In this document: positions 1-64,000 of the stretch, in pieces | Layout: each line of letters opens with the position of its first letter | Position numbering within the stretch: the first letter of the stretch is position 1 | NCBI GenBank assembly: GCA_016874735.1 | Contig: VGTI01000004.1 | Location: 1 to 64,000 of the forward strand | DNA from: Deltaproteobacteria bacterium | GTDB lineage: Bacteria > Bdellovibrionota_B > Oligoflexia > Oligoflexales > CAIYRB01 | DNA: 64,000 bases | Direction: 5' to 3' | Notes under the pieces: generated by a model | The model's database searches: none | Told to the model about the DNA's origin: nothing | What the model saw: only the letters and a program-made list of their open reading frames with translations | Made by a program: the position numbers and the translations under genes

Positions 1-54
1 TCCAGCCACCCAAGTAAGCGACCTGCTCGCCGACACGCCCAACCACAAGCTACC

Positions 55-97
55 TGGGTCAGTTTACGTGAGCATGGATGGGTCAATTTATGTGAGC
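55..97. repeat. Two 19-bp direct repeats, possible insertion-sequence end
   Basis: Positions 55-73 and 79-97 carry the same 19-mer (TGGGTCA-TTTA-GTGAGC core) with two mismatches and a 24-bp period. Multiple TGGGTCA-type repeats are typical of the ends of IS21-family elements, and the repeats lie just before the point where an RNase E/G reading frame becomes recognisable. The transposase would lie to the left of the window, so the assignment to an IS is an inference. Confidence 0.45.
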
Positions 98-107
98 GGC
101 GTAGCGT

Positions 108-389
108 TTGATGACTCCATGCGGACACTGCCAGGGACGTGGGCATGTACGCAGTGTATCCACGGAAACTTTTGACCTTATTCGTGAAATCCGCCGATGC
201 GCCGTGATGACTGGACAAAAATCACTTACCGTTAAACTTCGTGACGATTTACTTGCCTATCTACAGACCGAAGAGGCTGAGTTGATGAGACAAGTGGTCG
301 ATCAGCTCAATTTAAAAATCGAATTTAAACCAACGTCTTTAAAAACAGAAATGCTGCACGAAGCAGCATTTGAGGTCATATTAAACTAG
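108..389 (+). pseudogene. C-terminal fragment of ribonuclease E/G family protein
   Basis: The translated segment opens with a CGHCQGRGHVRS motif, matching the CPxCxGxG zinc-link of RNase E/G, followed by the family's ETFDLIREIRR helix and small C-terminal domain. The intact enzyme processes rRNA and mRNA and is about 500 residues or more; only about 90 remain. A stop codon lies in frame at 102-104, directly after the TGGGTCA repeats, so the catalytic S1 and DNase-I-like domains are not joined to this part. The simplest reading is truncation by an insertion element. The TTG at 108 is just the first possible start and probably is not used. Confidence 0.7.
341..371 (-). terminator. Rho-independent terminator of the minus-strand 8.1-0.4 kb gene run
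   Basis: On the minus strand a perfect 9-bp stem (AAATGCTGC / GCAGCATTT, loop TTCGT) is followed by CTGTTTTT. It lies 29 bases past the stop of the gene at 400-1056 and overlaps the last codons of the RNase E/G remnant on the other strand. Confidence 0.75.
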
Positions 390-399
390 ATACCGACAG

Positions 400-1056
400 T
401 TACTGGGCGCTTACGCTCCCAGCTTTTGGCACCCACACATCTCCCTCAAGCTTCTCCGGAGCAAAAAACACTGGCTTAGTGGGCTTAAAAGTAGCGCCTT
501 CGGCCTTAATTTTGACCTTCGACCCTGATTTAACCTCAGCCACGTTCGACTCGTTAACCCGGGCCACTATCACGCCGGATTGAATGCTGATCACAGTCGC
601 TTTGACCTCACCCTCCTTAGGATGACGATTGCCTGGATTAGCACGGATACCCCCCTCGGAGGTGGAGCTCTCTAAGGCTAATTGTGCGTTCTGAGCCGCC
701 CGAATTTTCGTCTTTGCTACAGCTGCCAGAAAAGCTGTCTCATCGCCCGTGTACGTGACCGAAACAGATGTTGCGGACTCCTCTTTGACTTTTAAGCCCA
801 AGGAGGCCCCCAGCTTAGTCTCCAGGGAATCTTTGACGGCTGCCGCGGAAAGTTTGTTGCCCTTGCCAATTTCCTTAGATGTATCAAGAGTAAACTGATA
901 CTCCCCGTCCTTGGTCTTCTTCCAAGCGCTGGCAAGACCTGCAGATGGTTTATCCCCATTTAACTCTATCAATGTACGAACCTCGGCCAGACCGGTAGAC
1001 GAAAATGCTGCAATGACAAAACCAATGACTACACGACGCATTGAGGACCAAAACAT
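400..1056 (-). CDS. Secreted protein of unknown function
   Basis: A protein of about 218 residues with an N-terminal signal peptide (Met, Arg-Arg, a hydrophobic stretch, then a cleavage site near TGLA). The start at 1056 is preferred over the ATG six bases upstream because GGAGG then sits 7 bases away. The mature part is rich in Lys, Ala and Ser with no cysteines and no motif I recognise. It is the last gene before the terminator at 341-371 and lies 48 bases downstream of the 1105-1596 gene, so it is probably co-transcribed with the secreted proteins upstream. Function unknown. Confidence 0.75.
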   Translation of the reverse strand: MFWSSMRRVVIGFVIAAFSSTGLAEVRTLIELNGDKPSAGLASAWKKTKDGEYQFTLDTSKEIGKGNKLSAAAVKDSLETKLGASLGLKVKEESATSVSVTYTGDETAFLAAVAKTKIRAAQNAQLALESSTSEGGIRANPGNRHPKEGEVKATVISIQSGVIVARVNESNVAEVKSGSKVKIKAEGATFKPTKPVFFAPEKLEGDVWVPKAGSVSAQ

Positions 1057-1104
1057 CACCATACCTCCAAGAAATATTTATTAAGGGCTGACAAAAATGA
1101 CTTT

Positions 1105-1596
1105 CTAAGGAAACTCTAAATAATAAACTGCTTCGTATCTCGCGCCGGTTAAAGTATTTTGCGGCCTGATATCCAAAACAACTTTCTTACCGATCATGCT
1201 CCGAAGTCCGTCTGGGACGTCAGACAGCGGCAGAGTACGACCATCGTCAGCTAAGAGAAAAAAAACGCCCTCCTTTTGCTGCAATTGTCCGACCACGGCA
1301 GTATTACCCGCTGGCGTCTTCAGGACGGTAAACGATCCCATTTCGAAGCACTTGGTTGCGCCTACCGTCTTTTCTCCGCCATAAATCTTCACAACCAAAC
1401 TCTCAAGATTCATGATGCGCTTCGCCTTATCGCCCGGACAAAGAGGGACGCCAGAAAACTCACGCGGCTTGGTAATAGTCACTTGCTTAAATGGGGGATT
1501 ACCCGTAACCCTCACTAATCCTTGCATCTGATCCGCCATTGCGGCCGGTGAACAAATGACGGTGATAAGTAAAGGTAGCAAGTTCGAAAACCTCAT
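1105..1596 (-). CDS. Small secreted two-cysteine protein, paralogue of 3530-4042
   Basis: 163 residues with a signal peptide ending near AMADQ. The mature protein (about 140 residues) aligns with the product at 3530-4042: a short QG-V--VG opening, a Cys followed by a charged K-I segment, a second Cys, then a shared run (SFTVLK / TFRVLK, then G-L---G-F-----DG, then P-G-R---G-KV--D). The two cysteines sit in equivalent places and could form a disulfide. A good Shine-Dalgarno (GGAG) is 8 bases from the ATG. It follows the zincin-like lipoprotein gene by 12 bases. The family is not one I recognise. Confidence 0.8.
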   Translation of the reverse strand: MRFSNLLPLLITVICSPAAMADQMQGLVRVTGNPPFKQVTITKPREFSGVPLCPGDKAKRIMNLESLVVKIYGGEKTVGATKCFEMGSFTVLKTPAGNTAVVGQLQQKEGVFFLLADDGRTLPLSDVPDGLRSMIGKKVVLDIRPQNTLTGARYEAVYYLEFP

Positions 1597-1608
1597 GGGT
1601 AATCTCCT

Positions 1609-3435
1609 TCACTTAATGCGTACGACAGAAGCCGCGATATTTTTTCTGTCACCACCGCAATCACATTGAAATATAATTTTATCAGCTGGATTTGTGACTG
1701 AGACATGGAGTGGGGCGGTCATGTAGTAGCTCATAGGATTCGGGACTGCCGGATCATTTTTAAGACTACCGTAATCTCCGGACTGATGTGTCGTCAATTC
1801 GGCGTAATTATTAAAGCGCATACCGTATGTCTGACCGGTCTTCCCGCCTAGATTAGTCACAGCTTCCACCGGGGCTTGCACCGTAAACTTGCTTGCCACC
1901 GTGCCACCTACGCTGACATTATCTAGGGCAAGGGAACCCAAAAAATTGCCGACCGTGATAGCCCAATCACCGCCGAACTGCTGCGCTAAATTTGCTGGTC
2001 CCGTTAGTGTGCTGCTCTTCACGACATCCTTAACAAACTTAAGTCCGTCACCACCGCTCGGCTCGCCGTTTTTATCAAAACTGACTCCACCTTTTTGGCT
2101 AGCGAGATAGTAAAGTAATGTGTGAGCAGCACTTCGCGCTAAAGGGGCACTGACGCCATCACCATAGTCGTTACTGCCAACCAAAAAAGGCGTTACACCA
2201 TCGGTGTACCCTTGGAGAAATGGTAGCGCCCAAAATTTAAACCCGTCGGCACCGTAGCCAAAGAGATCCTCCATATAATGGGCTAGCCCCTCGTCAATCG
2301 AGACAGATTCTCCGTTTACAACAGCCGTACCCGCTGCGTTCATGCGATAATAGTGCAGAATCGCGTGCTGAAGCTCATGCGCCATAACCGAGTAGAACTG
2401 CCCCTTGAGCACCTCAGTCTGAGCGCTCTCACCAAATGAAGTCACCTTGGTAAAATCTGCCGCCACATAAATGATCGGATTACCCGCCGCTAATGATGTG
2501 TAGGAGACAAAAACTCCTGCCAAATTTAATGCAGTGTTTTGATCCCACACATCTTCATCACTCACGTCCACAAACGCAAATATCGGACGAAATTTGTAAT
2601 TACCCTTAGTCGGGAAGTTGTCGGCATAAATCGCGGATGAAAATACGCGGACAATTTTTGAAGCTGCTGACTCAATGGCCTTCTTATCGGGGATAGTGAC
2701 AGGATTTGAAATGTAAGCGATACAGAACTTACCATCTGGATCGCTGTAGTTTCCGACAAGGGGAACGGATTCAGTCGTTATACCATCAGATTTGGGGACT
2801 GCAATCGTGTTAACTGGACAATTGCCATCACTGAGATTGAAATCAGGTGCGAATCCCGAGGAACGGTGTTTTGCCATGTTTACGTAAAACGACGTAAGCT
2901 CACTATCGCTCTCACCGCCAACAAATCCAGACTTGGATGAGGCTTCTTTATCAAGTCGTTCAGCAAGCGCCCAAAACCAAGGCTCCTGGTTTAACCCTTT
3001 ATTGGGGTCAAAATGATTGGCTAACGTGCGCTTATCGTGATCGCGCACAACACCCATGCGGGAATCATCACTAACGTCGATATCAGGGTCCCGCCCCATA
3101 TCCGGTAGCAACCTAAGTGCAGCACCGGATGATACGCTCATCTTAAAGTTAAAGGACCGTGATTTTAGCGATCCGGAAACAGTATTTGGATCTCCCAGAA
3201 TAAAAGGAGCAATCACAAATTCCTGACCAATAGCGCCCCTAGATAGATCAATGGTTACAGTGTCATTTGTAGCCTTCACGACACAGCCCTGACCCGCAGT
3301 AGCGAAGTCACAACTATTCACGTCCTGGGCGACCTCAGTCTTGGCGGAATCCTTCTTGCAGGCCCCAAAACCCGCGTAAATTACGAGTGAGAATACCAAT
3401 CGATAAACTGCTATGGGACTAGCCGGTCGACTCAT
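1609..3435 (-). CDS. Lipoprotein with zincin (HExxH) metalloprotease motif, M30-like
   Basis: 608 residues. The N-terminus is a lipoprotein signal (hydrophobic stretch then FGAC), so the mature protein should be membrane-anchored. Near residue 365 it has AHELQHAILHYY, an HExxH zinc motif, followed about 25 residues later by DEGLAHYMED, whose Glu fits the third zinc ligand. This spacing and the EGL-HYxED block resemble hyicolysin-type (M30) peptidases. AGGAGG lies 8 bases before the ATG. It is flanked by two paralogous secreted genes (1105-1596 and 3530-4042) on the same strand, which may be substrates, inhibitors or partners; this is a guess from position. Confidence 0.75.
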   Translation of the reverse strand: MSRPASPIAVYRLVFSLVIYAGFGACKKDSAKTEVAQDVNSCDFATAGQGCVVKATNDTVTIDLSRGAIGQEFVIAPFILGDPNTVSGSLKSRSFNFKMSVSSGAALRLLPDMGRDPDIDVSDDSRMGVVRDHDKRTLANHFDPNKGLNQEPWFWALAERLDKEASSKSGFVGGESDSELTSFYVNMAKHRSSGFAPDFNLSDGNCPVNTIAVPKSDGITTESVPLVGNYSDPDGKFCIAYISNPVTIPDKKAIESAASKIVRVFSSAIYADNFPTKGNYKFRPIFAFVDVSDEDVWDQNTALNLAGVFVSYTSLAAGNPIIYVAADFTKVTSFGESAQTEVLKGQFYSVMAHELQHAILHYYRMNAAGTAVVNGESVSIDEGLAHYMEDLFGYGADGFKFWALPFLQGYTDGVTPFLVGSNDYGDGVSAPLARSAAHTLLYYLASQKGGVSFDKNGEPSGGDGLKFVKDVVKSSTLTGPANLAQQFGGDWAITVGNFLGSLALDNVSVGGTVASKFTVQAPVEAVTNLGGKTGQTYGMRFNNYAELTTHQSGDYGSLKNDPAVPNPMSYYMTAPLHVSVTNPADKIIFQCDCGGDRKNIAASVVRIK

Positions 3436-3529
3436 AAAACAGGCCTCCTACTGGATCAGCCTCCTATTGTCGCCTGCGTCTTAGCTAAAATCTACCGTGA
3501 TCAGCAGATTAGCCCCAAATAGACTCTAC

Positions 3530-4042
3530 TCAGGGCATTGGCCGAAACGACACAACCACTTTCAATGCTTCTGCATTGCTAGAGCTGGCTATCGACTTGA
3601 CATCAAAAATCACCTTCCGTCCAAGAAGGTCTCTAGCCCCGCTTGGTAGTTCAGCCAACACTACTTCGGCACCGTCGTCGTCGGTAATGATGAACTGCCC
3701 CCTGCGACTTGTTAGTACACCCGTTATGATGGGACGCCCACTTGAAGCCTTCAGTACTCTGAAAGTATTGACCTGTAAACAATCGGCCTGTCCCGTAGTG
3801 GTCACCTTCCATTCACCATCAATCTGAATCTGAAGATCTGTTAGATGTCGGATTTTTTGTTCAAGGTCTGACTGGCAGATCACCGTGGTTGCCTGCTGAG
3901 GATCTGTGGTTTCGAGCAACGTTCTCGAGCGTAGAGCTGAACCAACTAAATGCACTGTGCCTTGAAGCGTTAGTGCAAACGCATCAGAACAAACAAAAAG
4001 GGCCAATACGGTTAAAAAAAGCCGACGAAATTTAGCAATCAT
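3530..4042 (-). CDS. Small secreted two-cysteine protein, paralogue of 1105-1596
   Basis: About 170 residues with a signal peptide (FLTVLALFVCSDAFA). The start at 4042 overlaps the stop of the upstream lipoprotein as ATGA, which argues for translational coupling and against an in-frame start 24 bases further up. The mature part matches the 1105-1596 product in layout and cysteine positions. The two copies have diverged strongly, so the duplication is old. Function unknown. Confidence 0.8.
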   Translation of the reverse strand: MIAKFRRLFLTVLALFVCSDAFALTLQGTVHLVGSALRSRTLLETTDPQQATTVICQSDLEQKIRHLTDLQIQIDGEWKVTTTGQADCLQVNTFRVLKASSGRPIITGVLTSRRGQFIITDDDGAEVVLAELPSGARDLLGRKVIFDVKSIASSSNAEALKVVVSFRPMP

Positions 4043-4659
4043 TTGACCGCTTTCCCATACCGGCAACTGATATCCCCTAATTGGGTTGGATCAAGATTCT
4101 CGCGGCACGCTACCATCTGCAACTCTAATCTGGCTAAGCACTCATTTGCGGCGTCTGCAGTTAGTTTTAGGTCATCACTTAGTCCGTGGCCCGCATATGT
4201 GGCCGCTATACAACTTGCTGGCTTACCTCCCGGCTTGCATTCACCTGCGGCAATCGGACAATGCCCACCGGTTGCATCCGGGAAACACTGCAATTTTTTG
4301 AGTTTTGATGGTGGAAACTTCCGCGCGCAAGACTCTCTATGTAGCTTCAGTCGTCCAGCGCAATTATTCGTTGCCCAAACAACCAAGCGATCACTGGCCT
4401 CAGTCTTCTTTCCTTCGCCCGCAAGTGCGGCGCACATTACTGGTGCAAAATTCATAGGACAAACCGTATCCGAAGGCGGACACTCAGCATCTACCATATT
4501 TTTCGTGGCCAGAATGGTGTTAACGTCCTGTAAAACTATCTTTTCTACGACCTGCTGCTCGGACACGGGATCGGCCACAACCTCGGTATCAGGTGATGCG
4601 GTGCACGAACTAAATATCAATGCCGCAGAAATAATTAGCACTGGTGATTGCTTTGACAT
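4039..4659 (-). CDS. Cysteine-rich lipoprotein with two internal repeats
   Basis: 206 residues with a lipobox (FSSC) at the end of a short signal peptide. The mature part holds two units of about 65 residues, each with a CP--x-C--x-C opening, a central A--ECLARL or ATNNCAGRL helix, a following Cys and a closing C-F/RYG or QCFPD segment. The even cysteine pattern suggests a disulfide-stabilised tandem domain in the periplasm or on the surface. It starts 6 bases after flgD and overlaps the next gene by ATGA, so it probably belongs to the hook-gene transcript. No family recognised. Confidence 0.75.
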   Translation of the reverse strand: MSKQSPVLIISAALIFSSCTASPDTEVVADPVSEQQVVEKIVLQDVNTILATKNMVDAECPPSDTVCPMNFAPVMCAALAGEGKKTEASDRLVVWATNNCAGRLKLHRESCARKFPPSKLKKLQCFPDATGGHCPIAAGECKPGGKPASCIAATYAGHGLSDDLKLTADAANECLARLELQMVACRENLDPTQLGDISCRYGKAVK

Positions 4660-4665
4660 GGTTCT

Positions 4666-5793
4666 CTATGCCTCTTTTTTCAGCGGCGTCTTAGTAATGT
4701 TCTTTTCGGCGACTTTATCGTCAGACTTATCAGCTGGTTTTTTCTCTACCGGACTGCCCTTACCACCAAGATTCATGGGGAGTTCCATTAGAGGCTTAGC
4801 ATCACTGATTGGTTGTGGTGCTTTTGTGGTCTCATTGCTTTTACCAACATCGATAGTTTCGGCTTTTTTAGCCACCGACCTGCGCGCCTGCTCATTGTGA
4901 GACTGCGACGTACCAACTGACGCCACATCACGCACACCCACTTTACCGATCGGCGTATGAAATGCTCCTCCAACATCATGGAGGTCTACACCTGTGACCT
5001 GGAGGGTACTTGTAATTTTTGTCGGAATAGGTTGGTTATTACGATCAGCTGCTACTATGTTGAATGTATAGGCACCATTGCTTAGTTTCTTACCATCCTT
5101 AGATAGCCCCTCCCACTCAAGCTTATTGTCCCCGGCTTGCATCGGCCCCAAATCCTTTTGAACTATAACTGCACCAGCAGAATCACGAATCTCAAGAGAT
5201 GTTGTGATCGAATCCTGCTCAAGGCTCAAATTCGCATCCGTTACCATCCGCCCATTTTCAATCTGCAATTTACCATTGTTCAACTTAACTTCTTTGCCAA
5301 CGAAGTTGATCAAATTAACAGCCCGACCAACCGCCTCGTCGGACTGCATTTTTTCAAGATTTTTATTTACATTCATCATCTGCTCGAGGCCGTGGAATTG
5401 AGCTAATTGAGCGGCCATTTCGGAGCTATCGTCTGGGTTCAGCGGATCCTGATTGCGCATTTGCGTCACAAAAAGTTTCAAAAAGGCGTCTTTATCCAGC
5501 TCATTTTGCGGCTTACGTAAATTCTGTGGATTTGACTTGTCCCGCATCATTTTAGCGAACTCTTCATCACTCTTTGCTGCGCGAAGATTATCACCATTTT
5601 TTTGGGCAGCTCGTTCGCGAGCTGTCTCATCATTCGAGTTGAGGAGTAAGTCACGGAAGCTTACTTTGTCCTTACTGCTCCCATCGGCAATCGACTCGTT
5701 GGGGTCTTTGACTGTGGCGTCGCTAAAATCCCGTGCCGCCGGTGATTCAAACGGTTTAATTCTCGCTTCTAGAGCCCCATTCATAACTGGCAT
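4666..5793 (-). CDS. flgD: Flagellar hook assembly scaffolding protein FlgD
   Basis: 375 residues. Residues about 98-150 carry the FlgD signature (KDAFLKLFVTQMRNQDPLNP, then the Q-A-F-LEQM segment). Residues 165-290 form the FlgD tudor/Ig-like region (LEWEGLSKDGKKLSNGAYTF). FlgD caps the growing hook rod so that FlgE can polymerise. The protein is longer than the usual 220-250 residues: about 95 charged residues precede the FlgD domain and about 85 low-complexity residues follow it. It lies 33 bases downstream of fliK, the usual neighbour, but flgE does not follow. A second Met at codon 4 is an alternative start. Confidence 0.92.
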   Translation of the reverse strand: MPVMNGALEARIKPFESPAARDFSDATVKDPNESIADGSSKDKVSFRDLLLNSNDETARERAAQKNGDNLRAAKSDEEFAKMMRDKSNPQNLRKPQNELDKDAFLKLFVTQMRNQDPLNPDDSSEMAAQLAQFHGLEQMMNVNKNLEKMQSDEAVGRAVNLINFVGKEVKLNNGKLQIENGRMVTDANLSLEQDSITTSLEIRDSAGAVIVQKDLGPMQAGDNKLEWEGLSKDGKKLSNGAYTFNIVAADRNNQPIPTKITSTLQVTGVDLHDVGGAFHTPIGKVGVRDVASVGTSQSHNEQARRSVAKKAETIDVGKSNETTKAPQPISDAKPLMELPMNLGGKGSPVEKKPADKSDDKVAEKNITKTPLKKEA

Positions 5794-5826
5794 ACCCCCC
5801 GTGACCCAAGGATCACTCAGACTTAA

Positions 5827-8094
5827 TCAAGCTCTTACTGCTATTTTTCCGCCATTGGCATTGAATAAACCACCCACTCCAGCGGTGTCCATGCGGATCG
5901 GTCCGGAAAATTGGCGACGCGTCAGCCCTTTAATCCCCTTGATGCCACGATCATCGGAACCGCGATCGCGATCACCAGTGCTCCTGCCACGTCCCTGATT
6001 CGCATTGCTATCAAACGCAGCGAACCCTCCAGATTGTCGACCGCTGACACCCACCTCAACATTACCTAAACGCACATTTTGTACAGATAAAGCGTTTTTA
6101 AGCTGATTCAACTCAGCCATCATTACTTCGCGGACACGGTCAGAACTGGTAATCACGCGCATATCGACCTGATCTCTATTCATATTTATAGCCATCTGCA
6201 GGGACCCGAGCTCCGACGAGCCCAAATCAAGCCTCACGGTACCGCCTCCCTCCTTGACCATCATGGTCGCGTGATTGAGGACTTTCTGCATGATTTGCGT
6301 TCGCTGCTGGGGACTCAGACCAGCTTCAGCTTGTTCGGTACGTTGTGTAAAAGCCGATGAGCCCTGTTGCGTACGCAAGGGCTGGGACTGATTACGTGCT
6401 GGCTGCACATCACCGATCGAATTCTCTTGCCCCGCCTGATTCTGAGATTGATTGTTGCTTGAACCATTTTCCTGACGACTTGAAGAATCACCACGATTCT
6501 GTAGAGCGACATTACCGATCGTTGACTGCAGGGGATCTTTGATCGTCGATGCGGGAATAGAATGATCTTTGTTTCCTGTGATTGTTACTAAGAGATCTTT
6601 GGCCACATCGGGACCGTTTGGTTTGTCAGCGAAAGATAACTGAGACAGTGTCGCACCTAGATTGCCAATCGACTGACCCGCGAGACTCTGCGGGGATTTG
6701 ATGCCATATAAAATTGCATTTTCAATGGCTGATTTATCGGCCGCCTGCGTTGCCATTTTGGCAACATCGAAGCGGACCGTATCCATACCCTTCAGCTGAT
6801 CACCCATCGTGGCAAATGCGTCAAAAGTGGCTCGCTTCAGTGCTGCAGGAGCATCACTCACGATGGCTTCTGGACGCCAATCACGCGGCAATTCCAATGG
6901 TTGATCTAGCACAATCCCATCCCGAGGTTCCGCGCTAATTTGTGCAAAGCGATCCGCACTGAGACTTGGGGTTCCTAACTGCGCAGCACCCGACTGTGCC
7001 GCCATTTGCATTTCAGCAAGAGCCACGCCAGGGTCCTCAGCCAAATCCTGGCCATTAAGCTGACGAACAAGATTTGCGATGACCGCGGTTTCTAGTTTAG
7101 GTCCCTCGATTTTAATCATCGGAGTTGATCCTGTGCCCTGCTCCTTTAGATCCGTAATCGGAATTGGCAGTGCAGTCTGCGCTTGCTGACCAGCTATAAG
7201 ATTCGCAGCGTTCATAAGCGCGGCGGCTTGAAAACTCATTTCATCGATAACGGGGCGATCTTTGTTAAAGTCATTAAATTGACCCACTATTGATGTCGGT
7301 GCCCATTCGTTTGAAAATTGCGTCGTAAGATTCAAGTTATCTAAATTCATCGCCTCTAAAGGAAGCTTGGAAGCTACAGCTTTGATGGGAGCATTATCAG
7401 TTGTTTTTGGCATCTTAGGAGTCAAGGCCTGAGCTCGGTTCAAATATGGGAGCATGCCCTCTGTGAGCAGGTTTCCTTTCAATTGATTCAGCTCGGCAGC
7501 GACTTGCTGAGGATCAACACCTATCGCTTTAAGAAAATCGGCAGGTGCCATCATCTGGTCAGGTTCGATACCTAATTTCTGTACCTCAGTGATCAGGGTA
7601 ACGGGCAAGCCTAAATTTCTCACGAGATTGAGTATCGAGGTCGGTTGAGCCATGAACTGGCCGATATCGTCTTGAACCAATGCCTGATTTAAAAACGGTG
7701 TGTCCGCCACTATAGTCGGAATCTGAGCTGGATCCATTGCATCTAGGCGTCCTGAAATAAAAGCCACCCCTGGAGCGGCAGCTATCGCGTCCTTTGTCGC
7801 CTCAGCCGCCTTCTTGACCGTCTGCGTCATTTTCTTCGGCTGGTCTGCACCTAAAGTTTTTTCTTTTTCACCCGATTCCTTCGATACGCGTGGATTTTTC
7901 ACCTCTCGTTGATCGCGGCCAGTGTCACGTACTGGGGAACGGGCGAGCTCTTCTGCAAAACTGCGACCACCGTTGTCCTCTCTCCTTGGTGCTGGTGTTC
8001 CTTGTGGTGTTTTCGGAGCGGCACGCGCGATGTCCGCTGCTGAGGTTGAAAGGACTGATAAAGCAAGTGAGGGATTGCCGATGTCGTTGGCCAC
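5827..8094 (-). CDS. fliK: Flagellar hook-length control protein FliK
   Basis: 755 residues, GTG start with GGAGTG upstream. The C-terminal region (about residues 600-690) has the Flg_hook pattern: GGGTVRLDLGSSELGSLQM followed by a helix-rich LNQLKNALSVQNVRLGNVEV segment. This domain switches the export gate from hook to filament substrates, while the long, Gln/Asn-rich N-terminal part acts as a ruler. Immediately upstream is a sigma-54-type promoter (8181-8196). The next gene is flgD. Its position and domain layout make the assignment firm; the N-terminal ruler is poorly conserved, as expected. Confidence 0.92.
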   Translation of the reverse strand: MANDIGNPSLALSVLSTSAADIARAAPKTPQGTPAPRREDNGGRSFAEELARSPVRDTGRDQREVKNPRVSKESGEKEKTLGADQPKKMTQTVKKAAEATKDAIAAAPGVAFISGRLDAMDPAQIPTIVADTPFLNQALVQDDIGQFMAQPTSILNLVRNLGLPVTLITEVQKLGIEPDQMMAPADFLKAIGVDPQQVAAELNQLKGNLLTEGMLPYLNRAQALTPKMPKTTDNAPIKAVASKLPLEAMNLDNLNLTTQFSNEWAPTSIVGQFNDFNKDRPVIDEMSFQAAALMNAANLIAGQQAQTALPIPITDLKEQGTGSTPMIKIEGPKLETAVIANLVRQLNGQDLAEDPGVALAEMQMAAQSGAAQLGTPSLSADRFAQISAEPRDGIVLDQPLELPRDWRPEAIVSDAPAALKRATFDAFATMGDQLKGMDTVRFDVAKMATQAADKSAIENAILYGIKSPQSLAGQSIGNLGATLSQLSFADKPNGPDVAKDLLVTITGNKDHSIPASTIKDPLQSTIGNVALQNRGDSSSRQENGSSNNQSQNQAGQENSIGDVQPARNQSQPLRTQQGSSAFTQRTEQAEAGLSPQQRTQIMQKVLNHATMMVKEGGGTVRLDLGSSELGSLQMAINMNRDQVDMRVITSSDRVREVMMAELNQLKNALSVQNVRLGNVEVGVSGRQSGGFAAFDSNANQGRGRSTGDRDRGSDDRGIKGIKGLTRRQFSGPIRMDTAGVGGLFNANGGKIAVRA

Positions 8095-8180
8095 GATAGA
8101 TCACTCCGGGTTAGAGGAGAGAGAACGGGTGAGAACACGTCACTGTGGTAGGAAAAAACTATGGTAGGTGGCTGATACAG

Positions 8181-8196
8181 AGCACGAACTGTGCCA
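8181..8196 (-). promoter_or_regulatory. Sigma-54 (-24/-12) promoter candidate for the fliK operon
   Basis: The minus strand reads TGGCACAGTTCGTGCT: a perfect TGGCAC -24 box and a TGCT -12 box with exactly 10 bases between the invariant GG and GC. It is about 87 bases before the fliK start. RpoN control of hook-stage genes is well established in several flagellated proteobacteria. The same bases form a short GCAC/GTGC inverted repeat, which is an alternative explanation. Confidence 0.6.
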
Positions 8197-8262
8197 TGAC
8201 CTGATAGTAATAAAATTGGGGACTTATAGAATAGAGAGATCCTTAAATACGGCAAAAAAGAC

Positions 8263-9075
8263 TTAGACCAAGCTGTTTTTGCCTACCCAGTCACTGATGA
8301 CTGCGGTCAATTCATCGGGTTTATCCGCCGGAATTTCGTGTCCGGCCCCCTCAATCTCAATCACTTCAGCCATCGGCAGCAACTTAGCTAATTTTTGGCT
8401 GTTTATGTTGGGTACAAACTGATCGTCGGATCCATAAACCACCAGAGTTGGGATCGAGAGTTTTTTCAGGCGCCTCTTCACCAAGAATCGCCCCGCCCCA
8501 AGCAACTGCTTTATGACGGTAACCGCGCCAAATCCATGCATCTCGGCAATTTCTGCATAAGCTTTCGAAAGTTCGGATTTATGTGCAGGATCTGAGGAAG
8601 GAGACACCAAGACATCGACGAGTGCCGCATGAAACCTCTCATCGCGATAACGCACTATTTGCGAAAGAACCAGAACACCCTTAGGCGAAAGGCGCAAGGT
8701 CCGCTGGCCCGCGATGCTCGTGTTCATCACAATCAGGGACTGGACTCTCTCGGGAAATTTTAGGCCAGCTGCTAACGCAACCATCCCACCAAGCGAAATC
8801 CCTGCCACATGCGCTTTATCGATTTGTAGATGATCTAAAACCTTAATGACATCATCAGCATTCGCAAAGAGGTCATCCCGCCATCTGTAGCGTTGATTTG
8901 ACAATCCCATCCCGCGCAACTCAATAGTGATCACGCGAGCATGTTTGGCCAACTGTTGTTCGTATCCGAGCCAGTGCTTTACTGTGCGTCCGAGGCCACG
9001 CAGCAACACAACCGGCTGTCCGGACCCATGCACCTCGTAATAAAGTGAACCATCGCCAGATGCTACGATTCCCAC
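8263..9075 (-). CDS. Alpha/beta-hydrolase fold protein
   Basis: 270 residues. The nucleophile elbow is GISLGG with Ser94, the acid is probably in YGSDDQFVP, and the catalytic His is in GAGHEIP near the C-terminus, all in the order of the alpha/beta-hydrolase fold. The usual HG oxyanion motif near residue 25 is RGLG here. No signal peptide, so a cytoplasmic esterase or related hydrolase is likely; the substrate cannot be told. It starts 5 bases after the M1 aminopeptidase gene and is likely co-transcribed with it. Confidence 0.88.
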   Translation of the reverse strand: MGIVASGDGSLYYEVHGSGQPVVLLRGLGRTVKHWLGYEQQLAKHARVITIELRGMGLSNQRYRWRDDLFANADDVIKVLDHLQIDKAHVAGISLGGMVALAAGLKFPERVQSLIVMNTSIAGQRTLRLSPKGVLVLSQIVRYRDERFHAALVDVLVSPSSDPAHKSELSKAYAEIAEMHGFGAVTVIKQLLGAGRFLVKRRLKKLSIPTLVVYGSDDQFVPNINSQKLAKLLPMAEVIEIEGAGHEIPADKPDELTAVISDWVGKNSLV

Positions 9076-9080
9076 AACGT

Positions 9081-11675
9081 TTACCTCTTGTCCTCGAGGA
9101 ACTGAATTCGCTCAGATAACTTTCTCAGTTTAACCTGAAGTTCCTCCACTTGTCGCTGCGTCTGAGTTAAAGCAGACTCTTCCGCCTTTTTAATATCGGC
9201 CAGAATTCTATCTACTGCTACTTTTTGCTGAAGAGGCAAAGTCGCACGCAGCGCTTCGAGGTAGGCAATACTTTCCTGGGCACGAGCTAGACCCAAGGAT
9301 TTCGCTGCTTCAAGACGAATATTAAGTTCACTGTCACGCAGTAGCTCATTGAGACGCTCTACGATGCGCGAGCGCTTAGCCTTTTCGACGTGAGGGGCTA
9401 ACTTACCAAGACCCTGAACAGCTCCTGCACGGGCTCGGTAGGGCGCTTTTCCCTTCATGCTGTGCTCCAGCAAAAACTCGAGGTTTTCGGAAGATCTGGT
9501 TGCACCTAGACTGCGCAATGCGGCCGCCTGTTCTTGACCGTTTGTGCGTTCAACTTTCGTCGCAGCGATCTCGAGAGTTTTCATCGGTGCATCCTCACGT
9601 TGAGACGCAAGAGTACCGTAAGCCGCAGCAGTGGACTGTGGCCCCAAATCAGCGCGACCCAGACGCGATATCACGGCCTCCCGAATACGCTCATCACGGT
9701 AACAAGAAGCCGCCTCAAAGACGTCTGGCAACACTAAAGCGTCACGCTCACTGCCGATGATATCGATGATCGCCATCAGTGCTGTTTCCGAATTGGTATC
9801 CGCAAGTGCCCGCAGCATCTCTTTGCGCACCCCCCAGAAGTGCTCGGCACTGTATGCGTTGATTACGTCGGCTATGTGAGATCTTTTTCCCGATGCACAC
9901 AGCTGCACACTCGCATGAATGCGACCTACAACATCATGCGCCGCCACCAGTTGCTTCTTTAGTAGTTTTTCGCCTGGGTCGAATTCCAACTTATGGAGAA
10001 TCCTCGCCCTGGGATCAAAGCGGACCTGTTCGGGCTCCTCCGCCATAGGGACATCAAAACTATGCCTTGCTGCGGTGATTTTCACTTCACGCAGGTGAAG
10101 TTCGCCTTTCGTAACCCAGCCTAACTCCGTCGTTAGGGTAAACGGTGCCGTATCCTTTTGTGCCTCGACCTGCTTTTGCGTGATGTCAAAAGTTCCTAAC
10201 TTCTTGTCAGCGTCGTAATTGAAGCTGACTTTGATGTCTGGATATCCGGGTCGGTAAATCCACTGGTCGAATAATTGCTGTAATGATCGACCGGAGTGCT
10301 TTTCCAGGATGCGCTGCCAGTCACTGGTTTCGACAACTTGCTCGCGGTGGGTCTCGAGGTAATCCGTCACGGCACGCCAAAATATTTGGTCGCCTACCTC
10401 CCAACGCAGCGTATGCAGCCGACAGGCCCCCCCAGGATAGAGGTGGCGATCATACATTTGCCATGACGAGGTGAAATGACGGGTCACAATCGGTCTAGTG
10501 TAGTGGTCGTCGGCTTCTGTGAAGTAAGATCTGGCGCTGCAGTAGAGGTCGTATAATTGCTCGTCACTACCACGTTTATCCTCAAGCCAGCATGTTTCCA
10601 TGTAGGTGGCCCAAGACTCCTTCAGCCAAGCATGGGCAAAATCGCGACACACCACTAGATCGCCAAAGTAGGCGTGAGCCATTTCGTGGATGTTGACCTG
10701 GTCAACTAACCAAGCACCCTCGGCGGCTGTGCGTTCAGTCAGCATGAACTGATCGCTCCAACTCACCAGCGAGATGTTTTCCATGGCCCCGCCAAACTCG
10801 GGTAGTGCAAATTGGTAATACTTAGGGAACGGAAAAGGCACGCCCAGCTTGCCTGCGATCCATGTCAGCATCTCAACGGTGCGGCCAAATGTGCGTTCAA
10901 GATCCCGCGCAGTGAAGTCTTTGCACGCAAAATAAGCTACCGGAATCCCTTGAAAATCTCTATCTTGGAAGCGCAGAAGATCGCCAACGACAAAACAGAT
11001 TAGGTAGCTTGGGCAACGCTCTTCAAGCCGCCATATCGCCGTTTTTTGGCCATGCTCACCTATTTCTTCGCTTACGAGCTTGCCGTTCGCTAAGATCGTG
11101 AACTGCGCCGCCGCTGTAATGGTGAATTCCAGAGATGTCCGTACGTTAGGCAGGTCCACACAGGCCAACCAATAACGCGCCAGTTCGGTCTCATGATCAG
11201 TAGCCGCAAAGTATGGCTTGAGAGGGTCCTCGGGGGACGGCTTCATGAAAAACAGGCCACTCGCCGGCTTATCTATCCGGTACTTAACCTCGACCATCCG
11301 GTGTTCGCCAACAACGAATGCATCGCTCCAGGTGACGCTGATCTTCGACCGATCGTACGTCCACCTTAGAGGATTGTTCGCTAGATCTCGGACCTCGATA
11401 TCCAAGAAATCCACCCCGTCAAGCACCAGGCTCTTAACGCCGTCGACCCGGCCAAGTACGGTATGGACCACCCGAAACATACCTTGTTGCCCCTCGAGAT
11501 CAAGGGTGGCCCAAATCTTTGTCGCAATCGGTTCGAGCTCCAGGCTAGGCGGATAGTGGGGCCTTGCCTCTTCACCTCCAAAGGCGCCCGCTGCTGCCAA
11601 ATGTCCTAATCCGCGTCGGCAATGACAGTTGCCTTGATGGCCGAAACCCCGCGTGACGCCGTATGAAATTGACAT
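9081..11675 (-). CDS. M1-family (gluzincin) aminopeptidase with C-terminal HEAT-like repeats
   Basis: 864 residues. The M1 exopeptidase signature GGAMEN is near residue 295 and the zinc motif HEMAHAYFGD near 331, with the third ligand Glu in LKESWATYME. The C-terminal third is made of helical pairs with repeated SLG-A---I-YLEAL-like phrases, resembling HEAT repeats, and ends in a short coiled coil. No signal peptide is evident; the first 35 residues are Gly/His-rich and may not be translated if a downstream start is used. Such enzymes remove N-terminal residues from peptides. It is divergent from rplU. Confidence 0.9.
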   Translation of the reverse strand: MSISYGVTRGFGHQGNCHCRRGLGHLAAAGAFGGEEARPHYPPSLELEPIATKIWATLDLEGQQGMFRVVHTVLGRVDGVKSLVLDGVDFLDIEVRDLANNPLRWTYDRSKISVTWSDAFVVGEHRMVEVKYRIDKPASGLFFMKPSPEDPLKPYFAATDHETELARYWLACVDLPNVRTSLEFTITAAAQFTILANGKLVSEEIGEHGQKTAIWRLEERCPSYLICFVVGDLLRFQDRDFQGIPVAYFACKDFTARDLERTFGRTVEMLTWIAGKLGVPFPFPKYYQFALPEFGGAMENISLVSWSDQFMLTERTAAEGAWLVDQVNIHEMAHAYFGDLVVCRDFAHAWLKESWATYMETCWLEDKRGSDEQLYDLYCSARSYFTEADDHYTRPIVTRHFTSSWQMYDRHLYPGGACRLHTLRWEVGDQIFWRAVTDYLETHREQVVETSDWQRILEKHSGRSLQQLFDQWIYRPGYPDIKVSFNYDADKKLGTFDITQKQVEAQKDTAPFTLTTELGWVTKGELHLREVKITAARHSFDVPMAEEPEQVRFDPRARILHKLEFDPGEKLLKKQLVAAHDVVGRIHASVQLCASGKRSHIADVINAYSAEHFWGVRKEMLRALADTNSETALMAIIDIIGSERDALVLPDVFEAASCYRDERIREAVISRLGRADLGPQSTAAAYGTLASQREDAPMKTLEIAATKVERTNGQEQAAALRSLGATRSSENLEFLLEHSMKGKAPYRARAGAVQGLGKLAPHVEKAKRSRIVERLNELLRDSELNIRLEAAKSLGLARAQESIAYLEALRATLPLQQKVAVDRILADIKKAEESALTQTQRQVEELQVKLRKLSERIQFLEDKR

Positions 11676-11699
11676 CGACCCCGTGCTCCCAGATTTTGT

Positions 11700-11712
11700 T
11701 AAGGTAACCTTA
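11700..11712. promoter_or_regulatory. 13-bp palindrome in the M1/rplU divergent region
   Basis: TAAGGT-A-ACCTTA, perfectly symmetric, lies 25 bases upstream of the aminopeptidase start. It may be an operator for that gene. The 190-base intergenic region otherwise shows only the rplU signals. No matching regulator was identified. Confidence 0.25.
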
Positions 11713-11792
11713 CTTTCTATCTGCTATACCGCGGCTATTGCGCGGGTGTCCATGCTTGGGTACTCGAATGCGGTACTGTCATGGGATTCCAG

Positions 11793-11822
11793 TTGACAGA
11801 ACCGGCTTGATTAGTCAAATAT
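11793..11822 (+). promoter_or_regulatory. Promoter candidate for rplU-rpmA
   Basis: A perfect TTGACA -35 box at 11793-11798 is followed after 17-18 bases by an AT-rich stretch (CAAATAT) in the -10 position. The -10 match is poor, so the call rests mainly on the -35 box and its place 70 bases before rplU. Confidence 0.4.
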
Positions 11823-11866
11823 GTGACCCTTCGCGAGGGGTATCCAGTTTCGGAGGAAGTTTCCTT

Positions 11867-12175
11867 ATGTACGCGGTGATCGTCGCCGGCTCCCGGCAGT
11901 TTAAAGTAGAGCAAGGTCAGACTCTGACCATCGACCGGGTCCCTGGTAACCCTGGCGACAACTATAAATTTGACCAAGTCCTGATGGTCGGTGGTGAGAC
12001 TGTTAAAGTCGGCTCTCCCACAGTGGCTGGCGCTTCGGTAGAAGCAACCATCAAGAGCCAAGGCAAGGGCGAAAAGGTTACTGTGTTCAAATACAAGCGC
12101 CGTAAGAATTACAAGCGTACGCATGGTCATCGGCAGCCGATCACCGTGCTCGAGATCAAAGCTATTCACGCTTAA
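11867..12175 (+). CDS. rplU: Large ribosomal subunit protein bL21
   Basis: 102 residues, beginning MYAVIVAGSRQFKVEQGQ and ending with RRKNYKRTHGHRQP and VLEI, the classical bL21 start and RNA-binding C-terminus. It binds 23S rRNA in the 50S subunit. GGAGGA lies 9 bases before the ATG; an in-frame extension upstream lacks a ribosome binding site and is not part of the gene. It is followed after 26 bases by rpmA, the standard order. Confidence 0.97.
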   Translation: MYAVIVAGSRQFKVEQGQTLTIDRVPGNPGDNYKFDQVLMVGGETVKVGSPTVAGASVEATIKSQGKGEKVTVFKYKRRKNYKRTHGHRQPITVLEIKAIHA

Positions 12176-12201
12176 GCGGGACGAATTAAGAGGGCGAGAC
12201 C

Positions 12202-12459
12202 ATGGCACATAAGAAAGCCGGTGGCAGTACAAAGAACGGTCGTGATTCCAATCCCCAGTATCGGGGCATCAAGGTTTACGGTGGCCAAAGTGTTACCGCA
12301 GGTAGCGTGTTAGTGCGCCAAGTAGGCGCTACTTTCAAGCACGGCGTTAACGTAGGTGTCGGCCGTGACTTCACGCTCTTCGCACTGGTTGATGGCACCG
12401 TTAAGTACGAGACCATCGCCGGTAACCGTAAGCGCGTAAGTGTGCATCCCCACGCCTAA
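12202..12459 (+). CDS. rpmA: Large ribosomal subunit protein bL27
   Basis: 85 residues starting [16 protein letters not shown], the peptidyl-transferase-centre tail of bL27, with the usual GRD and HPHA ending. No cleavable N-terminal extension of the Firmicutes kind is present. It follows rplU and is closed by a terminator, so rplU-rpmA is a bicistronic unit separate from obgE. Confidence 0.97.
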
Positions 12460-12489
12460 TGGGCTGGGGTCTTTGAGACAGCTACGATA

Positions 12490-12533
12490 GGCCTAGCCTG
12501 AGTTTCTTATGAACATGATGGCTGGGCCTTTTT
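12490..12533 (+). terminator. Rho-independent terminator after rpmA
   Basis: A 9-bp stem (GGCCTAGCC at 12490-12498 with GGCTGGGCC at 12520-12528, one G-U pair, 21-base loop) is followed by TTTTT. It lies 30 bases past the rpmA stop. Confidence 0.75.
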
Positions 12534-12621
12534 ATAAGCAGACAGAAATTCCCGCCGTTTTTACCGCTGACTTCCCACTGGCCAGACCCTTAACCTAGTA
12601 ATCCCGCAAGCGACAAACATT

Positions 12622-13692
12622 ATGAAGTTTATCGATAGCATTGAAATTCGGGTAAAAGCCGGCCGCGGCGGTGATGGTATCGTGAGCTTTCTGCGCTCCA
12701 AAGGAAAACCCAAGCTGGGCCCTGATGGTGGTGACGGTGGCACCGGCGGTGATGTTGTTATGGTGGGCACAAGACGCCTCAACACGCTGAGCTCACTGCG
12801 CTTCAGGGCCATTTACAGCGCGCAGGACGGTGGTAAGGGTGGTAGTAATCGCTGTCGCGGTAAATGCGGCGAGGACCTTGTGATTCCAGTTCCAGTGGGA
12901 ACTGTGGTTTTTGATGATGCTACTGGTGAAAAAATTGGTGAGCTTCTCGATGAAGGCGAGGAGCTTCGCGTGGCTAACGGTGGCCGTCACGGACTCGGTA
13001 ACGTACATTGGGTGAAGTCAACCCACCAAGCCCCTGAGGAGTTCCGTCCAGGTGGACCCGGTGAAGAACGCGACCTGAAACTTGAACTCAAACTCTTAGC
13101 TGATGTGGGTTTGGCTGGATTCCCAAATGCTGGCAAATCAACCCTACTCAGTCGCGTAAGTGCTGCGCGCCCTAAGATTGCTGATTATCCATTTACCACC
13201 CTGGTTCCGAATCTTGGTGTTGTAGAACTCACGAGTGACGACTATCAGCAGCGCGCCTTTGTTATGGCTGACGTACCGGGACTCATCGAGGGTGCGAGTG
13301 AGGGTCGTGGACTCGGCCTTCAGTTTCTAAAACACCTGGAGCGCACCAGCGTCATCGCCTACATGATTGACGTCTCTGATGAAGCAAGATTGCCAGCTGA
13401 AGCGCTAGCGATTCTCCAAGATGAATTGAGTAACTTCGGACCGGATTTGGCCACTAAACACAGCTTAGTTATTCTTACTAAATGTGAACTAATTGATGCG
13501 GAAGCTTTGCGGCGGGCGCGAGACGAGATAGTGGCTCTGGGACACGAGGCTCTGGCCATTTCAGCCGTCACTGGACAAGGACTAACCGAACTTAAAGATC
13601 GCCTTTATCGGTTAGTGAGCGAGATCAAGTTGCAACGCGCCCTAACTGCGGAACCGGCAGAATCCTATGTGTCCCCAAGCAACTTGCACTAA
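12622..13692 (+). CDS. obgE: Ribosome-associated GTPase Obg/CgtA
   Basis: 356 residues. The glycine-rich Obg fold fills residues 1-158 (AGRGGDGIVSFLR, GPDGGDGGTGG, GGKGGSNRCRGK). The G domain follows with G1 GFPNAGKST near 165 and G3 DVPGL. The G4 guanine-specificity motif is TKCE rather than NKxD. Obg assists late 50S assembly and stress control. There is no strong Shine-Dalgarno; the ATG at 12622 gives the canonical MKFIDS start. It overlaps nadD by 26 bases. Confidence 0.96.
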   Translation: MKFIDSIEIRVKAGRGGDGIVSFLRSKGKPKLGPDGGDGGTGGDVVMVGTRRLNTLSSLRFRAIYSAQDGGKGGSNRCRGKCGEDLVIPVPVGTVVFDDATGEKIGELLDEGEELRVANGGRHGLGNVHWVKSTHQAPEEFRPGGPGEERDLKLELKLLADVGLAGFPNAGKSTLLSRVSAARPKIADYPFTTLVPNLGVVELTSDDYQQRAFVMADVPGLIEGASEGRGLGLQFLKHLERTSVIAYMIDVSDEARLPAEALAILQDELSNFGPDLATKHSLVILTKCELIDAEALRRARDEIVALGHEALAISAVTGQGLTELKDRLYRLVSEIKLQRALTAEPAESYVSPSNLH

Positions 13693-14395
13693 CAAATCGC
13701 CAGAACTGATTGTGTACGGTGGATCGTTCGACCCGCCGCACAATGGGCATGTGCAGATGATTGAGGTTGCCCTGGGACGATTTCCCGAGGCTCAAATAGT
13801 CGTCGTGCCAGCCTATGCACCGGCGATCGCAGGTCAGGGATCCAAGACAGTCATAGCTCCATTTGCCACTAGGGTCGCGATGGCAAAACTCGCTTTTGCA
13901 ATGATCGCTCCGCGGAGAGTCAAAGTCTCCTCCATTGAGGAGGAATTACCTACGCCAAGCTATACGATCCATACAATCCGGTTATTGGCGACAAATAACG
14001 ACGACAAGCGACTAGCACTGTTAATAGGTCAGGATCAATTCGAAGCGCTGCCACGTTGGCATGAGCCTCAATCTATAGTCAGTATGGCTGATGTTATCGT
14101 GATTCCACGAGAGCATCAAAGCTCCGACCATCAACAACCCTTGGCCGACGTTGCGGCTACGGTCGGCGCGTCCTTGAACTTAGGATTAATATGGAATAGT
14201 AGCCGCGACTTAGCTACGACCGCAGACGGCACCCACATTTACCTTTTGCCCCATCCTGTTTGCGCGGCAACCAGCTCCGTTATTCGTCAGCAACTGCAGG
14301 CTAGTGAGCAGGTCACAGCGCACTGGCTCCCCGACGCAGTACAAACTTATATTGAAAAAAATCAACTCTATCGCCTTACCGAGGTTAACAAATGA
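13667..14395 (+). CDS. nadD: Nicotinate-nucleotide adenylyltransferase
   Basis: 242 residues. The nucleotidyltransferase motif GGSFDPPHNGH is at residues 18-28, and a late SSVIRQQL matches the second family motif (S-x-x-x-I-R). NadD converts nicotinate mononucleotide and ATP to deamido-NAD. It begins inside the end of obgE and ends as ATGA with rsfS, placing it in the common obgE-nadD-rsfS-rlmH cluster. The first 12 residues are atypical and a start at a later codon is possible. Confidence 0.95.
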   Translation: MCPQATCTNKSPELIVYGGSFDPPHNGHVQMIEVALGRFPEAQIVVVPAYAPAIAGQGSKTVIAPFATRVAMAKLAFAMIAPRRVKVSSIEEELPTPSYTIHTIRLLATNNDDKRLALLIGQDQFEALPRWHEPQSIVSMADVIVIPREHQSSDHQQPLADVAATVGASLNLGLIWNSSRDLATTADGTHIYLLPHPVCAATSSVIRQQLQASEQVTAHWLPDAVQTYIEKNQLYRLTEVNK

Positions 14396-14805
14396 ACTCT
14401 CTTGAAATTGCACGGCAAGCCGCAGATGCCGCATTAGACAAAAAAGCTCAGCGCTTAGTGCTCCAAGACTTGAAGGGTTTATCGGATCTGTGTGAATACC
14501 AGCTCGTATGCTCAGGTGACAACGATCGCCAGACGCGTGCTATCGCCGACGGCATCGAAGAGCGTTGCAAAAAACTTGGTATTCGTCCTGTAGCAGTGGA
14601 AGGTAAACAAACAGGCAACTGGATTTTAATCGATTTTGGTTCGGTACTGATCCACGTATTTCTTGAAGGCCTCAGGGATTTTTACGCGCTGGAGAGCCTG
14701 TTCCCGAAGGCCAAATTTGTCCAACTACCCAGTATGGTTGTGCCAGCTTTGCCCAAAACCCCAATGGATGAACCTTCAGGTGATGACCGCGAGGACTTAG
14801 TTTGA
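14392..14805 (+). CDS. rsfS: Ribosomal silencing factor RsfS
   Basis: 137 residues with the family core: DLKGLSDLCEYQLVCSGDNDRQTRAIADGI, then the VEGKQTGNWILIDFGSVLIHVF block. RsfS binds uL14 on the 50S subunit and blocks subunit joining in starvation. Its ATG overlaps the nadD stop (ATGA), and its stop overlaps the TTG start of rlmH. The C-terminal 25 residues are an unconserved Pro/Asp-rich tail. Confidence 0.95.
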   Translation: MNSLEIARQAADAALDKKAQRLVLQDLKGLSDLCEYQLVCSGDNDRQTRAIADGIEERCKKLGIRPVAVEGKQTGNWILIDFGSVLIHVFLEGLRDFYALESLFPKAKFVQLPSMVVPALPKTPMDEPSGDDREDLV

Positions 14806-15248
14806 AGGTTCGAGTCATTAAACTCGGACGTATCGCCTATCCGGAGATCAAGCAGCTTGGTGACATGTTCATTAAGCGTTCGGGCCCACTTGCAAGACCT
14901 ATACACATCGAAAACGTTGAGCTGAAAGATGACGCTCAGGTTGAGGCAGCGCTAGAAAAACCGGCTACCTGTCATCCTGTGATTGCTTTGGACGAAGGTG
15001 GCCAGCAGTGGACATCGCAGGGGCTCTCTAATCGCCTGCAACAGCTTTTCGATGATCCTGCGATTAAGTCCGTCACGTTTCTAATCGGTGCGCCCCATGG
15101 ACTCACGCCAGAACAGCGACGGCTCGCTAAATTCACATGGAGTTTATCTCAGGTGACGATGACCAGCGACATGGCTTGGTTACTCCTGTGGGAGCAAATT
15201 TACCGCGCTCTAAATATTCAAAAGGGTACGGGCTACCACCACGTTTGA
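14802..15248 (+). CDS. rlmH: 23S rRNA pseudouridine-1915 N3-methyltransferase RlmH
   Basis: 148 residues, SPOUT-class fold. The SAM-binding knot region is visible as FLIGAPHGLTPE and the C-terminus as LLLWEQIYRALNIQKGTGYHH, both typical of RlmH. It methylates pseudouridine 1915 in helix 69 of 23S rRNA. Translation starts at TTG, overlapping the rsfS stop. It is the last gene of the cluster and converges on a BtpA-like gene 6 bases away; no terminator is visible between them. Confidence 0.94.
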   Translation: MKVRVIKLGRIAYPEIKQLGDMFIKRSGPLARPIHIENVELKDDAQVEAALEKPATCHPVIALDEGGQQWTSQGLSNRLQQLFDDPAIKSVTFLIGAPHGLTPEQRRLAKFTWSLSQVTMTSDMAWLLLWEQIYRALNIQKGTGYHHV

Positions 15249-15253
15249 CTTCG

Positions 15254-16096
15254 TTAAATGGACGGAAACCTTTCCAGCAGTGACTTATGCTTGGCGATCA
15301 GGTCTTGAACACGCTTGAGTTCAACCTTGTTCTCCGGGCGCCCGTCGTGCTTCAAAGAGGTACCGACAATGAACCCGGAAGCATAAGGCATTAAGCCCTC
15401 AATGGTATCGACCGAGACTCCGCTCCCAATCAGCACCGGCGCTTTTTGGGCCGCTTGACGGACCAATTTGAGTTTATTGACGTCTACCGCCGCACCAGTT
15501 CCACTCCCGGAAACGATAACGGCGTCAGCAAGGCCTCGCAGTAGCGTATCCTTCACTTCGTCTGTGAGTGATCTCTCTGCAAGCGGAGCCGAGTGCTTCA
15601 CATCGACATCTGCTAGAATTTTAATTCGTTGTGCGCCCGTGGCTGCCTGCTCGCGAAGGAGTACGTCTGCTATACCCCCGATGACTCCTTGATCAGTGAC
15701 TCTAGCACCCGTGAGCACGTTCACACGGATAAAGTCGGAACCGGTTGCTAAAGCTATCCCTAGGGCACTCAATCCATCATTGCGCAGGACATTGATACCG
15801 AGTGGCAGGGCAACTTTTCTTTTAACCTCGACGGCAACTTTGGTCATCGCCGCCACGACAGTAGCTGACACTCGTCCGGGGAGAAAGGGGACATCCCCAA
15901 AATTCTCCATCATAAGTGCATGACATCCGCCAGTAGCCAAGGTTTCAGCATCCTCGATCGCACGCCCAACTATCTGATCAAATACTGAATGAGCCCGCGG
16001 AGAACCCGGTAAAGCACCAAGGTGAATCATGCCGACGATCGGTTTTAATCTTAGGAGATCATCAAACGACTTTAGTTTTGAGCTCATGTCATGCAC
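15254..16096 (-). CDS. BtpA/SgcQ-family TIM-barrel protein
   Basis: 280 residues, GTG start (ATG four codons later is an alternative). The sequence KPIVGMIHLGALPGSP, the MMENFGDVPF segment, LGINVLRND and the C-terminal VLIGSGV / GFIVGTSLK phosphate-binding loops match the BtpA family (Pfam PF03437). The family is named for a cyanobacterial protein needed for photosystem I accumulation, but it is widespread in non-photosynthetic bacteria, where its reaction is unclear. Monocistronic by position, converging with rlmH. Confidence 0.88.
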   Translation of the reverse strand: MHDMSSKLKSFDDLLRLKPIVGMIHLGALPGSPRAHSVFDQIVGRAIEDAETLATGGCHALMMENFGDVPFLPGRVSATVVAAMTKVAVEVKRKVALPLGINVLRNDGLSALGIALATGSDFIRVNVLTGARVTDQGVIGGIADVLLREQAATGAQRIKILADVDVKHSAPLAERSLTDEVKDTLLRGLADAVIVSGSGTGAAVDVNKLKLVRQAAQKAPVLIGSGVSVDTIEGLMPYASGFIVGTSLKHDGRPENKVELKRVQDLIAKHKSLLERFPSI

Positions 16097-16205
16097 CGCA
16101 TTAAAGAACTAATTTAGACCTTCAGATCGCTAACCAAAAGTCACCGCCAGAGTCACAGTCGCGGTCGGATGCTATAGGCTAAATTTCTTGATGAAGCAAC
16201 GGCTG

Positions 16206-17636
16206 CTAAAGCAAAGGGCGTACTACCGGTGGCAACCATCGCCCTTCAAGTATTGCCTCGGATGGCCAATAAGCTCTCAAAATTAGATTGAAATTCGCTT
16301 TTGGTGCCGGCAACCAGTTGGACTCAGGCGTCCCTGGAGGCACCTCGCTCGCGATATAGATATCGAGGGAACCATCCGCATTGTAGGCCAGAGCGTCCCG
16401 CCCGCCCAGGGCATACCTTGACAGTCGATTGGGAGCGAAGAAATGGGAGCTGTCATAGAGAGTTAAAGACCAAAAAGCATAAACTGGCGGAGTTTGGCCA
16501 GGCGTAAAATGAATGACATAGGCCCGCTCCCCGGTCAGAGGAACCCCATGACTATCCACCTCTGTGTATGGATAAAACGTATCAGCTGCAACACTGGCGC
16601 CCAGGCCCATTCTTGCCGCCACGGCACGCTCCAAATAGCGCGAACCGTAGGAACCTAGAAGATAACTAATTACCCATCCGTTGTTTTCACTACCACTGGC
16701 AGACAGAGCAGCTCGGTCAATGGATGCCAGACCTTGCTGCCGCCCCTTTTCGATAGCTGCCCATTTGTCCGCGTCTAGGGCGGTAGGATCAAAGTCGTGC
16801 CCCACAACGATTCCAAGAGGCTCAAGTCGCCGCACGATCGTAGCGTCCGAGGCTGCAGGTGGATTGGCTCGTATCGCTTTCGCTAAACGCTCGAGAAAAG
16901 CGGGAGCATCCATCCTTGCCAAGGCCTCAACAGGTGGCACATCAGGCAGAGAGACCATGGATGATGGCCAATTGCCACGTCCCGGCCTACCCCCAGCAAG
17001 CCAGGCGCTCAATTTGGTTAGCCCAAACCCATCTTGGATCTCATTTACGGCAGGTGTGTCAGCAGCGCCGTCACATTGGGTCCGCCCAACGATCCAGACC
17101 GTGTTGGTTGGTGCCTGAATCGCCTCAGTGTCCAAAGGCAGATCTCCAGCCCAGCCGGGCCCCACGATCGCGTACGCTCCTGTCTTTGTCCCTGTCGTGC
17201 GTTTACCAATAGTGGCGAAAACATTGGTCCAAGCGTCCATTATGGGCATCAGATAGTAACGATTATTGGTGTCAGGGACGCTCAAGATGATGGGTTCCTG
17301 GCGCAAATCCAGCCATGCCAATGAATACAAGGTGTCCACATTTGGGCTGACGATATCGCTCATTGCGTTGTCGGGCAATTGGCGGACATGGGCAAACTCG
17401 TTGATCGGTGCTCGTCCTTTTGTTGGGTGAGCCACAGAAGTCATCAGCTCCTTGGTCAACTCCATGAGGACCAATGGATAGGCATAGACGACCGCATCTT
17501 CCATGAGTCGAGCTGCTTCTTGGTTCTCCAATGAGCGCGTGGCGATGCTGGTCGTGGAGCCATACGCTGGTAATTGAGCGCCCGCCAAGATGGATAACAG
17601 CCAGTACTTCCCTAGTTCGAGGGACCAACCTCGCAT
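16206..17636 (-). CDS. Exported DUF1254/DUF1214 protein
   Basis: About 476 residues. The ATG at 17636 is chosen over an upstream TTG because GAAGGG sits 7 bases before it. A signal peptide precedes residue 28 (LPAYGS). The N-terminal domain has YAYPLVLMELT and SPNVDTLYS, and the C-terminal half has GERAYVIHF, WSLTLYDSSHFF and NWLPAPKANFNLILRAYWP, the hallmarks of paired DUF1254 and DUF1214 domains. These exported proteins have no settled function. It lies downstream of clpP but is separated from it by about 250 bases. Confidence 0.88.
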   Translation of the reverse strand: MRGWSLELGKYWLLSILAGAQLPAYGSTTSIATRSLENQEAARLMEDAVVYAYPLVLMELTKELMTSVAHPTKGRAPINEFAHVRQLPDNAMSDIVSPNVDTLYSLAWLDLRQEPIILSVPDTNNRYYLMPIMDAWTNVFATIGKRTTGTKTGAYAIVGPGWAGDLPLDTEAIQAPTNTVWIVGRTQCDGAADTPAVNEIQDGFGLTKLSAWLAGGRPGRGNWPSSMVSLPDVPPVEALARMDAPAFLERLAKAIRANPPAASDATIVRRLEPLGIVVGHDFDPTALDADKWAAIEKGRQQGLASIDRAALSASGSENNGWVISYLLGSYGSRYLERAVAARMGLGASVAADTFYPYTEVDSHGVPLTGERAYVIHFTPGQTPPVYAFWSLTLYDSSHFFAPNRLSRYALGGRDALAYNADGSLDIYIASEVPPGTPESNWLPAPKANFNLILRAYWPSEAILEGRWLPPVVRPLL

Positions 17637-17817
17637 GAGACTACCCTTCAAGCACAGACCTTAGTCATGCTAAATGATTCTTATATCTAGCGGTACATCG
17701 ACTTTCGCTCGGTGGCAATAGAGAGTGTCAATCGACCGGAATCACCGCCCGCACAACGAGAGCCAAGTTAAACTGGAGGTAATCCCGGTCGACGACTTAC
17801 TTTTAGCGAAAAGACGC

Positions 17818-17850
17818 AAGCGTAGCCAGTGACATGCACCTGCTACGCTT
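17818..17850 (-). terminator. Terminator-like hairpin after clpP
   Basis: A perfect 8-bp stem (AAGCGTAG at 17818-17825, CTACGCTT at 17843-17850) lies 35 bases past the clpP stop. On the minus strand it is followed by GCGTCTTTT, a weak U-tract. A second overlapping repeat (TGACAT/ATGTCA) could form an alternative fold. Confidence 0.45.
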
Positions 17851-17884
17851 GATGTCATCCTTTTTGCTTGCGCGACAACCCAAA

Positions 17885-18514
17885 TTAACGCGGTAAATCC
17901 TTGGTGGTCTCGATAATCTTGCTGACCAACCCGTACTCTACCGCCTCTTGAGCATTCATCCAGTAATCGCGAATGGTATCCTTCTCAACTTTATCAAGCG
18001 AGGTGCCGGTCTCCTTAGAAAGGAGCTTGTTGATCTTCTCGCGAGTCTTCAGAATCTCACGAGCAGTGATTTCAAGATCTGATGCCTGACCGTACACCTG
18101 ACCGGGAATCAATGGTTGGTGAATCAGGAATTTGGCATTCGGCATTGAGAAACGTCGCTCTTTCTTGGCAGCAACATTGATCACAGTGGCGATACTTGCA
18201 CAGAGTCCGGTGTTTATAATGGTGACGGGAGAGCTGATAAATCGAATGGTATCAAAAATGGCGAATCCGCTATTTACCTCGCCACCAGGGCTGTTTAGGT
18301 AAAGAGTGATGGGCTCTCCTGGCTTGTCATGCTCTAATGCGAGAAAATCTGAAATATAGCGTTTGGCAGTCTTTGCCGTAATGGCCTCGGAAATGAAGAT
18401 GCAGCGTCGCTCGAGCAACTTAACTTCAGTGAACTGATCGGCCATGGCATCTGGCAACCCAGCCATAGAGTTAGGATCCGTGGAGCTACCGCCTGAAGTG
18501 ACTATGTTGGACAT
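17885..18514 (-). CDS. clpP: ATP-dependent Clp protease proteolytic subunit-like protein
   Basis: 209 residues from the ATG at 18514, chosen because AGAGGAT lies 7 bases upstream; the in-frame extension before it has no family similarity. Conserved blocks: YLNSPGGEV (substrate groove), GLCASIAT with Ser107, MPNAKFLIHQP with His132 and IRDYWMNAQEAVEYGLV with Asp183, so the catalytic triad is present. The nucleophile is followed by Ile instead of the usual Met. ClpP forms the tetradecameric chamber of the Clp protease. No clpX or tig is adjacent, so this may be one of several ClpP paralogues. Confidence 0.9.
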   Translation of the reverse strand: MSNIVTSGGSSTDPNSMAGLPDAMADQFTEVKLLERRCIFISEAITAKTAKRYISDFLALEHDKPGEPITLYLNSPGGEVNSGFAIFDTIRFISSPVTIINTGLCASIATVINVAAKKERRFSMPNAKFLIHQPLIPGQVYGQASDLEITAREILKTREKINKLLSKETGTSLDKVEKDTIRDYWMNAQEAVEYGLVSKIIETTKDLPR

Positions 18515-18636
18515 TCGGCAATCCTCTTGTTGGCTATGGTTGATCACGGAGGTGCCAGAGCAGCGCCCCCTCATGCATAGGTAACTAGTTTAGAACGAAA
18601 AGGAAATTAAGGTAAAGTCCTGACGAGGAAGCGGCA

Positions 18637-20973
18637 TCAAATCAGGCTTTGGGGGTCAACATCAATACGCATCCTGAGATCCCCGCCTAATTTTTGGAAG
18701 TCTCGGAGGAACCAACCCACCATGGTCCTCAGTGGACTCACTTGGGGGCTGCTGAAGATCAACTGCCGTCGATGCCTGCCTCTAATCGTCTCTATAGGGG
18801 GAACAGCTGGGCCCAACATCCGCACCTGAGCGAATAGCTCTGGCCTCCGAGCAGCGCCTTGCTCCAACCAGGATTCTATCTCAAAGGCCAGCTTGTTAAG
18901 ACGAAGGAGATTAGCTGAATTCACCTCTACCGCAATCATCCGCACAAAGGGTGGGTACGCGTGGTTTTTACGAAAATCCAACTCATGTTTAACAAAGGCC
19001 GCATAGTCCTGGTTGATTGCTGCAGCGAGAACTGCGTGGCTAGGACGCATCGTCTGCATGATGACATGCCCAGAGAGTGCGGCACGGCCAGCTCTCCCTG
19101 CGCTCTGCACTAATAACTGAAACGCACGTTCACCCGCTCGAAAATCCGGAAGACCAAGTAGTTGATCAACTTCGAGCACCACGATCAGCGTTACATTTGG
19201 AAAATCGTGGCCTTTGGCTAAAATTTGCGTGCCGACTAGAATATCGATCTCGCCTGCACGGAATCTTTCCAGTGTCTGGGGTAGCAAATCTCGATCCACT
19301 ACTGCATCTGAATCCAGGCGAACTACGCGCGCTTCGGGCACGTACTTTTTCAAGGCGTCCTCCGCCTTTTGGCTACCGTATCCTATAGCGACGTATTTTT
19401 GCTCAGGATGCTCTGCCATCAGAGCAGCAACCGCCTGGCTGGAATCACAGTAGTGACAGCGAAGCACAGTGCTTCGGGCATGCAGCGTCATGCTGATGCT
19501 ACAGTGGGGACAAACTACGGGCTTTTTCTCGTAAACTGAGTACAGGTAGTAGGCGTACCCGCGGCGATTGACCAGGACGATAGCTTGCCGACCCGCCGCT
19601 AAATTCTCCTGCAAGGCTTTTACCACTGCAGGATGCATCGGAATTTCAGCATCATGGGCGGTTATGGGCGACGTGGACTGGCGACTGTCACCACTACTGA
19701 CCAATATGCCACCTCGGCGTTGGCCCGTCTGCTCGGGGATGACCACACTAACTGTGGGTAAAGGTCGACCAGTTGCACGCTCTAGCATCTCGATTAAGGT
19801 GTACCGCCCACTCAATGCATTTTGATAGCTCTCAAGCGAAGGTGTCGCGCTACCCAACACAACAACCGCCTTTTCCATACGAGCACGGAGCACAGCAACA
19901 TCACGTCCATTGTATGCAAGTCCGCTACTCTGCTTGTAGCTGGCATCGTGCTCTTCATCGACGATAATGAGATCAAGATTTTTGAAGGGACCAAATACGG
20001 CAGATCTTGGCCCAATAAGAATGCTTGCGGTACCATTTCTCACGCGATTTAGCTGAGCCCAACGCTCTCCGTCAGCCATGGCTGAGTGCACGACGGCAAC
20101 GCGCCCCGGAAAACGCCTCGTAAAAATACGAGTCATCTGGGGAGTCAATGAAATTTCAGGTACAAGCACAAGAACCTGGCGCGGGACTGAAGTATCGCTG
20201 AGGATTTCATGAATCAGATGTAAATAAACTTCGGTCTTACCTGCGCCGGTGATACCGTGCAGCAAAAACGGCTGAGCCTTGCTAGGCTCGTGTAACGCAT
20301 CCCTCATTGTCGCGACAGCTTTTTGCTGCAAAGGCGTCAACTCTGGGATGATTGCTTGCTCGCAATTCGCATCTGTGGGTTCGTTGTCCTGGTGGACAGT
20401 GTCTGTTTTACGTGCGGATATCGACGTGCCGGTGTCGAGCGTTATCAAACCACGACGTTTCAAAACCGAGATTTTTGCCATCTTAGTATCGATGTGGGGC
20501 TCGGTAAGCAGCCTTTTAAGGCGCGACTTGGCAGTGATCGCGGCCACCTCTGATTTTTTTGCGCCAAATAAGCTCAGCAAAATTTGACCTGACTGAGACG
20601 TTAGGTCTGCTCGCTCTTGAACACCGAGATCAGTGAGTCGCAATCTTTCACGCTTGGTCTTTTTATTTGCTGCGGGCAGCATGCCGCGCAAAACCTCACC
20701 AATTGGATGCATGTAGTACTGCGACATCCATTTGGCGATATCGATCACGATCTCGCTGTAGACTGGCTCAGAGTCAACAATTTCAGCCACTTCCTTGAGA
20801 GCAAAGTCACGAGATTGATCGGCTTCATAAGGACATGATGATAAGACTACCCCTACGACCTTCCGAACCCCGAATGGGACTAAGACACGGCAACCAGCAA
20901 CAACGTGTATCGGTGCTTTATAGGTAAACGTTTGTGCCAGGGGGCTTGGGACCGCCACCTCTATCTGAAACAT
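18637..20973 (-). CDS. priA: Primosomal helicase PriA
   Basis: 778 residues from the ATG at 20973 (a TTG four codons upstream is the alternative). The N-terminal 3'-OH-binding domain begins FQIEVAVPSPLAQTFTY. Walker A is GITGAGKTE near 241 and the DEEH box near 339 (IIVDEEHDASYKQ). VNRRGYAYYLY and the C-terminal helicase block with GTQILAKGHDFPNVTLIVVL follow. PriA reloads the replicative helicase at stalled forks. The cysteine-rich insert has only CPHC and CHYC (near 487 and 506); the outer pair of CxxC motifs of typical PriA is missing. Confidence 0.95.
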   Translation of the reverse strand: MFQIEVAVPSPLAQTFTYKAPIHVVAGCRVLVPFGVRKVVGVVLSSCPYEADQSRDFALKEVAEIVDSEPVYSEIVIDIAKWMSQYYMHPIGEVLRGMLPAANKKTKRERLRLTDLGVQERADLTSQSGQILLSLFGAKKSEVAAITAKSRLKRLLTEPHIDTKMAKISVLKRRGLITLDTGTSISARKTDTVHQDNEPTDANCEQAIIPELTPLQQKAVATMRDALHEPSKAQPFLLHGITGAGKTEVYLHLIHEILSDTSVPRQVLVLVPEISLTPQMTRIFTRRFPGRVAVVHSAMADGERWAQLNRVRNGTASILIGPRSAVFGPFKNLDLIIVDEEHDASYKQSSGLAYNGRDVAVLRARMEKAVVVLGSATPSLESYQNALSGRYTLIEMLERATGRPLPTVSVVIPEQTGQRRGGILVSSGDSRQSTSPITAHDAEIPMHPAVVKALQENLAAGRQAIVLVNRRGYAYYLYSVYEKKPVVCPHCSISMTLHARSTVLRCHYCDSSQAVAALMAEHPEQKYVAIGYGSQKAEDALKKYVPEARVVRLDSDAVVDRDLLPQTLERFRAGEIDILVGTQILAKGHDFPNVTLIVVLEVDQLLGLPDFRAGERAFQLLVQSAGRAGRAALSGHVIMQTMRPSHAVLAAAINQDYAAFVKHELDFRKNHAYPPFVRMIAVEVNSANLLRLNKLAFEIESWLEQGAARRPELFAQVRMLGPAVPPIETIRGRHRRQLIFSSPQVSPLRTMVGWFLRDFQKLGGDLRMRIDVDPQSLI

Positions 20974-21126
20974 AATTGCCCGCAATCCTTGATTAATCGA
21001 GAATCTTAGCGGTTCAGGTGTGTGCCATCAGTCGGCCTCAAGCAGTTTACTCGCCTAAGTTTATAAAGCTAGGGACATTCGCTCTTGCTCCTTTGTCACT
21101 TCTGTTGTAGGTTTCCCGACTCTCGC

Positions 21127-21178
21127 AGGGTTTATCAGCGTGTGGTGCAGACCTTTATTCGGACGGCCCAGAAACCCT
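21127..21178 (+). promoter_or_regulatory. Inverted repeat in the rpsR leader
   Basis: AGGGTTT (21127-21133) and AAACCCT (21172-21178) are exact complements bracketing 38 bases, ending 34 bases before rpsR. Ribosomal protein operons are often controlled by such leader structures. The call is only a fold possibility; it was not matched to a known S6:S18 leader. The 240-base region upstream of rpsR has no other clear signal. Confidence 0.3.
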
Positions 21179-21212
21179 AACAAACAGAGTTCCATTAGTT
21201 GCTGGAGGCTGC

Positions 21213-21662
21213 ATGGCTCCGAAGACAGGTAAGAAAAAACGTCGCCGCTTTATGTTGCGTAGAAAGCGCACACTCGATCCGACTACTCCGATCGATTTCA
21301 AGAAGCCTGATACGCTCAAGCGCTTCATAACAGATCGCGGCAAGATCATCCCACGTCGCATCTCTGGTGCGACCGCAAGCCAACAGCGCGCTATTACGAC
21401 CGCTATCAAGCGGGCACGCTACTTGGCGCTGCTACCAAGCTCGGTCTCACACCGTCCTGAGCGCGGCTTCTCTGGTGAGATGGCTGCCGCTAATGCGGGT
21501 GGCGGATTCCGCGATGGCGGCCGTGGCCCAGGTGGCCCAGGAGGTCGTTTCGGTGATCGTGGTGGACGCGACTTTGATCGTGGTGGACGCGACTTTGACG
21601 GCGAAGGTCTAGAAGGCCGGGACGGCAAAGATGATGATGATTTTGGCGGCCGGGAGGACTGA
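21213..21662 (+). CDS. rpsR: Small ribosomal subunit protein bS18 with Gly/Arg/Asp-rich tail
   Basis: 149 residues, about twice the normal 75. Residues 1-82 are bS18: a basic N-terminus, then [19 protein letters not shown], the [18 protein letters not shown] core and [11 protein letters not shown]. From about residue 95 the protein becomes a Gly/Arg/Asp-rich tail including a duplicated GRDFDRG unit and an acidic end. TGGAGG lies just before the ATG. bS18 sits on the 30S platform with bS6, but no rpsF is next to it here; rpmB follows after 3 bases. Confidence 0.95.
21558..21599 (+). repeat. Two 21-bp tandem repeats in the rpsR tail
   Basis: Positions 21558-21578 and 21579-21599 are identical except for the last base and encode the repeated RGGRDFD heptapeptide. 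They show that the tail has grown by short tandem duplication. Confidence 0.9.
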
Positions 21663-21665
21663 GCC

Positions 21666-21896
21666 ATGTCGAGGAAGTGCCTGAGTGGCAAAGGAATTCA
21701 AGTGGGTCACAGGGTGTCCCACTCCAATCGCAAGACCAACCACCGCTTTTTGCCTAACCTGCAAAAAAAGCGCTTCTGGTCGGACGAGCAAAAGAAGTTT
21801 GTGACGCTGCGCGTCAGTACAGCTGCGATTCGGACGATTGACAAGATCGGCCTAGACGCATTTCTGCGCCGCGTTACTCCAGCAGTTGCTGGTTAA
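21666..21896 (+). CDS. rpmB: Large ribosomal subunit protein bL28
   Basis: 76 residues. The family pattern is clear: SGKGIQVGHRVSHSNRKTNHRFLPNLQKKRF, then TLRVSTAAIRTIDKIGLDAFL. The N-terminal Cys of the zinc-type motif is kept once (RKCLSGKG) but no CxxC pair is complete. It lies between rpsR and a 45-codon basic ORF with almost no spacing, which implies one transcript ending at 22098. Confidence 0.96.
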   Translation: MSRKCLSGKGIQVGHRVSHSNRKTNHRFLPNLQKKRFWSDEQKKFVTLRVSTAAIRTIDKIGLDAFLRRVTPAVAG

Positions 21897-21908
21897 GGAG
21901 GGATAGTC

Positions 21909-22046
21909 ATGGGTCGTGGAGACAGTCGCCGCAGTCCACTAGCACGTCGCCGTAAGGCTTGGCGCCGCAAGAAACTGCGCCTTCGCGCAAAGCTCGAAGC
22001 TGCTAGCAAGGCAAGCAGCCCAGCCGCTAAAGCGAAGAAAAAGTAA
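21909..22046 (+). CDS. 45-residue very basic protein, THX-like ribosomal protein candidate
   Basis: An ORF of 45 codons starts ATG at 21909 and ends TAA at 22046. Its Shine-Dalgarno (AAGGAGGG) is the strongest in the neighbourhood and overlaps the rpmB stop. The product begins MGRGDSRRSP, then RRRKAWRRKKLRLRAK, and ends in an Ala/Lys tail. The MGRGD start resembles small-subunit protein bTHX (MGKGD-type), and the context after rpsR and rpmB and before a strong terminator fits a ribosomal role. The remainder of the sequence is not a close match to bTHX, so it may be a lineage-specific ribosome-associated peptide. Confidence 0.75.
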   Translation: MGRGDSRRSPLARRRKAWRRKKLRLRAKLEAASKASSPAAKAKKK

Positions 22047-22068
22047 TCATTCGATTCTAATCTTATTA

Positions 22069-22098
22069 GACACCTGCCGATGGCAGGTGTCTTTTTTT
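22069..22098 (+). terminator. Strong terminator of the rpsR-rpmB operon
   Basis: A perfect 10-bp stem (GACACCTGCC / GGCAGGTGTC) with a GAT loop is followed by seven T. It lies 22 bases after the 45-codon ORF. Confidence 0.95.
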
Positions 22099-22123
22099 AC
22101 GACAAATCGACGACAATCGATTG

Positions 22124-22597
22124 CTAGCCCGTCTTAAAAGACCTGTGCTGACGCCACGATTTGATCTGATGCGCTGCTCCCTGACCTAGCACGGCGTGAA
22201 AACTTGCCCAAGAGAAGGCAGCTAGGGTCACCCCATTTGTACTCAAATGGCGCAGCCGTTCCATGCGCCGCCTCAGATACCCAGCATTGGCGGCAAGTGG
22301 CTGATTTTTAAACTCACTTAGGGCTACAGCTGCGGTCATGACGCATGCCACAAACATATTCCCCATGGCATGAGTGTTCACTCTTTTGTCCTCGAGAGCT
22401 TGGAGAAAATTTTTAGTTGCATGGCTGTCGAAGCCGAGCATCTGCGCCTGAACTTGAGCGTAAGTCTCTACGACCCTTTGGGGCTCAATCTTAGCCAACT
22501 TCATCAAGGCTTCGTTAGTTGCCGCTACGGCCTTCTCAATTTTTCGCGCTAGCTCTTCGACTTGAGCAAATGCTGGGTCGTTTTCCCAGGGAGTCAT
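22124..22597 (-). CDS. Helical protein of unknown function
   Basis: 157 residues without signal peptide or membrane segment. It is strongly helical, with amphipathic stretches (ELARKIEKAVAATNEALMKLAK, broken here for length) and a single Cys. No family recognised. GAGGAA lies about 11 bases before the ATG. It is convergent with the rpsR operon and has its own, unseen promoter. Codon use looks like that of its neighbours. Confidence 0.65.
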   Translation of the reverse strand: MTPWENDPAFAQVEELARKIEKAVAATNEALMKLAKIEPQRVVETYAQVQAQMLGFDSHATKNFLQALEDKRVNTHAMGNMFVACVMTAAVALSEFKNQPLAANAGYLRRRMERLRHLSTNGVTLAAFSWASFHAVLGQGAAHQIKSWRQHRSFKTG

Positions 22598-22667
22598 AGG
22601 GAAGGTTCCTCATCATCCGATTCAGTCCACACCGCTGTTCACAGCCTAGCAAATTGTACCGACTTAG

Positions 22668-22731
22668 ACAGGCAGGTTTTGCAGTGTTAAGTCCGGAGCC
22701 GAGGAGCCGATGAGTGTTTAAGCGTGCCTGT
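22668..22731 (+). promoter_or_regulatory. Possible structured leader before the secreted protein at 22751
   Basis: ACAGGCA (22668-22674) and TGCCTGT (22725-22731) are exact complements that would close a 64-base element. Inside is the tandem octamer GGAGCCGA GGAGCCGA and two TTAA boxes. It ends just before the AAGGAGG of the next gene, so folding could affect translation. It does not match any riboswitch class I can recall. Confidence 0.3.
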
Positions 22732-22750
22732 ACGACAAGGAGGTCTCAGG

Positions 22751-23377
22751 ATGCATAACTTTACTGCGCTTCCCCGTTTTACCCTACTACTCGCGATCTG
22801 GATGTCACTAGCGGCCACCCCAACCTTAGCAGACTCACTTGGTATGACCTCCAAGTCAGAGCCATGGGTGACGGCGACTCACCTCGGATTTTCGGTGAAC
22901 GATCAGTCATCCACTGGCTTTAAACTGACTGGCGGTACCATGGTCATGCTGGATCTGTCGCGCCCTATAGGCCGCCGTATGGACTTAGGAATCCGTACAA
23001 TAGCCAGCGGGGCTAAAGCGAAAAATCAAGAATTCTATAGGCTTGGAGCTGGACCGATGGCTGCTTGGCGCGTGCACAACAATTGGAGTGTGCATGGTGC
23101 CATTACCAACTTTAATGAGACGGGCCTAAGACCTGGGGCAGATCTGAGTTATCGCTCAAGTGGCTTACAATGCTTGCTGGGCTGGGAGAGAATTTGGCAG
23201 CTGGAAAAACGCGTCGAACTGGTGGCAGGAAACTTTATAAGCTACCACACCGGAACTGTCTCGGAGACAGCGTCTATCTCGGCTCTCAAATCCGATCGGG
23301 CGACCTTCGGGCCACTACCCACGAAGAACTTTGGTATCGCGCACGGCGCTGAAATTGCTATCCGCCTCAGTATGTGA
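22751..23377 (+). CDS. Exported protein, probable small beta-barrel
   Basis: About 208 residues from the ATG at 22751, which has AAGGAGG at the right distance; an upstream in-frame GTG lacks one. A signal peptide ends near TLADS. The mature part alternates polar and hydrophobic residues with Gly and aromatic residues (LGFSVNDQSSTGFKLTGG, RMDLGIRTIASGAKA) and ends in RLSM, consistent with an 8-10-stranded outer-membrane barrel. It has some resemblance to generic OmpA-like or PagL-like barrels but no catalytic motif is evident. Function unknown. Confidence 0.7.
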   Translation: MHNFTALPRFTLLLAIWMSLAATPTLADSLGMTSKSEPWVTATHLGFSVNDQSSTGFKLTGGTMVMLDLSRPIGRRMDLGIRTIASGAKAKNQEFYRLGAGPMAAWRVHNNWSVHGAITNFNETGLRPGADLSYRSSGLQCLLGWERIWQLEKRVELVAGNFISYHTGTVSETASISALKSDRATFGPLPTKNFGIAHGAEIAIRLSM

Positions 23378-23386
23378 GGACTGCTC

Positions 23387-23415
23387 TTGACAGTGCGGGG
23401 GCGTCTTGCTAGAAG
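23387..23415 (+). promoter_or_regulatory. Promoter candidate for rpsT
   Basis: A perfect TTGACA (23387-23392) with a 17-base spacer and TAGAAG (23410-23415, four of six matches) lies about 85 bases before rpsT. Confidence 0.45.
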
Positions 23416-23497
23416 CAGACACTTCGCAAATGGGGACCGGCATGATGAATTAGCCGGCCTTTGGAGCAGTTATCTTAGCGTAGCCGAGAGGGAATCT

Positions 23498-23938
23498 GTG
23501 GCACATCATAAGTCAGCTATTAAGCGTATCCGTCGCAACGGCCGGGCAAAAGTCCGCAACAGCCAGTATCTTTCCGCAGTTAAAACTGCCGTCAAAAAGT
23601 TCCGCCAGGCAGTACTTGGTGCGGGTCAGGGTACTTTCGACAAGACTGAAGTAAGGCCGCTCTTTGTTAAAGCACAATCAGCTCTGAGCAAAGCCGCAAC
23701 CAAAGGTGTACTACACGGCAACAACGCATCGCGTAGAATCGGCCGTTTAGCTGCAATGCTCCGTAGTGCTGAAGCAGGCCAAGTGGCTCAAGCTAACGTC
23801 AAGGCGACTAAGAAATCTGCGGCTGCACGACGTGCAGAGGCATCCTCTGATGCACCTGCAAAGGCTCCAGCTGCTAAGGCTAAGACCAAAGCAAGCTCAA
23901 CTGCCGCAAAAAAACCGGCAGCTAAAACTAAAAAGTAA
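23498..23938 (+). CDS. rpsT: Small ribosomal subunit protein bS20 with Lys/Ala-rich tail
   Basis: 146 residues from a GTG start at 23498, giving the canonical AHHKSAIKRIRRNGRAKVRN beginning; the frame is open further upstream but that part has no similarity. Residues 1-88 form the three-helix bS20 that binds 16S rRNA. The last 55 residues are a histone H1-like Lys/Ala/Pro tail absent from most bS20. Usual length is 85-90. A terminator follows at 24009-24044. Monocistronic. Confidence 0.96.
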   Translation: MAHHKSAIKRIRRNGRAKVRNSQYLSAVKTAVKKFRQAVLGAGQGTFDKTEVRPLFVKAQSALSKAATKGVLHGNNASRRIGRLAAMLRSAEAGQVAQANVKATKKSAAARRAEASSDAPAKAPAAKAKTKASSTAAKKPAAKTKK

Positions 23939-24008
23939 TCCATAGTCCTCTCAGGGCCCTACCCGTGATCACCCTTTGGTTTCGGATTGGCCCTGAGTCA
24001 AAGCGAGT

Positions 24009-24044
24009 AGCCAAGCCGGGCAACAAGTCAAGGCTTGGCTTTTT
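24009..24044 (+). terminator. Terminator after rpsT
   Basis: AGCCAAGCC (24009-24017) pairs with GGCTTGGCT (24032-24040), followed by TTTTT. It overlaps the last codons of mazG on the opposite strand. A second inverted repeat without a U-tract (CTCAGGGCC / GGCCCTGAG) lies just upstream, at about 23950-24000. Confidence 0.8.
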
Positions 24045-24897
24045 CCGTTGCTTTTGCAGCCACCCAAAGGGCTTCAAGCTCGTTGCGTGTGGCGTGGCGA
24101 ACATCGACCCCCTGCCTTGACGCTTCCGCCTCCAAAACGGCAAATCTCCGAAGAAACTTGCGATTGGCATCAAGCGTCACGACTTCGGGGTCTAAATCAA
24201 GATGACGCGCTAGTTGCACCATTGAAAAGTAAACATCGCCTAGCTCCTCGGCCACCTTATCTCGATCAACTTTTGCTTGCAGCAACTCTTGTTGTAGCTC
24301 ATCGAGCTCGGCACGGACTTGGCCCAGCACCTCTCGCGGTGAGTCCCAGTCAAAATTGATTTTGCCAGCGAGCTTCCCTATTTTAGTGGCTTGAGAGAGA
24401 GCGGGTTGATGCGTCCAGGCCTCGGCGAAAAGTCCACGACTCTCACCCTTGTCGATCAACTTATTTTCGTCTCGCTTGATCTCTTCCCAGGCTTGACGGA
24501 CCCCGCTTGCTGTCATGCCCTCATGCGAGGATTTACGTGCAAATACATGGGGGTGACGTCGACGCATCTTGGCATCGATCGCCTGGATGACTTCTACTAA
24601 GGAAAATTTGCCAGAATCCAAAGCAACCTGAGCGTTCAACACCACCTGAAGTAAGACATCGCCAAGCTCATCACAAAGTGCAGGGCTCTGGCCATCGCCC
24701 ATGGCCTGAGCAGCCTCGTAGGCCTCCTCAATCATGTAGCGTCGTAAACTCTCGTGATTTTGCTGTAAATCCCAGGGACATCCACCTTCGGGATCCCGAA
24801 GTTTGGCAATTGTGAGGCAAAACTGACTGATCGCTTGCTGCACGGCCACTAGATCAGGTGCTTGAGCCTTGACAGAAAGCTGTATGTCCTCGGTCAT
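24028..24897 (-). CDS. mazG: Nucleoside triphosphate pyrophosphohydrolase MazG
   Basis: 289 residues with the two MazG domains. The first shows CPWDLQQNHESLRRY, EEAYEAAQA and DELGDVLLQVVLNAQ (EExxE and ExxD metal-binding motifs). The second has EELGDVYFSMVQLARHL. MazG hydrolyses NTPs and dNTPs to monophosphates and pyrophosphate and clears damaged nucleotides. Its ATG overlaps the gpmI stop (ATGA), suggesting coupling. A C-terminal region of about 25 residues beyond the second domain is not conserved. Confidence 0.94.
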   Translation of the reverse strand: MTEDIQLSVKAQAPDLVAVQQAISQFCLTIAKLRDPEGGCPWDLQQNHESLRRYMIEEAYEAAQAMGDGQSPALCDELGDVLLQVVLNAQVALDSGKFSLVEVIQAIDAKMRRRHPHVFARKSSHEGMTASGVRQAWEEIKRDENKLIDKGESRGLFAEAWTHQPALSQATKIGKLAGKINFDWDSPREVLGQVRAELDELQQELLQAKVDRDKVAEELGDVYFSMVQLARHLDLDPEVVTLDANRKFLRRFAVLEAEASRQGVDVRHATRNELEALWVAAKATEKAKP

Positions 24898-26534
24898 TGA
24901 TGGCCTACCTCGCGTTTGGTTATGAGGCTTGGTAAGTATTCCGGATTAGTTGGTAGGCCCAACAGAGTTATCACCGTATTTGCCACATTAGCCAACGTAC
25001 GCTGACTAGACTCAGTCAATTGCCATGCGTCCGTGCCATGACCATATATTACCAACGGCACTGGAGCTAGGGTGTGAGAGGTCTTAGCTTTTGGACGCTT
25101 GCAACCTGGCTCTTGCCACTGGGGATAATCCGCCTCTTTACCATCAAACATCTCGTCAGCATTGCCATGATCAGCGGTGATAACCAGGATAGTGCCAGAT
25201 GCGTCGGCTGCTGCCATCAAACGGGCGAGCTGGGTATCCACTGTTTCCACCGCGCTGATGGCTGCCGCAAGATCACCCGTATGTCCAACCATATCCCCAT
25301 TGGCAAAGTTGATGCGACCGAAGTCAAAGCTACCAGCAGCCATCTTGGCGATAGTAACGTCGGCAATGGCGACCGCCTTCATCTCGGGCTTAGCAGCGAA
25401 CTCACTTGCCGGATCCGAAGGTATTTCAACATAATCTTCTCGTGAAGGGTCAAATAGTCCACTGCGATTGCCATTCCAGAAATACGTGACATGCCCAAAT
25501 TTTTGCGTCTCGCTGCATGCGAACTGGCGCACCCCAAACTTCAGTAGATACTCGGTCAAGGGGTGGTCAATAGCGGGCGGAGCAACAAGAAAATGCTCAG
25601 GTATATGCAGATCACCATCGTACTCCATCATCCCTGCATAGAAAACTTTGGGGACCCGTCCACGATCAAAATAGTGGAAATCCGACTCTGTGAAAGCCCG
25701 AGATATCTCAATAGCTCGATCACCACGGAAGTTAAAAAAGATGACAGCATCCCCATCCTTGATTACGCCCACAGGTTGCTGATCTTTCGCAACGACGAAT
25801 GCCGGCAGATTTTGATCTGTTAGCTTTGAGTCCAGCCTAAATGTGGCGATGGCCTCCTCAATCGACTCAAAGGTCGGACCTTTACCGTGGACGTGGGTCT
25901 CCCACCCGCGCCGAACCATATCCCAGTCGGCGTTGTAGCGGTCCATCGTTATGGTCATACGCCCCCCTCCGGAGGCAACCTGCACATCGAACAGACTATC
26001 ACGCAACTCATCCATAACTTGCCGCAATCGTTCGATATAGATCTCAGCAGTGGTGGCGCCAACGTCCCGTCCATCGAGCAAGCAGTGGATGCGCACCCGT
26101 CGGATGCCATCGGCTTTGGCCTGCCGCAACATGGCAAAGAGGTGTCGCTCATGAGAGTGAACGTTGCCGTCCGACAGCAGTCCCAAAAAATGAAGCGTAT
26201 GGTCACCAGATGTTACCTGTGCGACTGCTTGGCGCCAAGTCTCACCGCGAAAAACTGTGCCGTCGGCCATTGCCATATTTACGAGTTTGGCCCCCTGAGC
26301 AAAGATGCGTCCTGCGCCTAGAGCGTTGTGACCCACCTCGCTGTTCCCGATGTCATCCTCTGAAGGTAAACCAACAGCAGTACCATGGGCCTTGAGTGTG
26401 GTGCTCAGTGGCATCGCTAACAGACGCCTGAGAGTAGGCGTCTGCGCCAAGGCCACGGCGTTACCGAACTGACTGTTTCTAAGTCCAATACCGTCCATGA
26501 CCACACAGAGTACACGATGCTTGACCGCCGCCAT
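24894..26534 (-). CDS. gpmI: 2,3-bisphosphoglycerate-independent phosphoglycerate mutase
   Basis: 546 residues, alkaline-phosphatase superfamily. VMDGIGL near residue 13 and GNSEVGH with the phosphorylated Ser65 are the metal-binding and catalytic motifs; LDGRDVGATTAEIYIERL and the C-terminal ITADHGNADEMFD complete the active site. It interconverts 3- and 2-phosphoglycerate in glycolysis and gluconeogenesis with Mn. Slightly longer than the usual 510 residues. Coupled to mazG. Confidence 0.96.
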   Translation of the reverse strand: MAAVKHRVLCVVMDGIGLRNSQFGNAVALAQTPTLRRLLAMPLSTTLKAHGTAVGLPSEDDIGNSEVGHNALGAGRIFAQGAKLVNMAMADGTVFRGETWRQAVAQVTSGDHTLHFLGLLSDGNVHSHERHLFAMLRQAKADGIRRVRIHCLLDGRDVGATTAEIYIERLRQVMDELRDSLFDVQVASGGGRMTITMDRYNADWDMVRRGWETHVHGKGPTFESIEEAIATFRLDSKLTDQNLPAFVVAKDQQPVGVIKDGDAVIFFNFRGDRAIEISRAFTESDFHYFDRGRVPKVFYAGMMEYDGDLHIPEHFLVAPPAIDHPLTEYLLKFGVRQFACSETQKFGHVTYFWNGNRSGLFDPSREDYVEIPSDPASEFAAKPEMKAVAIADVTIAKMAAGSFDFGRINFANGDMVGHTGDLAAAISAVETVDTQLARLMAAADASGTILVITADHGNADEMFDGKEADYPQWQEPGCKRPKAKTSHTLAPVPLVIYGHGTDAWQLTESSQRTLANVANTVITLLGLPTNPEYLPSLITKREVGHQ

Positions 26535-26564
26535 CGCTAACTACCTCTCGTAAGCATTTTATTT

Positions 26565-26595
26565 TTGGCACAAGGTCTGCGCCCTCGCGTACAAT
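26565..26595 (+). promoter_or_regulatory. Promoter region of the 26.6-kb lipoprotein gene
   Basis: TTGGCA (26565-26570) and TACAAT (26590-26595) resemble -35 and -10 boxes but with a 19-base spacer. The same TTGGCAC has a TGC placed 10 bases after GG, so a sigma-54 reading is also possible. Which factor is used cannot be told. Confidence 0.35.
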
Positions 26596-26637
26596 AGCGA
26601 ACAAGCTAATCTTGCTCCACATAAGGATGGTGTCCTC

Positions 26638-27552
26638 ATGCTCAAAGAGCCAATCTTGATCGCCCTTAGTGTAGTCACGCTGTCAGCTTGTCGCACCACG
26701 GATAGAAAATCGCCAGCTCCCATTAGCGCTCCAGAGCGCCCGCGCAGCCTAGAGCTAGCTCACAGCGAGCCGACCAAATTTTATGCTCTCAACAAAGATG
26801 AGTCTCAAGCGACCTACCTCACCATGCTCAAGATCGAAATGGAGGCCGGTACCGAAGTACCCGCCGCCAAGCAGCATTCCGTGCGGGGAGTTGTTGAATG
26901 TCGCCAAATGGGCACCATACAAAATTGTCTACTAAGAGTCTCCCTAGCCGGCGACGAGTCTGCCCCGGTACAGCCACTCGACGCAAAGATGACGTCCCGA
27001 GCGCTGAATTTTGCTCTCGAACGGCGCCCCGACATCAAGGACGAGGGCGTCATCGTTTCTGACCTGATCTGTGATTATATAGGTAAGAAAAGCCCACCCT
27101 TTCAACTGGAGGACGTGCGCTGCTATTTCGATCAGCCCCGACTGCCAAACGAGGCCGTATTTGAGGGGAAAATTGCCCAGGAGTTGGGCGAAGCTATTCG
27201 CGGCGACGCCGTTTATGGCACCAACATAGTTCAGTTGAACGGCGCCCTTTTCTGCCACTGGCTGGCGGTATCAAAGCGTAGCGTTTGCATCACCAGAACT
27301 AACGTCAACGGGGTGCTTCAGGAGTCAGTGGTCGAGCTTAGTGCAGCTGCATCGTATACCGCGTCCCGCCGGCTGCGTCAGGCCGTGATAGATCAAAGCC
27401 ACATTGGTAGTGTGGTCGTAGCTAAAGATCCGTCAATTGACGACAAATCTGCTATGCCACGTGAGTTAATGAGCTCTCTCGTATGCGTAGTCGACAACAC
27501 GCGTATTGAGCTAGATGGCGAGCGTACCTATCTATGTCGTGCCCGCATTTGA
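26638..27552 (+). CDS. Lipoprotein of unknown function
   Basis: 304 residues with a lipobox (TLSAC, Cys18), so membrane-anchored on the periplasmic side. AAGGATGG lies 10 bases before the ATG. The mature protein contains several cysteines (in pairs around GVVECRQ-GTIQNCLLRV and DLICDYIG--EDVRCYF), which could form disulfides. Two similar-looking halves of about 110 residues may be present. No family recognised. It converges with hemE 18 bases away with no visible terminator. Confidence 0.75.
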   Translation: MLKEPILIALSVVTLSACRTTDRKSPAPISAPERPRSLELAHSEPTKFYALNKDESQATYLTMLKIEMEAGTEVPAAKQHSVRGVVECRQMGTIQNCLLRVSLAGDESAPVQPLDAKMTSRALNFALERRPDIKDEGVIVSDLICDYIGKKSPPFQLEDVRCYFDQPRLPNEAVFEGKIAQELGEAIRGDAVYGTNIVQLNGALFCHWLAVSKRSVCITRTNVNGVLQESVVELSAAASYTASRRLRQAVIDQSHIGSVVVAKDPSIDDKSAMPRELMSSLVCVVDNTRIELDGERTYLCRARI

Positions 27553-27570
27553 GGAGTGGCCGCACTTGAT

Positions 27571-28620
27571 TTAACGAAAGGCCCGTACCTCATCGATGAC
27601 CCAGGTCAGCGACTCGGGCGGTGTGTGCGGCAGTAGTCCATGCCCAACATTAAAAATATGGCCCTTCAGTTTCAGTTCGCGAGCTTCCTGCAGAATTCTG
27701 CGAACACGCTCTCGCACGGTGGATTCTGGCGCGATCAAAATCTGAGGATCTAAGTTGCCTTGAACTGCGACGTCTAGACCTACATCCCGCAGCGTTTTAC
27801 TCGCCGCGGTCAACGTGGTCCGCCAATCCACTGAGATCACATCAACGTCGAGACCGGCCAGATTAAACATACGGTCCGTACCCTGCCCTGGGAAGTAGGT
27901 CACCGGCACACCGAGAGTGCGAGCGTAAGCCGTCACCTTATTCGTCACGGGGAATACAAGATTACGGTAGTCAAAGCCGGTCAACTGGCCAGCCCATGTA
28001 TCAAAAAGCATCAGTGCATCAGCACCACTCTTAACCTGCATAGCCAAATAGTCGCAGGTAACATCGGCGATAAGGTCAAGTAGTCCGGCAAAAACTGCCG
28101 GCTCTCTAAAAAGTAGGCGTTTCACCTCTGTGAAGGTCTTACTACCCCCACCCTCGATCATGTAGCTAGCCACTGTAAATGGAGCCCCGGCAAACCCAAT
28201 CATGGTCTGGTCGGAACGCAAACCAGCTTTTGTTTTTGCAATGGCTTCACCGACATAGCCTAAATCCCTCACTGCGTCAGCCCGCTTCAGGCGGCCTAAA
28301 TCGGTAGCCGATCTCACCGGCTGCGATAAAACCGGACCCTCGCCCTTATCAAAGGTCAAAGTTTGACCCATGGCAGTGCAGGGAATCAAAATATCGGAAA
28401 AAATAATTGCCGCATCAAGATCATAACGACGCAAGGGCTGCAGCGTCACCTCAGCAGCCAACTCCGGACTACGACATAAATCGACAAAAGCGACCTTGGA
28501 TCTAACCTCCCTATATTCCGGTAGGTAGCGACCAGCCTGGCGCATGAACCAAATCGGTTGGCGCGTTGGAGTCAGGCCTCGAGCGGCAGCAACAAGTGGC
28601 TTCACAGTTGAGTTACTCAT
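27571..28620 (-). CDS. hemE: Uroporphyrinogen decarboxylase
   Basis: 349 residues from the ATG at 28620 (GGATGA upstream); a TTG two codons earlier is less likely. The substrate-binding signature PIWFMRQAGRYLPEYR is at the N-terminus, followed by DAAIIFSDIL, FAGAPFTVASYMIEGGGS and the late FNVGHGLLPHTPPE motif. HemE converts uroporphyrinogen III to coproporphyrinogen III in heme synthesis, which the abundant cytochromes of this genome need. No other heme gene is adjacent. Confidence 0.97.
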   Translation of the reverse strand: MSNSTVKPLVAAARGLTPTRQPIWFMRQAGRYLPEYREVRSKVAFVDLCRSPELAAEVTLQPLRRYDLDAAIIFSDILIPCTAMGQTLTFDKGEGPVLSQPVRSATDLGRLKRADAVRDLGYVGEAIAKTKAGLRSDQTMIGFAGAPFTVASYMIEGGGSKTFTEVKRLLFREPAVFAGLLDLIADVTCDYLAMQVKSGADALMLFDTWAGQLTGFDYRNLVFPVTNKVTAYARTLGVPVTYFPGQGTDRMFNLAGLDVDVISVDWRTTLTAASKTLRDVGLDVAVQGNLDPQILIAPESTVRERVRRILQEARELKLKGHIFNVGHGLLPHTPPESLTWVIDEVRAFR

Positions 28621-28732
28621 AATCAAGTCATCCGCAGGTTAGACAGCTGCATCCTAGCATGAGAAAATCATACTAGTATACCCTGTCCTCACCCCGCGCA
28701 GCCGCGCACTGCCTAAAGAATTCACCCGCTAA

Positions 28733-29647
28733 ATGTCACAAAAACATCAAGCCATCGCTGCCGATGTGCCGGAAGATCAGTTGATTCAGCTGGTCGAGGC
28801 ATATCAACATCGTGTCTTCAGTCTCGAGGCTGAACTACACGAGCATGCGCGAGGCGGTGCACTGAGCGAAGGTGATTATAAGCGACGCCTAAAAGCAGTG
28901 CATGATCTTCATGCCGACCTCCGAGAACTAGTGGGTTGGGCGCGCTCAGCAGTTGATAGCGACGTCACGCATCGTGATATCGGCTTGCCTATCATAGGTT
29001 CGTGTACGCCTGCTGAGGCCCGGGTCTGCGCGGTTTATCTCAAAGAAAAGGGCGCTCAGTTGAAATCTCTCCGCACCAAAGTGGAGCGAGTACATAAGTG
29101 GCTCGAGGATGCCCTGCGCGGGAACGTTGGCTCCGTCCGTCTAACGCTACGCTTGAGCAAATTACGACAAATGACCCTACAGACTGAGCAAAACACGACC
29201 GATCTGCGTGAACGCAGTGTCGTCTTAGCGCGCCAAGTGACCGAACTCGCCAACCAGACACCCAGGGGACGCGATCACGGACTGACCACGCTGAAGGCGC
29301 TTCAGTCTCTATTCAGGCGCATCGACACCTCCACGCAAAGGGTGGCTAAGCTCACGACGTCGATCAAGCGAGAGGAGCTCAAGACCCAGGAGATGCGCGC
29401 CTGGCTTCAAAAGGAAAGATCCGAACGTGCGGAGCGATGGCCGGCGATGGAGCCTCCGACACCACTTGCTATGTCCCAGTCCATAACCGGTTGCGGCATA
29501 GACCCCGCAAGCTGGCGAGTAAAAGGCCGTAAAGAGCTTGCCGTCGTTGAACAGTTTCACGCGACAGAAGTCATGCCAGTGAGCGGTGGAGCCCAAAAGG
29601 AAGCCGCTGCCATGGCCACGCGCATCCTGGCGGAGGTGCAGCAGTGA
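28733..29647 (+). CDS. Unknown helical protein, first of a coupled pair
   Basis: 304 residues, no signal peptide. Almost entirely charged alpha-helix with coiled-coil stretches (residues about 10-60, 100-230), Arg- and Glu-rich, with two Cys near residues 89 and 99 and one near the C-terminus. No family is recognised. Its TGA overlaps the GTG of the next gene (GTGA), so the two are translated together. No good Shine-Dalgarno is visible before the ATG. The pair may form a cytoplasmic scaffold; this is only inferred from the coiled-coil nature. Confidence 0.65.
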   Translation: MSQKHQAIAADVPEDQLIQLVEAYQHRVFSLEAELHEHARGGALSEGDYKRRLKAVHDLHADLRELVGWARSAVDSDVTHRDIGLPIIGSCTPAEARVCAVYLKEKGAQLKSLRTKVERVHKWLEDALRGNVGSVRLTLRLSKLRQMTLQTEQNTTDLRERSVVLARQVTELANQTPRGRDHGLTTLKALQSLFRRIDTSTQRVAKLTTSIKREELKTQEMRAWLQKERSERAERWPAMEPPTPLAMSQSITGCGIDPASWRVKGRKELAVVEQFHATEVMPVSGGAQKEAAAMATRILAEVQQ

Positions 29648-30576
29648 ACCTCACGAGCTGGGATCAACAATTTGACAAACTCGCCGACGAGTGTGACCAG
29701 CTGCTCGATCAGCAAAGCCGCTCGCGCGTCGGTCATGATCGAGCTTTTACGCTGCGTAAAATAAGCATTATGCAAGAGCAAGATCTGCTTGAAGAGCAGA
29801 TTGATCGCCTACGTCAGTTGGCCGGTCGCGATGCTTTTTTGCTCCCTCGCGAAAAAGCCCTCATGCACGGGGCACGGATCTTCGTGGATCGCATCACGGA
29901 ATATGACTGCCTCAGATCCGATCTCTTGGCTCAGGGGCTTTGGTTTAACCTGCTGAAAACGCGGCTGCTCGGGAAAACAGTAACCCGGTCACAAGACTTT
30001 GACAACCTGGCCAGCGCTGACATTGTTGCTCTTTCCGTTCGCCAGCGCAGCCTGACCGCTACAGAAAACTACCTCGAAGCGAGGCTCGTACAGTTGGATC
30101 AAAGGCGGCGTGATTTGATGATTAGTTATCAACAGCTTGATATCGAGGATGCAAATCGTTGTGCCTCTGTCACCTATGCTACGCGCCTCGGCCCAGATCC
30201 AGTCTCTGCCTCCTCGAGCCCCCTGATGACTCAATTAAAGTTTTTCCTGGCAGCGGTCAAAGCTGATTCAGTAGCTAGGCCTGGCATTCATCAGCGCCTA
30301 TTACAGCAAAAGGAGCGCCTTGAAGAGCGCACCTCTGGCATTTTGGCGCTTTGCCGTTCTTTCATCTTCAGATGTCTAAAGTTAGCCTCTCCAGCTCCCA
30401 AAGACCGGCCCCTAGACCAGGAAATCCTGAGTATAGGCCGTCGGCTTGGTCGTATAGATCGCCTTGCCACACGAACTGCAGAAGAACTTGCGGCCGCCTT
30501 GACCCTACCGGTGGACACAGCCAAGACGCCAATCCGCGTGCAAAAAACTCTGAAAACGAATAAAAAGAAGAAATAG
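29644..30576 (+). CDS. Unknown helical protein, second of a coupled pair
   Basis: 310 residues, GTG start overlapping the previous stop. Like its partner it is a helical, Arg/Leu-rich protein (LLDQQSRSRVGHDRAF, LEEQIDRLRQLAGRD) with a short hydrophobic patch (ILALCRSFIFRCLKLASP, residues about 232-250) that is too polar for a clear membrane segment. It ends in a very basic KTLKTNKKKK tail, which could bind nucleic acid or membrane phosphates. No family recognised. Confidence 0.65.
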   Translation: MNLTSWDQQFDKLADECDQLLDQQSRSRVGHDRAFTLRKISIMQEQDLLEEQIDRLRQLAGRDAFLLPREKALMHGARIFVDRITEYDCLRSDLLAQGLWFNLLKTRLLGKTVTRSQDFDNLASADIVALSVRQRSLTATENYLEARLVQLDQRRRDLMISYQQLDIEDANRCASVTYATRLGPDPVSASSSPLMTQLKFFLAAVKADSVARPGIHQRLLQQKERLEERTSGILALCRSFIFRCLKLASPAPKDRPLDQEILSIGRRLGRIDRLATRTAEELAAALTLPVDTAKTPIRVQKTLKTNKKKK

Positions 30577-30656
30577 ACAAGTCAGTCCCTTAAAACCCGA
30601 CTGACGCAGAATCGTCGTGATACTGCGCCTATTACACTTTACGGAGAATCGATTCC

Positions 30657-31811
30657 ATGAGCATAGCGCCACTAACCACATTGACCAGTGATGAAGAACT
30701 ATTTGTCAACGAGGTCGACAAATTTGCTCACACGCAAATTAAACCTCTGGTTCACAGCATGGACGAGACCGAGACGGCTGATAAAAAATTGCTAGGACAG
30801 CTATTTGAAATGGGGCTCATGGGCATCGAGGTCCCTACCGAATATGGTGGTGCTGGCGGCACCTTCATGATGGCAATCCTTGCCGTTGAAGCGCTCGCAA
30901 AGGTAGACCCGTCAATTTCTGTGGTGTGTGACGTACAGAACACCTTGGTCAATAATATCTTTCTGCGCTGGGGTAATCAGGAGCAAAAACAGAAATATTT
31001 ACCAAGACTAACCAGTCGCGATATTGGTTCCTACTGTCTCACGGAGGCAAACAGTGGCTCGGATGCATTCGCCATGCAGGCGCGTGCCGTCGACCAAGGC
31101 GACCACTTCCGCCTAACCGGCAAGAAGGTGTTTATCACCAATGCCAAAGAGGCCAACATTTTCGTGGTATTTGCCAACGCCAAACCGGAGCTTGGTTACA
31201 AAGGCATTACTGGTTTCATCGTCGAAAAAGATATGCCGGGATTTGCCCTGGGCAAGAAGGAAGTTAAACTCGGCATCCGCGCCTCGAGTACCTGCGAGGT
31301 ATTGCTCAACGACGTAAAAGTGCCCAAAAGTCACATCTTGGGTGAAGTTGGGGTCGGCTACAAAATCGCTATCGAAACGCTCAACGAAGGGCGGATCGGT
31401 ATTGCAGCCCAGATGCTTGGGTTGGCCGAAGGCGCTTTGGCGGGGGCTCTCACCTACGCCAACCAAAGAGAGCAATTTGGCAAGAAAATCAAGGAGTTTC
31501 AAGGCATCCAGATGCAACTCGCCGAACTCGCCACCAAAGTCGAAGCCGCCAAGCTGATGGTCTACAATGCGGCAAGACTGAAAGATGCCAAAAAGCCGTT
31601 TATCAAAGAAGCCGCCATGGCCAAATACCTGGTCTCGGAAATTGCTGAAGAGGTCGCGTCGCGCGCTCTTGAGGTTTACGGCGGCTACGGCTTCATTAAA
31701 GAATTCCCTGCAGAGAAGTTTTACCGTGACGTGAAGATCGGCAAACTTTACGAGGGCACTTCAAACATGCAACTCACCACCATCTTCAAGCTTATCGATG
31801 CCAGCAAGTAA
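30657..31811 (+). CDS. Acyl-CoA dehydrogenase
   Basis: 384 residues, the standard length. FAD/substrate-binding signatures are YCLTEANSGSDA near residue 122-133 and the C-terminal RALEVYGGYGFIKEFPAEKFYRD. The catalytic base is the Glu in KLYEGTSNMQ close to the C-terminus, as in short- and branched-chain enzymes. It oxidises acyl-CoA to trans-2-enoyl-CoA, passing electrons to ETF. The exact chain specificity cannot be read. No other beta-oxidation gene is adjacent; the CAP-domain gene starts inside its last codons. Confidence 0.94.
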   Translation: MSIAPLTTLTSDEELFVNEVDKFAHTQIKPLVHSMDETETADKKLLGQLFEMGLMGIEVPTEYGGAGGTFMMAILAVEALAKVDPSISVVCDVQNTLVNNIFLRWGNQEQKQKYLPRLTSRDIGSYCLTEANSGSDAFAMQARAVDQGDHFRLTGKKVFITNAKEANIFVVFANAKPELGYKGITGFIVEKDMPGFALGKKEVKLGIRASSTCEVLLNDVKVPKSHILGEVGVGYKIAIETLNEGRIGIAAQMLGLAEGALAGALTYANQREQFGKKIKEFQGIQMQLAELATKVEAAKLMVYNAARLKDAKKPFIKEAAMAKYLVSEIAEEVASRALEVYGGYGFIKEFPAEKFYRDVKIGKLYEGTSNMQLTTIFKLIDASK

Positions 31812-32835
31812 ACGAACTGGGATTTGGTCCACGTGCCTTATTACCGCTGTGCTGGTGGGCCAGGCCTTACCAGCACAGGCTCATGATCCACGGTTAAGAG
31901 CAGATTTAATTGATTCTCTGGGCCCTATCATCTGTGAAGGTGAACATGAGGCTAAGCCCTCAAGGCTTTGGAAGCGTGGAGTATTCGACTCCCAGATTGA
32001 TAGCCAGCTGTTAGCGGTCAAAAATGCGTCAGTCTCCCCTAGGGCGCTTTTAGCAAAACGAGCGCGCAGTATGGCTACGCTGCGTCATGCGGGCGGCTAT
32101 TCCTACGGGCTATGTACCGACGGTACCCGCGGCTGGATTGCTAGTCTCCGCGCTCCAGCACCGGTAAATATTGGGCCCAAAGGGCCGTGGCTGCAGCTTC
32201 CGGAGTCGCTCCTGAATAACGAATGTAGCGGCTATCAGATTGATTTTGCCAGCGCTGACGACGCCCACGTGCGATCCATTGCCTCTGGCGTTACTAAACT
32301 CAACATGACAGATCTTGGTCGGGGCGTCATAAGTATTAGCTGTCAAACCAAGACTCCCAAATGGCGCGGCCCGGTCCTTTGGTACCTAGTTCCGGCCTCT
32401 CTACCGGAGGATTCTCAGGCGCCATTTTCTGATACGTTTTCGACGGGACCTAAGACTGACGTCTCAGCTTCGAAGCTCCTGCTCGCTTGGATAAACAAGG
32501 TGCGGCAGAATCAAAATTTGAGTCAGCTCCAAATCCATGCAGCCCTTAACGAGGCTGCTTACCGGCTCGCCGTCGATCGGTCGGTAGACCACAACCGCAC
32601 CGCCCTGAGTGGGAGCTCAAATCTACTTGCGAAACAAGGGGTTAAGCTTTTGGCCGAAGATCGCGTTCGGGCTGAGAATTTAGCAACGATGACCTGGCTT
32701 CTTTGGTTTTCGCCTCGCCATCGCGCCTCGCTCCTGCGACCAGATGCCACCTTCATTGGTATCGATATCAGTACGGATCAAGGCCAAAGCTTAGGCATCC
32801 TCTTGCTAGGTAATCAGATGAATCAAAGCACCTGA
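31798..32835 (+). CDS. Exported CAP/SCP-domain protein
   Basis: 345 residues with a signal peptide ending at AQA-HDPR. The C-terminal half fits the CAP (SCP/PR-1) fold: LLAWINKVRQNQNLSQLQ, then LNEAAYRLAVDRSVDHNR, then AENLATMTWLLWFSPRHRASLL, with conserved His, Glu and the SP-HR motif. Bacterial CAP proteins are secreted and mostly of unknown function. The N-terminal 200 residues are not recognised. The start overlaps the acyl-CoA dehydrogenase gene by 14 bases, and the end overlaps the convergent lipoprotein gene by 13. Confidence 0.8.
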   Translation: MPASKRTGIWSTCLITAVLVGQALPAQAHDPRLRADLIDSLGPIICEGEHEAKPSRLWKRGVFDSQIDSQLLAVKNASVSPRALLAKRARSMATLRHAGGYSYGLCTDGTRGWIASLRAPAPVNIGPKGPWLQLPESLLNNECSGYQIDFASADDAHVRSIASGVTKLNMTDLGRGVISISCQTKTPKWRGPVLWYLVPASLPEDSQAPFSDTFSTGPKTDVSASKLLLAWINKVRQNQNLSQLQIHAALNEAAYRLAVDRSVDHNRTALSGSSNLLAKQGVKLLAEDRVRAENLATMTWLLWFSPRHRASLLRPDATFIGIDISTDQGQSLGILLLGNQMNQST

Positions 32836-33443
32836 CAGTCGATAAATATATTAACCGGCTTAAATGGTAGAAAGAGTACGACGGCGGTTCTGTGCTCCTT
32901 CTGGCTTGCTGGTCCTGTTGAGTCATGCCTGACAAAGATATCCTGACCTTTTTCAAAGACCGCAAAGCGTCCACTGTCTTTGTGGTACATCAGAGCACGT
33001 ACAAGATATGGTTTACGTCCGGCAAAATCCGTCGACCTTCCAGTGATTTGATTAACCTCAGGCACGGTCAGTTCGACCACCGAGGACTGCTCCAGTTTTT
33101 TCACAGCTACTGCCGGGTCCTGAACCGCAATCACATATTTATCATCGAGTTCCTGACTTTCAACCCAGCCCTCTCCCGCAAAATTGAACCAAGGCTCACG
33201 TCGTTTAGCCTCCTCGGCGAACTCCTTGTATAGGCCCTCATTTTGGTCTAGGCAGCGCTTAAGGTCGTTGCCCTGTCGTCCTGTCGGATTGCAAAACTCT
33301 GGACCACTGTAGCGACTTGGATCCGGATCAACGACACCGAGTTCGGAGGCTGAGGCTATTTTCCCACTGTCGTCTGACTTAGGGTGCGTACAACTCAGAA
33401 TAATGCTGGCAAGGCAAAGGCTGAGAGATCCTAGACGCCACAT
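32823..33443 (-). CDS. Lipoprotein of unknown function
   Basis: 206 residues from the ATG at 33443, which has AGGAGA well placed; an in-frame ATG 24 bases upstream does not. The signal peptide ends in a lipobox (IILSC). The mature part has two Cys (FCNPTGR, RCLDQNE) close together and is otherwise hydrophilic. No family recognised. Its 3' end overlaps the convergent CAP-domain gene. Confidence 0.7.
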   Translation of the reverse strand: MWRLGSLSLCLASIILSCTHPKSDDSGKIASASELGVVDPDPSRYSGPEFCNPTGRQGNDLKRCLDQNEGLYKEFAEEAKRREPWFNFAGEGWVESQELDDKYVIAVQDPAVAVKKLEQSSVVELTVPEVNQITGRSTDFAGRKPYLVRALMYHKDSGRFAVFEKGQDIFVRHDSTGPASQKEHRTAVVLFLPFKPVNIFIDCQVL

Positions 33444-33509
33444 GAAAATCTCCTGCAGGACAATCATTAGAGACTTGAGGCAATTTGTCCTTCAATTATG
33501 CCCCTAATC

Positions 33510-34706
33510 CTAATATCGCGCCATACTTGGGTCAAATGTGTCGATCCATGCCAATATACCACCACGGAGACTGACAGCTTGATCGTAGCCATGATCGCGC
33601 AGTTGGGCGACGGCCTGAGCACTGCGAGCGCCTCCTTTGCAATGGACGACAAGTGGCCGGTCAACAGCCAAATATTCAAGCCGCCGCGCTAGTTCACCAA
33701 GAGGGATGTGTTTACTACCCTCCAACTTGCAAATGGCGACTTCAGCTTCAGTGCGTACATCAATTAGCTCAAATGGTACCGCCGCTAGTTTCATGGCATG
33801 GAGATCTTGCACTGTGATTTCCATCTGATCTCCAGGCCCGCTGCTTGGGGCACAGGCAACTTCACATGTATTTACGGCCGCGATGCTAGGACAGTCACCG
33901 CAGAGGGGGCATCCATGGTCACGCGCTAGACTGAGCTCGGACCAGCGCATACTGAGGGCATCGTAGGTCAGAATCCGCCCGACAAGCGACTCACCGATGC
34001 CCGTCACGAGTTTGATGGCCTCGGTCGCTTGCACGGATCCGATCACTCCTGGCAATACCCCTAGAACGCCGCCCTCAGCACAATTTGGCACCACTCCAGC
34101 CGCCGGTGGGCGGGGAAATAAGCAGCGATAGCAGGGGCCGTATGGGGGATAAAATAGGGACGCCTGACCTGCAAACCGCATGATTGAGCCATAGACGTAG
34201 GGCCTGGCAGTGAGGACACAAGCGTCGGTCACTAGGTAGCGCGTCGCAAAGTTGTCGCTGCCGTCAATGACAAGGTCATAATCCCGGACCAAATCTACGG
34301 CATTTTCGACCGTCAGCATCTCTGGATGGGTCTCGATCTGTATATCGGGATTGATGGTCTCGAGCCGCCTTGCAGCGACTTCGACCTTTTTTTGACCGAC
34401 CTCAGCGCTGCTGTAAAGCAACTGGCGCTGCAGATTTGACAAGTCAACATGATCGCCATCGCAAAGTCCCAAGGTACCTATACCGGCAGCCGCCAGATAC
34501 ATCGCGGCCGGTGAACCTAATCCACCAACGCCGACAATTAAGATACGGCTTGCCTTCAATCGGCTTTGGCCCACCAAACCTAGCTCTGGCAAAAGCACAT
34601 GACGGCTATAGCGCGCCAATTCCGTTGAGTTTAGAGTTACGCTCTCAGCTCTTTGAGCAATTTCAGCGGCTACCCGGAACAAATCCGTACCTCTTCTTGA
34701 TGGCAT
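33510..34706 (-). CDS. MoeB/ThiF-type adenylyltransferase fused to a rhodanese domain
   Basis: 398 residues. The E1-like domain has RYSRHVLLPELGLVGQ, the nucleotide loop GVGGLGSPAA, the DxxxxxNLQRQ motif, and two zinc-type pairs (CYRC near residue 190, CPLC near 265). The C-terminal 100 residues are a rhodanese domain with the active Cys in VVHCKGGARS. Such MoeZ/MoeBR-like fusions activate the C-terminal Gly of sulfur carriers (MoaD, ThiS) and supply the sulfur. Overlaps the upstream GH5 gene; a TTG start at 34682 with an AGAGG is a reasonable alternative. Confidence 0.92.
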   Translation of the reverse strand: MPSRRGTDLFRVAAEIAQRAESVTLNSTELARYSRHVLLPELGLVGQSRLKASRILIVGVGGLGSPAAMYLAAAGIGTLGLCDGDHVDLSNLQRQLLYSSAEVGQKKVEVAARRLETINPDIQIETHPEMLTVENAVDLVRDYDLVIDGSDNFATRYLVTDACVLTARPYVYGSIMRFAGQASLFYPPYGPCYRCLFPRPPAAGVVPNCAEGGVLGVLPGVIGSVQATEAIKLVTGIGESLVGRILTYDALSMRWSELSLARDHGCPLCGDCPSIAAVNTCEVACAPSSGPGDQMEITVQDLHAMKLAAVPFELIDVRTEAEVAICKLEGSKHIPLGELARRLEYLAVDRPLVVHCKGGARSAQAVAQLRDHGYDQAVSLRGGILAWIDTFDPSMARY

Positions 34707-36033
34707 CGACCTGATTGGTTATGGCCGCCATGGCCGGGTCGTTAAACCCAAAAGTGAAGTAATCCACGTCATATGGCGTGCCATCTGGTCTAAGTGGCAC
34801 CGCCTGCCAAATCATGGTTCCACTGTAACCAGCATCGTTGGCGGCCTTGTACATAGCACCGATCCACTTAGCGCGATCTTTGTAATAGCCATGTGCTTTG
34901 ACTTTTTCCATAAATTTGCTGGTATCTGAGGGCACGTAAATACTGAAGCCAGTCTCCTCCATAACGATGGGCTTGCCGGCCGCATGAGCTATTTCAGCAC
35001 GATTCTTGATGACCTGAGGTACGTACCAGGAGTCAAATTCCTCCTGTGGTAAATTCCAGTTGTCGGGATAAAGGTGCACGGTCGCAAAGGAGACGTTCGG
35101 AAGGCTAATATTACGGTCGAAATCAACGCCTTTCAGCCCGTTGTGAACCCAAGCATGTTTGCTCTGATCACCCTTGATTCGGTAACCCTCTTCACCCGTG
35201 GAGATGAGATGGTTACTGTCGATGCTGCGCACGTAGCTCGTTATCTCAGACAGCCAGTGGTTAACAATTTCTCCAGGCTTCCCATTGGCAAATGACTTAC
35301 AGCTTGGGTCCAAATGACCAGATGTCTCGTAACCATCCTCAGTGTGGGGCTCATTGGCAACTTCAATCGCCATGATGCCAGGATCATTCTTGTAGGCAAT
35401 GCCACTCACAGTGTTCACCCTATTTAACATCGTGGCCACATAGGCTTTGTAAGCCTTAATGACATCGGCATTGCAGTAAAAGCTTTGTTTAGACTCAGAT
35501 TTAACCCCGTAGGCATGCGTCCACCACTCCATACCGCAGTAGGCGGGCTCGAAGTTGACGAACGGCAAAATCACTTTGAGGCCGGCGTTGCCGGCTGCAG
35601 CAATCACTCGATCTAGGTAGACGAGAGCCTGCTCCTCATATTCACCTTGGCGGTTAAGAATGGGCGGCGTGGCGTTACCTGAGTCAGGTAACCCGGCTTC
35701 CAGCATGCCATTGGTGGTACCACAAGCGAACCCCCAGAGGCGCAACACCCTCATGCCTGAGCCATGTATTTTTGACATAATATCGGTGACTTCCTGGTCC
35801 GTGTACAGATTATCACGGAGTCCAACCCGGTAGAAGTTGGTACCCTGAAAGACAAATGGTTTGCCCGCCAAGATAAAGTTGGTCGCCTCGACACGGACAA
35901 ATTCTTGGCGTGGATCAGGGTTGGCAAGTGCTTGGGTTTGGTCAGTGCGCACGCGACTTGACGAACTCGTCTTGCACGCAAAGAGCACAGATACTGCAGC
36001 CAAAGCGGCGTGCATGGCAAAACTATTTCCCAT
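34663..36033 (-). CDS. GH5-family mannanase-like lipoprotein
   Basis: 456 residues from the ATG at 36033 (GGAG 9 bases upstream); an earlier ATG is possible. A lipobox (VLFAC) anchors it. The (beta/alpha)8 catalytic domain carries the acid/base Glu in VANEPHTE and the nucleophile Glu in MEETGF, with RLWGFAC and WHTHAYG-like segments, matching the plant/fungal-type endo-1,4-beta-mannanases of GH5. It would cut mannan at the cell surface. A second GH5 lipoprotein is at 49629-50882. It overlaps the MoeB-rhodanese gene by 44 bases if that starts at 34706. Confidence 0.88.
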   Translation of the reverse strand: MGNSFAMHAALAAVSVLFACKTSSSSRVRTDQTQALANPDPRQEFVRVEATNFILAGKPFVFQGTNFYRVGLRDNLYTDQEVTDIMSKIHGSGMRVLRLWGFACGTTNGMLEAGLPDSGNATPPILNRQGEYEEQALVYLDRVIAAAGNAGLKVILPFVNFEPAYCGMEWWTHAYGVKSESKQSFYCNADVIKAYKAYVATMLNRVNTVSGIAYKNDPGIMAIEVANEPHTEDGYETSGHLDPSCKSFANGKPGEIVNHWLSEITSYVRSIDSNHLISTGEEGYRIKGDQSKHAWVHNGLKGVDFDRNISLPNVSFATVHLYPDNWNLPQEEFDSWYVPQVIKNRAEIAHAAGKPIVMEETGFSIYVPSDTSKFMEKVKAHGYYKDRAKWIGAMYKAANDAGYSGTMIWQAVPLRPDGTPYDVDYFTFGFNDPAMAAITNQVDAIKKRYGFVPGSR

Positions 36034-36078
36034 CACATTAAACTCCATCGTGAGCCACGCAAGATCGGGGCATGCGAG

Positions 36079-36116
36079 GATAGGGCAGTTGATCGTGTGT
36101 CTATTCTAGCCCTATC
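36079..36116. repeat. 8-bp inverted repeat in the GH5/folate divergent region
   Basis: GATAGGGC (36079-36086) and GCCCTATC (36109-36116) are exact complements, 22 bases apart, midway between two divergent genes. No U-tract follows, so an operator is more likely than a terminator. Confidence 0.3.
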
Positions 36117-36163
36117 AGGCTGGTCATGCTATCCAAGAAGCCTCCTTTGCCAATGAGGTAGAA

Positions 36164-37057
36164 GTGGCCATAACTATTGATCCTAGTGAACTTGCTAAAG
36201 ACTTTCGTCGAGACGTCCGCGAGCGCTTATCGCAGCTTGGTCGTCGGCTCAAGTTGGTTGGCTTCCTCTCCACCAACCAAACACCATCAAAGACTTATGC
36301 CAGCTACACTAAAGCCGGTTGCGACGATGTCGGCATCGACTTTGAATTGACTGAAGTCCCCAAGCTAGAATTAGAATCTGCGATTGACCGTGCCAATTCC
36401 GACCCAAATGTGCATGGCATCATCGTCTATTACCCTATTTTCAGTGGCGAGCATGACCGGTACATCAAGGACCTAGTGGACCATCGCAAGGATATTGAGG
36501 GGCTGCATACCTATTGGGCCAAAAAGCTCTACCACAACGATCGTTTCGTCGATGCAGCGAAGAGCAAGAAAGCCCTGCTTCCCTGCACACCGCTTGCCAT
36601 AGTCAAGCTCCTGACCAAGGCCAGAACCACATTGGGTTGCCAACCAGGAAGTCTTCGACCGCTCGCGGGAGCCACTGTCTCGGTATTTAACCGTAGCGAA
36701 GTCGTCGGGCGCCCACTCGCTGCAATGCTTGCCAATGACGGTGCCGAGGTTTACTCATTTGACGTCGATGGCGTGCTGAAGTTTTCTGGAGGTCTCGTCG
36801 AAGAAGCGAAGATTACCCGATCAGTCGCCCTCAAAGCCTCTGATATTGTCGTGACGGGAGTACCATCCCGGGATTTTGAGTTGGTTTCACCAACCGAGAT
36901 CAAAGCGGGGGCTATTTGTCTAAACTTTTCGACCCTACGCAATTTCACACCCGACATTGGGGAAAAGGCGGGTGTTTTCATTCCGAGGGTGGGCCCTATG
37001 ACTGTCGCTATGGCACTGCGAAACACCCTCAGACTGTATGAGAATTACCATGCCTGA
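36164..37057 (+). CDS. MTD1-like NAD-dependent methylene-tetrahydrofolate dehydrogenase
   Basis: 297 residues, GTG start with GAGGT upstream. The sequence follows the fungal MTD1 type of the FolD superfamily: HGIIVYYPIFSGEHDRY, KDIEGLHTYWAKKLYHN, LPCTPLAIVKLL, FNRSEVVGRPLAAMLANDGAEVYS and a VPSRDFE segment. The Lys that bifunctional FolD needs for cyclohydrolase activity (Y-x3-K) is Thr49 here, as in yeast MTD1, so dehydrogenase activity only is predicted. It overlaps the FchA-like gene, which would supply the missing cyclohydrolase. Coenzyme preference for NAD is inferred from the family. Confidence 0.88.
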   Translation: MAITIDPSELAKDFRRDVRERLSQLGRRLKLVGFLSTNQTPSKTYASYTKAGCDDVGIDFELTEVPKLELESAIDRANSDPNVHGIIVYYPIFSGEHDRYIKDLVDHRKDIEGLHTYWAKKLYHNDRFVDAAKSKKALLPCTPLAIVKLLTKARTTLGCQPGSLRPLAGATVSVFNRSEVVGRPLAAMLANDGAEVYSFDVDGVLKFSGGLVEEAKITRSVALKASDIVVTGVPSRDFELVSPTEIKAGAICLNFSTLRNFTPDIGEKAGVFIPRVGPMTVAMALRNTLRLYENYHA

Positions 37058-37667
37058 TACCATTGGAAGGATCAGTGTTTCAAGATATTTGGATACACTT
37101 GCAAGTGACTCACCCGCACCTGGTGGCGGTGCTGTCGTTGCCCTCATGGGAGCACAGGCAGCCGGTCTCTTAGCGATGTCTCTCCGCATTTCGGTACAAA
37201 GCGAGGCGACGCTAAAACAAGCCGCTGCCCTGGACGCTGTACGGACAAGATTCCTGGCCCTTGCCGATGCTGATGCCGCCGCCTTTAGCGCCGTCATGGA
37301 GGCTTATAAACTCCCTGCAGATACCGACGCGGCCAAATCCAAGCGGAAAAACTCCATTCAAGATGCTTTCCGCCAGGCAACCCAAGTACCGCTGCAAGTT
37401 ATGAATGAACTGGTGGCTCTCTATGACGAAGCCGATGCCGTGGCTGCTGCGGTCAAAGCCACGGTGGCAAGTGATGTTGGTGTGGCAACTCAGCTGATTC
37501 ACGCGGCGCTCAAATCGAGTCGCTACAACCTCTGGATTAATCTTAAATATATCCAGGATGACAGCTTTAAAACTGCGGTATCAACGCAATCCAGACTGAT
37601 ATTGTCGGCCAGCAAATCGCGGCGTAATCAGTTGCACCGCCGTGTTAAAAGCCTCATTCAGAAATAG
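37050..37667 (+). CDS. fchA: FchA-type methenyl-tetrahydrofolate cyclohydrolase (FTCD_C domain)
   Basis: 205 residues from the ATG at 37050, which overlaps the preceding gene by 8 bases; a codon-12-upstream ATG is less likely. SPAPGGGAVVALMGAQAAGLLAMS near the N-terminus and VASDVGVATQLIHAALKSSRYN near the C-terminus are the signatures of the formimino-THF cyclodeaminase fold (Pfam PF04961). The stand-alone proteins act as methenyl-THF cyclohydrolases (FchA) in methylotrophs and acetogens. The pairing with a cyclohydrolase-less dehydrogenase supports that role over cyclodeaminase activity, since no hutH or ftcD is nearby. Confidence 0.88.
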   Translation: MPDTIGRISVSRYLDTLASDSPAPGGGAVVALMGAQAAGLLAMSLRISVQSEATLKQAAALDAVRTRFLALADADAAAFSAVMEAYKLPADTDAAKSKRKNSIQDAFRQATQVPLQVMNELVALYDEADAVAAAVKATVASDVGVATQLIHAALKSSRYNLWINLKYIQDDSFKTAVSTQSRLILSASKSRRNQLHRRVKSLIQK

Positions 37668-37675
37668 CTTTAGCC

Positions 37676-39076
37676 TTAACCTGGAAACTGCAAGGCTTCA
37701 CAGGTCAAAGCCAGCGAACGAAGTATGTTGCTATCACCATCGTAGTTCGACCCGTAGGCGTCCCCGCAGAAAGCGAGGTGAGCCGTGTTGAAATTCTTGG
37801 TATTTAACTTAGTGAGCCAGCGTTTATCCGTATGCCCAGGCGACTGAGCCCAGGCCACAGGCAACAATGCCACAAAGCTAGTCTCCGAAATCGCGCCAGG
37901 GTAAAGTTGCTGAAGCTTTTTTCTCGCTCGCTTCAGAGCCTTAACAGCCTTAACAACGGCCGGAGCTTGTAAGGACAACTCAAAATCAATCGTCGCCTGA
38001 AAATAAATGGCATCAGTGCCATCACGGACGATTTGCACCTTTTCCGCCGGGACTATGGTGACATCGGGGATAGTATCTAGCGCCTCGCTTGAGACTATAC
38101 GCTCCGAGAGGACCACTGCACTCACAGGCTTCGTCTTACTTGCGACTTGCAGGAGTGCGGGCGGCCAAAGAGTGCGCTTCAGCCATGAGGTCGCCTGCCA
38201 TGGTGGCTGTGCCACTACTAGCGATTTCGAGCAGAAGCTACCTTGCGCGCAGTTGATCCGCCACGTGCCCTCCCGCCAGTCTGCATCGACGATCCGATTG
38301 GCCAAGGTAACGGCTACGGCACTTTGAAAACTAGGTTGTTCGATCAATTGCCGTATGGATCGCGACCAGTCACCCGTATGCAACCTACCGCTATGAAACC
38401 CCGCACGCTGCGCCAGGGCCTCTGGCGCTGAATCCCAAACATCAGGGATACCAAAAGCCATACCGAAGTGCTCTAGTACAACCGCTGCTGGAGCCTTACG
38501 CGTCTGTTTCCAATAATGCGAAAGGGCGTAGGATTTAGGGGCCTTGGAGGGAGTTGACGGAGTAGGGGAGTCGTCCTCGGCCGCCGATTCCACTGATTCA
38601 TCGTCATCATCGTCGACAGTAGCAGCCACAGCCCCCTGCCTTACAATTTCTTCGACCTCAGGCCAATGTTTAGCCGCTGCCAAGCCCCCAAGAATACGGG
38701 CTCCTTTGGCCGTAAACCACAAGTCTATGTTCTGATGCGCAAGACGATTGCCAGCTAGTACGGCCACAGTGTGTTGCCGTTGCCCGGGTAATGCCGCTTC
38801 ATCAAGGCTGATGCCATGGCTCTCAAGGACTTCCTGCCAGGCGTTGAGTAAGGAATCGGAAATCGCGCTGAGGCCATAACCGGGGCGCGGAAGCTCAACT
38901 GTGCCCTGACGCAACCGTCCCCCGAGCACGGGCTCTTTGTCGATCAGTAAAATTTTAGCATGCGGGTTCGCTACGGCGATCTTGGCCGCAGCCATGATGC
39001 CGCTGATACCGCCACCCGCAACGATTACGTCGTATAAATTTTCTGCACCCGAGGGTGCGACTGCCGTTGGTTCCAT
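37676..39076 (-). CDS. FAD-dependent amine-oxidase-like oxidoreductase
   Basis: About 466 residues from the ATG at 39076 (a TTG at 39127 is possible). The N-terminus has the dinucleotide-binding GGGISGIMAAAKIA followed by a Glu/Lys-rich LLIDKEPVLGGRLR, typical of the phytoene desaturase/protoporphyrinogen oxidase/amine oxidase superfamily, and the C-terminus has the matching FCGDAYGSNYDGDSN flavin motif. An acidic Ser/Asp/Thr linker (about 35 residues) interrupts the middle. The substrate is unknown. Divergent from the ABC exporter. Confidence 0.8.
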   Translation of the reverse strand: MEPTAVAPSGAENLYDVIVAGGGISGIMAAAKIAVANPHAKILLIDKEPVLGGRLRQGTVELPRPGYGLSAISDSLLNAWQEVLESHGISLDEAALPGQRQHTVAVLAGNRLAHQNIDLWFTAKGARILGGLAAAKHWPEVEEIVRQGAVAATVDDDDDESVESAAEDDSPTPSTPSKAPKSYALSHYWKQTRKAPAAVVLEHFGMAFGIPDVWDSAPEALAQRAGFHSGRLHTGDWSRSIRQLIEQPSFQSAVAVTLANRIVDADWREGTWRINCAQGSFCSKSLVVAQPPWQATSWLKRTLWPPALLQVASKTKPVSAVVLSERIVSSEALDTIPDVTIVPAEKVQIVRDGTDAIYFQATIDFELSLQAPAVVKAVKALKRARKKLQQLYPGAISETSFVALLPVAWAQSPGHTDKRWLTKLNTKNFNTAHLAFCGDAYGSNYDGDSNILRSLALTCEALQFPG

Positions 39077-39157
39077 ACCTTCATCATTCCCATATCTTGC
39101 ACTTTGTAGTCCAGCGTCTATTTGCAATCACACGCGCAGCGCTGTAAGGTTGACGGC

Positions 39158-39163
39158 TATAAT
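39158..39163 (+). promoter_or_regulatory. TATAAT -10 box before the ABC exporter
   Basis: A perfect TATAAT lies 14 bases before the ATG at 39177, giving a transcript with almost no leader. No -35 box is found at 16-18 bases upstream; TTGACG is only 3 bases away and cannot serve. Confidence 0.35.
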
Positions 39164-39176
39164 TTGTGAGGTAGTG

Positions 39177-39941
39177 ATGGCAGCATCTACTCTGGAAGTT
39201 GCTCTCAGCGCACAGGGACTAAAAAAATACTATGGTGAGCTGAAGGCGGTAGACGATATCAGTCTTACTGTTAACCATGGAAGCTGCGTAGCCCTGCTCG
39301 GCCCTAACGGAGCGGGCAAAACAACAACTGTCGAAATGCTGGAGGGACTGCTTCCCCCCGACTCTGGTGAGGTCCAGATCCTGGGTCAGTCACTGACCAA
39401 GAACAGGCGTCAAATTTTGGAGCGGATCGGTGTGGTCTTGCAGGAAACCACCCTATACAAACGTTACACGGTGACCGAGACCGTCGCGCTGTTCGCGAGT
39501 TTCTACAAAAACTCCCTAGCCCCTGAAGTGGTCATCAACCGCCTCCATCTCACTGACAAAAAAGACACTCAGCTGAGGCATTTGTCGGGCGGACAGCGTC
39601 AACGTGTATACCTAGCTTGTGCGTTAGTTAATGACCCCCAGCTACTTTTCTTGGATGAACCCACTACAGGACTTGACCCGCAGGCACGACGCGCCATCTG
39701 GGATTTAGTGGGTGAGCTCAAGAAGGAAGGCCGCAGCATCCTCCTGACGACCCATTACATGGATGAGGCCGAGGCACTGGCTGATCACGTTTTGATCATA
39801 GACCATGGTAAGGTCATTGCCGAGGGGACTCCGCAGCAGTTAATCCGCGATACCTGCGGTGACACGGTACAACAAATCAGACATGGAACGCTTGAAGATG
39901 TCTTCATCAAACTCACGGGCCGGAGCATACGTGAGAGCTGA
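39177..39941 (+). CDS. ABC-2 type exporter ATP-binding protein
   Basis: 254 residues. The ATG at 39177 has GAGGTAG upstream; the frame continues far upstream but antisense to the oxidoreductase, so it is not coding there. Walker A LLGPNGAGKTTT, ABC signature HLSGGQRQRV, Walker B LLFLDEPTTGLDP and the His-switch TTHYMDEAE are all present. The sequence is of the NatA/CcmA-like DrrA group. With the permease that follows 2 bases later it forms a complete ABC-2 exporter; the substrate is unknown. Confidence 0.93.
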   Translation: MAASTLEVALSAQGLKKYYGELKAVDDISLTVNHGSCVALLGPNGAGKTTTVEMLEGLLPPDSGEVQILGQSLTKNRRQILERIGVVLQETTLYKRYTVTETVALFASFYKNSLAPEVVINRLHLTDKKDTQLRHLSGGQRQRVYLACALVNDPQLLFLDEPTTGLDPQARRAIWDLVGELKKEGRSILLTTHYMDEAEALADHVLIIDHGKVIAEGTPQQLIRDTCGDTVQQIRHGTLEDVFIKLTGRSIRES

Positions 39942-39942
39942 T

Positions 39943-41025
39943 ATGCAGCCCATATCCCAGCTCGCCAAGTCACGGCACGGCAACGCCTTTCTGGAAATGT
40001 GCAAGTGCCGCTGGCGCGAGTTTAGGCGTGAGCCATCGGCTTTCTTCTTTGTCATATTCATGCCGATCCTATGGATGGCTATTTTAGGCTTTGCCTTCTC
40101 AGGCGCCAAAAAGGAACGCTACGGAGTTGGGTGGCTCAACACAGTGAGCGCTGATTCCAGGACCCAGAGCATTCATGATGCACTAGCTAGGAACGACCAA
40201 ATTAGACTGATTGAGGGTGATGAAGCAGCGTTGAGTTTAAGTATGATTCGCGGTGAGATCCTTGTCTTGCTGGCACCGCCGACAGGCGGTAGAGATTGGC
40301 ACTACCAATTGGACGCCAACAATCGCGAGGCCACTAGGGCAAAAACGGCGCTGGATGATATCGTTCAAGCTGCCGCCGGGCGCCAGGACGTGATTAAGGT
40401 GGCCGAGGATTATGTCAAAGTGCCAGGTACGCGTTATATCGATTTTCTAGTCCCTGGACTGGTCGCACTCAGCATCATGACTTCTAGCCTCTTTGGGGTA
40501 GGTGCCACAATCGTCGTCAATCGGCGCGAAAATTTATTGAAGCGTTACTTGGTAACCCCCATGCAGCCTACGGCGTATATCTTGTCCCATGTCGTAGGCC
40601 GCTCTTTCATTCTTATAGTCGAACTGGCAGCCATACTGGTCGCAGGATTTGCCATGTTTAGGTTTCAGATACAGGGCAACTTGATCAGTTTTATTTTTAT
40701 TTCCGCATTAGGGGCAGCAACCTTCACTGCGCTAGCCATGCTCTGTGGCTCCAGGACAAGCAATATGGCCGTCATGAATGGCATGACTAATTTGATTAGT
40801 GTGCCCATGATGATCGTGGCAGGTGTGTGGTTTGCTCGTTCAAACTTTCCGGATTGGATCGCTGATCCAGCTGCTTTTTTGCCATTAACAGCCCTTGTTG
40901 ATGCTCTCCGTCGAGTCGCTCTGGAGGGTGCAGGCTTGGCCTCCGTCACATCAAATATTATGATACTATCAGTCTACTTAGTCGGTGCCACATTGGCAGC
41001 GCGGCGGTGGTTTAAGTGGTACTAA
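39943..41025 (+). CDS. ABC-2 type exporter permease
   Basis: 360 residues from the ATG at 39943, 2 bases after the ATPase stop. One membrane segment near residue 34-52 (FFFVIFMPILWMAILGFAF), a periplasmic domain of about 140 residues, then five membrane segments from about residue 165 (YIDFLVPGLVALSIMTSSLFG onwards). This is the ABC-2 permease layout (Pfam PF12698/PF01061 type). The permease ends with RRWFKWY and is followed by a gap and an orphan solute-binding gene that probably is not its partner. Confidence 0.92.
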   Translation: MQPISQLAKSRHGNAFLEMCKCRWREFRREPSAFFFVIFMPILWMAILGFAFSGAKKERYGVGWLNTVSADSRTQSIHDALARNDQIRLIEGDEAALSLSMIRGEILVLLAPPTGGRDWHYQLDANNREATRAKTALDDIVQAAAGRQDVIKVAEDYVKVPGTRYIDFLVPGLVALSIMTSSLFGVGATIVVNRRENLLKRYLVTPMQPTAYILSHVVGRSFILIVELAAILVAGFAMFRFQIQGNLISFIFISALGAATFTALAMLCGSRTSNMAVMNGMTNLISVPMMIVAGVWFARSNFPDWIADPAAFLPLTALVDALRRVALEGAGLASVTSNIMILSVYLVGATLAARRWFKWY

Positions 41026-41048
41026 TTTCGCTCTGAGGGCGCCCACTC

Positions 41049-41852
41049 ATGAAGGCATACGCAAAATCAAAGGGTTGGTGTGGATTTCAGCTGTGGGCAT
41101 TGATGAGTCTAGCCGGACTCCTAGGCTTTTTACCCGATGGGTCATCTATTGCTCATGCTGAGGACAATACGCCGAAGCCGGTGCTAGTGAACTTCGACGA
41201 CCACAACGCTCCCGTGATGTATCAGGAAAACGGAGCCGCCAAGGGACTATACCCCGAGATTGTAAGCGAAGTTTTTCGACGCCTGAATAAGCCGTATAGC
41301 TTTAATGCTATTCCGTGGAACCGCGCACTATCAGAAGCATACAGTGACCGAGCTGGTGTAGGTGGTGTTTACTGGAGCCAAGAGAGGGCGACGAAACTTG
41401 ACTATTCAGCGCCAATTTATGTGGAAAAGTTGCTGGTATATGTGCGTCCTGAGCATAAATTTGTCTTCTCTAAAATAGAAGACCTGAAGGGTAAGAAGTT
41501 AGCAGTCACCATTGGCACGGTTTACGGTATCGAATTCGATGAAGCCAAAGCTAAAGGCTCATTAATCACAGAGGAAAACCTCGGTGACACGCAAAACTTT
41601 GAAAAATTGGCACAGGGTCGCGTCGATGCCGTAATTGCCTCGGAGATCGCTGGTTCCACCTTGCTACGTCAGACGAAATTAACTGACAAAATAGTAGCAT
41701 TGAGCCATCCCGTATCCGTACTAACGGTTCACGTCGCCTTTGCAAAAGGCAAACACCTAGAACTCATTGGTCAGATTAACAAGCAACTTGCAGCTCTCAG
41801 AGCTGACGGTTCTTTAGAAAAACTATCTAAAAAATACAATGCTCAGCGATGA
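41049..41852 (+). CDS. Periplasmic solute-binding protein, family 3
   Basis: 267 residues with a signal peptide ending at AHAEDN. The mature part fits the SBP_bac_3 fold (KKLAVTIGTVYGIEFDE, then RVDAVIASE-AGSTLL) that in Gram-negative bacteria binds amino acids for ABC import or acts as a sensor. No cognate permease is adjacent; the exporter just upstream is of the opposite type. It may serve a remote transporter. Converges on the MnmD-like gene. Confidence 0.85.
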   Translation: MKAYAKSKGWCGFQLWALMSLAGLLGFLPDGSSIAHAEDNTPKPVLVNFDDHNAPVMYQENGAAKGLYPEIVSEVFRRLNKPYSFNAIPWNRALSEAYSDRAGVGGVYWSQERATKLDYSAPIYVEKLLVYVRPEHKFVFSKIEDLKGKKLAVTIGTVYGIEFDEAKAKGSLITEENLGDTQNFEKLAQGRVDAVIASEIAGSTLLRQTKLTDKIVALSHPVSVLTVHVAFAKGKHLELIGQINKQLAALRADGSLEKLSKKYNAQR

Positions 41853-41854
41853 AT

Positions 41855-42640
41855 TCATGAGCAAACGGAGACCTTTGGCCACGCTTTAAGCCAGTGACGC
41901 TTGCGCTTACCCGGCATAGTGGCAGGAATTTTCTCCCATACCCAGGCACTAGCATCTAGAGCGGCGCGCACAGGTACTGCGACGCTGTAGGTCATCATCA
42001 AACAGTGAGGCGTCACTACTTTCAGTAACCTCTCAAACCACCGTGCCTCCCACATGATTGGATTCTTGCCTGGAGAGAAAGGATCCTGCCAAACGTGGGT
42101 GTAACCACCTAGAATTGGGGAATTTGGGATTATCTGGGAGGATGCATCACCGATGCAGATGATCCATGTGGCCTTGGCACCTGTGATCGGATGCGACACC
42201 ACTGCGGTCCAGGTGTTCTGGTCGACCTGAGCCAGTTTACGACAAAAATCTAAGCGCTCCTCAGGCCAATTACCCTGCCATGGTGCCTGGGCCGATGCCA
42301 GTGCTGGAATAAGCTCAGCATTAATCTCGAGGCTAACCAAGGCCACCTCACCCGCATGTGGCGCCATAGCCCAAGCCTCTAGAGTCGCCAGCGCCGTGTA
42401 GCCCAACCCTAAACCCACGTCCAGGATGCTCACAGCCTGTGCTGGTTCTTTGCTCCAGAGGTCTAAAACCCCGCTAGCAACCACGTAGAGATGGTGAGCC
42501 TCGGCCAGAGCTCCAGCCCGCGTATGGTAGCACTCTCCGTGCTCGTGATGGCTGAGTGTGTAACTGCCATCAGCAGTCGCAACTACCGTGCCTAAGTCCG
42601 AATGAAGTCGCTGACTTGAGTTTTCAGTGGTGGAATTCAT
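41855..42640 (-). CDS. MnmD-like tRNA methyltransferase (DUF752)
   Basis: 261 residues. DGSYTLSHHEHGECYHTRAGAL at the N-terminus and DPFSPGKNPIMWEARWFERL later match DUF752 (Pfam PF05430), the methyltransferase half of MnmC. The SAM-binding loop is LDVGLGLGYTAL. MnmC-type enzymes methylate nm5(s2)U34 in tRNA wobble positions. The FAD oxidase half of MnmC is absent, so this is a stand-alone MnmD-like protein. It is divergent from tRNA-Pro. AAGGT lies well before the ATG. The C-terminus is short and basic. Confidence 0.85.
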   Translation of the reverse strand: MNSTTENSSQRLHSDLGTVVATADGSYTLSHHEHGECYHTRAGALAEAHHLYVVASGVLDLWSKEPAQAVSILDVGLGLGYTALATLEAWAMAPHAGEVALVSLEINAELIPALASAQAPWQGNWPEERLDFCRKLAQVDQNTWTAVVSHPITGAKATWIICIGDASSQIIPNSPILGGYTHVWQDPFSPGKNPIMWEARWFERLLKVVTPHCLMMTYSVAVPVRAALDASAWVWEKIPATMPGKRKRHWLKAWPKVSVCS

Positions 42641-42791
42641 GGAGATACCTTACGTGGAGCCTAATGGCGGAAGGAACCTCATTAGCCGATGCCACCAGAT
42701 ATGTGAAGAGATTTAGGAGAAAGCTGATGTACCGGCAACCACGGCTTGCCACCGGTCGGGTTCGTCTGATACATACTTCGTCTGGCCGCAT

Positions 42792-42867
42792 CGGGGTGTA
42801 GCGCAGTTGGTAGCGCGCGTGCTTTGGGAGCATGAGGTCGCAAGTTCGAATCTTGTCACCCCGACCA
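42792..42867 (+). tRNA. tRNA-Pro (UGG anticodon)
   Basis: A 76-nt cloverleaf: acceptor stem CGGGGTG/CACCCCG, anticodon stem and loop CGTGC-TTTGGGA-GCATG with anticodon TGG, T-loop GTTCGAATC, discriminator A and an encoded CCA. It lies in the region between the MnmD-like gene and the oxygenase gene. The 150 bases before it hold no clear promoter; TTGCCA with an AT-rich TACAT 17-18 bases later is the best guess. Confidence 0.97.
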
Positions 42868-42884
42868 TCATTCTATGAATACGC

Positions 42885-43895
42885 CTAGCAAAACCTACGT
42901 CGATTGCCGACCCAGATATTTTTGCCACTTTTTGCCAGGTCAAATGCAATGTTGACGCGCCTCATCCAACGCTGACGTGGACCATAGGCCGGTTGATACT
43001 TTCGACGGCCATGTACAGCGCGTAAATTGTCTATGACTAAAAAGTCACCTGCCTCTAACACAACGTCAAGCTGCTTTCTGCTCACTTCGGCTTTGATTTC
43101 ATCAAGTGCAGCCTCTGCTGCCGCGTCGGTCGCATACATGAAAGCCGGATCGATGCGGATGAATGGGTCGTTATCGGGACCCGTCAGGATGGCATCGGGT
43201 TCAGGCTCGGTTAGCATCTTTTCAATGCGGGAGAAATCGGCCGGTGAAAGTACCCATTGCGCGCTCTGGTTAAAGTCTGGACGATGCGACTTGTCGGGGA
43301 CAATCACAAACCTTGGCTGGCGTAAAATTTCTCTAGTTTGCTGTGTCAGTTCGAGCCCAGACGCCGTACACACAGTAGTCACCGCACGCTCGTGGTTGCG
43401 GTAACAGTATAGCGCGATAAGATCAGCGCGCGATGGATGAAAAGCCTCTTCGTTGTGCCACTCGAGATCTACAGCGCTACCAGATCCGAGCTGCTCACAC
43501 TCATCCTTTTTGTGGGGGATGACGTGACGAAAGTAGCGCCCGTTTTCCTGAGTATGCCAGCCGAAGATTTCACCAAATAGACTGGCGACTAAGGCATGAC
43601 GGATCTCGATCTTCAAGATCCGCGGCTCGGCCCAAGCGTTGTCCCATGACTCCGGCGTAGGCATAAGCTCGGCCTCGTCCAACGGTAAACCCTTTAGTAA
43701 CAGACACCGCTTGCCGCGGCCCATGCGATATTCGTACGCTAGGAGCCTTAGACTATCGGGTAAAGTCAGAGCTGCAAGCCCTACCGCATCACCAAACTCC
43801 TCGGACTCGACTGTCGAGAAACGGCCGGCTAGCTCATCAGCCAACGCATTTATAGCTGCGATTTCTTGAGGTGTGAAGTTTCTCAGAGTAATCAT
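42885..43895 (-). CDS. Fe(II)/2-oxoglutarate oxygenase, VioC/arginine beta-hydroxylase-like
   Basis: 336 residues. The iron ligands are the H-x-E of WHNEEAFHPSRAD (His147, Glu149) and a distal His in DNLRAVHGRRKY near residue 305, with the oxoglutarate Arg in RQRWMRRVN. The H-x-E-x-AFHP-x-RAD phrase matches the clavaminate synthase/VioC group, which hydroxylate free amino acids such as arginine. It lies 10 bases before an ACT-domain gene, possibly co-transcribed. The true substrate is not determined. Confidence 0.85.
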   Translation of the reverse strand: MITLRNFTPQEIAAINALADELAGRFSTVESEEFGDAVGLAALTLPDSLRLLAYEYRMGRGKRCLLLKGLPLDEAELMPTPESWDNAWAEPRILKIEIRHALVASLFGEIFGWHTQENGRYFRHVIPHKKDECEQLGSGSAVDLEWHNEEAFHPSRADLIALYCYRNHERAVTTVCTASGLELTQQTREILRQPRFVIVPDKSHRPDFNQSAQWVLSPADFSRIEKMLTEPEPDAILTGPDNDPFIRIDPAFMYATDAAAEAALDEIKAEVSRKQLDVVLEAGDFLVIDNLRAVHGRRKYQPAYGPRQRWMRRVNIAFDLAKSGKNIWVGNRRRFC

Positions 43896-43905
43896 AGTAA
43901 ATGCT

Positions 43906-44319
43906 CTATACAGTTGTTATGCCCACTTGCTGCCACGCATTTAGTGCCGTGCCGCAATCATCCTTTTTGATCAAGATAAAATCGCTGTCAAACGTCGAAA
44001 CGACAAAGCAGCCAACCTTGGCATCCGCCAGGGGCACTGTAAGCCGCGCAATAATCCCTGTAAGGTTAAACGGAATGGGACCTTCTAAGTAAAAGGCCGC
44101 CCAAGACCCGCTGACCTGAATTCCGGGGCTCTGTAGTGCGGCCGTATCTGCTTCTCTTAGCACCAAAGAGTACTCAACTGCAGAGACCGTCAAGCTCCAT
44201 AGAGGAGCCCCTGCCGGACAGGACGGTAGGGGAGAGGAGCTCAACGGTAGATGGACTACAGCATAATCGTCCGGGAGAGCCCTAAGACGCAGTTCATGAA
44301 AATTGTTGTAGCTTGCCAC
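43906..44319 (-). CDS. ACT-domain protein
   Basis: 137 residues from a GTG start. The sequence shows two ACT-like halves: LWSLTVSAVEYSLVLRE, and then WAAFYLEGPIPFNLTGIIARLTVPLADAKVGCFVVSTFDSDFILIKKDD (cut here at motif level), as in ACT_7/CASTOR-type proteins. Those bind amino acids and regulate partners. It precedes the VioC-like oxygenase on the same strand with 10 bases between them, suggesting a sensor of the same amino acid that the oxygenase uses. That link is inferred. Confidence 0.8.
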   Translation of the reverse strand: MASYNNFHELRLRALPDDYAVVHLPLSSSPLPSCPAGAPLWSLTVSAVEYSLVLREADTAALQSPGIQVSGSWAAFYLEGPIPFNLTGIIARLTVPLADAKVGCFVVSTFDSDFILIKKDDCGTALNAWQQVGITTV

Positions 44320-44405
44320 AGCTTGAACTCTCTTAGTTGATTATAGAATCGCCGTCACAAAAGTTATTATTATATTATTTTTTTAATAAATTCAATTTTT
44401 TTATT

Positions 44406-44437
44406 AAAAAAATTGGCGGCTTTAACTTTTAACCGCC
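44406..44437 (-). terminator. Terminator after the SpoIIE-type phosphatase gene
   Basis: On the minus strand GGCGG (44437-44433) pairs with CCGCC (44419-44415) and is followed by AATTTTTTT. The U-tract itself is part of a perfect 10-bp A/T inverted repeat (44393-44415). The rest of the AT-rich 150-base gap shows no gene. Confidence 0.7.
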
Positions 44438-44467
44438 CCCTCACAAATATTCAATTTTATTAGCTGG

Positions 44468-45838
44468 TTATGCCACTCTCTTTACCCAGACGAGCAATTT
44501 ATCATCAGCGACATCAATCGCGTCTAGGGCTCGGCTACCGTTTGATTCCACAGCTCTCACCAAACTATCGATCTTCCGGGTATTGGTAATTCCGCCACGC
44601 TCAAAAACTCCATCAGTGCCGATCAACAACAGGTCGGCGTTGATGCGCCGAAATTCAACTTGAACGGGATGCAAATCTAGGTCATCGCTAAATCCAAGAA
44701 TGTTGCCACGAGCCAATATACGGCCGTACTGCCGCATGCCAGAATCCATATAGGAATAATAGAGCGGCACATGGCCGCAGGAGTAATAAGTTAGCTCGTT
44801 TTCTGCGACTAATGCGAGACCGAGCGTAGCTGTATATGGCTCTGCATGGCCAAGTTTCCGAAGAGTCCGGTTGACCTTATGTAACCAGCTAATGGGATCA
44901 AATGTTGTCCCAGCCAATTCTTCAGACCACAGTGTATTAATGGTCTGAGCGACCATCGCAGCGCCGATTCCCTTGCCGGTGACATCTGCCACGGCGACAA
45001 TAATTTCCTCCCGATTACTCACACGCGCACCTAGCCAGTCACCGCTTAGAATGCCATGACGACGCTCAAAATAGGTGAGCGAGGCGAACTTTGACCTCAA
45101 TGTCTTAAAATTTGGTGCGAGAGACTGCTGCACTTTTTTGGCGAAAACGATCTCCCGTTCAATCGCCTCCATGCGCAGGCGTTCGTTACTAGCTTGGATC
45201 TCTGCCGCCTTCTTTTGCAGTGCAGCAAAATAAATACCGCGTCTCTGGTTCAAAATATGAACGTACTGCACAAACACCGCGAGGCCAAATAATGATGAAA
45301 ACCACGCAATTGTTTCAGAGAGTCCATAACCAGCACCCCAAGCCAACATGCCAAACACTATACTTTCGCATGCGATGACAAAGGTCATACCGTTCAAAAA
45401 CGGAGTCATGTAAATCATGTTCACCAAGACACCCAAATAAATTGCAGCTGCTACCATTTTATGAGCATGCGAAACATCGGCTGCAATATTTTGACGGAGG
45501 GCTACGGCGTGACCAATCAGAGCAATTTGAACTAGTAGGAAGTAGTACCATGGATTTGTCCATAGCGTGTTCAACTTACGCGCCCCTAGGATGAGCATCT
45601 GCGAACCGATAAGAATATATGTGGTTACAAGCGTTACTCTGGACGCCGGCGAGCCAAAGACAAATGTGGAGCAACACGCAAACACGAGCACTAAGGCAAG
45701 GTACACGTAAAATGAAACTTTGACTCCGTCTTCTCGGTCTTGCTGCCATTTGAGTTCAAAAGAGGCCACCCCCGACATGTTGAGATCGTCAGTACGATAG
45801 ATTTTCTGCAGAATCTTCCGCAAATTTGCCGGGAACAT
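44468..45838 (-). CDS. Membrane-bound SpoIIE-type (PP2C) serine phosphatase
   Basis: About 456 residues from the ATG at 45838 (GGAG 11 bases upstream; a TTG 33 bases further up is possible). The N-terminal 230 residues hold about six membrane helices; a coiled-coil linker (KKAAEIQASNERLRMEAIEREIV) leads to a PP2C SpoIIE domain with AKKVQQSLAP, the metal-binding DVTGKGIGAAM and a late GTDGVFERG. RsbU-like phosphatases of this kind dephosphorylate anti-sigma antagonists. No partner switching gene is nearby. Confidence 0.88.
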   Translation of the reverse strand: MFPANLRKILQKIYRTDDLNMSGVASFELKWQQDREDGVKVSFYVYLALVLVFACCSTFVFGSPASRVTLVTTYILIGSQMLILGARKLNTLWTNPWYYFLLVQIALIGHAVALRQNIAADVSHAHKMVAAAIYLGVLVNMIYMTPFLNGMTFVIACESIVFGMLAWGAGYGLSETIAWFSSLFGLAVFVQYVHILNQRRGIYFAALQKKAAEIQASNERLRMEAIEREIVFAKKVQQSLAPNFKTLRSKFASLTYFERRHGILSGDWLGARVSNREEIIVAVADVTGKGIGAAMVAQTINTLWSEELAGTTFDPISWLHKVNRTLRKLGHAEPYTATLGLALVAENELTYYSCGHVPLYYSYMDSGMRQYGRILARGNILGFSDDLDLHPVQVEFRRINADLLLIGTDGVFERGGITNTRKIDSLVRAVESNGSRALDAIDVADDKLLVWVKRVA

Positions 45839-45952
45839 AGGACAAAAACTCCGAACTGGCGGGTAAATCAACCCATGCTGGGCTGCCCCCTTACCGGAGT
45901 TTCGGCATGAAGTAGTGTCTACATTAATGGATGAAACACGACAATCTTGGAT

Positions 45953-46822
45953 TTATTGCAGCGCATCTAGGCCCTTACCGGATAAACGATGGAGCTCCTC
46001 GGATAGCTCTTTCAGCGTCTTTTCCAGGTGTAACCATTGCTTTTCGGACATAGTGGGAGCTAAGGCTGATCTCACCGCTTTCCAATTTTCCGACCTTTTC
46101 CTGTAAAAGACAAAACTCTCAGTTGGTTCTACGACATCTAAGTTGTTTGCTCGTTTGATAGCCAATTCAAGGGTAGCTTGATCGTGTTTTTGCAATACTT
46201 CGATCCAGAAATCTCTCGATCTTTGACGCACTTTGAGTTCATCTTGTAAATCACTTTGTCTCCAAAGCATGCCATTCACGATGATGGTGCGCTGCTGATC
46301 GCTAAGATCCCCTATCAAGTACTCAAAGCGATCAAAAGTCGACTCGGCAAACTCGTCAAGGGCTCCGTCGAAATCACTCGCTCCCGCTAGCGCAGCTCTT
46401 TTGAGATTTTTATTGCCACGATCCATCATCTTAGCAAAATGGGCTATTTGGTCTGAGCTCAAGGATATGCCGACTTGAACCATAGTCGGTAAGAGCCTCG
46501 CGATGATAAGCCGCCTATCGTGCTCAAAGAGCTTGGCCCATCGATCAGTAGAATCTGCATCCAAACGCCTAGCTTGGGCATCCTTCAACTCGCCATCGAG
46601 CAAGTCGAGCAACGTCGGCATTCTTTCTCGCTTGAACCAAGCGACATTTTCTTTTACTGCAGTCTCCACTATTTGTTCCTGAGGATTTTCCAAGTCAAAG
46701 TACCGATCGATCTGATACTGAATGATCCAATCTATATGTTTATAGATCAGATTATTGACAAAACACGCTGAAAGCAGTGACGTAAGGACGATCATGGCAA
46801 TTAGATGCCGCAGTACTTTCAT
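45953..46822 (-). CDS. DUF6279-like lipoprotein
   Basis: 289 residues with a signal peptide and lipobox (LLSAC). The mature part is helical with RYFDLENPQEQIVETAVKENVAWFKRERMP, as in the DUF6279 lipoproteins of proteobacteria, then long charged helices. The function of that family is unknown. AGGGAA precedes the ATG. Divergent from the LOG-family gene, with an inverted repeat in between. Confidence 0.75.
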   Translation of the reverse strand: MKVLRHLIAMIVLTSLLSACFVNNLIYKHIDWIIQYQIDRYFDLENPQEQIVETAVKENVAWFKRERMPTLLDLLDGELKDAQARRLDADSTDRWAKLFEHDRRLIIARLLPTMVQVGISLSSDQIAHFAKMMDRGNKNLKRAALAGASDFDGALDEFAESTFDRFEYLIGDLSDQQRTIIVNGMLWRQSDLQDELKVRQRSRDFWIEVLQKHDQATLELAIKRANNLDVVEPTESFVFYRKRSENWKAVRSALAPTMSEKQWLHLEKTLKELSEELHRLSGKGLDALQ

Positions 46823-46844
46823 CGGAATTCCCTACTAAACCAAC

Positions 46845-46879
46845 ATAATGTTTGGCACATCGTAGACAATAAACATTAT
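46845..46879. promoter_or_regulatory. 9-bp AT-rich inverted repeat between divergent genes
   Basis: ATAATGTTT (46845-46853) and AAACATTAT (46871-46879) are exact complements separated by 17 bases, the spacing of a dimeric repressor site. It overlaps a possible plus-strand promoter (TTGGCA, 16 bases, CATTAT). One more AAACATTAT lies at 48652-48660 between two other genes. Confidence 0.4.
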
Positions 46880-46934
46880 CATGAAGTCCGAGTGACCGCG
46901 TAATTTCACTAATCTCTAAGTTACGAGTAAAGCA

Positions 46935-47522
46935 TTGAAAAAGATTTGCGTATTTTGTGGCTCTGCCCAAGGTAATAACCCCGCTTACAAGCAGGCGGCA
47001 ATAGCTCTTGGTCAAGTTTTATCCGAGAATGGTGTAGCTTTAGTCTACGGCGGAGCCCGGATTGGACTCATGGGAGTCATAGCAGATACCGTAATGCAGA
47101 ATGGCGGTGAGGTGATTGGGGTTATTCCCAAAGACCTTGTCGACCGTGAGGTCGCTCATCACGGCCTGACCAAACTTCATGTCGTTGCGTCGATGCATGA
47201 GCGCAAGGCGCTGATGGCCGAGCTTGCCGATGGTTTTGTAGCACTGCCAGGCGGTTTTGGTACTTGGGAGGAAATCATAGAAGTACTCACGTGGGCCCAA
47301 CTAGGTTTACACCAAAAGCCTTGTGCACTGCTGAACACTGCAGATTATTATCAGCCCTTGCTCAATATGGTTGATCACGGCCTGGCTGAGGGGTTTCTGA
47401 CTCAAATCCACAAGAAATTATTGCTTAGTTCTAAAGATCCTGGCGACCTTTTGCGACAAATGTCAGCCTATAAGTGCCCCTCAGACGGCTCTTTGTTCGC
47501 ACATTTAAAGGACAAGATCTGA
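46935..47522 (+). CDS. LOG-family (TIGR00730) nucleotide phosphoribohydrolase
   Basis: 195 residues from a TTG start, giving the canonical KKICVFCGSAQGNNPAYKQAA beginning. PGGFGTWEE (the PGGxGTxxE motif) and an earlier VYGGARIGLMG nucleotide loop identify the LOG family, once mis-called lysine decarboxylases. They hydrolyse AMP or cytokinin-riboside monophosphates to ribose-5-phosphate and base. No clear Shine-Dalgarno. It converges on the PilZ-like gene. Confidence 0.92.
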   Translation: MKKICVFCGSAQGNNPAYKQAAIALGQVLSENGVALVYGGARIGLMGVIADTVMQNGGEVIGVIPKDLVDREVAHHGLTKLHVVASMHERKALMAELADGFVALPGGFGTWEEIIEVLTWAQLGLHQKPCALLNTADYYQPLLNMVDHGLAEGFLTQIHKKLLLSSKDPGDLLRQMSAYKCPSDGSLFAHLKDKI

Positions 47523-47525
47523 GCG

Positions 47526-48551
47526 CTAGGCTGATTTTTCTTCAGTTTTCGGTATGACACTGACACCTTGGTCACTTTTCTCATTGATTTCGATAAATTG
47601 ACGGACGAATCGACCGTTGTCCCAGATCACATCAACGATTGTTGTGCCCATTGGCAAGCGTTTACGAAGACCACCATCTGCAGGGTGAGCCACCCCATTG
47701 ATAACAAGCTCCTTAGCGCCAGAAGCCTCCAGACTGAATTCGCGAGATCCATCGACAAGAGCATTTGGCAAAAAGGTCAGCGGCTCCAAAAAAGCGCACC
47801 GGAGGCGTGCACCATCAACGTCGAATTCTGCCGATTTAATGACGATAAAGCATGAGTAGTTACCAACTTTTCGGCCCCATCTCACCGAGGTCTCTAGATA
47901 CCCAACCATACCAATCGCGGCAGCAGGCTCCGCCACCAATGCCCCCGTGAGGGCGCAGCCTCCACGCGAGAGATCCACCATAGTGGCAGACATAACATTG
48001 CCTGAAATGGCTGACCTGAGATCGCGCACAGCCGCGCTACCCTTGACAATATCGCGAGCAAAATAATGAATTTTTCGTTTTTCATCGTACTGCAATTCAC
48101 AGCGCCTGATCGTGATGGCACCTGAGGTAATTTGATCTACGCCTTTTTTATCGATAAAGGTCACTGTAGCTGTGCTTTTAAGACCGATCCGGTGATAGAA
48201 ACGCGGATTTATTGGAGCCAGATTAACACGATCGGCAAATACCTCTTTCGTGCGCGCTTGCACGAAATATTCTCGCGCTCCGTTTTTAAAAACCACGATC
48301 AGTGTCTGATTGTTGGTGACAGCTAATTTGCCGGCATTTAAACGAAGTGTATAGCCACCAGAGCCAAACTCTAGCTGACCGCGACCCACTTTTGACGCCT
48401 TGCTAATAACCAATGCTGGTTGAGGTGAGCGCATGGCTTCGTTGATCTCAGCATCATGAATCATCTCACTCAATGAGATCTGCCGCCGCAACGGACTGAT
48501 CATGTTGCGGATCGATTCTTTATGAAGTTCGACAATTCGCTTTTCGCTCAA
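47526..48551 (-). CDS. PilZ-domain-like protein
   Basis: 341 residues from a TTG start (GGAGCG upstream). Around residues 175-215 is RRCELQYDEKRKIHYFARD, then TMVDLSRGGCALT, whose D-x-S-x-GG is the second PilZ motif; the RxxxR motif is weak, so c-di-GMP binding is uncertain. The N-terminal 130 residues and C-terminal 80 residues are not recognised, with the C-terminal part resembling a PilZ or sigma-type barrel fold only loosely. No signal peptide. Confidence 0.6.
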   Translation of the reverse strand: MSEKRIVELHKESIRNMISPLRRQISLSEMIHDAEINEAMRSPQPALVISKASKVGRGQLEFGSGGYTLRLNAGKLAVTNNQTLIVVFKNGAREYFVQARTKEVFADRVNLAPINPRFYHRIGLKSTATVTFIDKKGVDQITSGAITIRRCELQYDEKRKIHYFARDIVKGSAAVRDLRSAISGNVMSATMVDLSRGGCALTGALVAEPAAAIGMVGYLETSVRWGRKVGNYSCFIVIKSAEFDVDGARLRCAFLEPLTFLPNALVDGSREFSLEASGAKELVINGVAHPADGGLRKRLPMGTTIVDVIWDNGRFVRQFIEINEKSDQGVSVIPKTEEKSA

Positions 48552-48682
48552 AAGCTGCGCTCCGAGTCACTGGTCGGTCACTTCCGACCTGCCCCGGTGA
48601 GTATCGGCAGGTTTGAGCAGCTACTTAATGCGCGGTAAATTTTATGCTTTGAAACATTATTACGGAGGCCCATAAATAGACT

Positions 48683-49468
48683 TCAAGATTCTGTAATAAA
48701 TGACATAATCCATTTTTTATAGTTACGCACGTCGGTGTAAATACTACGCTCACGACAACGGTAGTCCCCCCCGCTTGCAACACCTACTACGAGCAGCTGG
48801 TCGTCTTTAACGAGATAAGCAGGCCCACCTGAATCCCCAAAACACGATCCCTTGAACTCTGGAGATCGAGCCTGCTCAGTAAATCTGAGCAGGGATAATT
48901 CTTGATCTACGGCCGTAAGGGGGATCGTTGCCTTTCTTAGGATACCCGCATCGGCCGCGTCAGCTTGGGTACTGCCAAAGCCAGCAATCACGAGCATGTC
49001 ACCTGTATTCAAATTTGTATCGGGGCCAGCGATAGACGCTGACACCGCATCTCGCGGAGCTTCCGCGTAGAGTTTAACAATTGCAATATCATCCTCAGGC
49101 CGAGCCAAATCCGCCGCATCGACGGTTGGTATCGATATTCGTTCAAACCGGGCAAACAGCGCAGCATCTATGATTTGTCTGGGAGCACTTTCGCGACGTG
49201 TCCCAAATGTGACTTTAAGTCCCTGAACTTTCCCCGCTGCCGTAAAACAATGAGCCGCTGTGAGCACCCAGCGAGGACCGACTAAAACACCGCTACAGCC
49301 ATTTGTGCTGTTATTTTCGCTATCCCAGACCAGTCCCACGGTGTGTTTAACAAGCTCGTCAGTCTCTACCACAGGCTGGCCACCGACAACCTTAAGAGCT
49401 GCTGTATCATTATTTACAGCACGGCAACCGATTAACAAGAGCAGGCTCAGCAGTAATGGACAGTTCAT
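48683..49468 (-). CDS. Trypsin-like (S1) serine protease lipoprotein
   Basis: 261 residues from the ATG at 49468 (GGGAGGG upstream); an ATG 42 bases earlier is less likely. The lipobox is LLIGC. The mature enzyme begins VVGGQPV after a short linker, then has WVLTAAHC (His), DDIAIVKL (Asp) and CFGDSGGP (Ser), the full catalytic triad, plus the expected disulfide Cys. The IVGG-like N-terminus suggests zymogen activation. It should act on the outer surface or in the periplasm. Confidence 0.93.
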   Translation of the reverse strand: MNCPLLLSLLLLIGCRAVNNDTAALKVVGGQPVVETDELVKHTVGLVWDSENNSTNGCSGVLVGPRWVLTAAHCFTAAGKVQGLKVTFGTRRESAPRQIIDAALFARFERISIPTVDAADLARPEDDIAIVKLYAEAPRDAVSASIAGPDTNLNTGDMLVIAGFGSTQADAADAGILRKATIPLTAVDQELSLLRFTEQARSPEFKGSCFGDSGGPAYLVKDDQLLVVGVASGGDYRCRERSIYTDVRNYKKWIMSFITES

Positions 49469-49628
49469 ATTTAACCCTCCCCTCAGTGATTTTGTCCCCA
49501 CTATTCCCATGCAACTAAAGGCTATGGTACATTTAGAGAATTCGACCGTATCAAATTTGGCAATTTAGCAAACACTGCCCCGAAGCTAACCAGGAAGTTT
49601 GGCCTGCAACACTAGCGAGGAGGTCGTC

Positions 49629-50882
49629 GTGCGCAACTATTTATCATATGCGATTACTCCTATCTTCACTATGATTTTGCTTTTGAGCTGCTCTGGTTCA
49701 GACGCTCAGTCAGCAGATAAGGAGCGTAGTTCGACCGATCGTCCTGGACTGACCCAAGACGTGCAGCAGTCCCAGCAATCGGCTCAAGCAGCATCTAGAG
49801 ACTACTCAGGGCCTAAAGCGCAAGGACAATCTCAGTCTAACTCGCAGGATGAGGATTGTACCAAGGTAATAGACGCTTGCCCGGTCGCTGGCGGCATTAC
49901 TTGGCAATGTAAAACGCGCTTTCTCCATGGTGTCAATTACGCCTGGCATAGCTTTGGCAGCGATTTTGGTGGGATTCAACAATGGGGTATGCCTGGTGTG
50001 AGCGGTATGCCCGAGGTCAGTAAAGAGCTCGCAGACATGAAAAAACACGGTAGCAACGTCGTCAGGTGGTGGATCTTTGCCGACTTACGCGGCGACGGTA
50101 TGATGCTGGACGCCAATGGTACACCGGTCGGGCTTGGTGGCACATTCCTACAGGATCTGCGGCAGGCCCTAGATCTCGCGGCCGAACACGACCTCTATTT
50201 GATGCTAACTGTATTCTCGTTTGATGCATTTCGACCGACGAAGACTGTGAGCGGCCGCCTGTTTCCAGGCATCAAATCTATAGCTGTAGATAGTGCTAAG
50301 CGCCAAGCCCTTATGAAAAACGTCATAGCGCCCATGGCGGCAGCCGCAGAAGCTAGCCCTAATCGCAAGCGTCTCATCGCTTGGGATCTGATTAACGAAC
50401 CCGAGTGGGCCATGAAGGGACCAAGTCTCCATGGTGATCCGGATTTTGAACCCATGAGCGACATCGAAGCTGTGAGCCACGAAGAAATGCAGACATTTCT
50501 GGCTGATCTCACCGCCACACTAAAGGCTAACAGCAGAGCCCTCATCACTGTTGGTGGATCGGCCATCAAGTGGAAGAACGCTTGGTCAAAGCTCGACCTG
50601 GACTTCTATCAGTTCCACATATACGACTGGGTGCACCAACAATGGCCGTATCACAAGTCACCTCGAGAGTACGGGATTAGTGGGAAACCGGTCGTCATGG
50701 GGGAGTTCCCCTTGAATGGACTGTCAGGGATTACAGTCAATGACCTGCTGACCAGCTGGTTTGAGGACGGTTATGCAGGTGGAATCAGCTGGTCGGTGAC
50801 GGACCAAAATTTCAAATGGCATGAGAACAAAGGGGCTCATCTCCCCTTTGCTCAGACGCATGCGTGTGAGACTAGCTTTTGA
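49629..50882 (+). CDS. GH5-family glycoside hydrolase lipoprotein
   Basis: 417 residues from the GTG at 49629, chosen because AGGAGG lies 5 bases upstream. A lipobox (LLLSC) anchors it, followed by a Ser/Gln-rich linker to residue 75. The catalytic domain has DLINEPEW (acid/base Glu) and VVMGEFP (nucleophile Glu) on clan GH-A beta strands 4 and 7, and a HGVNYAWHSFGSDF start. It probably cuts a beta-glycan such as mannan or glucan. A perfect 8-bp hairpin (50828-50850) lies near its 3' end. It converges with the monoheme cytochrome gene. Confidence 0.85.
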   Translation: MRNYLSYAITPIFTMILLLSCSGSDAQSADKERSSTDRPGLTQDVQQSQQSAQAASRDYSGPKAQGQSQSNSQDEDCTKVIDACPVAGGITWQCKTRFLHGVNYAWHSFGSDFGGIQQWGMPGVSGMPEVSKELADMKKHGSNVVRWWIFADLRGDGMMLDANGTPVGLGGTFLQDLRQALDLAAEHDLYLMLTVFSFDAFRPTKTVSGRLFPGIKSIAVDSAKRQALMKNVIAPMAAAAEASPNRKRLIAWDLINEPEWAMKGPSLHGDPDFEPMSDIEAVSHEEMQTFLADLTATLKANSRALITVGGSAIKWKNAWSKLDLDFYQFHIYDWVHQQWPYHKSPREYGISGKPVVMGEFPLNGLSGITVNDLLTSWFEDGYAGGISWSVTDQNFKWHENKGAHLPFAQTHACETSF

Positions 50883-50895
50883 GCGGCCCCGTGAA

Positions 50896-51234
50896 TCACT
50901 TCCAGGTCTTGCCTGTCAGAATCTTAAAGTCTGCCTTCATATCGGCGTCTGAGTACTCGGACTTTTCGAAAGCCTGCATGCTGCTGCCGATTCCATTGCG
51001 AATTGCCGATTCCCACGCTGATTGCGCTTTTGTACTACCCTTTAGCGCAGAGGCTCCTTGCTTAGAGCTCCCATCCTTACCGTGGCATCCGCCGCACTGA
51101 CCTACGTATGCCGTCGATAGGGTCGAAGCCGACGGGCTGGTGGGAGCAGGGCTCGGGGATGACGTCGATGCCGAACTACAGCCTCCTAGCACGAAAATCA
51201 CGAAGAGATAGGTACCCGTAAATCGCATTGGCAT
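50896..51234 (-). CDS. Monoheme cytochrome c lipoprotein
   Basis: 112 residues from the ATG at 51234 (AAGGAAG upstream); the upstream in-frame extension has no signal. The lipobox is VLGGC, then a Ser/Pro-rich linker. One heme motif CGGCH and a distal Met in SSMQAF fit a class I cytochrome c of the small cbb3/soluble type. It would carry electrons in the periplasm, divergent from the conduit operon. Promoter signals of both directions share the gap 51235-51440. Confidence 0.88.
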   Translation of the reverse strand: MPMRFTGTYLFVIFVLGGCSSASTSSPSPAPTSPSASTLSTAYVGQCGGCHGKDGSSKQGASALKGSTKAQSAWESAIRNGIGSSMQAFEKSEYSDADMKADFKILTGKTWK

Positions 51235-51373
51235 GGTTGGTCTTCCTTTCCGGAATTCTACAGGGACGGTGCCGAACGCGCAGTCCCACTGAATCAGTCT
51301 GGGTATCGGCAGATGTGGGACAAATATTGAGGTGGCGTTGATGATTTTGGAATTTTTAGCCATCACAACGATT

Positions 51374-51415
51374 TAACTGACATTTTTTACTGTATCACCA
51401 TGCTATAATCAGTTA
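51374..51415 (+). promoter_or_regulatory. Extended -10 promoter with flanking inverted repeat
   Basis: TGCTATAAT (51401-51409) is an extended -10 box. A CTGACA box 21 bases upstream is too far to act as a normal -35. TAACTGA (51374-51380) and TCAGTTA (51409-51415) form a perfect 7-bp inverted repeat around the promoter, which could be an operator. The first gene starts about 25 bases after the predicted start of transcription. Confidence 0.55.
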
Positions 51416-51440
51416 GAAGTAGGACTCTACGGGTGATCAC

Positions 51441-52226
51441 TTGAATAGTCGTACCTATGTAGCAATTTGGTTCACCATGCTAGCCCTGCTCGCAGGCAGC
51501 TGGCGCTGGCTCAATGCGGCCTTCGGCGATACCTTGCGCTATTGGCTCGGGTGGGGTGGGTTTGGCATCATTTGCATGACCAATCTCTACCTGCTACGCA
51601 AACGGTTACCTGTGCTCAAAAACGTCGGGCGCACGGCTGGGTGGCTCGATTTCCATATCCTTTGTGGATTAGTCGGGCCGAGTTTGATCGTTTTTCACTC
51701 CAATTTTAAGGTTGGGGGACTGGTAGCCATTAGCTTTTGGAGCATGATGATCAGCGCCGCTAGTGGCGTCGTGGGACGTTATTTCTACACGCAGCTACTC
51801 CAGCAAAGAGGCAGTCTGAAGAGAGATCTCAAGCGGTACGATGACGGCTTCCTGAAACTAAATACGATGGCACCTAAAATTTATACGACGGCGGCACTTG
51901 CGCACGCAAAGCATTCCGCTGTCCGTTTGGCATTCGGTGGTCATGAGATCGAAGACGTGCCGCAAAATCCGATCGTAGTTTTGGCTTACTCGATTCTAGG
52001 TGACATCCAGTTTTATACCAAACCCATAGCTGTCCCAGCCGAAACGTCTCGCGCAGTTCATCGTAAGTTTAAAGAGTACGGCATCATGCAACGCAAGTTG
52101 CTACTGCTCGATACATACAAACGATTGATGGGTTATTGGCACACCTTCCATGTCCCCTTTGCTGTTTTCATGTATGTGGTCGCTGTCATTCACATTATCG
52201 CTGAGCTTCTGTTTCGCGTTAAATAA
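51441..52226 (+). CDS. Polytopic membrane protein, probable di-heme b cytochrome
   Basis: 261 residues from a TTG start (GGGTGAT upstream). About five membrane helices near residues 5-22, 35-52, 68-90, 93-116 and 232-258. His72 and His86 in one helix and His237 and His251 in another are each 14 residues apart, the usual geometry for bis-His ligation of two stacked b hemes (ferric reductase and cytochrome b561 type). A loop of about 110 residues separates helices 4 and 5. It would pass electrons across the inner membrane between the oxidoreductase and periplasmic cytochromes. Heme content is predicted, not proven. Confidence 0.7.
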   Translation: MNSRTYVAIWFTMLALLAGSWRWLNAAFGDTLRYWLGWGGFGIICMTNLYLLRKRLPVLKNVGRTAGWLDFHILCGLVGPSLIVFHSNFKVGGLVAISFWSMMISAASGVVGRYFYTQLLQQRGSLKRDLKRYDDGFLKLNTMAPKIYTTAALAHAKHSAVRLAFGGHEIEDVPQNPIVVLAYSILGDIQFYTKPIAVPAETSRAVHRKFKEYGIMQRKLLLLDTYKRLMGYWHTFHVPFAVFMYVVAVIHIIAELLFRVK

Positions 52227-52231
52227 CGAAC

Positions 52232-53632
52232 TTGTCGCAACATCACGGAGATCTGCACAATTTGGAATTAACGACATGGTCTTACCTCATCTCCGACTAT
52301 TTTAGTGTGATTGCCGCCTTAATTTTGGTTCTCATGATGGTGCTCACGTACCGTCACACCAAAGCTAAACAATCTCAAGCTAGGGCCACTCTGGATGAAG
52401 CCAAATCCAAAAATCTAGCTGAGCCCTTCTCGCTGCACCCGAAAATCGACCCTAATCTATGTGCTGGTTGTGGCGCCTGCGTTCGTGCCTGCCCTGAAGG
52501 AGAAATTCTTCGACTAGTTAACAATCGCGCCGCTTTAGTCTCACCTACCAAATGTGTGGGCCACGGTGAATGCGAGGCTGCTTGCCCTTTTGATGCTATT
52601 AAGCTCGTTTTTGGGACAAAAACACGCGGCAAGGAAATCCCGCGCATCACTAGCAACTATGAAACAAATATATCGGGCCTTTATATCGCGGGCGAGCTGG
52701 GTGGAATGGGTCTCATTCGTAATGCGGTGCGTCAGGGTCGCAAAGCCGTAGAGCATGCATCTGCTCAGCTTCAACTCAGTCCCGATAAGTCCCCAGCTGA
52801 CTATGACCTTGTCATCGTCGGTGCAGGTCCGGCTGGCATTGCCGCTGCACTAGCGGCCAAGGCTCGCGGTCTGAACTATGTATGCTTGGAGCAGGATCAT
52901 TACGGTGGAACTATCGCAAATTTTCCAAGACAAAAAATCATCATGTCTCAACCTGCCGAGCTTCCCATAGTCGGACAGATGAAATTTCCACGCCATAAGG
53001 TCAGCAAAGAAGAATTAATCGCTCGATGGGAGATGATCCGTTCTGAGCAGGGTCTAGTCATTAAGGAGCATACAAAATTTCTGAATCTGATCAAGAGGGA
53101 GCCCAACTTTGAACTACAAACCTCAGATGGAGTGCTGACATCAAGGCGAGTAGTCCTTGCCACCGGCGTGCGTGGCAGTCCGCGTAAACTTGGCGTACCT
53201 GGGGAATCGCTTTCCAAAGTAACTTATAACCTCATCGAACCCGAGCAGTATCACGGGCGACATATCGCGGTCGTCGGCAGCGGAAACTCTGCTGCTGAGG
53301 CTGTGGATATGCTGTGTAAAAACAGTCTAGCCAATACCGTCTCCATGCTGGCTGTCACCAGTGGCTTCGACCGGTGTAACGAATCAAACGAACACCATGT
53401 GCGCCAGGCTGCAGCCGCGGGTCGCGTGAAGCTCTACTTCGACACAAAGGTTGAGGCGATTCGTGAGGGTTATGTGGATCTTTTAGTCAATGGTCAACGA
53501 CAAACCCTAAAAAATGACTATATTTTCATTTTCATCGGTGCGGAGTTGCAAACCGCTTTTTTTAACCAATTAGGGATTCTAGTGGATAAAAAATTTGGCG
53601 AGCCAATAAGTCGCCATCCGAGTCGCGCATGA
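52232..53632 (+). CDS. Membrane-anchored ferredoxin/FAD-NAD(P) oxidoreductase
   Basis: 466 residues, TTG start. One membrane helix (residues 19-40), then two ferredoxin-type clusters: C77-x2-C80-x2-C83-x3-C87P, and C108-x5-C114-x3-C118P in which the second Cys position is His111. Residues 190-460 form a thioredoxin-reductase-like flavin domain with GAGPAGIAAALAA for FAD and GSGNSAAEAVDML for NAD(P). The redox CxxC of true thioredoxin reductase is absent, so it likely moves electrons between NAD(P)H, FAD and FeS clusters. Its stop overlaps the next start (ATGA). Confidence 0.85.
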   Translation: MSQHHGDLHNLELTTWSYLISDYFSVIAALILVLMMVLTYRHTKAKQSQARATLDEAKSKNLAEPFSLHPKIDPNLCAGCGACVRACPEGEILRLVNNRAALVSPTKCVGHGECEAACPFDAIKLVFGTKTRGKEIPRITSNYETNISGLYIAGELGGMGLIRNAVRQGRKAVEHASAQLQLSPDKSPADYDLVIVGAGPAGIAAALAAKARGLNYVCLEQDHYGGTIANFPRQKIIMSQPAELPIVGQMKFPRHKVSKEELIARWEMIRSEQGLVIKEHTKFLNLIKREPNFELQTSDGVLTSRRVVLATGVRGSPRKLGVPGESLSKVTYNLIEPEQYHGRHIAVVGSGNSAAEAVDMLCKNSLANTVSMLAVTSGFDRCNESNEHHVRQAAAAGRVKLYFDTKVEAIREGYVDLLVNGQRQTLKNDYIFIFIGAELQTAFFNQLGILVDKKFGEPISRHPSRA

Positions 53633-54027
53633 GCAGAGTTACTTATTTGACAGCACATTTTGTGATCTTGGTCGCAACTATCTATAGCCTAGCTGGATGT
53701 GGCTTTAGTAAACCTAAAGTTAGCAACGCTGATTGGATGTCACCACGCTTCGATCATGCTCGATTTAGCGAGACTTGCGCCACCTGCCACGAAAGTGATC
53801 GCCCTTCACCAGTTTACAAGACTGCCCATGGAAACGGCCTGGACTGCGTCTCCTGCCATCGCTACACGACGGATAAGACGTGGGGTTCCTATCTGCAGTA
53901 TTCCCACTCACCAGCCCCCAAAAGCTGTACTTTTTGCCATGGTTCCATGCGCCCAGCACCGCCGCACACGCAGGAGGGTGACTGCGTAAACTGCCACAAG
54001 TTCCCTAACTGGAGGTCCGAGGCATAA
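53629..54027 (+). CDS. Tetraheme cytochrome c lipoprotein
   Basis: 132 residues. The lipobox is LAGC (Cys24). Four heme motifs (CATCH, CVSCH, CTFCH, CVNCH) are spaced about 16-24 residues apart, with other His residues as likely distal ligands. It would sit in the periplasm attached to a membrane and link inner-membrane donors to the conduit. ATGA overlap with the oxidoreductase and TAATG overlap with the beta-barrel gene mark a compact operon. Confidence 0.92.
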   Translation: MSRVTYLTAHFVILVATIYSLAGCGFSKPKVSNADWMSPRFDHARFSETCATCHESDRPSPVYKTAHGNGLDCVSCHRYTTDKTWGSYLQYSHSPAPKSCTFCHGSMRPAPPHTQEGDCVNCHKFPNWRSEA

Positions 54028-55376
54028 TGCACTGTCGGACCATCACTAAACTGATAATCGCTGCCTTTAGCATGAATCTTTGGGCGGCGGACGCCTTAGC
54101 GTATGACTATCACGGCTATCTATTGGGTGGTGGGTATATCGCTCGGGAACAATTTACCGCCGAAACGGCTGGTCTGACAAACAATGATCGCGCCGTTGTA
54201 TCATCCCGCCTTACATTAGATGTGACAAAGATCTCTAGCCAACAGTATCAGCTATTTATCGACATCCGGGATCAACATGACTTCTTTGATAAGGTTGATG
54301 CCGAAAGGCTTGAGTTGCGTGGTCGTAACTCCTTGCGTCTGCGCCAATTAAATCTAAGCGATCCCGGCCACTCACATAAATACTTCTGGACCATCGGCCG
54401 TTTTTTACCAGGTGCTAACAATGTTGTTTTCAACGATGGTATCGAATCCGGTTTGCGCCTTAACCCAAACCATCGTGTCGGTGTTTTTGCCGGTTATAAG
54501 CCAAGAATTACCGATGAACCAGTCGCTGATATAGGGTCGGATCTATATCAGATTGGTGGCTATCACATTTATGAACTAGAGGGTGAGTCTTGGGATGAAG
54601 GCAAATATATCGCTAATTTTCTGATTTCAGGTCCGGAGTTTGCAAACGACCAAGGGACCGTCACCAATACCTGGATCAATCAGAGCCTTCTACATTTTGG
54701 TCCAAGACACAGAGCAGGTTCTTATCTCAACGTTTCAGGTCAAGATTCCCCGCAACTTGAAGAGGGGCGCCTAGAGTGGGACGAACGCTTTAATACTAAG
54801 CTCTCTGCTCGGATTAGTGCGTCGCATCTCGACCTACGCGCTTACCGTCACCAAAGGGACATACTGGAGCCGCTACCTGCGAGCCCCTATTCCCAGGCGA
54901 AGGGTTTAATTCAGTACCGTATGAACGATCAGGCCAGACTCGAGGGCACGCTCATACTTGGGCGGCGGACGATCGACTACTTAGACAAGCAAGAACTAAC
55001 GCTGGGCGGCACTTTGACACGCTTTGCCACAGAGCATGCGCAGATCAGCGGGTACATCGGGACTAGACGCGGCTTTATTAGTCGCGATTTATTTATGAAT
55101 TCCGTATTCAACTACTTTGCCACCCGATGGATGAGTGATGTATCACTGCGATTGACGCGTCAAAATCGTTATAATGGCATCGTCCTAAATCAATTGATTA
55201 TTAGTAGTAATTTAGGTTTTTATTTGTCAAAGCGGATTCTAGTCTCGGCTGGTGGGGAACTTGCCGCCGATGAAAACAACAGAATCGCCAGCGGACTCCT
55301 CACGATTGGCTACCGATTCGGCACGCGAGAATTCACGCCTCTGCGCGACGTCGCGCCACCGAACGCGAGGTATTAA
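54027..55376 (+). CDS. Outer-membrane beta-barrel protein of the cytochrome operon
   Basis: 449 residues with a signal peptide ending near ALA-YDY. The rest alternates short amphipathic strands and turns (LLGGGYIAREQF, SRLTLDVTKIS, YFWTIGRFLPG, and a final GLLTIGYRFG-like strand), consistent with 18-22 strands; there are no cysteines after the signal peptide, so no heme is bound. It may sheath a multiheme cytochrome as MtrB does in porin-cytochrome complexes, but I see no MtrB-type CxxC motif and the similarity is only structural. Confidence 0.75.
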   Translation: MHCRTITKLIIAAFSMNLWAADALAYDYHGYLLGGGYIAREQFTAETAGLTNNDRAVVSSRLTLDVTKISSQQYQLFIDIRDQHDFFDKVDAERLELRGRNSLRLRQLNLSDPGHSHKYFWTIGRFLPGANNVVFNDGIESGLRLNPNHRVGVFAGYKPRITDEPVADIGSDLYQIGGYHIYELEGESWDEGKYIANFLISGPEFANDQGTVTNTWINQSLLHFGPRHRAGSYLNVSGQDSPQLEEGRLEWDERFNTKLSARISASHLDLRAYRHQRDILEPLPASPYSQAKGLIQYRMNDQARLEGTLILGRRTIDYLDKQELTLGGTLTRFATEHAQISGYIGTRRGFISRDLFMNSVFNYFATRWMSDVSLRLTRQNRYNGIVLNQLIISSNLGFYLSKRILVSAGGELAADENNRIASGLLTIGYRFGTREFTPLRDVAPPNARY

Positions 55377-57443
55377 ATGCATTTTTCAAAAATTATCGGG
55401 ATACTGAGCATCATTGTTTTTGCATCACCAATTACTTTGGCTGCATCAAATTCAAAATCCTCAAAAAACAGTCAGGGGATTTTAAACAAATTGCTTGCCC
55501 CTGGCCCACTCTCCGCGCCCCACAAGGATCTCGAACACGCAAGCTGCCTGAGCTGTCACGCAGCGGCCAATGGGGTGCCAGACAAAAAGTGCCTTGACTG
55601 CCACAAGGACATCCGCAGGTCGATCGAGAAACCAAAATCCTTTCATAAACTGACTCAAAAACCCTGCTTAAGCTGTCATAGCGAGCATAAAGGTAGAGAC
55701 TATGATTCCGCGATCATAGACAAGCTTACATTTGATCACAGTAAGACTGGCTCGCCACTATCAAAACCGCATGCCAAGCTTGCCTGTGAGGAGTGTCACA
55801 AAAACAAGCGCACCGATAAGGCACTACGTCCTGAAGATACGCATTATTTCGGACCAACGCCCAGCTGTAACAGCTGCCACAATAAAGACGACCCACATCA
55901 GTTTACGGGCAAGTTTCAATCTACAGACTGTAGCCAATGCCACCGCGACGATTCGTGGAAAGTCAACGGGATATACGACAGTATCAAACCCAACAAATTG
56001 CCGCCTCCCCCGCATTTTTTCCACAATATTGAGACTAAATACCGAGTCGATGGTAAGCATCTAGATGTAAGGTGCAACGAGTGTCACGTAAAGGTTGATC
56101 CTAGTGACACTAGAGGCAATGCTACTCGTCAATATTCATGGCCAGATTTAAATCAAAAAACATGCGAAAGCTGTCACAAGAATCCGCATATAGGTAAATT
56201 CCCACCCACTCTGATGAATCGCAAATGTAATGAATGCCATATCACCAGTAGTTGGACTAAACTGCCGCAGTTAGAGAAGAACTTTGACCACAATAATCTC
56301 ACTAGGTTTGAACTTACCGGACGTCATCAGGACATCACCTGCGCCGCGTGTCACCTGCGCGATGGTCGTGACGTTTACAAATTTCAAAATGCATCAAGTG
56401 GATTTTGCACTAGCTGCCACAAGAATATTCACTCCGATCAGTTTCGCCCCGACTACCGAAGTGAAGCGTGTTTAACATGTCACGACACAACTAGTTTTAC
56501 CAAGCTCAAGCCCTTCAATCACGATACGGAGACCCATTTCCGACTCACTGGCGACCACCTGCGGATCAAGAATCAATGCACCAAGTGCCACACCCCAACA
56601 TCTCGTATTTTATCGGAAAAACCACGTAAATTTGCGGGAAAATTTATTTTTGCCAATCGCGAAAATGGTTACTGTACCGAGTGTCATACCAACGTGCATC
56701 TTGATCAGTTCCATCAAAAATATCGGGAACAGGCATGTTCACAGTGCCATACCACTGACACCTTCCTAACCCGGCTTCCTTTTGATCATGCGAGTACCGG
56801 TTACACAATTACAGGCAAGCATGCAAATCTGGAATGCCGCGAATGCCATAAGCCCACTTCAGTGAAATTCCCTTCGCCTTTACCCCGATACAAAAGTCAA
56901 TTTATGTTCCCGGACCTTGCCAATCGCAATTGCGCCACGTGCCATAAGGATCCACATAATGGTAAGCTCGGAAGCCGCTGTATAAACTGCCACTCCGAGC
57001 AACACGCATGGTCATCGATCGATGATTTTCATAAAAATTATCTATTGGTGGGCGCGCATAATCTACTGAGCTGCGAGCAATGCCACGGACCCGACAATCA
57101 TCGCCGATTAACAGGAGCCAGCGAACGCTGTGTTTTCTGCCACAAAAAGGATGACCATCATAACGGCGGGCTACCCGAGTGCGCTCAATGTCATACGCAG
57201 CAAAATTGGCAAATTCTGAATTTCTCGCATTCTTTGACTCAATTCCCCTTAACGGGCGCCCATCGTAGTGCAACGTGCAATGCCTGCCACAAAAGAGGGA
57301 TATACGAGGGTACCCCGTACGATTGTCAAAGCTGTCACGCCAGGGATGCGCAAGGAGTGAGCTTCCCCAACCATGCGCTTGCTGGGTTCGAGGATTGTGG
57401 CAGTTGCCACAATCCATTCTCATTTAAATCAGGTCGCCGTTAG
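55377..57443 (+). CDS. Exported 24-heme c-type cytochrome
   Basis: 688 residues with a Sec signal peptide ending near LAA-SNS. I count 24 CxxCH motifs spread over the mature protein. A repeated module recurs at least six times: an F-[DNHS]-H segment, 5-6 residues, a G-x-H, then a CxxCH; several others follow a CHK-x-x-H-x-x-[QG]-F pattern, whose His residues look like distal ligands. No transmembrane or adhesion domain is seen. It starts one base after the barrel gene stop. A length and heme count this high point to a long electron wire, probably outside the cell or spanning the periplasm. Confidence 0.93.
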   Translation: MHFSKIIGILSIIVFASPITLAASNSKSSKNSQGILNKLLAPGPLSAPHKDLEHASCLSCHAAANGVPDKKCLDCHKDIRRSIEKPKSFHKLTQKPCLSCHSEHKGRDYDSAIIDKLTFDHSKTGSPLSKPHAKLACEECHKNKRTDKALRPEDTHYFGPTPSCNSCHNKDDPHQFTGKFQSTDCSQCHRDDSWKVNGIYDSIKPNKLPPPPHFFHNIETKYRVDGKHLDVRCNECHVKVDPSDTRGNATRQYSWPDLNQKTCESCHKNPHIGKFPPTLMNRKCNECHITSSWTKLPQLEKNFDHNNLTRFELTGRHQDITCAACHLRDGRDVYKFQNASSGFCTSCHKNIHSDQFRPDYRSEACLTCHDTTSFTKLKPFNHDTETHFRLTGDHLRIKNQCTKCHTPTSRILSEKPRKFAGKFIFANRENGYCTECHTNVHLDQFHQKYREQACSQCHTTDTFLTRLPFDHASTGYTITGKHANLECRECHKPTSVKFPSPLPRYKSQFMFPDLANRNCATCHKDPHNGKLGSRCINCHSEQHAWSSIDDFHKNYLLVGAHNLLSCEQCHGPDNHRRLTGASERCVFCHKKDDHHNGGLPECAQCHTQQNWQILNFSHSLTQFPLTGAHRSATCNACHKRGIYEGTPYDCQSCHARDAQGVSFPNHALAGFEDCGSCHNPFSFKSGRR

Positions 57444-57450
57444 TGGTCTC

Positions 57451-57753
57451 TCAATGGACCCGACGAGTAAATGGCAACATGAGACCACCCAAAATTCCTA
57501 GGGTAAAGGCCCCCCCAAGGGCGTAGTAACTGTAGGGTCTCTTGTGCAATCTATCGTCAACGGCCTGCAGCTGACGTTTGGTCTCAGCTAGGCGAGACTG
57601 TGCTACTTCCGCCAACTTATGAGCCGTAGTAGTTGTCACAGCTCTACCCTCCTGAACCAAATCTGCTTGAAGACGTCCTAGATCCTCAATCATTTTATTG
57701 GCGTCTTGTCTCAGTAATTCCACATTTTTCCCGATAGTGCTGACAGGCATCAT
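57451..57753 (-). CDS. DUF883/ElaB-like membrane-tail protein
   Basis: 100 residues. A helical, charged N-terminal part (VELLRQDANKMIEDLGRLQADL) and a single C-terminal membrane helix (YYALGGAFTLGILGGLMLPF) followed by TRR match the layout of the ElaB/YqjD/DUF883 family, tail-anchored proteins linked to ribosome or stress roles. AGGAG lies 7 bases before the ATG. The cytochrome gene converges on it, with a perfect 8-bp inverted repeat (57443-57450 / 57481-57488) across the junction. Confidence 0.75.
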   Translation of the reverse strand: MMPVSTIGKNVELLRQDANKMIEDLGRLQADLVQEGRAVTTTTAHKLAEVAQSRLAETKRQLQAVDDRLHKRPYSYYALGGAFTLGILGGLMLPFTRRVH

Positions 57754-57836
57754 AGAAGAGCTCCTTTTGCCATAGGCGAGACCGGTATAGCCTCCCTTGT
57801 CAGTGGGCTTTCAAGCTTTGTGCCAGTCTCTTGCGG

Positions 57837-58607
57837 CTAAGTTGACTGTGGTTTTTGGCGCTTCATACGGCCAATCACAAGCAATGCTGCCTCGAACATC
57901 AGGTACATAGGAATCGCGAGTGCCACTTGAGACATAGGATCCGGGGAAGGAGCTATAACTGCAGCCGCTGTGAGAATTCCCACCAAAATGCCACCGCGAT
58001 GTTTTTTAAGAGTGACCTCTTGAACGAGCCCTAGGCGCTCCACAAGTATGATCACAAGTGGTAGCTGAAAGGCTAAACCAAAGGCAATAATCATGAACAC
58101 TAACATGTCCACGTATTCACCGACCGTGATGATTGCGTCAGCCTGATCACCACCAAAACCCACTAGCCACTTAAGCCCCACAGGTAGCATAACAAAATAG
58201 CAAAAGATCACTCCCAGCCCAAAAAGTAGCAGCGAACTTACAAAAAAAGGTATAGTCAGCCGATGATCTCGCTCAGGGAATGCCGAAATCATGAAACGCC
58301 AGATTTGGAAAAATCCGAGTGGTAACGCCAGCAAAAATGCGGCTACGAAGGCGACTTTCATATACGCCATCATCACCTCAAGGGGGCCGGTAAAATGCAG
58401 CACCTGCGCCTGTCCCGGCAGAGCGTCTGCCAGGGGAATCTTCAAAAAATTAATCAGATCCTGCGCAAAATAAAATCCGACAGCTACAAATACCAAGAAT
58501 ACAGACACCCATTTGACCAACATTGACCGCACTTCATCAACGCGTTTAAACAAAGTGCCAGCGCGACTTGACTCCAAATGAGCGATCAGTGACTGTACAT
58601 TAGACAT
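57837..58607 (-). CDS. tatC: Twin-arginine translocase subunit TatC
   Basis: 256 residues with six membrane helices. Conserved segments: FTGPLEVMMAYMKVAFVAAF, LPLGFFQIWRFMISAF (the FxxxEhP-type region is varied), FCYFVMLPVGLKWL and the APSPDPMSQVALAIPMYLMFE signature. TatC recognises the RR signal and forms the translocon core. It overlaps the preceding permease gene by 8 bases. No tatA or tatB is nearby, so they must lie elsewhere. Confidence 0.93.
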   Translation of the reverse strand: MSNVQSLIAHLESSRAGTLFKRVDEVRSMLVKWVSVFLVFVAVGFYFAQDLINFLKIPLADALPGQAQVLHFTGPLEVMMAYMKVAFVAAFLLALPLGFFQIWRFMISAFPERDHRLTIPFFVSSLLLFGLGVIFCYFVMLPVGLKWLVGFGGDQADAIITVGEYVDMLVFMIIAFGLAFQLPLVIILVERLGLVQEVTLKKHRGGILVGILTAAAVIAPSPDPMSQVALAIPMYLMFEAALLVIGRMKRQKPQST

Positions 58608-59940
58608 GACGCATAGCCTCGGCCACTACCATGCGACTTGCCCTCCGCGAGCAGAACCAGGCAGTCCCCGTGGCTAAAAGACTCAGCACCGTAGCGCTAA
58701 TGATCCACGCGCCCACCGAGTAACGTACCCTCAAATTTATCGGCACCGAGAGTATACCAGCCTTGTAGGTCAAGCCAGCGTGATCAATAGCAAATGTAAT
58801 CAAAATCGTGACCACCAATCCGATAATGCATGCGATCAAACTTAGACACGCTCCCTCAACCGAGAACATCCACACTAAATGCCGCCTTAAAAAACCCAGA
58901 CTGCGCAACGTGCCGATCTCACGGATGCGCTCGTTGACAGATTTCATCATGGTGTTTGCGACAGACATAACACCAATCAAAACCACGATAGTCATAAAAA
59001 GATTACGGAATACATGAAGAATCTGTAGCCCCCCCATGACGTAGGACGTCATAGGATGATCTTCCCATCGATCGACCTGCAGGTTGAAACCTTTCGTCGC
59101 GATTGCCGCTCGCAAACGCGCGATGAACTGGTCTCGATTGTTCGGATTTTTTAATTGCACCGAGATCATCGAAATCTTGTCGGTATCAAGTAATCGCTGC
59201 GCTTGGGCCAAATCGACGCGGATGGCCCTCTTATCTGCTTCACGGAACCCAGCATCGAATAATCCGCTTACTGGTAAATCAATAGCATTAACCTGAGCCG
59301 CTTCCGTGGTGGCCGACAGCGTTACCCGCGGATGCTTGCAAAGAAAAGGTCTTTTCTCGGGGATATAATTACCGTCCTCGAGGATGAAGTTAGATCCATC
59401 GTATGTGGAATCACAGTCAATAAGGTGTCCAAGCCCCATGCCCAGACTAATCGACGGTTCTTTAACCTGATCAAGTGGTTCACCAGCCAATGTGTACCAG
59501 TACCAGCGATCACCGCGGACCTCTCCACCTTCTTTGACATCAATGGCATAACTTGTGAACACCGTATTATAAGGCCCTGCATTGACCATGCCTACCATAT
59601 ATAAAAATCTAACCCGACGGAGAAACTCCGGATCATTACGCAGGAACGACTCAACGAAATCCTGCTCCTCTTTGGTGATAGCATAGGCCCACTGGTCTTC
59701 AGCTGTAGCTTCACTTGCACCCACTTTTTGGATCACCAATTGACCCAACATGCCCCTAGTCGTAAAGCTATCTACGTTTCGCTCGTGTAGCTCTTTAAGA
59801 AAACCATCGAATAGCGAGACAGCCATGAATCCCGAGGCAATTGCCAATATCGTCGCCAAGCTGTGGCGCCAATTGCGAACCACATTGCGCCAGGCAAGGC
59901 GAGACATCTGCCTATAAACACTAAGTGACTGTGCCGCCAT
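58600..59940 (-). CDS. LolC/E-like (FtsX/MacB-type) ABC permease
   Basis: 446 residues. One N-terminal membrane helix (SLATILAIASGFMAVSLFDGF), a large periplasmic domain with SM-RR-type variation, then three C-terminal helices (NLFMTIVVLIGVMSVANTMMKS, then two more). This is the MacB_PCD plus FtsX layout of lipoprotein-release and MacB permeases. It is 4 bases downstream of the LolA-like gene and is the second of two permeases in the cluster. It overlaps tatC. Confidence 0.88.
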   Translation of the reverse strand: MAAQSLSVYRQMSRLAWRNVVRNWRHSLATILAIASGFMAVSLFDGFLKELHERNVDSFTTRGMLGQLVIQKVGASEATAEDQWAYAITKEEQDFVESFLRNDPEFLRRVRFLYMVGMVNAGPYNTVFTSYAIDVKEGGEVRGDRWYWYTLAGEPLDQVKEPSISLGMGLGHLIDCDSTYDGSNFILEDGNYIPEKRPFLCKHPRVTLSATTEAAQVNAIDLPVSGLFDAGFREADKRAIRVDLAQAQRLLDTDKISMISVQLKNPNNRDQFIARLRAAIATKGFNLQVDRWEDHPMTSYVMGGLQILHVFRNLFMTIVVLIGVMSVANTMMKSVNERIREIGTLRSLGFLRRHLVWMFSVEGACLSLIACIIGLVVTILITFAIDHAGLTYKAGILSVPINLRVRYSVGAWIISATVLSLLATGTAWFCSRRASRMVVAEAMRHV

Positions 59941-59944
59941 TACG

Positions 59945-60727
59945 TTATCTCACAAGGTTATTAATATTGAATTGACTGTCCGGATGATTCTCGGGTTTGG
60001 GATTGCTGTAAGTTATGACCGTATGGCTTCCCTGCTTAAGGGCATCAAGAATGTCCATCTCACTCACAAATTGCATGGATTTACCGTCGAGCGTGACCTT
60101 GTTCATGTACTTAAATAAGGCACTCTTAAACATATCTCCGCTAACTGTCAGAAACTCCGCCTTCAGACCCAAGTGATCTTTTTTCGAAATCCAGTAGCGT
60201 ATGCCGTCATAGGTTACATTCTTGGCCTTCGCTTTAAGCTCAAGTTTAAAACAATCAACGGATCCGACTTTTTCCTCACCGATGACCTTACCCTCGTAGT
60301 CTCGGTAGTAGTTTGTCGAGGCGATATCACCATTGGCAGCCTGTCCCATCAGCTTCTGACGCGCTGAAATCGCAACCGGTTTCTTTAGCCCCGGTTTGAA
60401 AAACCATAGGTTGCGATCGTTGAAGAGCATAGTCTCGCCTTTGTTGCGGGCAGGCGAGATGGCCTCTGCCAGAGCATCAACCCCCTTGACTTTAACGAGG
60501 TAGTGAACCTTATTTTGCCCACCGTCTTCGAAGGTCTCGACATCGATCTCCCATGAGATACCGCCTTCCAGCGCGCCGCGTGCTTTATCAGAGTCCTTTA
60601 GCAAGTCGTCGGCAGAGGGAGGAGTGGCCGCCGCTGGAGCTGATGGGGTGCCTCCCTTAGCGTAAACCCGCGAGCTGAGGTTAGTCACACCCAGGACCAA
60701 GGATAGTAAAATAGTCTCCGCAACCAT
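59945..60727 (-). CDS. LolA-like outer-membrane lipoprotein-sorting protein
   Basis: 260 residues with a signal peptide ending near VYA-KGG (GGAGGT before the ATG). The mature part matches the PF17131-type LolA-like fold: ISWEIDVETFEDGGQNKVHYLVKVKGVDALAEAISPARNKG (cut here), LWFFKPGLKKPVAIS and YRDYEGKVIGEEKVGSVDCFKLELKAK. Proteins of this kind are often near LolCDE-like ABC transporters and may carry lipid or lipoprotein to the outer membrane. Located between the two permeases. Confidence 0.85.
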   Translation of the reverse strand: MVAETILLSLVLGVTNLSSRVYAKGGTPSAPAAATPPSADDLLKDSDKARGALEGGISWEIDVETFEDGGQNKVHYLVKVKGVDALAEAISPARNKGETMLFNDRNLWFFKPGLKKPVAISARQKLMGQAANGDIASTNYYRDYEGKVIGEEKVGSVDCFKLELKAKAKNVTYDGIRYWISKKDHLGLKAEFLTVSGDMFKSALFKYMNKVTLDGKSMQFVSEMDILDALKQGSHTVITYSNPKPENHPDSQFNINNLVR

Positions 60728-60753
60728 AACAAACCTCCGATTATCGGACCAAT

Positions 60754-62118
60754 TTAGCGCTGTGATCCAAGCAGTAGTATTGCAATATTAGTTCTGACCA
60801 CCTTGCGTACAGCCAGTACTGTTGTGATCAAGGCCAAACAGAGTGTTGCGATACCAGACTGCACAACAATTTTGACGTTTGGCACCAGCTTAAGAATCAT
60901 GCCACCCGAGATACCTGGCGGGTTGTAAGTGATCCCCAGATTGTTTACGAGAAAGATCCCGATCGCCGCGACCAAGCCACCAGAGATAATGGAAAAAGTA
61001 GCCAGTAACAGCATTTCCATTTCAAACAGGCGACGAATCTGGCTGCGCGTGAACCCAATCGAGCGCATCATCCCGATTTCTTGGGATCGTTCGATAATAG
61101 TCATTGTGGCCGAATTAAAGATGGACAAAATTACAACTGCAGCTAGTACAAAGGAAATAAAAGTAACCATGACGTAAACAAACTGCATCGTTCCTGAATA
61201 AAACGGGGAAACTTCCTCATTCATCCAGGGATAAATATCCACATTTAGGCCGGCGGTCGCCAGACGCTCTTTTATAAGAGATATATTCTTTTTTAGCTGA
61301 CTGGGATCCCTTAGCCATAGAGAGTAATAGGTAACACTGTTTGTGTCGTATAGGCGCTGTAGCTGGGCTAGAGAGGCCTCGACAGCCGAATTTGCTAATT
61401 CCGGAATCGCTGAAACAAAGGTCGCTACGACCTCTGCATCCTGTGCAGCCATCATTCCCGTCCAGCTTCCGGCAACTAGCTGCACATTGGTATCCGCAGC
61501 AATCTTTTCTTTCGCATCTGGTGCGGCGCAATTAACTACCACTACGGGGCGCTGATCTTTTGGCAATTCGCTATAAACAACGGTCTTGCCCAAAATTTTT
61601 GCCAAACCGGTAGAGATCACGATACCACCGAGTTGATCATCATAGTTCCACAGACCAGAGCCTCGGGCAAAATCTCGCAACCTAGGAATCCATTTGCGCA
61701 TTTCGACATGATTACGCAGCTGCAGGTCAACTTGTGGGTCAATGCCCTTAGCCACAAAAGGCACAGTGCGGCAGCCGTTGCCAACAATACCGGCACCGAT
61801 GAGCTGACCGCCGTGAATCTCAATATTGCTGATGTCGGCGACCACCTGTTTGATTTTGGCGATGTCGGCATCGTCTAGACTGTACTGCCGGGGCTTTGTT
61901 GAAAACTTATCTAGGCCATCTTTCTTGTAAATATTTATGTGACCAACACGATTCAAATAAACTGTATAAACTCTGAGGTGGTTTTCCGTCCGGTTGACAA
62001 AGCCGCCCAGGGCAATGAGGGCGGCAAATCCAGTCGCTATGGCGGCACCCGTAGCAAAGTTCCTACGGCGATTGCGACTCAAATTGCGCAGCGCTAGCTT
62101 CCATTTGCCAACACTCAT
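60754..62118 (-). CDS. LolC/E-like (FtsX/MacB-type) ABC permease
   Basis: 454 residues, same layout as the permease at 58600-59940: an N-terminal helix (FATGAAIATGFAALIALGGFV), a periplasmic region of about 240 residues, then three helices with TMTIIERSQEIGMMRSIGFTRSQIRRLFEME, the FtsX coupling signature. The two permeases are homologous but diverged, as LolC and LolE are. Its ATG overlaps the ATPase stop (ATGA). Confidence 0.9.
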   Translation of the reverse strand: MSVGKWKLALRNLSRNRRRNFATGAAIATGFAALIALGGFVNRTENHLRVYTVYLNRVGHINIYKKDGLDKFSTKPRQYSLDDADIAKIKQVVADISNIEIHGGQLIGAGIVGNGCRTVPFVAKGIDPQVDLQLRNHVEMRKWIPRLRDFARGSGLWNYDDQLGGIVISTGLAKILGKTVVYSELPKDQRPVVVVNCAAPDAKEKIAADTNVQLVAGSWTGMMAAQDAEVVATFVSAIPELANSAVEASLAQLQRLYDTNSVTYYSLWLRDPSQLKKNISLIKERLATAGLNVDIYPWMNEEVSPFYSGTMQFVYVMVTFISFVLAAVVILSIFNSATMTIIERSQEIGMMRSIGFTRSQIRRLFEMEMLLLATFSIISGGLVAAIGIFLVNNLGITYNPPGISGGMILKLVPNVKIVVQSGIATLCLALITTVLAVRKVVRTNIAILLLGSQR

Positions 62119-62813
62119 GAGCGGATCACTCCGTCTTGAATGTTGACTATTCTCGAGACGCGATTCATGAGATTTGCGTCATGAGTGGAAAACAAGAACG
62201 TCACCTTACGGCGCGAGTTTAGCTCTAACATGAGGTCAATAATTTTTGCTGAGTTTTGCGAATCCAGGTTGGCCGTAGGTTCATCTGCCAATACTAAATC
62301 GGGATTGCCAGCCAAGGCTCTAGCTATGGCAACTCGCTGACGCTGACCGCCAGAAAGCTGATCGGGCCGATTCTTGGTATACGCACTCAGACCTACATCT
62401 GCCAAGGCCGATGCGACGCGCTCACTACGCTCTGCCACGCTGATGCTCGAGTTGATCAGGAGTGGCAACTCAACATTTTCCTCGACACTCAGGACTGGGA
62501 TCAGGTTAAACGACTGAAAAATAAAACCAATCTTCTGATTCCGTAAATGACTCTTCGCATCGTCAGTGAGCTTAGTAACCTCAACACCATCGAAGCTGAT
62601 ACTTCCGGAGTCGGGGTCATCAATACAGCCAATCATGTTCAGTAAGGTGCTTTTTCCCGATCCCGATGCTCCAATGACGGCAGTAAATTCGCCGCGGTGA
62701 AGCTGCAGGCTAACGCCCCTGAGCGCTGACACGACAGTCTGCCCAAGTCGATAATTTTTGACGATACCTCGGAGCTCGACAAATGCTGCCCCCGGTTTTG
62801 TCACAGTACTCAT
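62115..62813 (-). CDS. LolD/MacB-type ABC ATPase
   Basis: 232 residues from the ATG at 62813 (GGAGGG 5 bases upstream; an ATG one codon earlier is an alternative). Walker A GASGSGKST, signature LSGGQRQRVAIARAL, Walker B LVLADEPTANLDS and H-switch FSTHD. The sequence is of the LolD/MacB subgroup. With the two permeases it forms an ABC unit that drives substrates out of the inner membrane to a periplasmic partner. Confidence 0.95.
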   Translation of the reverse strand: MSTVTKPGAAFVELRGIVKNYRLGQTVVSALRGVSLQLHRGEFTAVIGASGSGKSTLLNMIGCIDDPDSGSISFDGVEVTKLTDDAKSHLRNQKIGFIFQSFNLIPVLSVEENVELPLLINSSISVAERSERVASALADVGLSAYTKNRPDQLSGGQRQRVAIARALAGNPDLVLADEPTANLDSQNSAKIIDLMLELNSRRKVTFLFSTHDANLMNRVSRIVNIQDGVIRS

Positions 62814-62825
62814 CATTCCCTCCTG

Positions 62826-64000
62826 TCACCAATCGTGACGGTATGCAAGATACTGCATGGGAGCCGTGAAACCTTTTAGCTCCGAGTTACTTTTACCAGC
62901 ACCCCCACCGACGGCGAGTGAGAGCGTCCCGTTACCTCCCATCTTGTAGTCGACACTGACATAGGACAGCGAGGATTTATCAAGTAGGGAGTAGACTGTT
63001 CTGGCCATGAACAGCAAATCATTAATTTTAAACATATCTGGAACATAGAGTGATGCATACGCATATCTTTGCCCGGTTATGTCCAGACCTGGAGCAAAAT
63101 AACGCTTAAAATTGTCCAGCAGCACAGGTTGCTGCAGCGGATTGCGTGGATCTAGCGCAGCACGCGCCAGATCTCTTTGGGTCTTCGTATATCCGGCCTC
63201 GTTATAAACGTATTCGCCGCGCAAAATAGTCCCGTTAATGAAATCGTATTTCAACCCCACCACAGCGAGCGTGTAGACGTGCTTACTATCGAGTCTTGAG
63301 TGGCCAAAGGTTATCTGCTGCTGAACCCCCACTGGAGTGTTCTGACTATTGACAACTGGATACCACGCCTCTGAACCGCGCTGATGACTGGTATCACCGA
63401 AAAGCGATAAACCGTCAAAAAATGGCACTGAAACGTTAAAATACTCACCTATCCATGGAAGCCCATTCTTCTGACCGCCCATTACAAGACCAAGGTAGTC
63501 AGCGCCTGAATTCCAGCCATATTCCCCTTTGGCCAAAGCGCTCGGCACCCATTTCGTATCTGCATTAAAGATCAAGGCATCTTTGTCGTCCTCTACATCA
63601 GCCATGAGCACAGCATTGAGCTCCTTACCAGAACTCAAATTAAGGCGTGCAATACGCTTACCTCGCACCTCGTAGCGGATGTCACGGTTCGATGCAACAT
63701 CATGAAATATCCGGTTACTCGGGCTAAAGGTCTCAGCCGCTCCCCACTGATAGACCTGCTTACCGTAGGTAAAAGTTACCGTATCGGAGACAGTCCACTG
63801 GACAAAGGCGTCGTTAAGATAAGACTGCAACTGACTAGTCTCAGGCTGCTGTTTATCATTTACCTTAGTGTAATCCTGCCTGTAAATGACCCGTGGCCTC
63901 ACCACAAACTGGACATCGCTAGAGGTGATTTTGAAGTTTGGCCTCAGTAATGAGGCGTATGTTGTATTTGGAATTCTGAGTACCTGATTCTCAGGATTTA
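62826..64000 (-). CDS. Outer-membrane beta-barrel protein, partial (5' end beyond window)
   Basis: The frame is open to the window end; about 391 residues are visible. A GTG at 63905 is internal: the 31 codons before it continue the same pattern (ending LRPNFKITSSDVQFVV). The protein has many amphipathic strands and GGG-rich turns and ends with YLAYRHDW, a final-strand-like C-terminus for BAM recognition. It resembles DUF1302-type or alginate-export-like porins. It lies 12 bases upstream of the ABC ATPase and probably starts the operon, giving an outer-membrane component to the Lol-like system. Confidence 0.75.
   Translation of the reverse strand, partial: NPENQVLRIPNTTYASLLRPNFKITSSDVQFVVRPRVIYRQDYTKVNDKQQPETSQLQSYLNDAFVQWTVSDTVTFTYGKQVYQWGAAETFSPSNRIFHDVASNRDIRYEVRGKRIARLNLSSGKELNAVLMADVEDDKDALIFNADTKWVPSALAKGEYGWNSGADYLGLVMGGQKNGLPWIGEYFNVSVPFFDGLSLFGDTSHQRGSEAWYPVVNSQNTPVGVQQQITFGHSRLDSKHVYTLAVVGLKYDFINGTILRGEYVYNEAGYTKTQRDLARAALDPRNPLQQPVLLDNFKRYFAPGLDITGQRYAYASLYVPDMFKINDLLFMARTVYSLLDKSSLSYVSVDYKMGGNGTLSLAVGGGAGKSNSELKGFTAPMQYLAYRHDW

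Follow-up and report, generated by a model that had tools for sequence, protein, structure and literature searches.

A candidate PCC3-like porin–cytochrome conduit with a dedicated NAD(P)H flavoprotein

Five closely packed genes in a 64,000-nucleotide stretch of an Oligoflexia genome (the window; contig VGTI01000004.1 of assembly GCA_016874735.1) appear to encode a PCC3-like porin–cytochrome conduit. On the cytoplasmic side, a flavoprotein fused to a ferredoxin and dedicated to the system would bring in electrons from NAD(P)H, instead of, or besides, the quinone pool; we give this reading a probability of about 0.55. It is built on cofactor motifs, the gene set and co-inheritance, all taken from sequence, while the steps of the electron path are what we infer. 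Well-studied conduits take electrons from quinol. Through a conduit that is inherited along with an NAD(P)H flavoprotein, the redox state of the cytoplasm would be coupled directly to minerals, electrodes or neighbouring cells, in Bacteroidota and Bdellovibrionota, groups that are usually left out of lists of electroactive bacteria.

Six genes occupy positions 50896–57443, where the first-pass annotation had placed them, and open reading frames, motifs and spacing agree with its description of a compact five-gene set on the + strand plus a divergent monoheme gene. In order, the + strand encodes an inner-membrane protein (IMP; 51441..52226), a flavoprotein (52232..53632), a tetraheme c-type lipoprotein (53629..54027), an outer-membrane β-barrel (54027..55376) and a 24-heme cytochrome (55377..57443). 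Successive genes are separated by a gap of 5 bases, overlaps of 4 and 1, and a gap of 0. CXXCH motifs number 1 in the frame at 50896–51366 on the − strand, 4 at 53629–54027 and 24 at 55377–57443.

The IMP (261 aa, from a TTG start whose exact position is unsure) has five hydrophobic, predicted transmembrane segments. Two WX3HX13H motifs, at 68–86 and 233–251, supply four histidines that could bind heme b (72/86 and 237/251), and an SGVVG motif is found at 108–112; the protein is probably a di-heme b protein. These motifs are invariant among relatives, which are 261–297 aa long, and an IMP profile gave no meaningful match to PDB sequences. The two HX13H pairs are shared with NOX and ferric reductases, the difference being that flavin and heme parts are here on separate chains. 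The closest published description is that of the PCC3/PCC4 IMPs, for which PMC5566968 gives a signature of five helices, SGxxG and two WX3HX13H motifs; the PCC3 IMP has about 300 aa, with SGxxG on TM4 and WX3HX13H on TM3 and TM5. The window IMP agrees with this description in motifs, helices and size.

The 466-aa flavoprotein begins with a hydrophobic membrane anchor (about residues 13–45), followed by a ferredoxin domain for two clusters (CxxCxxCxxxCP at 77 and CxxHxxCxxxCP at 108) and a Pyr_redox domain. The segment at about 128–188 corresponds to the C-terminal part of an FAD domain, and here precedes the remaining FAD domain and the NAD(P) domain. The domain order makes the protein a circular permutation of a thioredoxin-reductase-like flavoprotein, to which a ferredoxin is fused. 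Its Fe–S, FAD and NAD(P) motifs are conserved among relatives; the histidine of the second ferredoxin motif is invariant, and one of the two clusters is probably His-ligated. The FAD and NAD(P) domains resemble those of YpdA/Bdr and thioredoxin reductases (7a76, 7a7b; E about 1e-42), but permutation, His-motif ferredoxin and membrane anchor set the protein apart. Identity with the YpdA/Bdr disulfide reductases was rejected: TIGR04018 scores 160.8 bits against a cut-off of 339.9, and the cysteine of GGGPCG is absent, with GAGPAG in its place. A match on a Pseudoalteromonas plasmid is unrelated, the flavoprotein there being much longer and set among glycosyltransferases.

The barrel (449 aa) was modelled by AlphaFold2 with a mean pLDDT of 84, and 22 strands were counted from DSSP. 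Neither Pfam nor NCBIfam matches it at E<=1, and its profile matches no PDB sequence at E<=10; homologues occur across phyla. Foldseek returned general porins and ushers, with MtrB absent among the best 50 matches listed; these structural matches were left out of the decision on family membership.

The 24-heme cytochrome (688 aa) carries a type I signal peptide. Shuffling its sequence yields a mean of 0.28 CXXCH motifs and a maximum of 3, against 24 in the real protein, which is composed of c7/c3-like triheme units with 28.7 aa per heme. In relatives the counterpart has 21 to 36 hemes, a multiple of three every time, and both ends are conserved. Its profile aligns weakly to MtrA over nearly the full MtrA length (E=1.3e-6), a similarity partly imposed by CXXCH spacing. 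An AlphaFold2 model reached a pLDDT of 50 and was not used. The heme count given in the first-pass annotation stands, while its label of a secreted cytochrome does not fit as well: the protein more likely resembles the trans-periplasmic or in-barrel class, and is proposed as a wire through the barrel, whose gene is adjacent to the wire gene at almost all loci read. The tetraheme lipoprotein (132 aa, lipobox LAGC) occupies a variable operon slot, being absent in some relatives and carrying 2 to 27 hemes in others.

That the core genes are co-inherited is borne out by their distribution. Among 369 genomes of the sister phylum Bdellovibrionota, 27 have both flavoprotein and barrel, with one mismatch, and the barrel accompanies the flavoprotein in 27/27 flavoprotein-positive genomes of this sample. 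In Bacteroidota, a homologous barrel is present in 34 of 36 flavoprotein-positive genomes and in 0 of 44 others. The system was present in about 9% of the Bacteroidota genomes sampled and in 7% of those of Bdellovibrionota, and scattered members of several bacterial lineages share the core set. Such near-perfect co-occurrence upholds the proposal of a conduit-like set covering both membranes, which the first-pass annotation had tied to recurrence of the genes in other genomes and which the parts themselves also support. This picture is somewhat complicated by genomes in which the flavoprotein lies several kb from the barrel or on a different contig, and by the genome of the window itself, which has one IMP but two flavoprotein–barrel sets; both count against the proposed NAD(P)H-linked conduit.

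The suggestion that the conduit was new in kind finds no support, as the IMP carries the PCC3/PCC4 motif set described in PMC5566968. Those published clusters likewise include a porin and cytochromes very rich in heme. The PCC3 periplasmic cytochrome has 21, 24 or 27 hemes (He et al. 2017, PMC5566968; Gallionellaceae, PMC10734462), so that the count of the window cytochrome matches, and both are repeat-built wires. Because IMP signature and 24-heme count match PCC3, the kind of system is known in outline. The full PCC3 complement of porin, periplasmic and extracellular multiheme cytochromes and IMP is present in Bacteroidota loci; the second cytochrome of the window is only the tetraheme lipoprotein. 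Two further differences concern the barrel, with up to 42 predicted strands in PCC3 and 22 strands in 449 aa here, and the ferredoxin-flavoprotein, which does not figure in the published PCC3 set but is a constant member here. The likeness to PCC3 is one of motifs, heme counts and gene content as published. PCC4 shares the IMP motif set, a porin and a tetraheme cytochrome whose gene is preceded by a redox gene, but identity was rejected: its periplasmic cytochromes have 4, 5 and 10 hemes with no large wire, against 4 and 24 in the window.

Among other porin sets, that of Burkholderiales (Arbour et al. 2020, PMC7399161) places 24- and 49-heme cytochromes before the porin, and cytochrome length varies by blocks of CXXCH; the Bacteroidota loci share both traits. 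Its authors group the porin with OmbB, and the text reports no flavoprotein. With MtrCAB and MtoAB the window shares the concept of a barrel with a multiheme wire inside, and MtrAB has been reported in magnetotactic Bdellovibrionota (PMC13200544). Identity with MtrAB, MtoAB or PioAB was rejected, as the barrel matches no MtrB/PioB family and the cytochrome has 24 rather than 10 hemes, scoring 64 bits against a cut-off of 192 with the DmsE/MtrA model TIGR03508. The 24-heme protein also falls below the OmcA/MtrC cut-offs, and the Ext selenite/tellurite cluster was dismissed (ExtM/ExtN/ExtO equivalogs, best 36 bits against 200). The earlier remarks that MtrB-type features are missing and that the oxidoreductase partner is unusual are supported. 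Searches of open-access literature on Bdellovibrionota, Oligoflexia, Bacteroidota and Emticicia brought up no description of this partner, and as a constant member it seems to be an undescribed part of the system.

In the proposed mechanism, NAD(P)H would reduce the FAD of the permuted flavoprotein, and electrons would traverse its two Fe–S clusters before the IMP, with its two b hemes, carried them across the inner membrane in the manner of NOX and ferric reductases; flavoprotein and IMP would make a two-piece bridge of this type, taking electrons from NAD(P)H and delivering them to the periplasm. Electrons would enter the 24-heme chain at its N-terminal end. Built of triheme units, this chain would span the periplasm and pass through the 22-strand barrel, leaving its C-terminal end outside. 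The tetraheme lipoprotein may be an accessory or terminal cytochrome. Net flow would most likely be outward, with Fe(III), Mn(IV), humics, electrodes or other cells as acceptors, serving as an outlet for reductant and dissipating rather than building membrane potential.

He et al. model IMPs with the same motif set as exchanging electrons with the quinone pool (PMC5566968), and the flavoprotein could then be a side input, for instance of NAD(P)H under stress. Distant IMP-like matches in 8 other Bdellovibrionota genomes were set aside, with 5 loci read: three have no multiheme cytochrome nearby, and two adjoin a 7-heme cytochrome without barrel or window-type flavoprotein. One such set speaks for a quinone link, but the 27/27 pairing of flavoprotein and barrel is too strict for an optional input, and we regard this alternative as unlikely.

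The same parts could also run inward, with Fe(II), Mn(II), an electrode or partner cells outside supplying electrons, through wire and IMP, to a flavoprotein making NAD(P)H or reduced ferredoxin. PCC3/PCC4 have been proposed for Fe(II) oxidisers in this direction (PMC5566968), and His-ligated clusters and multiheme wires generally function both ways. On general grounds, though, NAD(P)+ reduction is uphill from donors as oxidising as Fe(II) and inward transfer opposes the membrane potential, while the cluster holds no energy-coupling subunit; inward flow is rather improbable.

Reduction of ferric iron, metalloids or oxidants outside the cell, to supply iron or to detoxify rather than for respiration or redox balance, would suit NAD(P)H as source, an IMP pattern common to ferric reductase/NOX domains (PMC5566968) and the wire's likeness to Ext selenite/tellurite cytochromes, which is weak and below cut-off. 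Wires of 21 to 64 hemes far exceed the known needs of assimilatory reductases, and the immediate neighbours of the window cluster include no recognised iron-uptake gene, which makes such a role quite improbable. A reading with no path through the outer membrane, in which the cytochromes store or relay electrons in the periplasm and the barrel is an ordinary porin of the same operon, as its Foldseek matches might suggest, is very improbable given the strict co-inheritance of barrel and redox genes and the adjacency of barrel and wire.

Returning to an NAD(P)H-linked conduit, a wider proposal can be made tentatively: a widespread, undescribed class bypassing the quinone pool, in which a split, NOX-like NAD(P)H dehydrogenase would consist of the permuted ferredoxin-flavoprotein, with its His-ligated cluster, and the di-heme-b protein. 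It might feed a single-protein wire across the outer membrane, 21 to 36 hemes long according to its number of triheme units and split in Bacteroidota into two proteins of 3n−1 and 3n+1 hemes. A wire series growing by triheme units would be a natural ruler for wire length and end positions. The idea is testable, since the carriers include Emticicia oligotrophica DSM 17448, a culture-collection strain; its cluster is plasmid-borne.

A further point in favour of the conduit is that some clusters include the cytochrome maturation genes CcsA or ResB+CcsA. The divergent monoheme c lipoprotein (Cytochrome_CBB3; 50896..51234, − strand) would be an accessory at most. Its start is probably 51234, not 51366, because the ATG there yields a lipobox (LGGC) and relatives start likewise; among the loci examined, the gene is conserved within the genus only.

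The gene cluster at 50896-57443 belongs to a real and conserved system. Judged by sequence, this would be a porin–cytochrome system most like PCC3, a published candidate complex (He et al., PMC5566968), and would differ from it by an unusual, constant electron-entry enzyme; its function is predicted. In the 4.65-Mb host draft genome, five plus-strand genes, with every gap or overlap at most 5 bases, encode an inner-membrane protein (IMP, 51441..52226), a flavoprotein (52232..53632), a tetraheme lipoprotein (53629..54027), an outer-membrane barrel (54027..55376) and a 688-residue cytochrome (55377..57443) with 24 CXXCH motifs, versus at most three after shuffling. The gene list of the first-pass annotation is correct: its reading frames, its domains and its numbers of CXXCH motifs all hold up. 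For the divergent monoheme gene, the probable start is 51234 and the probable product a lipoprotein. TatC, FtsX-type permease and LolA-like genes lie directly downstream on the minus strand (57837-60727); genes matching them in size also follow the cluster in the same-genus genomes, which are MAGs.

Non-co-occurrence in relatives, which the first-pass annotation regarded as fatal to its proposed new conduit, is the opposite of what was found. In the sister phylum, 27 of 369 genomes carry the flavoprotein; the barrel is present in all of these and in one more (28), and a strong IMP match in 27, of which 26 are shared. Fisher tests give p=4e-40 and 1e-37, both values ignoring phylogeny. In the window's own phylum, 12/58 genomes have the flavoprotein. 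A flavoprotein relative is present in 23 Bdellovibrionota/Oligoflexia-type MAGs from a public collection, mostly with IMP, barrel and large cytochrome close by; many of those lacking nearby partners are contigs ending close to the flavoprotein. In Bacteroidota, a cut-off of E<1e-60 picks out 40/395 genomes, of which about 36 show the right architecture. Both cytochromes are found at all 18 loci read, and IMP and barrel at most; in a chosen set, the barrel occurs in 34/36 flavoprotein-positive versus 0/44 other genomes (p=1e-20). A plasmid search yielded the Emticicia oligotrophica DSM 17448 pEMTOL02 cluster; alongside CcsA and IMP, it encodes a flavoprotein of 42% identity, two cytochromes with 23 and 40 hemes, and a 538-residue protein. 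In the flavoprotein tree, Bacteroidota are set apart from all others by a long branch with full support, and the window's phylum is held together (98/97); thus, the tree gives no indication that the gene recently moved between phyla.

The IMP has five hydrophobic segments. SGxxG and the four His of two HX13H pairs are kept in 27/27 aligned members, and both Trp in nearly all; Bacteroidota members retain all three features. He et al. (PMC5566968) describe exactly this set of features in the PCC3 and PCC4 IMPs, which they compared with ferric reductase/NOX and cytochrome b. The window's genome has a further set (G000:C2:24000-40000), which comprises flavoprotein, tetraheme lipoprotein, barrel and 36-heme cytochrome, with no adjoining IMP; a genome-wide search finds only one IMP, which both sets may share. 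In two Bdellovibrionota genomes, a distant IMP-like protein adjoins a 7-heme cytochrome (L068:5403-6937, L071:9884-11427), with neither barrel nor ferredoxin-flavoprotein of the window type, possibly a separate redox set.

Across 22 aligned full-length orthologs, the large cytochrome carries 21, 24, 27, 30, 33 or 36 hemes, always multiples of three (the sole exception, L031, is truncated by a contig end), with conserved ends and length variation between them. Its profile alignment covers nearly all of MtrA (6r2q_A, E=1.3e-6). Bacteroidota have two cytochromes instead: cyt1 (complete copies carry 20 or 23 hemes), which starts like the window's protein, and cyt2 (22 to 64 hemes, nearly all 3n+1). 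In 6/6 orthologs tested, the first hemes are cyt1-like and the last few cyt2-like, suggesting that the role is divided in Bacteroidota and that the window's protein combines cyt1 and a short cyt2 in one chain. In PCC3 terms, cyt1 is the counterpart of the cytochrome in the periplasm (21, 24 or 27 hemes; PMC10734462) and cyt2 that of the extracellular one. By this analogy the window's protein, earlier taken as secreted, does have 24 hemes but would span the outer membrane instead of being entirely external; its AlphaFold2 model is of poor quality and unfit to judge shape. The Bacteroidota cyt1 (3n-1) and cyt2 (3n+1) genes overlap (e.g. L066:11290-16178) and sum to a multiple of three, as if a single chain were split within a triheme unit. 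One 1661-residue Bacteroidota cytochrome has 64 CXXCH motifs (L099:12767-17749).

The barrel is modelled with 22 strands (AlphaFold2, pLDDT 84). Foldseek matches it to generic porins and to the usher FimD, with a best TM of about 0.49. Neither family nor sequence comparison gives a match to MtrB, in line with the first reading, which saw no MtrA/B/C-type features. The Bacteroidota barrel is homologous (hhalign E=2.9e-18, 390 columns). Two same-genus genomes (L018, L019) lack the gene that follows the flavoprotein; elsewhere its product is usually a probable lipoprotein carrying 2 to 27 hemes, and one member (L032) has seven MtrC/MtrF-like domain stretches. This variability suits a terminal or accessory role.

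The N-terminal hydrophobic segment of the flavoprotein is followed by positive charges, which by the positive-inside rule would place the remainder in the cytoplasm. Its ferredoxin motifs are CxxCxxCxxxCP and CxxHxxCxxxCP, the latter suggesting a second cluster with a His ligand; a three-iron cluster may also be present. His111 is invariant (50/50), and Cys80 is substituted in 14/50, by Ser in all but one. For the FAD and NAD(P) domains, the nearest matches are thioredoxin reductases and YpdA/Bdr, at E about 1e-42, but the flavoprotein has GAGPAG and lacks the cysteine of YpdA, and the match ends about 47 residues before the C-terminus of these enzymes. The missing segment, TNvpGlYiaGELGGmGLIrNAvkQG, is located ahead of the FAD domain. 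A segment-only profile has 18 PDB matches, all to FAD/NAD(P) oxidoreductases at the FAD motif after the NAD(P) domain; these are weak singly (best E=0.0065), yet consistent as a group. With the full profile, the segment aligns as a second match to the C-terminal region in both 7a7b and 3cty, and in silico relocation slightly lengthens the TIGR04018 and TrxR matches. From these comparisons, we take the flavoprotein to be circularly permuted.

Mainly because flavoprotein, IMP and conduit are co-inherited, the first two may couple NAD(P)H directly to the conduit; for the PCC3 and PCC4 IMPs, quinone contact was proposed (PMC5566968). He et al. list no flavoprotein-type partner for PCC3, whereas one is constant in window-type clusters. 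A redox partner as such is not claimed as new, since PCC4 and other IMP clusters have redox genes of unspecified domains (He et al.).

Cytochrome c maturation genes, ResB-like and CcsA-like, lie within the cluster at L031:2295-5853 (the one locus tested with Pfam); L023, L027 and L028 have pairs of similar size, and in Emticicia a fused CcsA gene lies upstream. On the opposite strand of pEMTOL02 (L066:1025-5647), the neighbours are a c-type cytochrome domain protein, YceI, a DUF5777 barrel, a Rieske protein, an outer-membrane barrel and a sigma-70 factor.

Follow-up and report, generated by a model that had tools for sequence, protein, structure and literature searches.

A 24-heme cytochrome of triheme units and its operon in an Oligoflexales bacterium: a probable single-chain variant of the PCC3 conduit

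A five-gene operon (51441-57443, +) was identified in a 64,000-nucleotide stretch of an Oligoflexales genome (GCA_016874735.1, contig VGTI01000004.1, positions 1 to 64,000; hereafter the window). It encodes an inner-membrane protein (IMP), a reductase, a tetraheme lipoprotein, a putative outer-membrane barrel and a cytochrome with 24 CxxCH motifs, with gene ends that touch or overlap. With a probability of roughly 0.65, the operon encodes a trans-envelope electron conduit that belongs to the PCC3 porin-cytochrome type as a single-chain variant. PCC3 conduits were described by He et al. 2017 (PMC5566968) and have been proposed in the literature as a bridge by which electrons pass the full width of the periplasm in a single step, the question touched here.

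Heme motifs, triheme units and candidate ligands

The cytochrome gene (55377..57443, +) starts with ATG and encodes 688 aa with a signal peptide and matches to the Pfam families Cytochrome_C7 and Cytochrom_c3_2. A previous reading of the sequence alone had counted 24 CxxCH motifs in these 688 residues; direct recount of the frame gave exactly 24, against 0.28 expected from composition alone, while the other five frames contained 0, 0, 0, 0 and 2 motifs and abundant stops. The genome also encodes cytochrome c assembly genes, and the protein would be loaded with heme at 24 sites. Its residue-to-heme ratio is 28.7 (PCC3 range 22-39; PMC5566968). The load is large, as the sequence-only reading had held, but not extreme, since the same genome encodes a 36-heme paralogue and up to 85 hemes have been reported for one protein (PMC5566968).

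Motif spacing repeats every three hemes (C1, 15-32 residues, C2, 16-25, C3, 31-48, next C1), and the repeat, read before as a one-heme module, is instead a triheme, FxH...GxH...CxxCH...CxxCHxxxH...CxxCH, present in eight copies of ~68-96 residues each. The phrase of FxH, GxH and CxxCH, ascribed earlier to at least six repeats, was indeed seen in units 3-8 (in unit 7 the spacer is lacking, giving FH); FDH and PH occur in unit 2, and the first unit is more divergent from the triheme consensus. When units were matched by position across 16 homologues, each triheme unit had three conserved histidines outside the CxxCH motifs, except that unit A has four and that one unit F histidine lies one residue off in some homologues; the full-length alignment agreed. 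Each heme thus has a candidate distal ligand, and the pattern fits bis-His ligation throughout. The conserved placement of distal-ligand histidines that had been proposed is supported by this conservation, and eight PCC3-type periplasmic-type proteins likewise have three conserved histidines per triheme. Pairwise identity among the eight units of the 24-heme protein is only 22-44%, so the duplications are old.

Units were compared one by one among homologues, which gave one consistent order of slots, A B C D E F G H I J. On this map the 24-heme protein (all units on the + strand) begins with unit A (hemes 1-3, 55467..55706), an N-terminal cap whose counterpart is the first unit of PCC3-type periplasmic cytochromes, followed by B (hemes 4-6, 55707..55994) and E (hemes 7-9, 55995..56261), just before which the relatives' C and D are missing and the junction step is 48 residues. 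Next come F (hemes 10-12, 56262..56498), G (hemes 13-15, 56499..56756; a single copy here, two or three in relatives, by slot map and unit tree), H (hemes 16-18, 56757..56993) and I (hemes 19-21, 56994..57197). The chain closes with the C-terminal unit J (hemes 22-24, 57198..57440), the slot that PCC3-type extracellular cytochromes match best with their first unit.

Length series among relatives

A scan of the genome contigs returned four loci only, and distant relatives were therefore sought through a wider genome search. Matches were obtained in 13 of 43 genomes of the order (6/6 of the same genus plus seven from one other family), and 58 genomes of the phylum yielded no further match above threshold. 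Complete homologues have 24, 27, 33 or 36 hemes, arranged as ABEFGHIJ (24), ABDEFGHIJ (27), ABCDEF with two G and HIJ (33) and ABCDEF with three G and HIJ (36). Length differences are whole trihemes and lie in the middle only, both ends being constant across homologues; the wire seems to change its length in whole three-heme steps between fixed ends. Expansion by module duplication, as first suggested, is supported by the one-to-one match of units across homologues and by one, two or three copies in slot G, whose copies show the highest within-protein unit similarity (up to 59-62%), but the 24-heme protein is not an expanded form: it is without units C and D of its 33- and 36-heme relatives. 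In trees of the reductase and of the barrel the 24- and 27-heme forms group together, and a tree with PCC3-type loci as outgroup gave no order among the 24/27, 33 and 36 groups. Because unit D is present in the 27-heme sister group and absent only in the 24-heme clade, its loss in this clade is the simplest reading. The step before unit E, 48 residues in the 24-heme protein and 33-34 in relatives, may be the scar of a unit loss.

The 36-heme paralogue lies in a second cluster of the same genome (G000:C2, L025:5453-11673, - strand) together with a reductase, a tetraheme and a barrel gene of its own. This cluster contains no IMP gene, and the whole genome has one IMP only. The family forms a natural length series of 24, 27, 33 and 36 hemes, with 24 and 36 occurring in one cell and the ends unchanged throughout, and so allows a direct comparison of wire length with periplasm width and transfer rate.

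Partner proteins and known conduits

The operon is conserved within the genus and in a second family. Its first gene (51441..52226, +) encodes the IMP, 261 aa with two predicted b hemes, which was without a family match in Pfam and NCBIfam and carries the signature given for PCC3/PCC4 IMPs, two WX3HX13H motifs and SGXXG (PMC5566968); W68-x3-H72-x13-H86, W233-x3-H237-x13-H251 and SGxxG are invariant in 13 aligned homologues. He et al. noted that the HX13H pairs of such IMPs resemble those of ferric reductases and NADPH oxidases (PMC5566968). The operon shares with these enzymes two HX13H pairs for two b hemes beside an FAD/NAD(P) protein, and differs from them in an IMP without Pfam match, a reductase of YpdA/TrxR type and the separation of the two parts into two genes.

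The reductase (52232..53632, +; 466 aa; Pfam matches Fer4 and Pyr_redox) has an N-terminal hydrophobic segment as membrane anchor, GxGxxG and GxGxxA motifs and two Fe-S-type motifs, and family searches assigned it a YpdA/TrxR-type fold combined with Fe-S sites. At the second Fe-S-type site the sequence is C-x2-H-x2-C-x3-CP, its His being invariant in 27/27 sequences (52232-53632 and 26 homologues); at the first site the second Cys is retained in the family of the 24-heme locus and is mostly Ser in outgroups. Fe-S ligation in this protein is possibly unusual.

The third gene (53629..54027, +; 132 aa) encodes a tetraheme c-type cytochrome with four CxxCH, a class III cytochrome Pfam match and a probable lipoprotein signal (LAGC); it is absent from some homologous clusters. 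The fourth (54027..55376, +; 449 aa) is a putative outer-membrane beta-barrel, judged by its signal peptide, strand alternation and position: a barrel-like gene lies directly upstream of the cytochrome in the homologous clusters examined. Family-averaged strand alternation reached z = 4.0, and the single sequence gave 2.7 (MtoB-like control, 2.5; non-barrels, about 0). Pfam and other family models returned no match, nor did the MtrB-type family; a hit of the barrel profile on phage portal proteins (E 0.04) was judged to be chance, and structure prediction from two sequences had a mean pLDDT of 27. A small gene for a one-heme cytochrome c (50896-51366, -) adjoins the operon, and its position is kept in those 24- and 27-heme loci of the genus that have their neighbourhood in the data.

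For comparison, ten PCC3-type loci were examined, assigned to PCC3 by gene content and not by name; in the order of a Rhodoferax MAG, 20 of 399 genomes had matches. Most of the ten comprise an IMP, a periplasmic-type cytochrome with 24 or 27 hemes, another cytochrome of 10-62 motifs and a barrel-like gene of large size; for Gallionellaceae, PCC3 periplasmic subunits with 21, 24 or 27 hemes are on record (PMC10734462). Alignment of the 24-heme family with eight PCC3-type periplasmic proteins gave an hhalign probability of 100 (E 1.6e-90), and cap unit A was specific to their first unit (63 bits against at most 13 for the other PCC3 unit profiles). The Sphingobium herbicidovorans plasmid pMSHV (L076, 5986-6708) encodes, beside a 2Fe-2S protein, a short protein without a name that is related to the wire's N-terminal part and is carried on conjugative plasmids of sphingomonads. 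A reductase homologue adjoins nine of the ten PCC3-type loci, whereas published PCC3 descriptions (PMC5566968 among them), in the parts available, name four genes and no reductase; this conserved protein is a candidate cytoplasmic electron partner for PCC3-type systems.

PCC3 and the operon thus share a homologous triheme periplasmic cytochrome, the IMP signature, a low residue-to-heme ratio and a reductase beside the loci. They differ in that PCC3 has a separate extracellular cytochrome, whereas in the operon the C-terminal unit of the wire resembles the first unit of that protein; in addition, the barrel is 449 aa in the operon and about 720-840 aa in PCC3, and the operon has an extra tetraheme lipoprotein and its cytochrome family forms with 33 and 36 hemes. 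No separate extracellular multiheme cytochrome is encoded in the operon, and a PCC3-type extracellular query found none elsewhere in the genome: its best match was 57216-57425, inside unit J, followed by the 36-heme paralogue and no others. When the first units of ten PCC3-type extracellular cytochromes were combined into a profile, slot J scored 59.5 bits and no other slot more than 36, and in the reverse comparison J scored 45-62 bits on these first units and the next slot 20-31. J is also similar to some middle units of PCC3-type periplasmic cytochromes, so that the preference of the extracellular first unit for J is not matched by an exclusive one in return.

Joined chains were found in other genomes. 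In the Deltaproteobacteria MAG OFTM298 one chain of at least 43 motifs, cut off at the contig edge, combines a cap and middle units with a J-like unit and repeats of extracellular type, and in a Myxococcales MAG a chain of 29 motifs ends in I- and J-like units and adjoins a barrel-like gene; both split and joined forms therefore exist. Heme sites of the form CxxxCH occur in L023:7899-10301 and L022:7926-11330, and with one CxxxCH counted the Myxococcales protein has 30 motifs, a multiple of three.

With PCC4 (He et al. 2017) the operon has in common the IMP signature, a tetraheme cytochrome beside a redox gene, a porin (putative in the operon) and no extracellular cytochrome, but PCC4 periplasmic cytochromes have 4, 5 and 10 hemes and those of the operon 4 and 24, which places it outside PCC4. 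MtrAB, MtoAB and PioAB have a cytochrome wire adjoining a barrel, as is proposed for the operon, with 10 hemes as against 24. Assignment to the DmsE/MtrA decaheme family (TIGR03508) was rejected at 64.3 bits against a curated cut-off of 192.2, and OmcA/MtrC, HmcA, ExtN and ExtO identities were all far under their curated cut-offs. The 24-heme protein alone had no match in the PDB; the family profile had a sole match, the high-molecular-weight cytochrome c 2e84 (5.6e-6). AlphaFold2 modelling of the cytochrome with a four-sequence alignment gave a mean pLDDT of 33. A literature search on Oligoflexales found nothing.

Proposed electron path and its alternatives

The 24-heme protein is most likely a trans-envelope conduit running outward. 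Cytoplasmic NAD(P)H, or another low-potential donor, would reduce the membrane-anchored FAD/Fe-S reductase, and electrons would cross the inner membrane via the two predicted IMP b hemes, by the route known from ferric reductases and NADPH oxidases. From there they would enter the wire at cap unit A, possibly via the tetraheme lipoprotein, and run along the eight triheme units of a presumably linear fold to unit J, which, in or at the barrel, would pass them to an outside acceptor. This corresponds to the orientation of MtrA, N end to the periplasm and C end outside. Scaled from MtrA (10 hemes, about 80 angstrom), 24 hemes would extrapolate to about 19 nm and 36 to about 29 nm, a length that could span the periplasm. 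In evolution, the wire would have been lengthened or shortened by whole middle trihemes with both contact ends kept. If the protein combines a periplasmic wire with the first unit of an extracellular cytochrome, one polypeptide could conduct from the inner-membrane reductase through the periplasm and into or through the barrel; the complete model, with three-heme length quanta between fixed ends and a split, NADPH-oxidase-like feed from NAD(P)H and not from the quinone pool, is offered tentatively and is more doubtful than the assignment to the PCC3 type.

The same genes could serve electron uptake, with the conduit running inward: an outside donor, for example Fe(II) or a mineral, would give electrons that end in the quinone pool or on NAD(P)+. 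Multiheme wires are able to run in both directions. Electrons moving inward to NAD(P)+ would, however, oppose the membrane potential and require a low-potential donor. PCC3 is found in iron oxidizers, for which such a direction has been suggested, and its IMPs have been proposed to meet the quinone pool (PMC5566968), yet the PCC3 genes of Sideroxydans ES-1 are, according to published data, down-regulated on Fe(II); uptake is considered unlikely. Against the outward conduit stand the weak evidence for the barrel identity of the 449-aa protein, the similarity of J to PCC3-type periplasmic middle units, the lack of an IMP in the 36-heme cluster, and the 24- and 36-heme forms in one cell, which misfit a length set by the periplasm alone. 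Another alternative is a periplasmic store or buffer, whose hemes would keep charge for soluble periplasmic reductases with no reach to the outside. The putative status of the barrel and the difference in heme-protein size within one cell would suit it, and He et al. list pairs of multiheme cytochrome and IMP without porin that probably do not reach outside (PMC5566968). A barrel-like gene nevertheless directly precedes the cytochrome in the homologous clusters examined and unit J resembles the extracellular subunit, which makes a store improbable, somewhat more so than uptake. Least probable by far is a secreted protein that polymerises outside the cell as a filament or surface nanowire: such multiheme filaments are published for other bacteria, but the homology here is to PCC3-type periplasmic cytochromes and no PDB filament cytochrome was matched by the family profile.

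A named strain whose genome is public, Emticicia oligotrophica DSM 17448, carries a relative of the operon on its plasmid pEMTOL02 (NC_018749.1, L075), where genes for an IMP, an NAD(P)-binding reductase, a 23-CxxCH cytochrome, a further cytochrome and, downstream, a 538-aa protein follow one another in a single operon. It differs from the operon in this second cytochrome, which has 40 CxxCH and repeated J-like units. Its genes are annotated as cytochrome c3 family and hypothetical proteins only.
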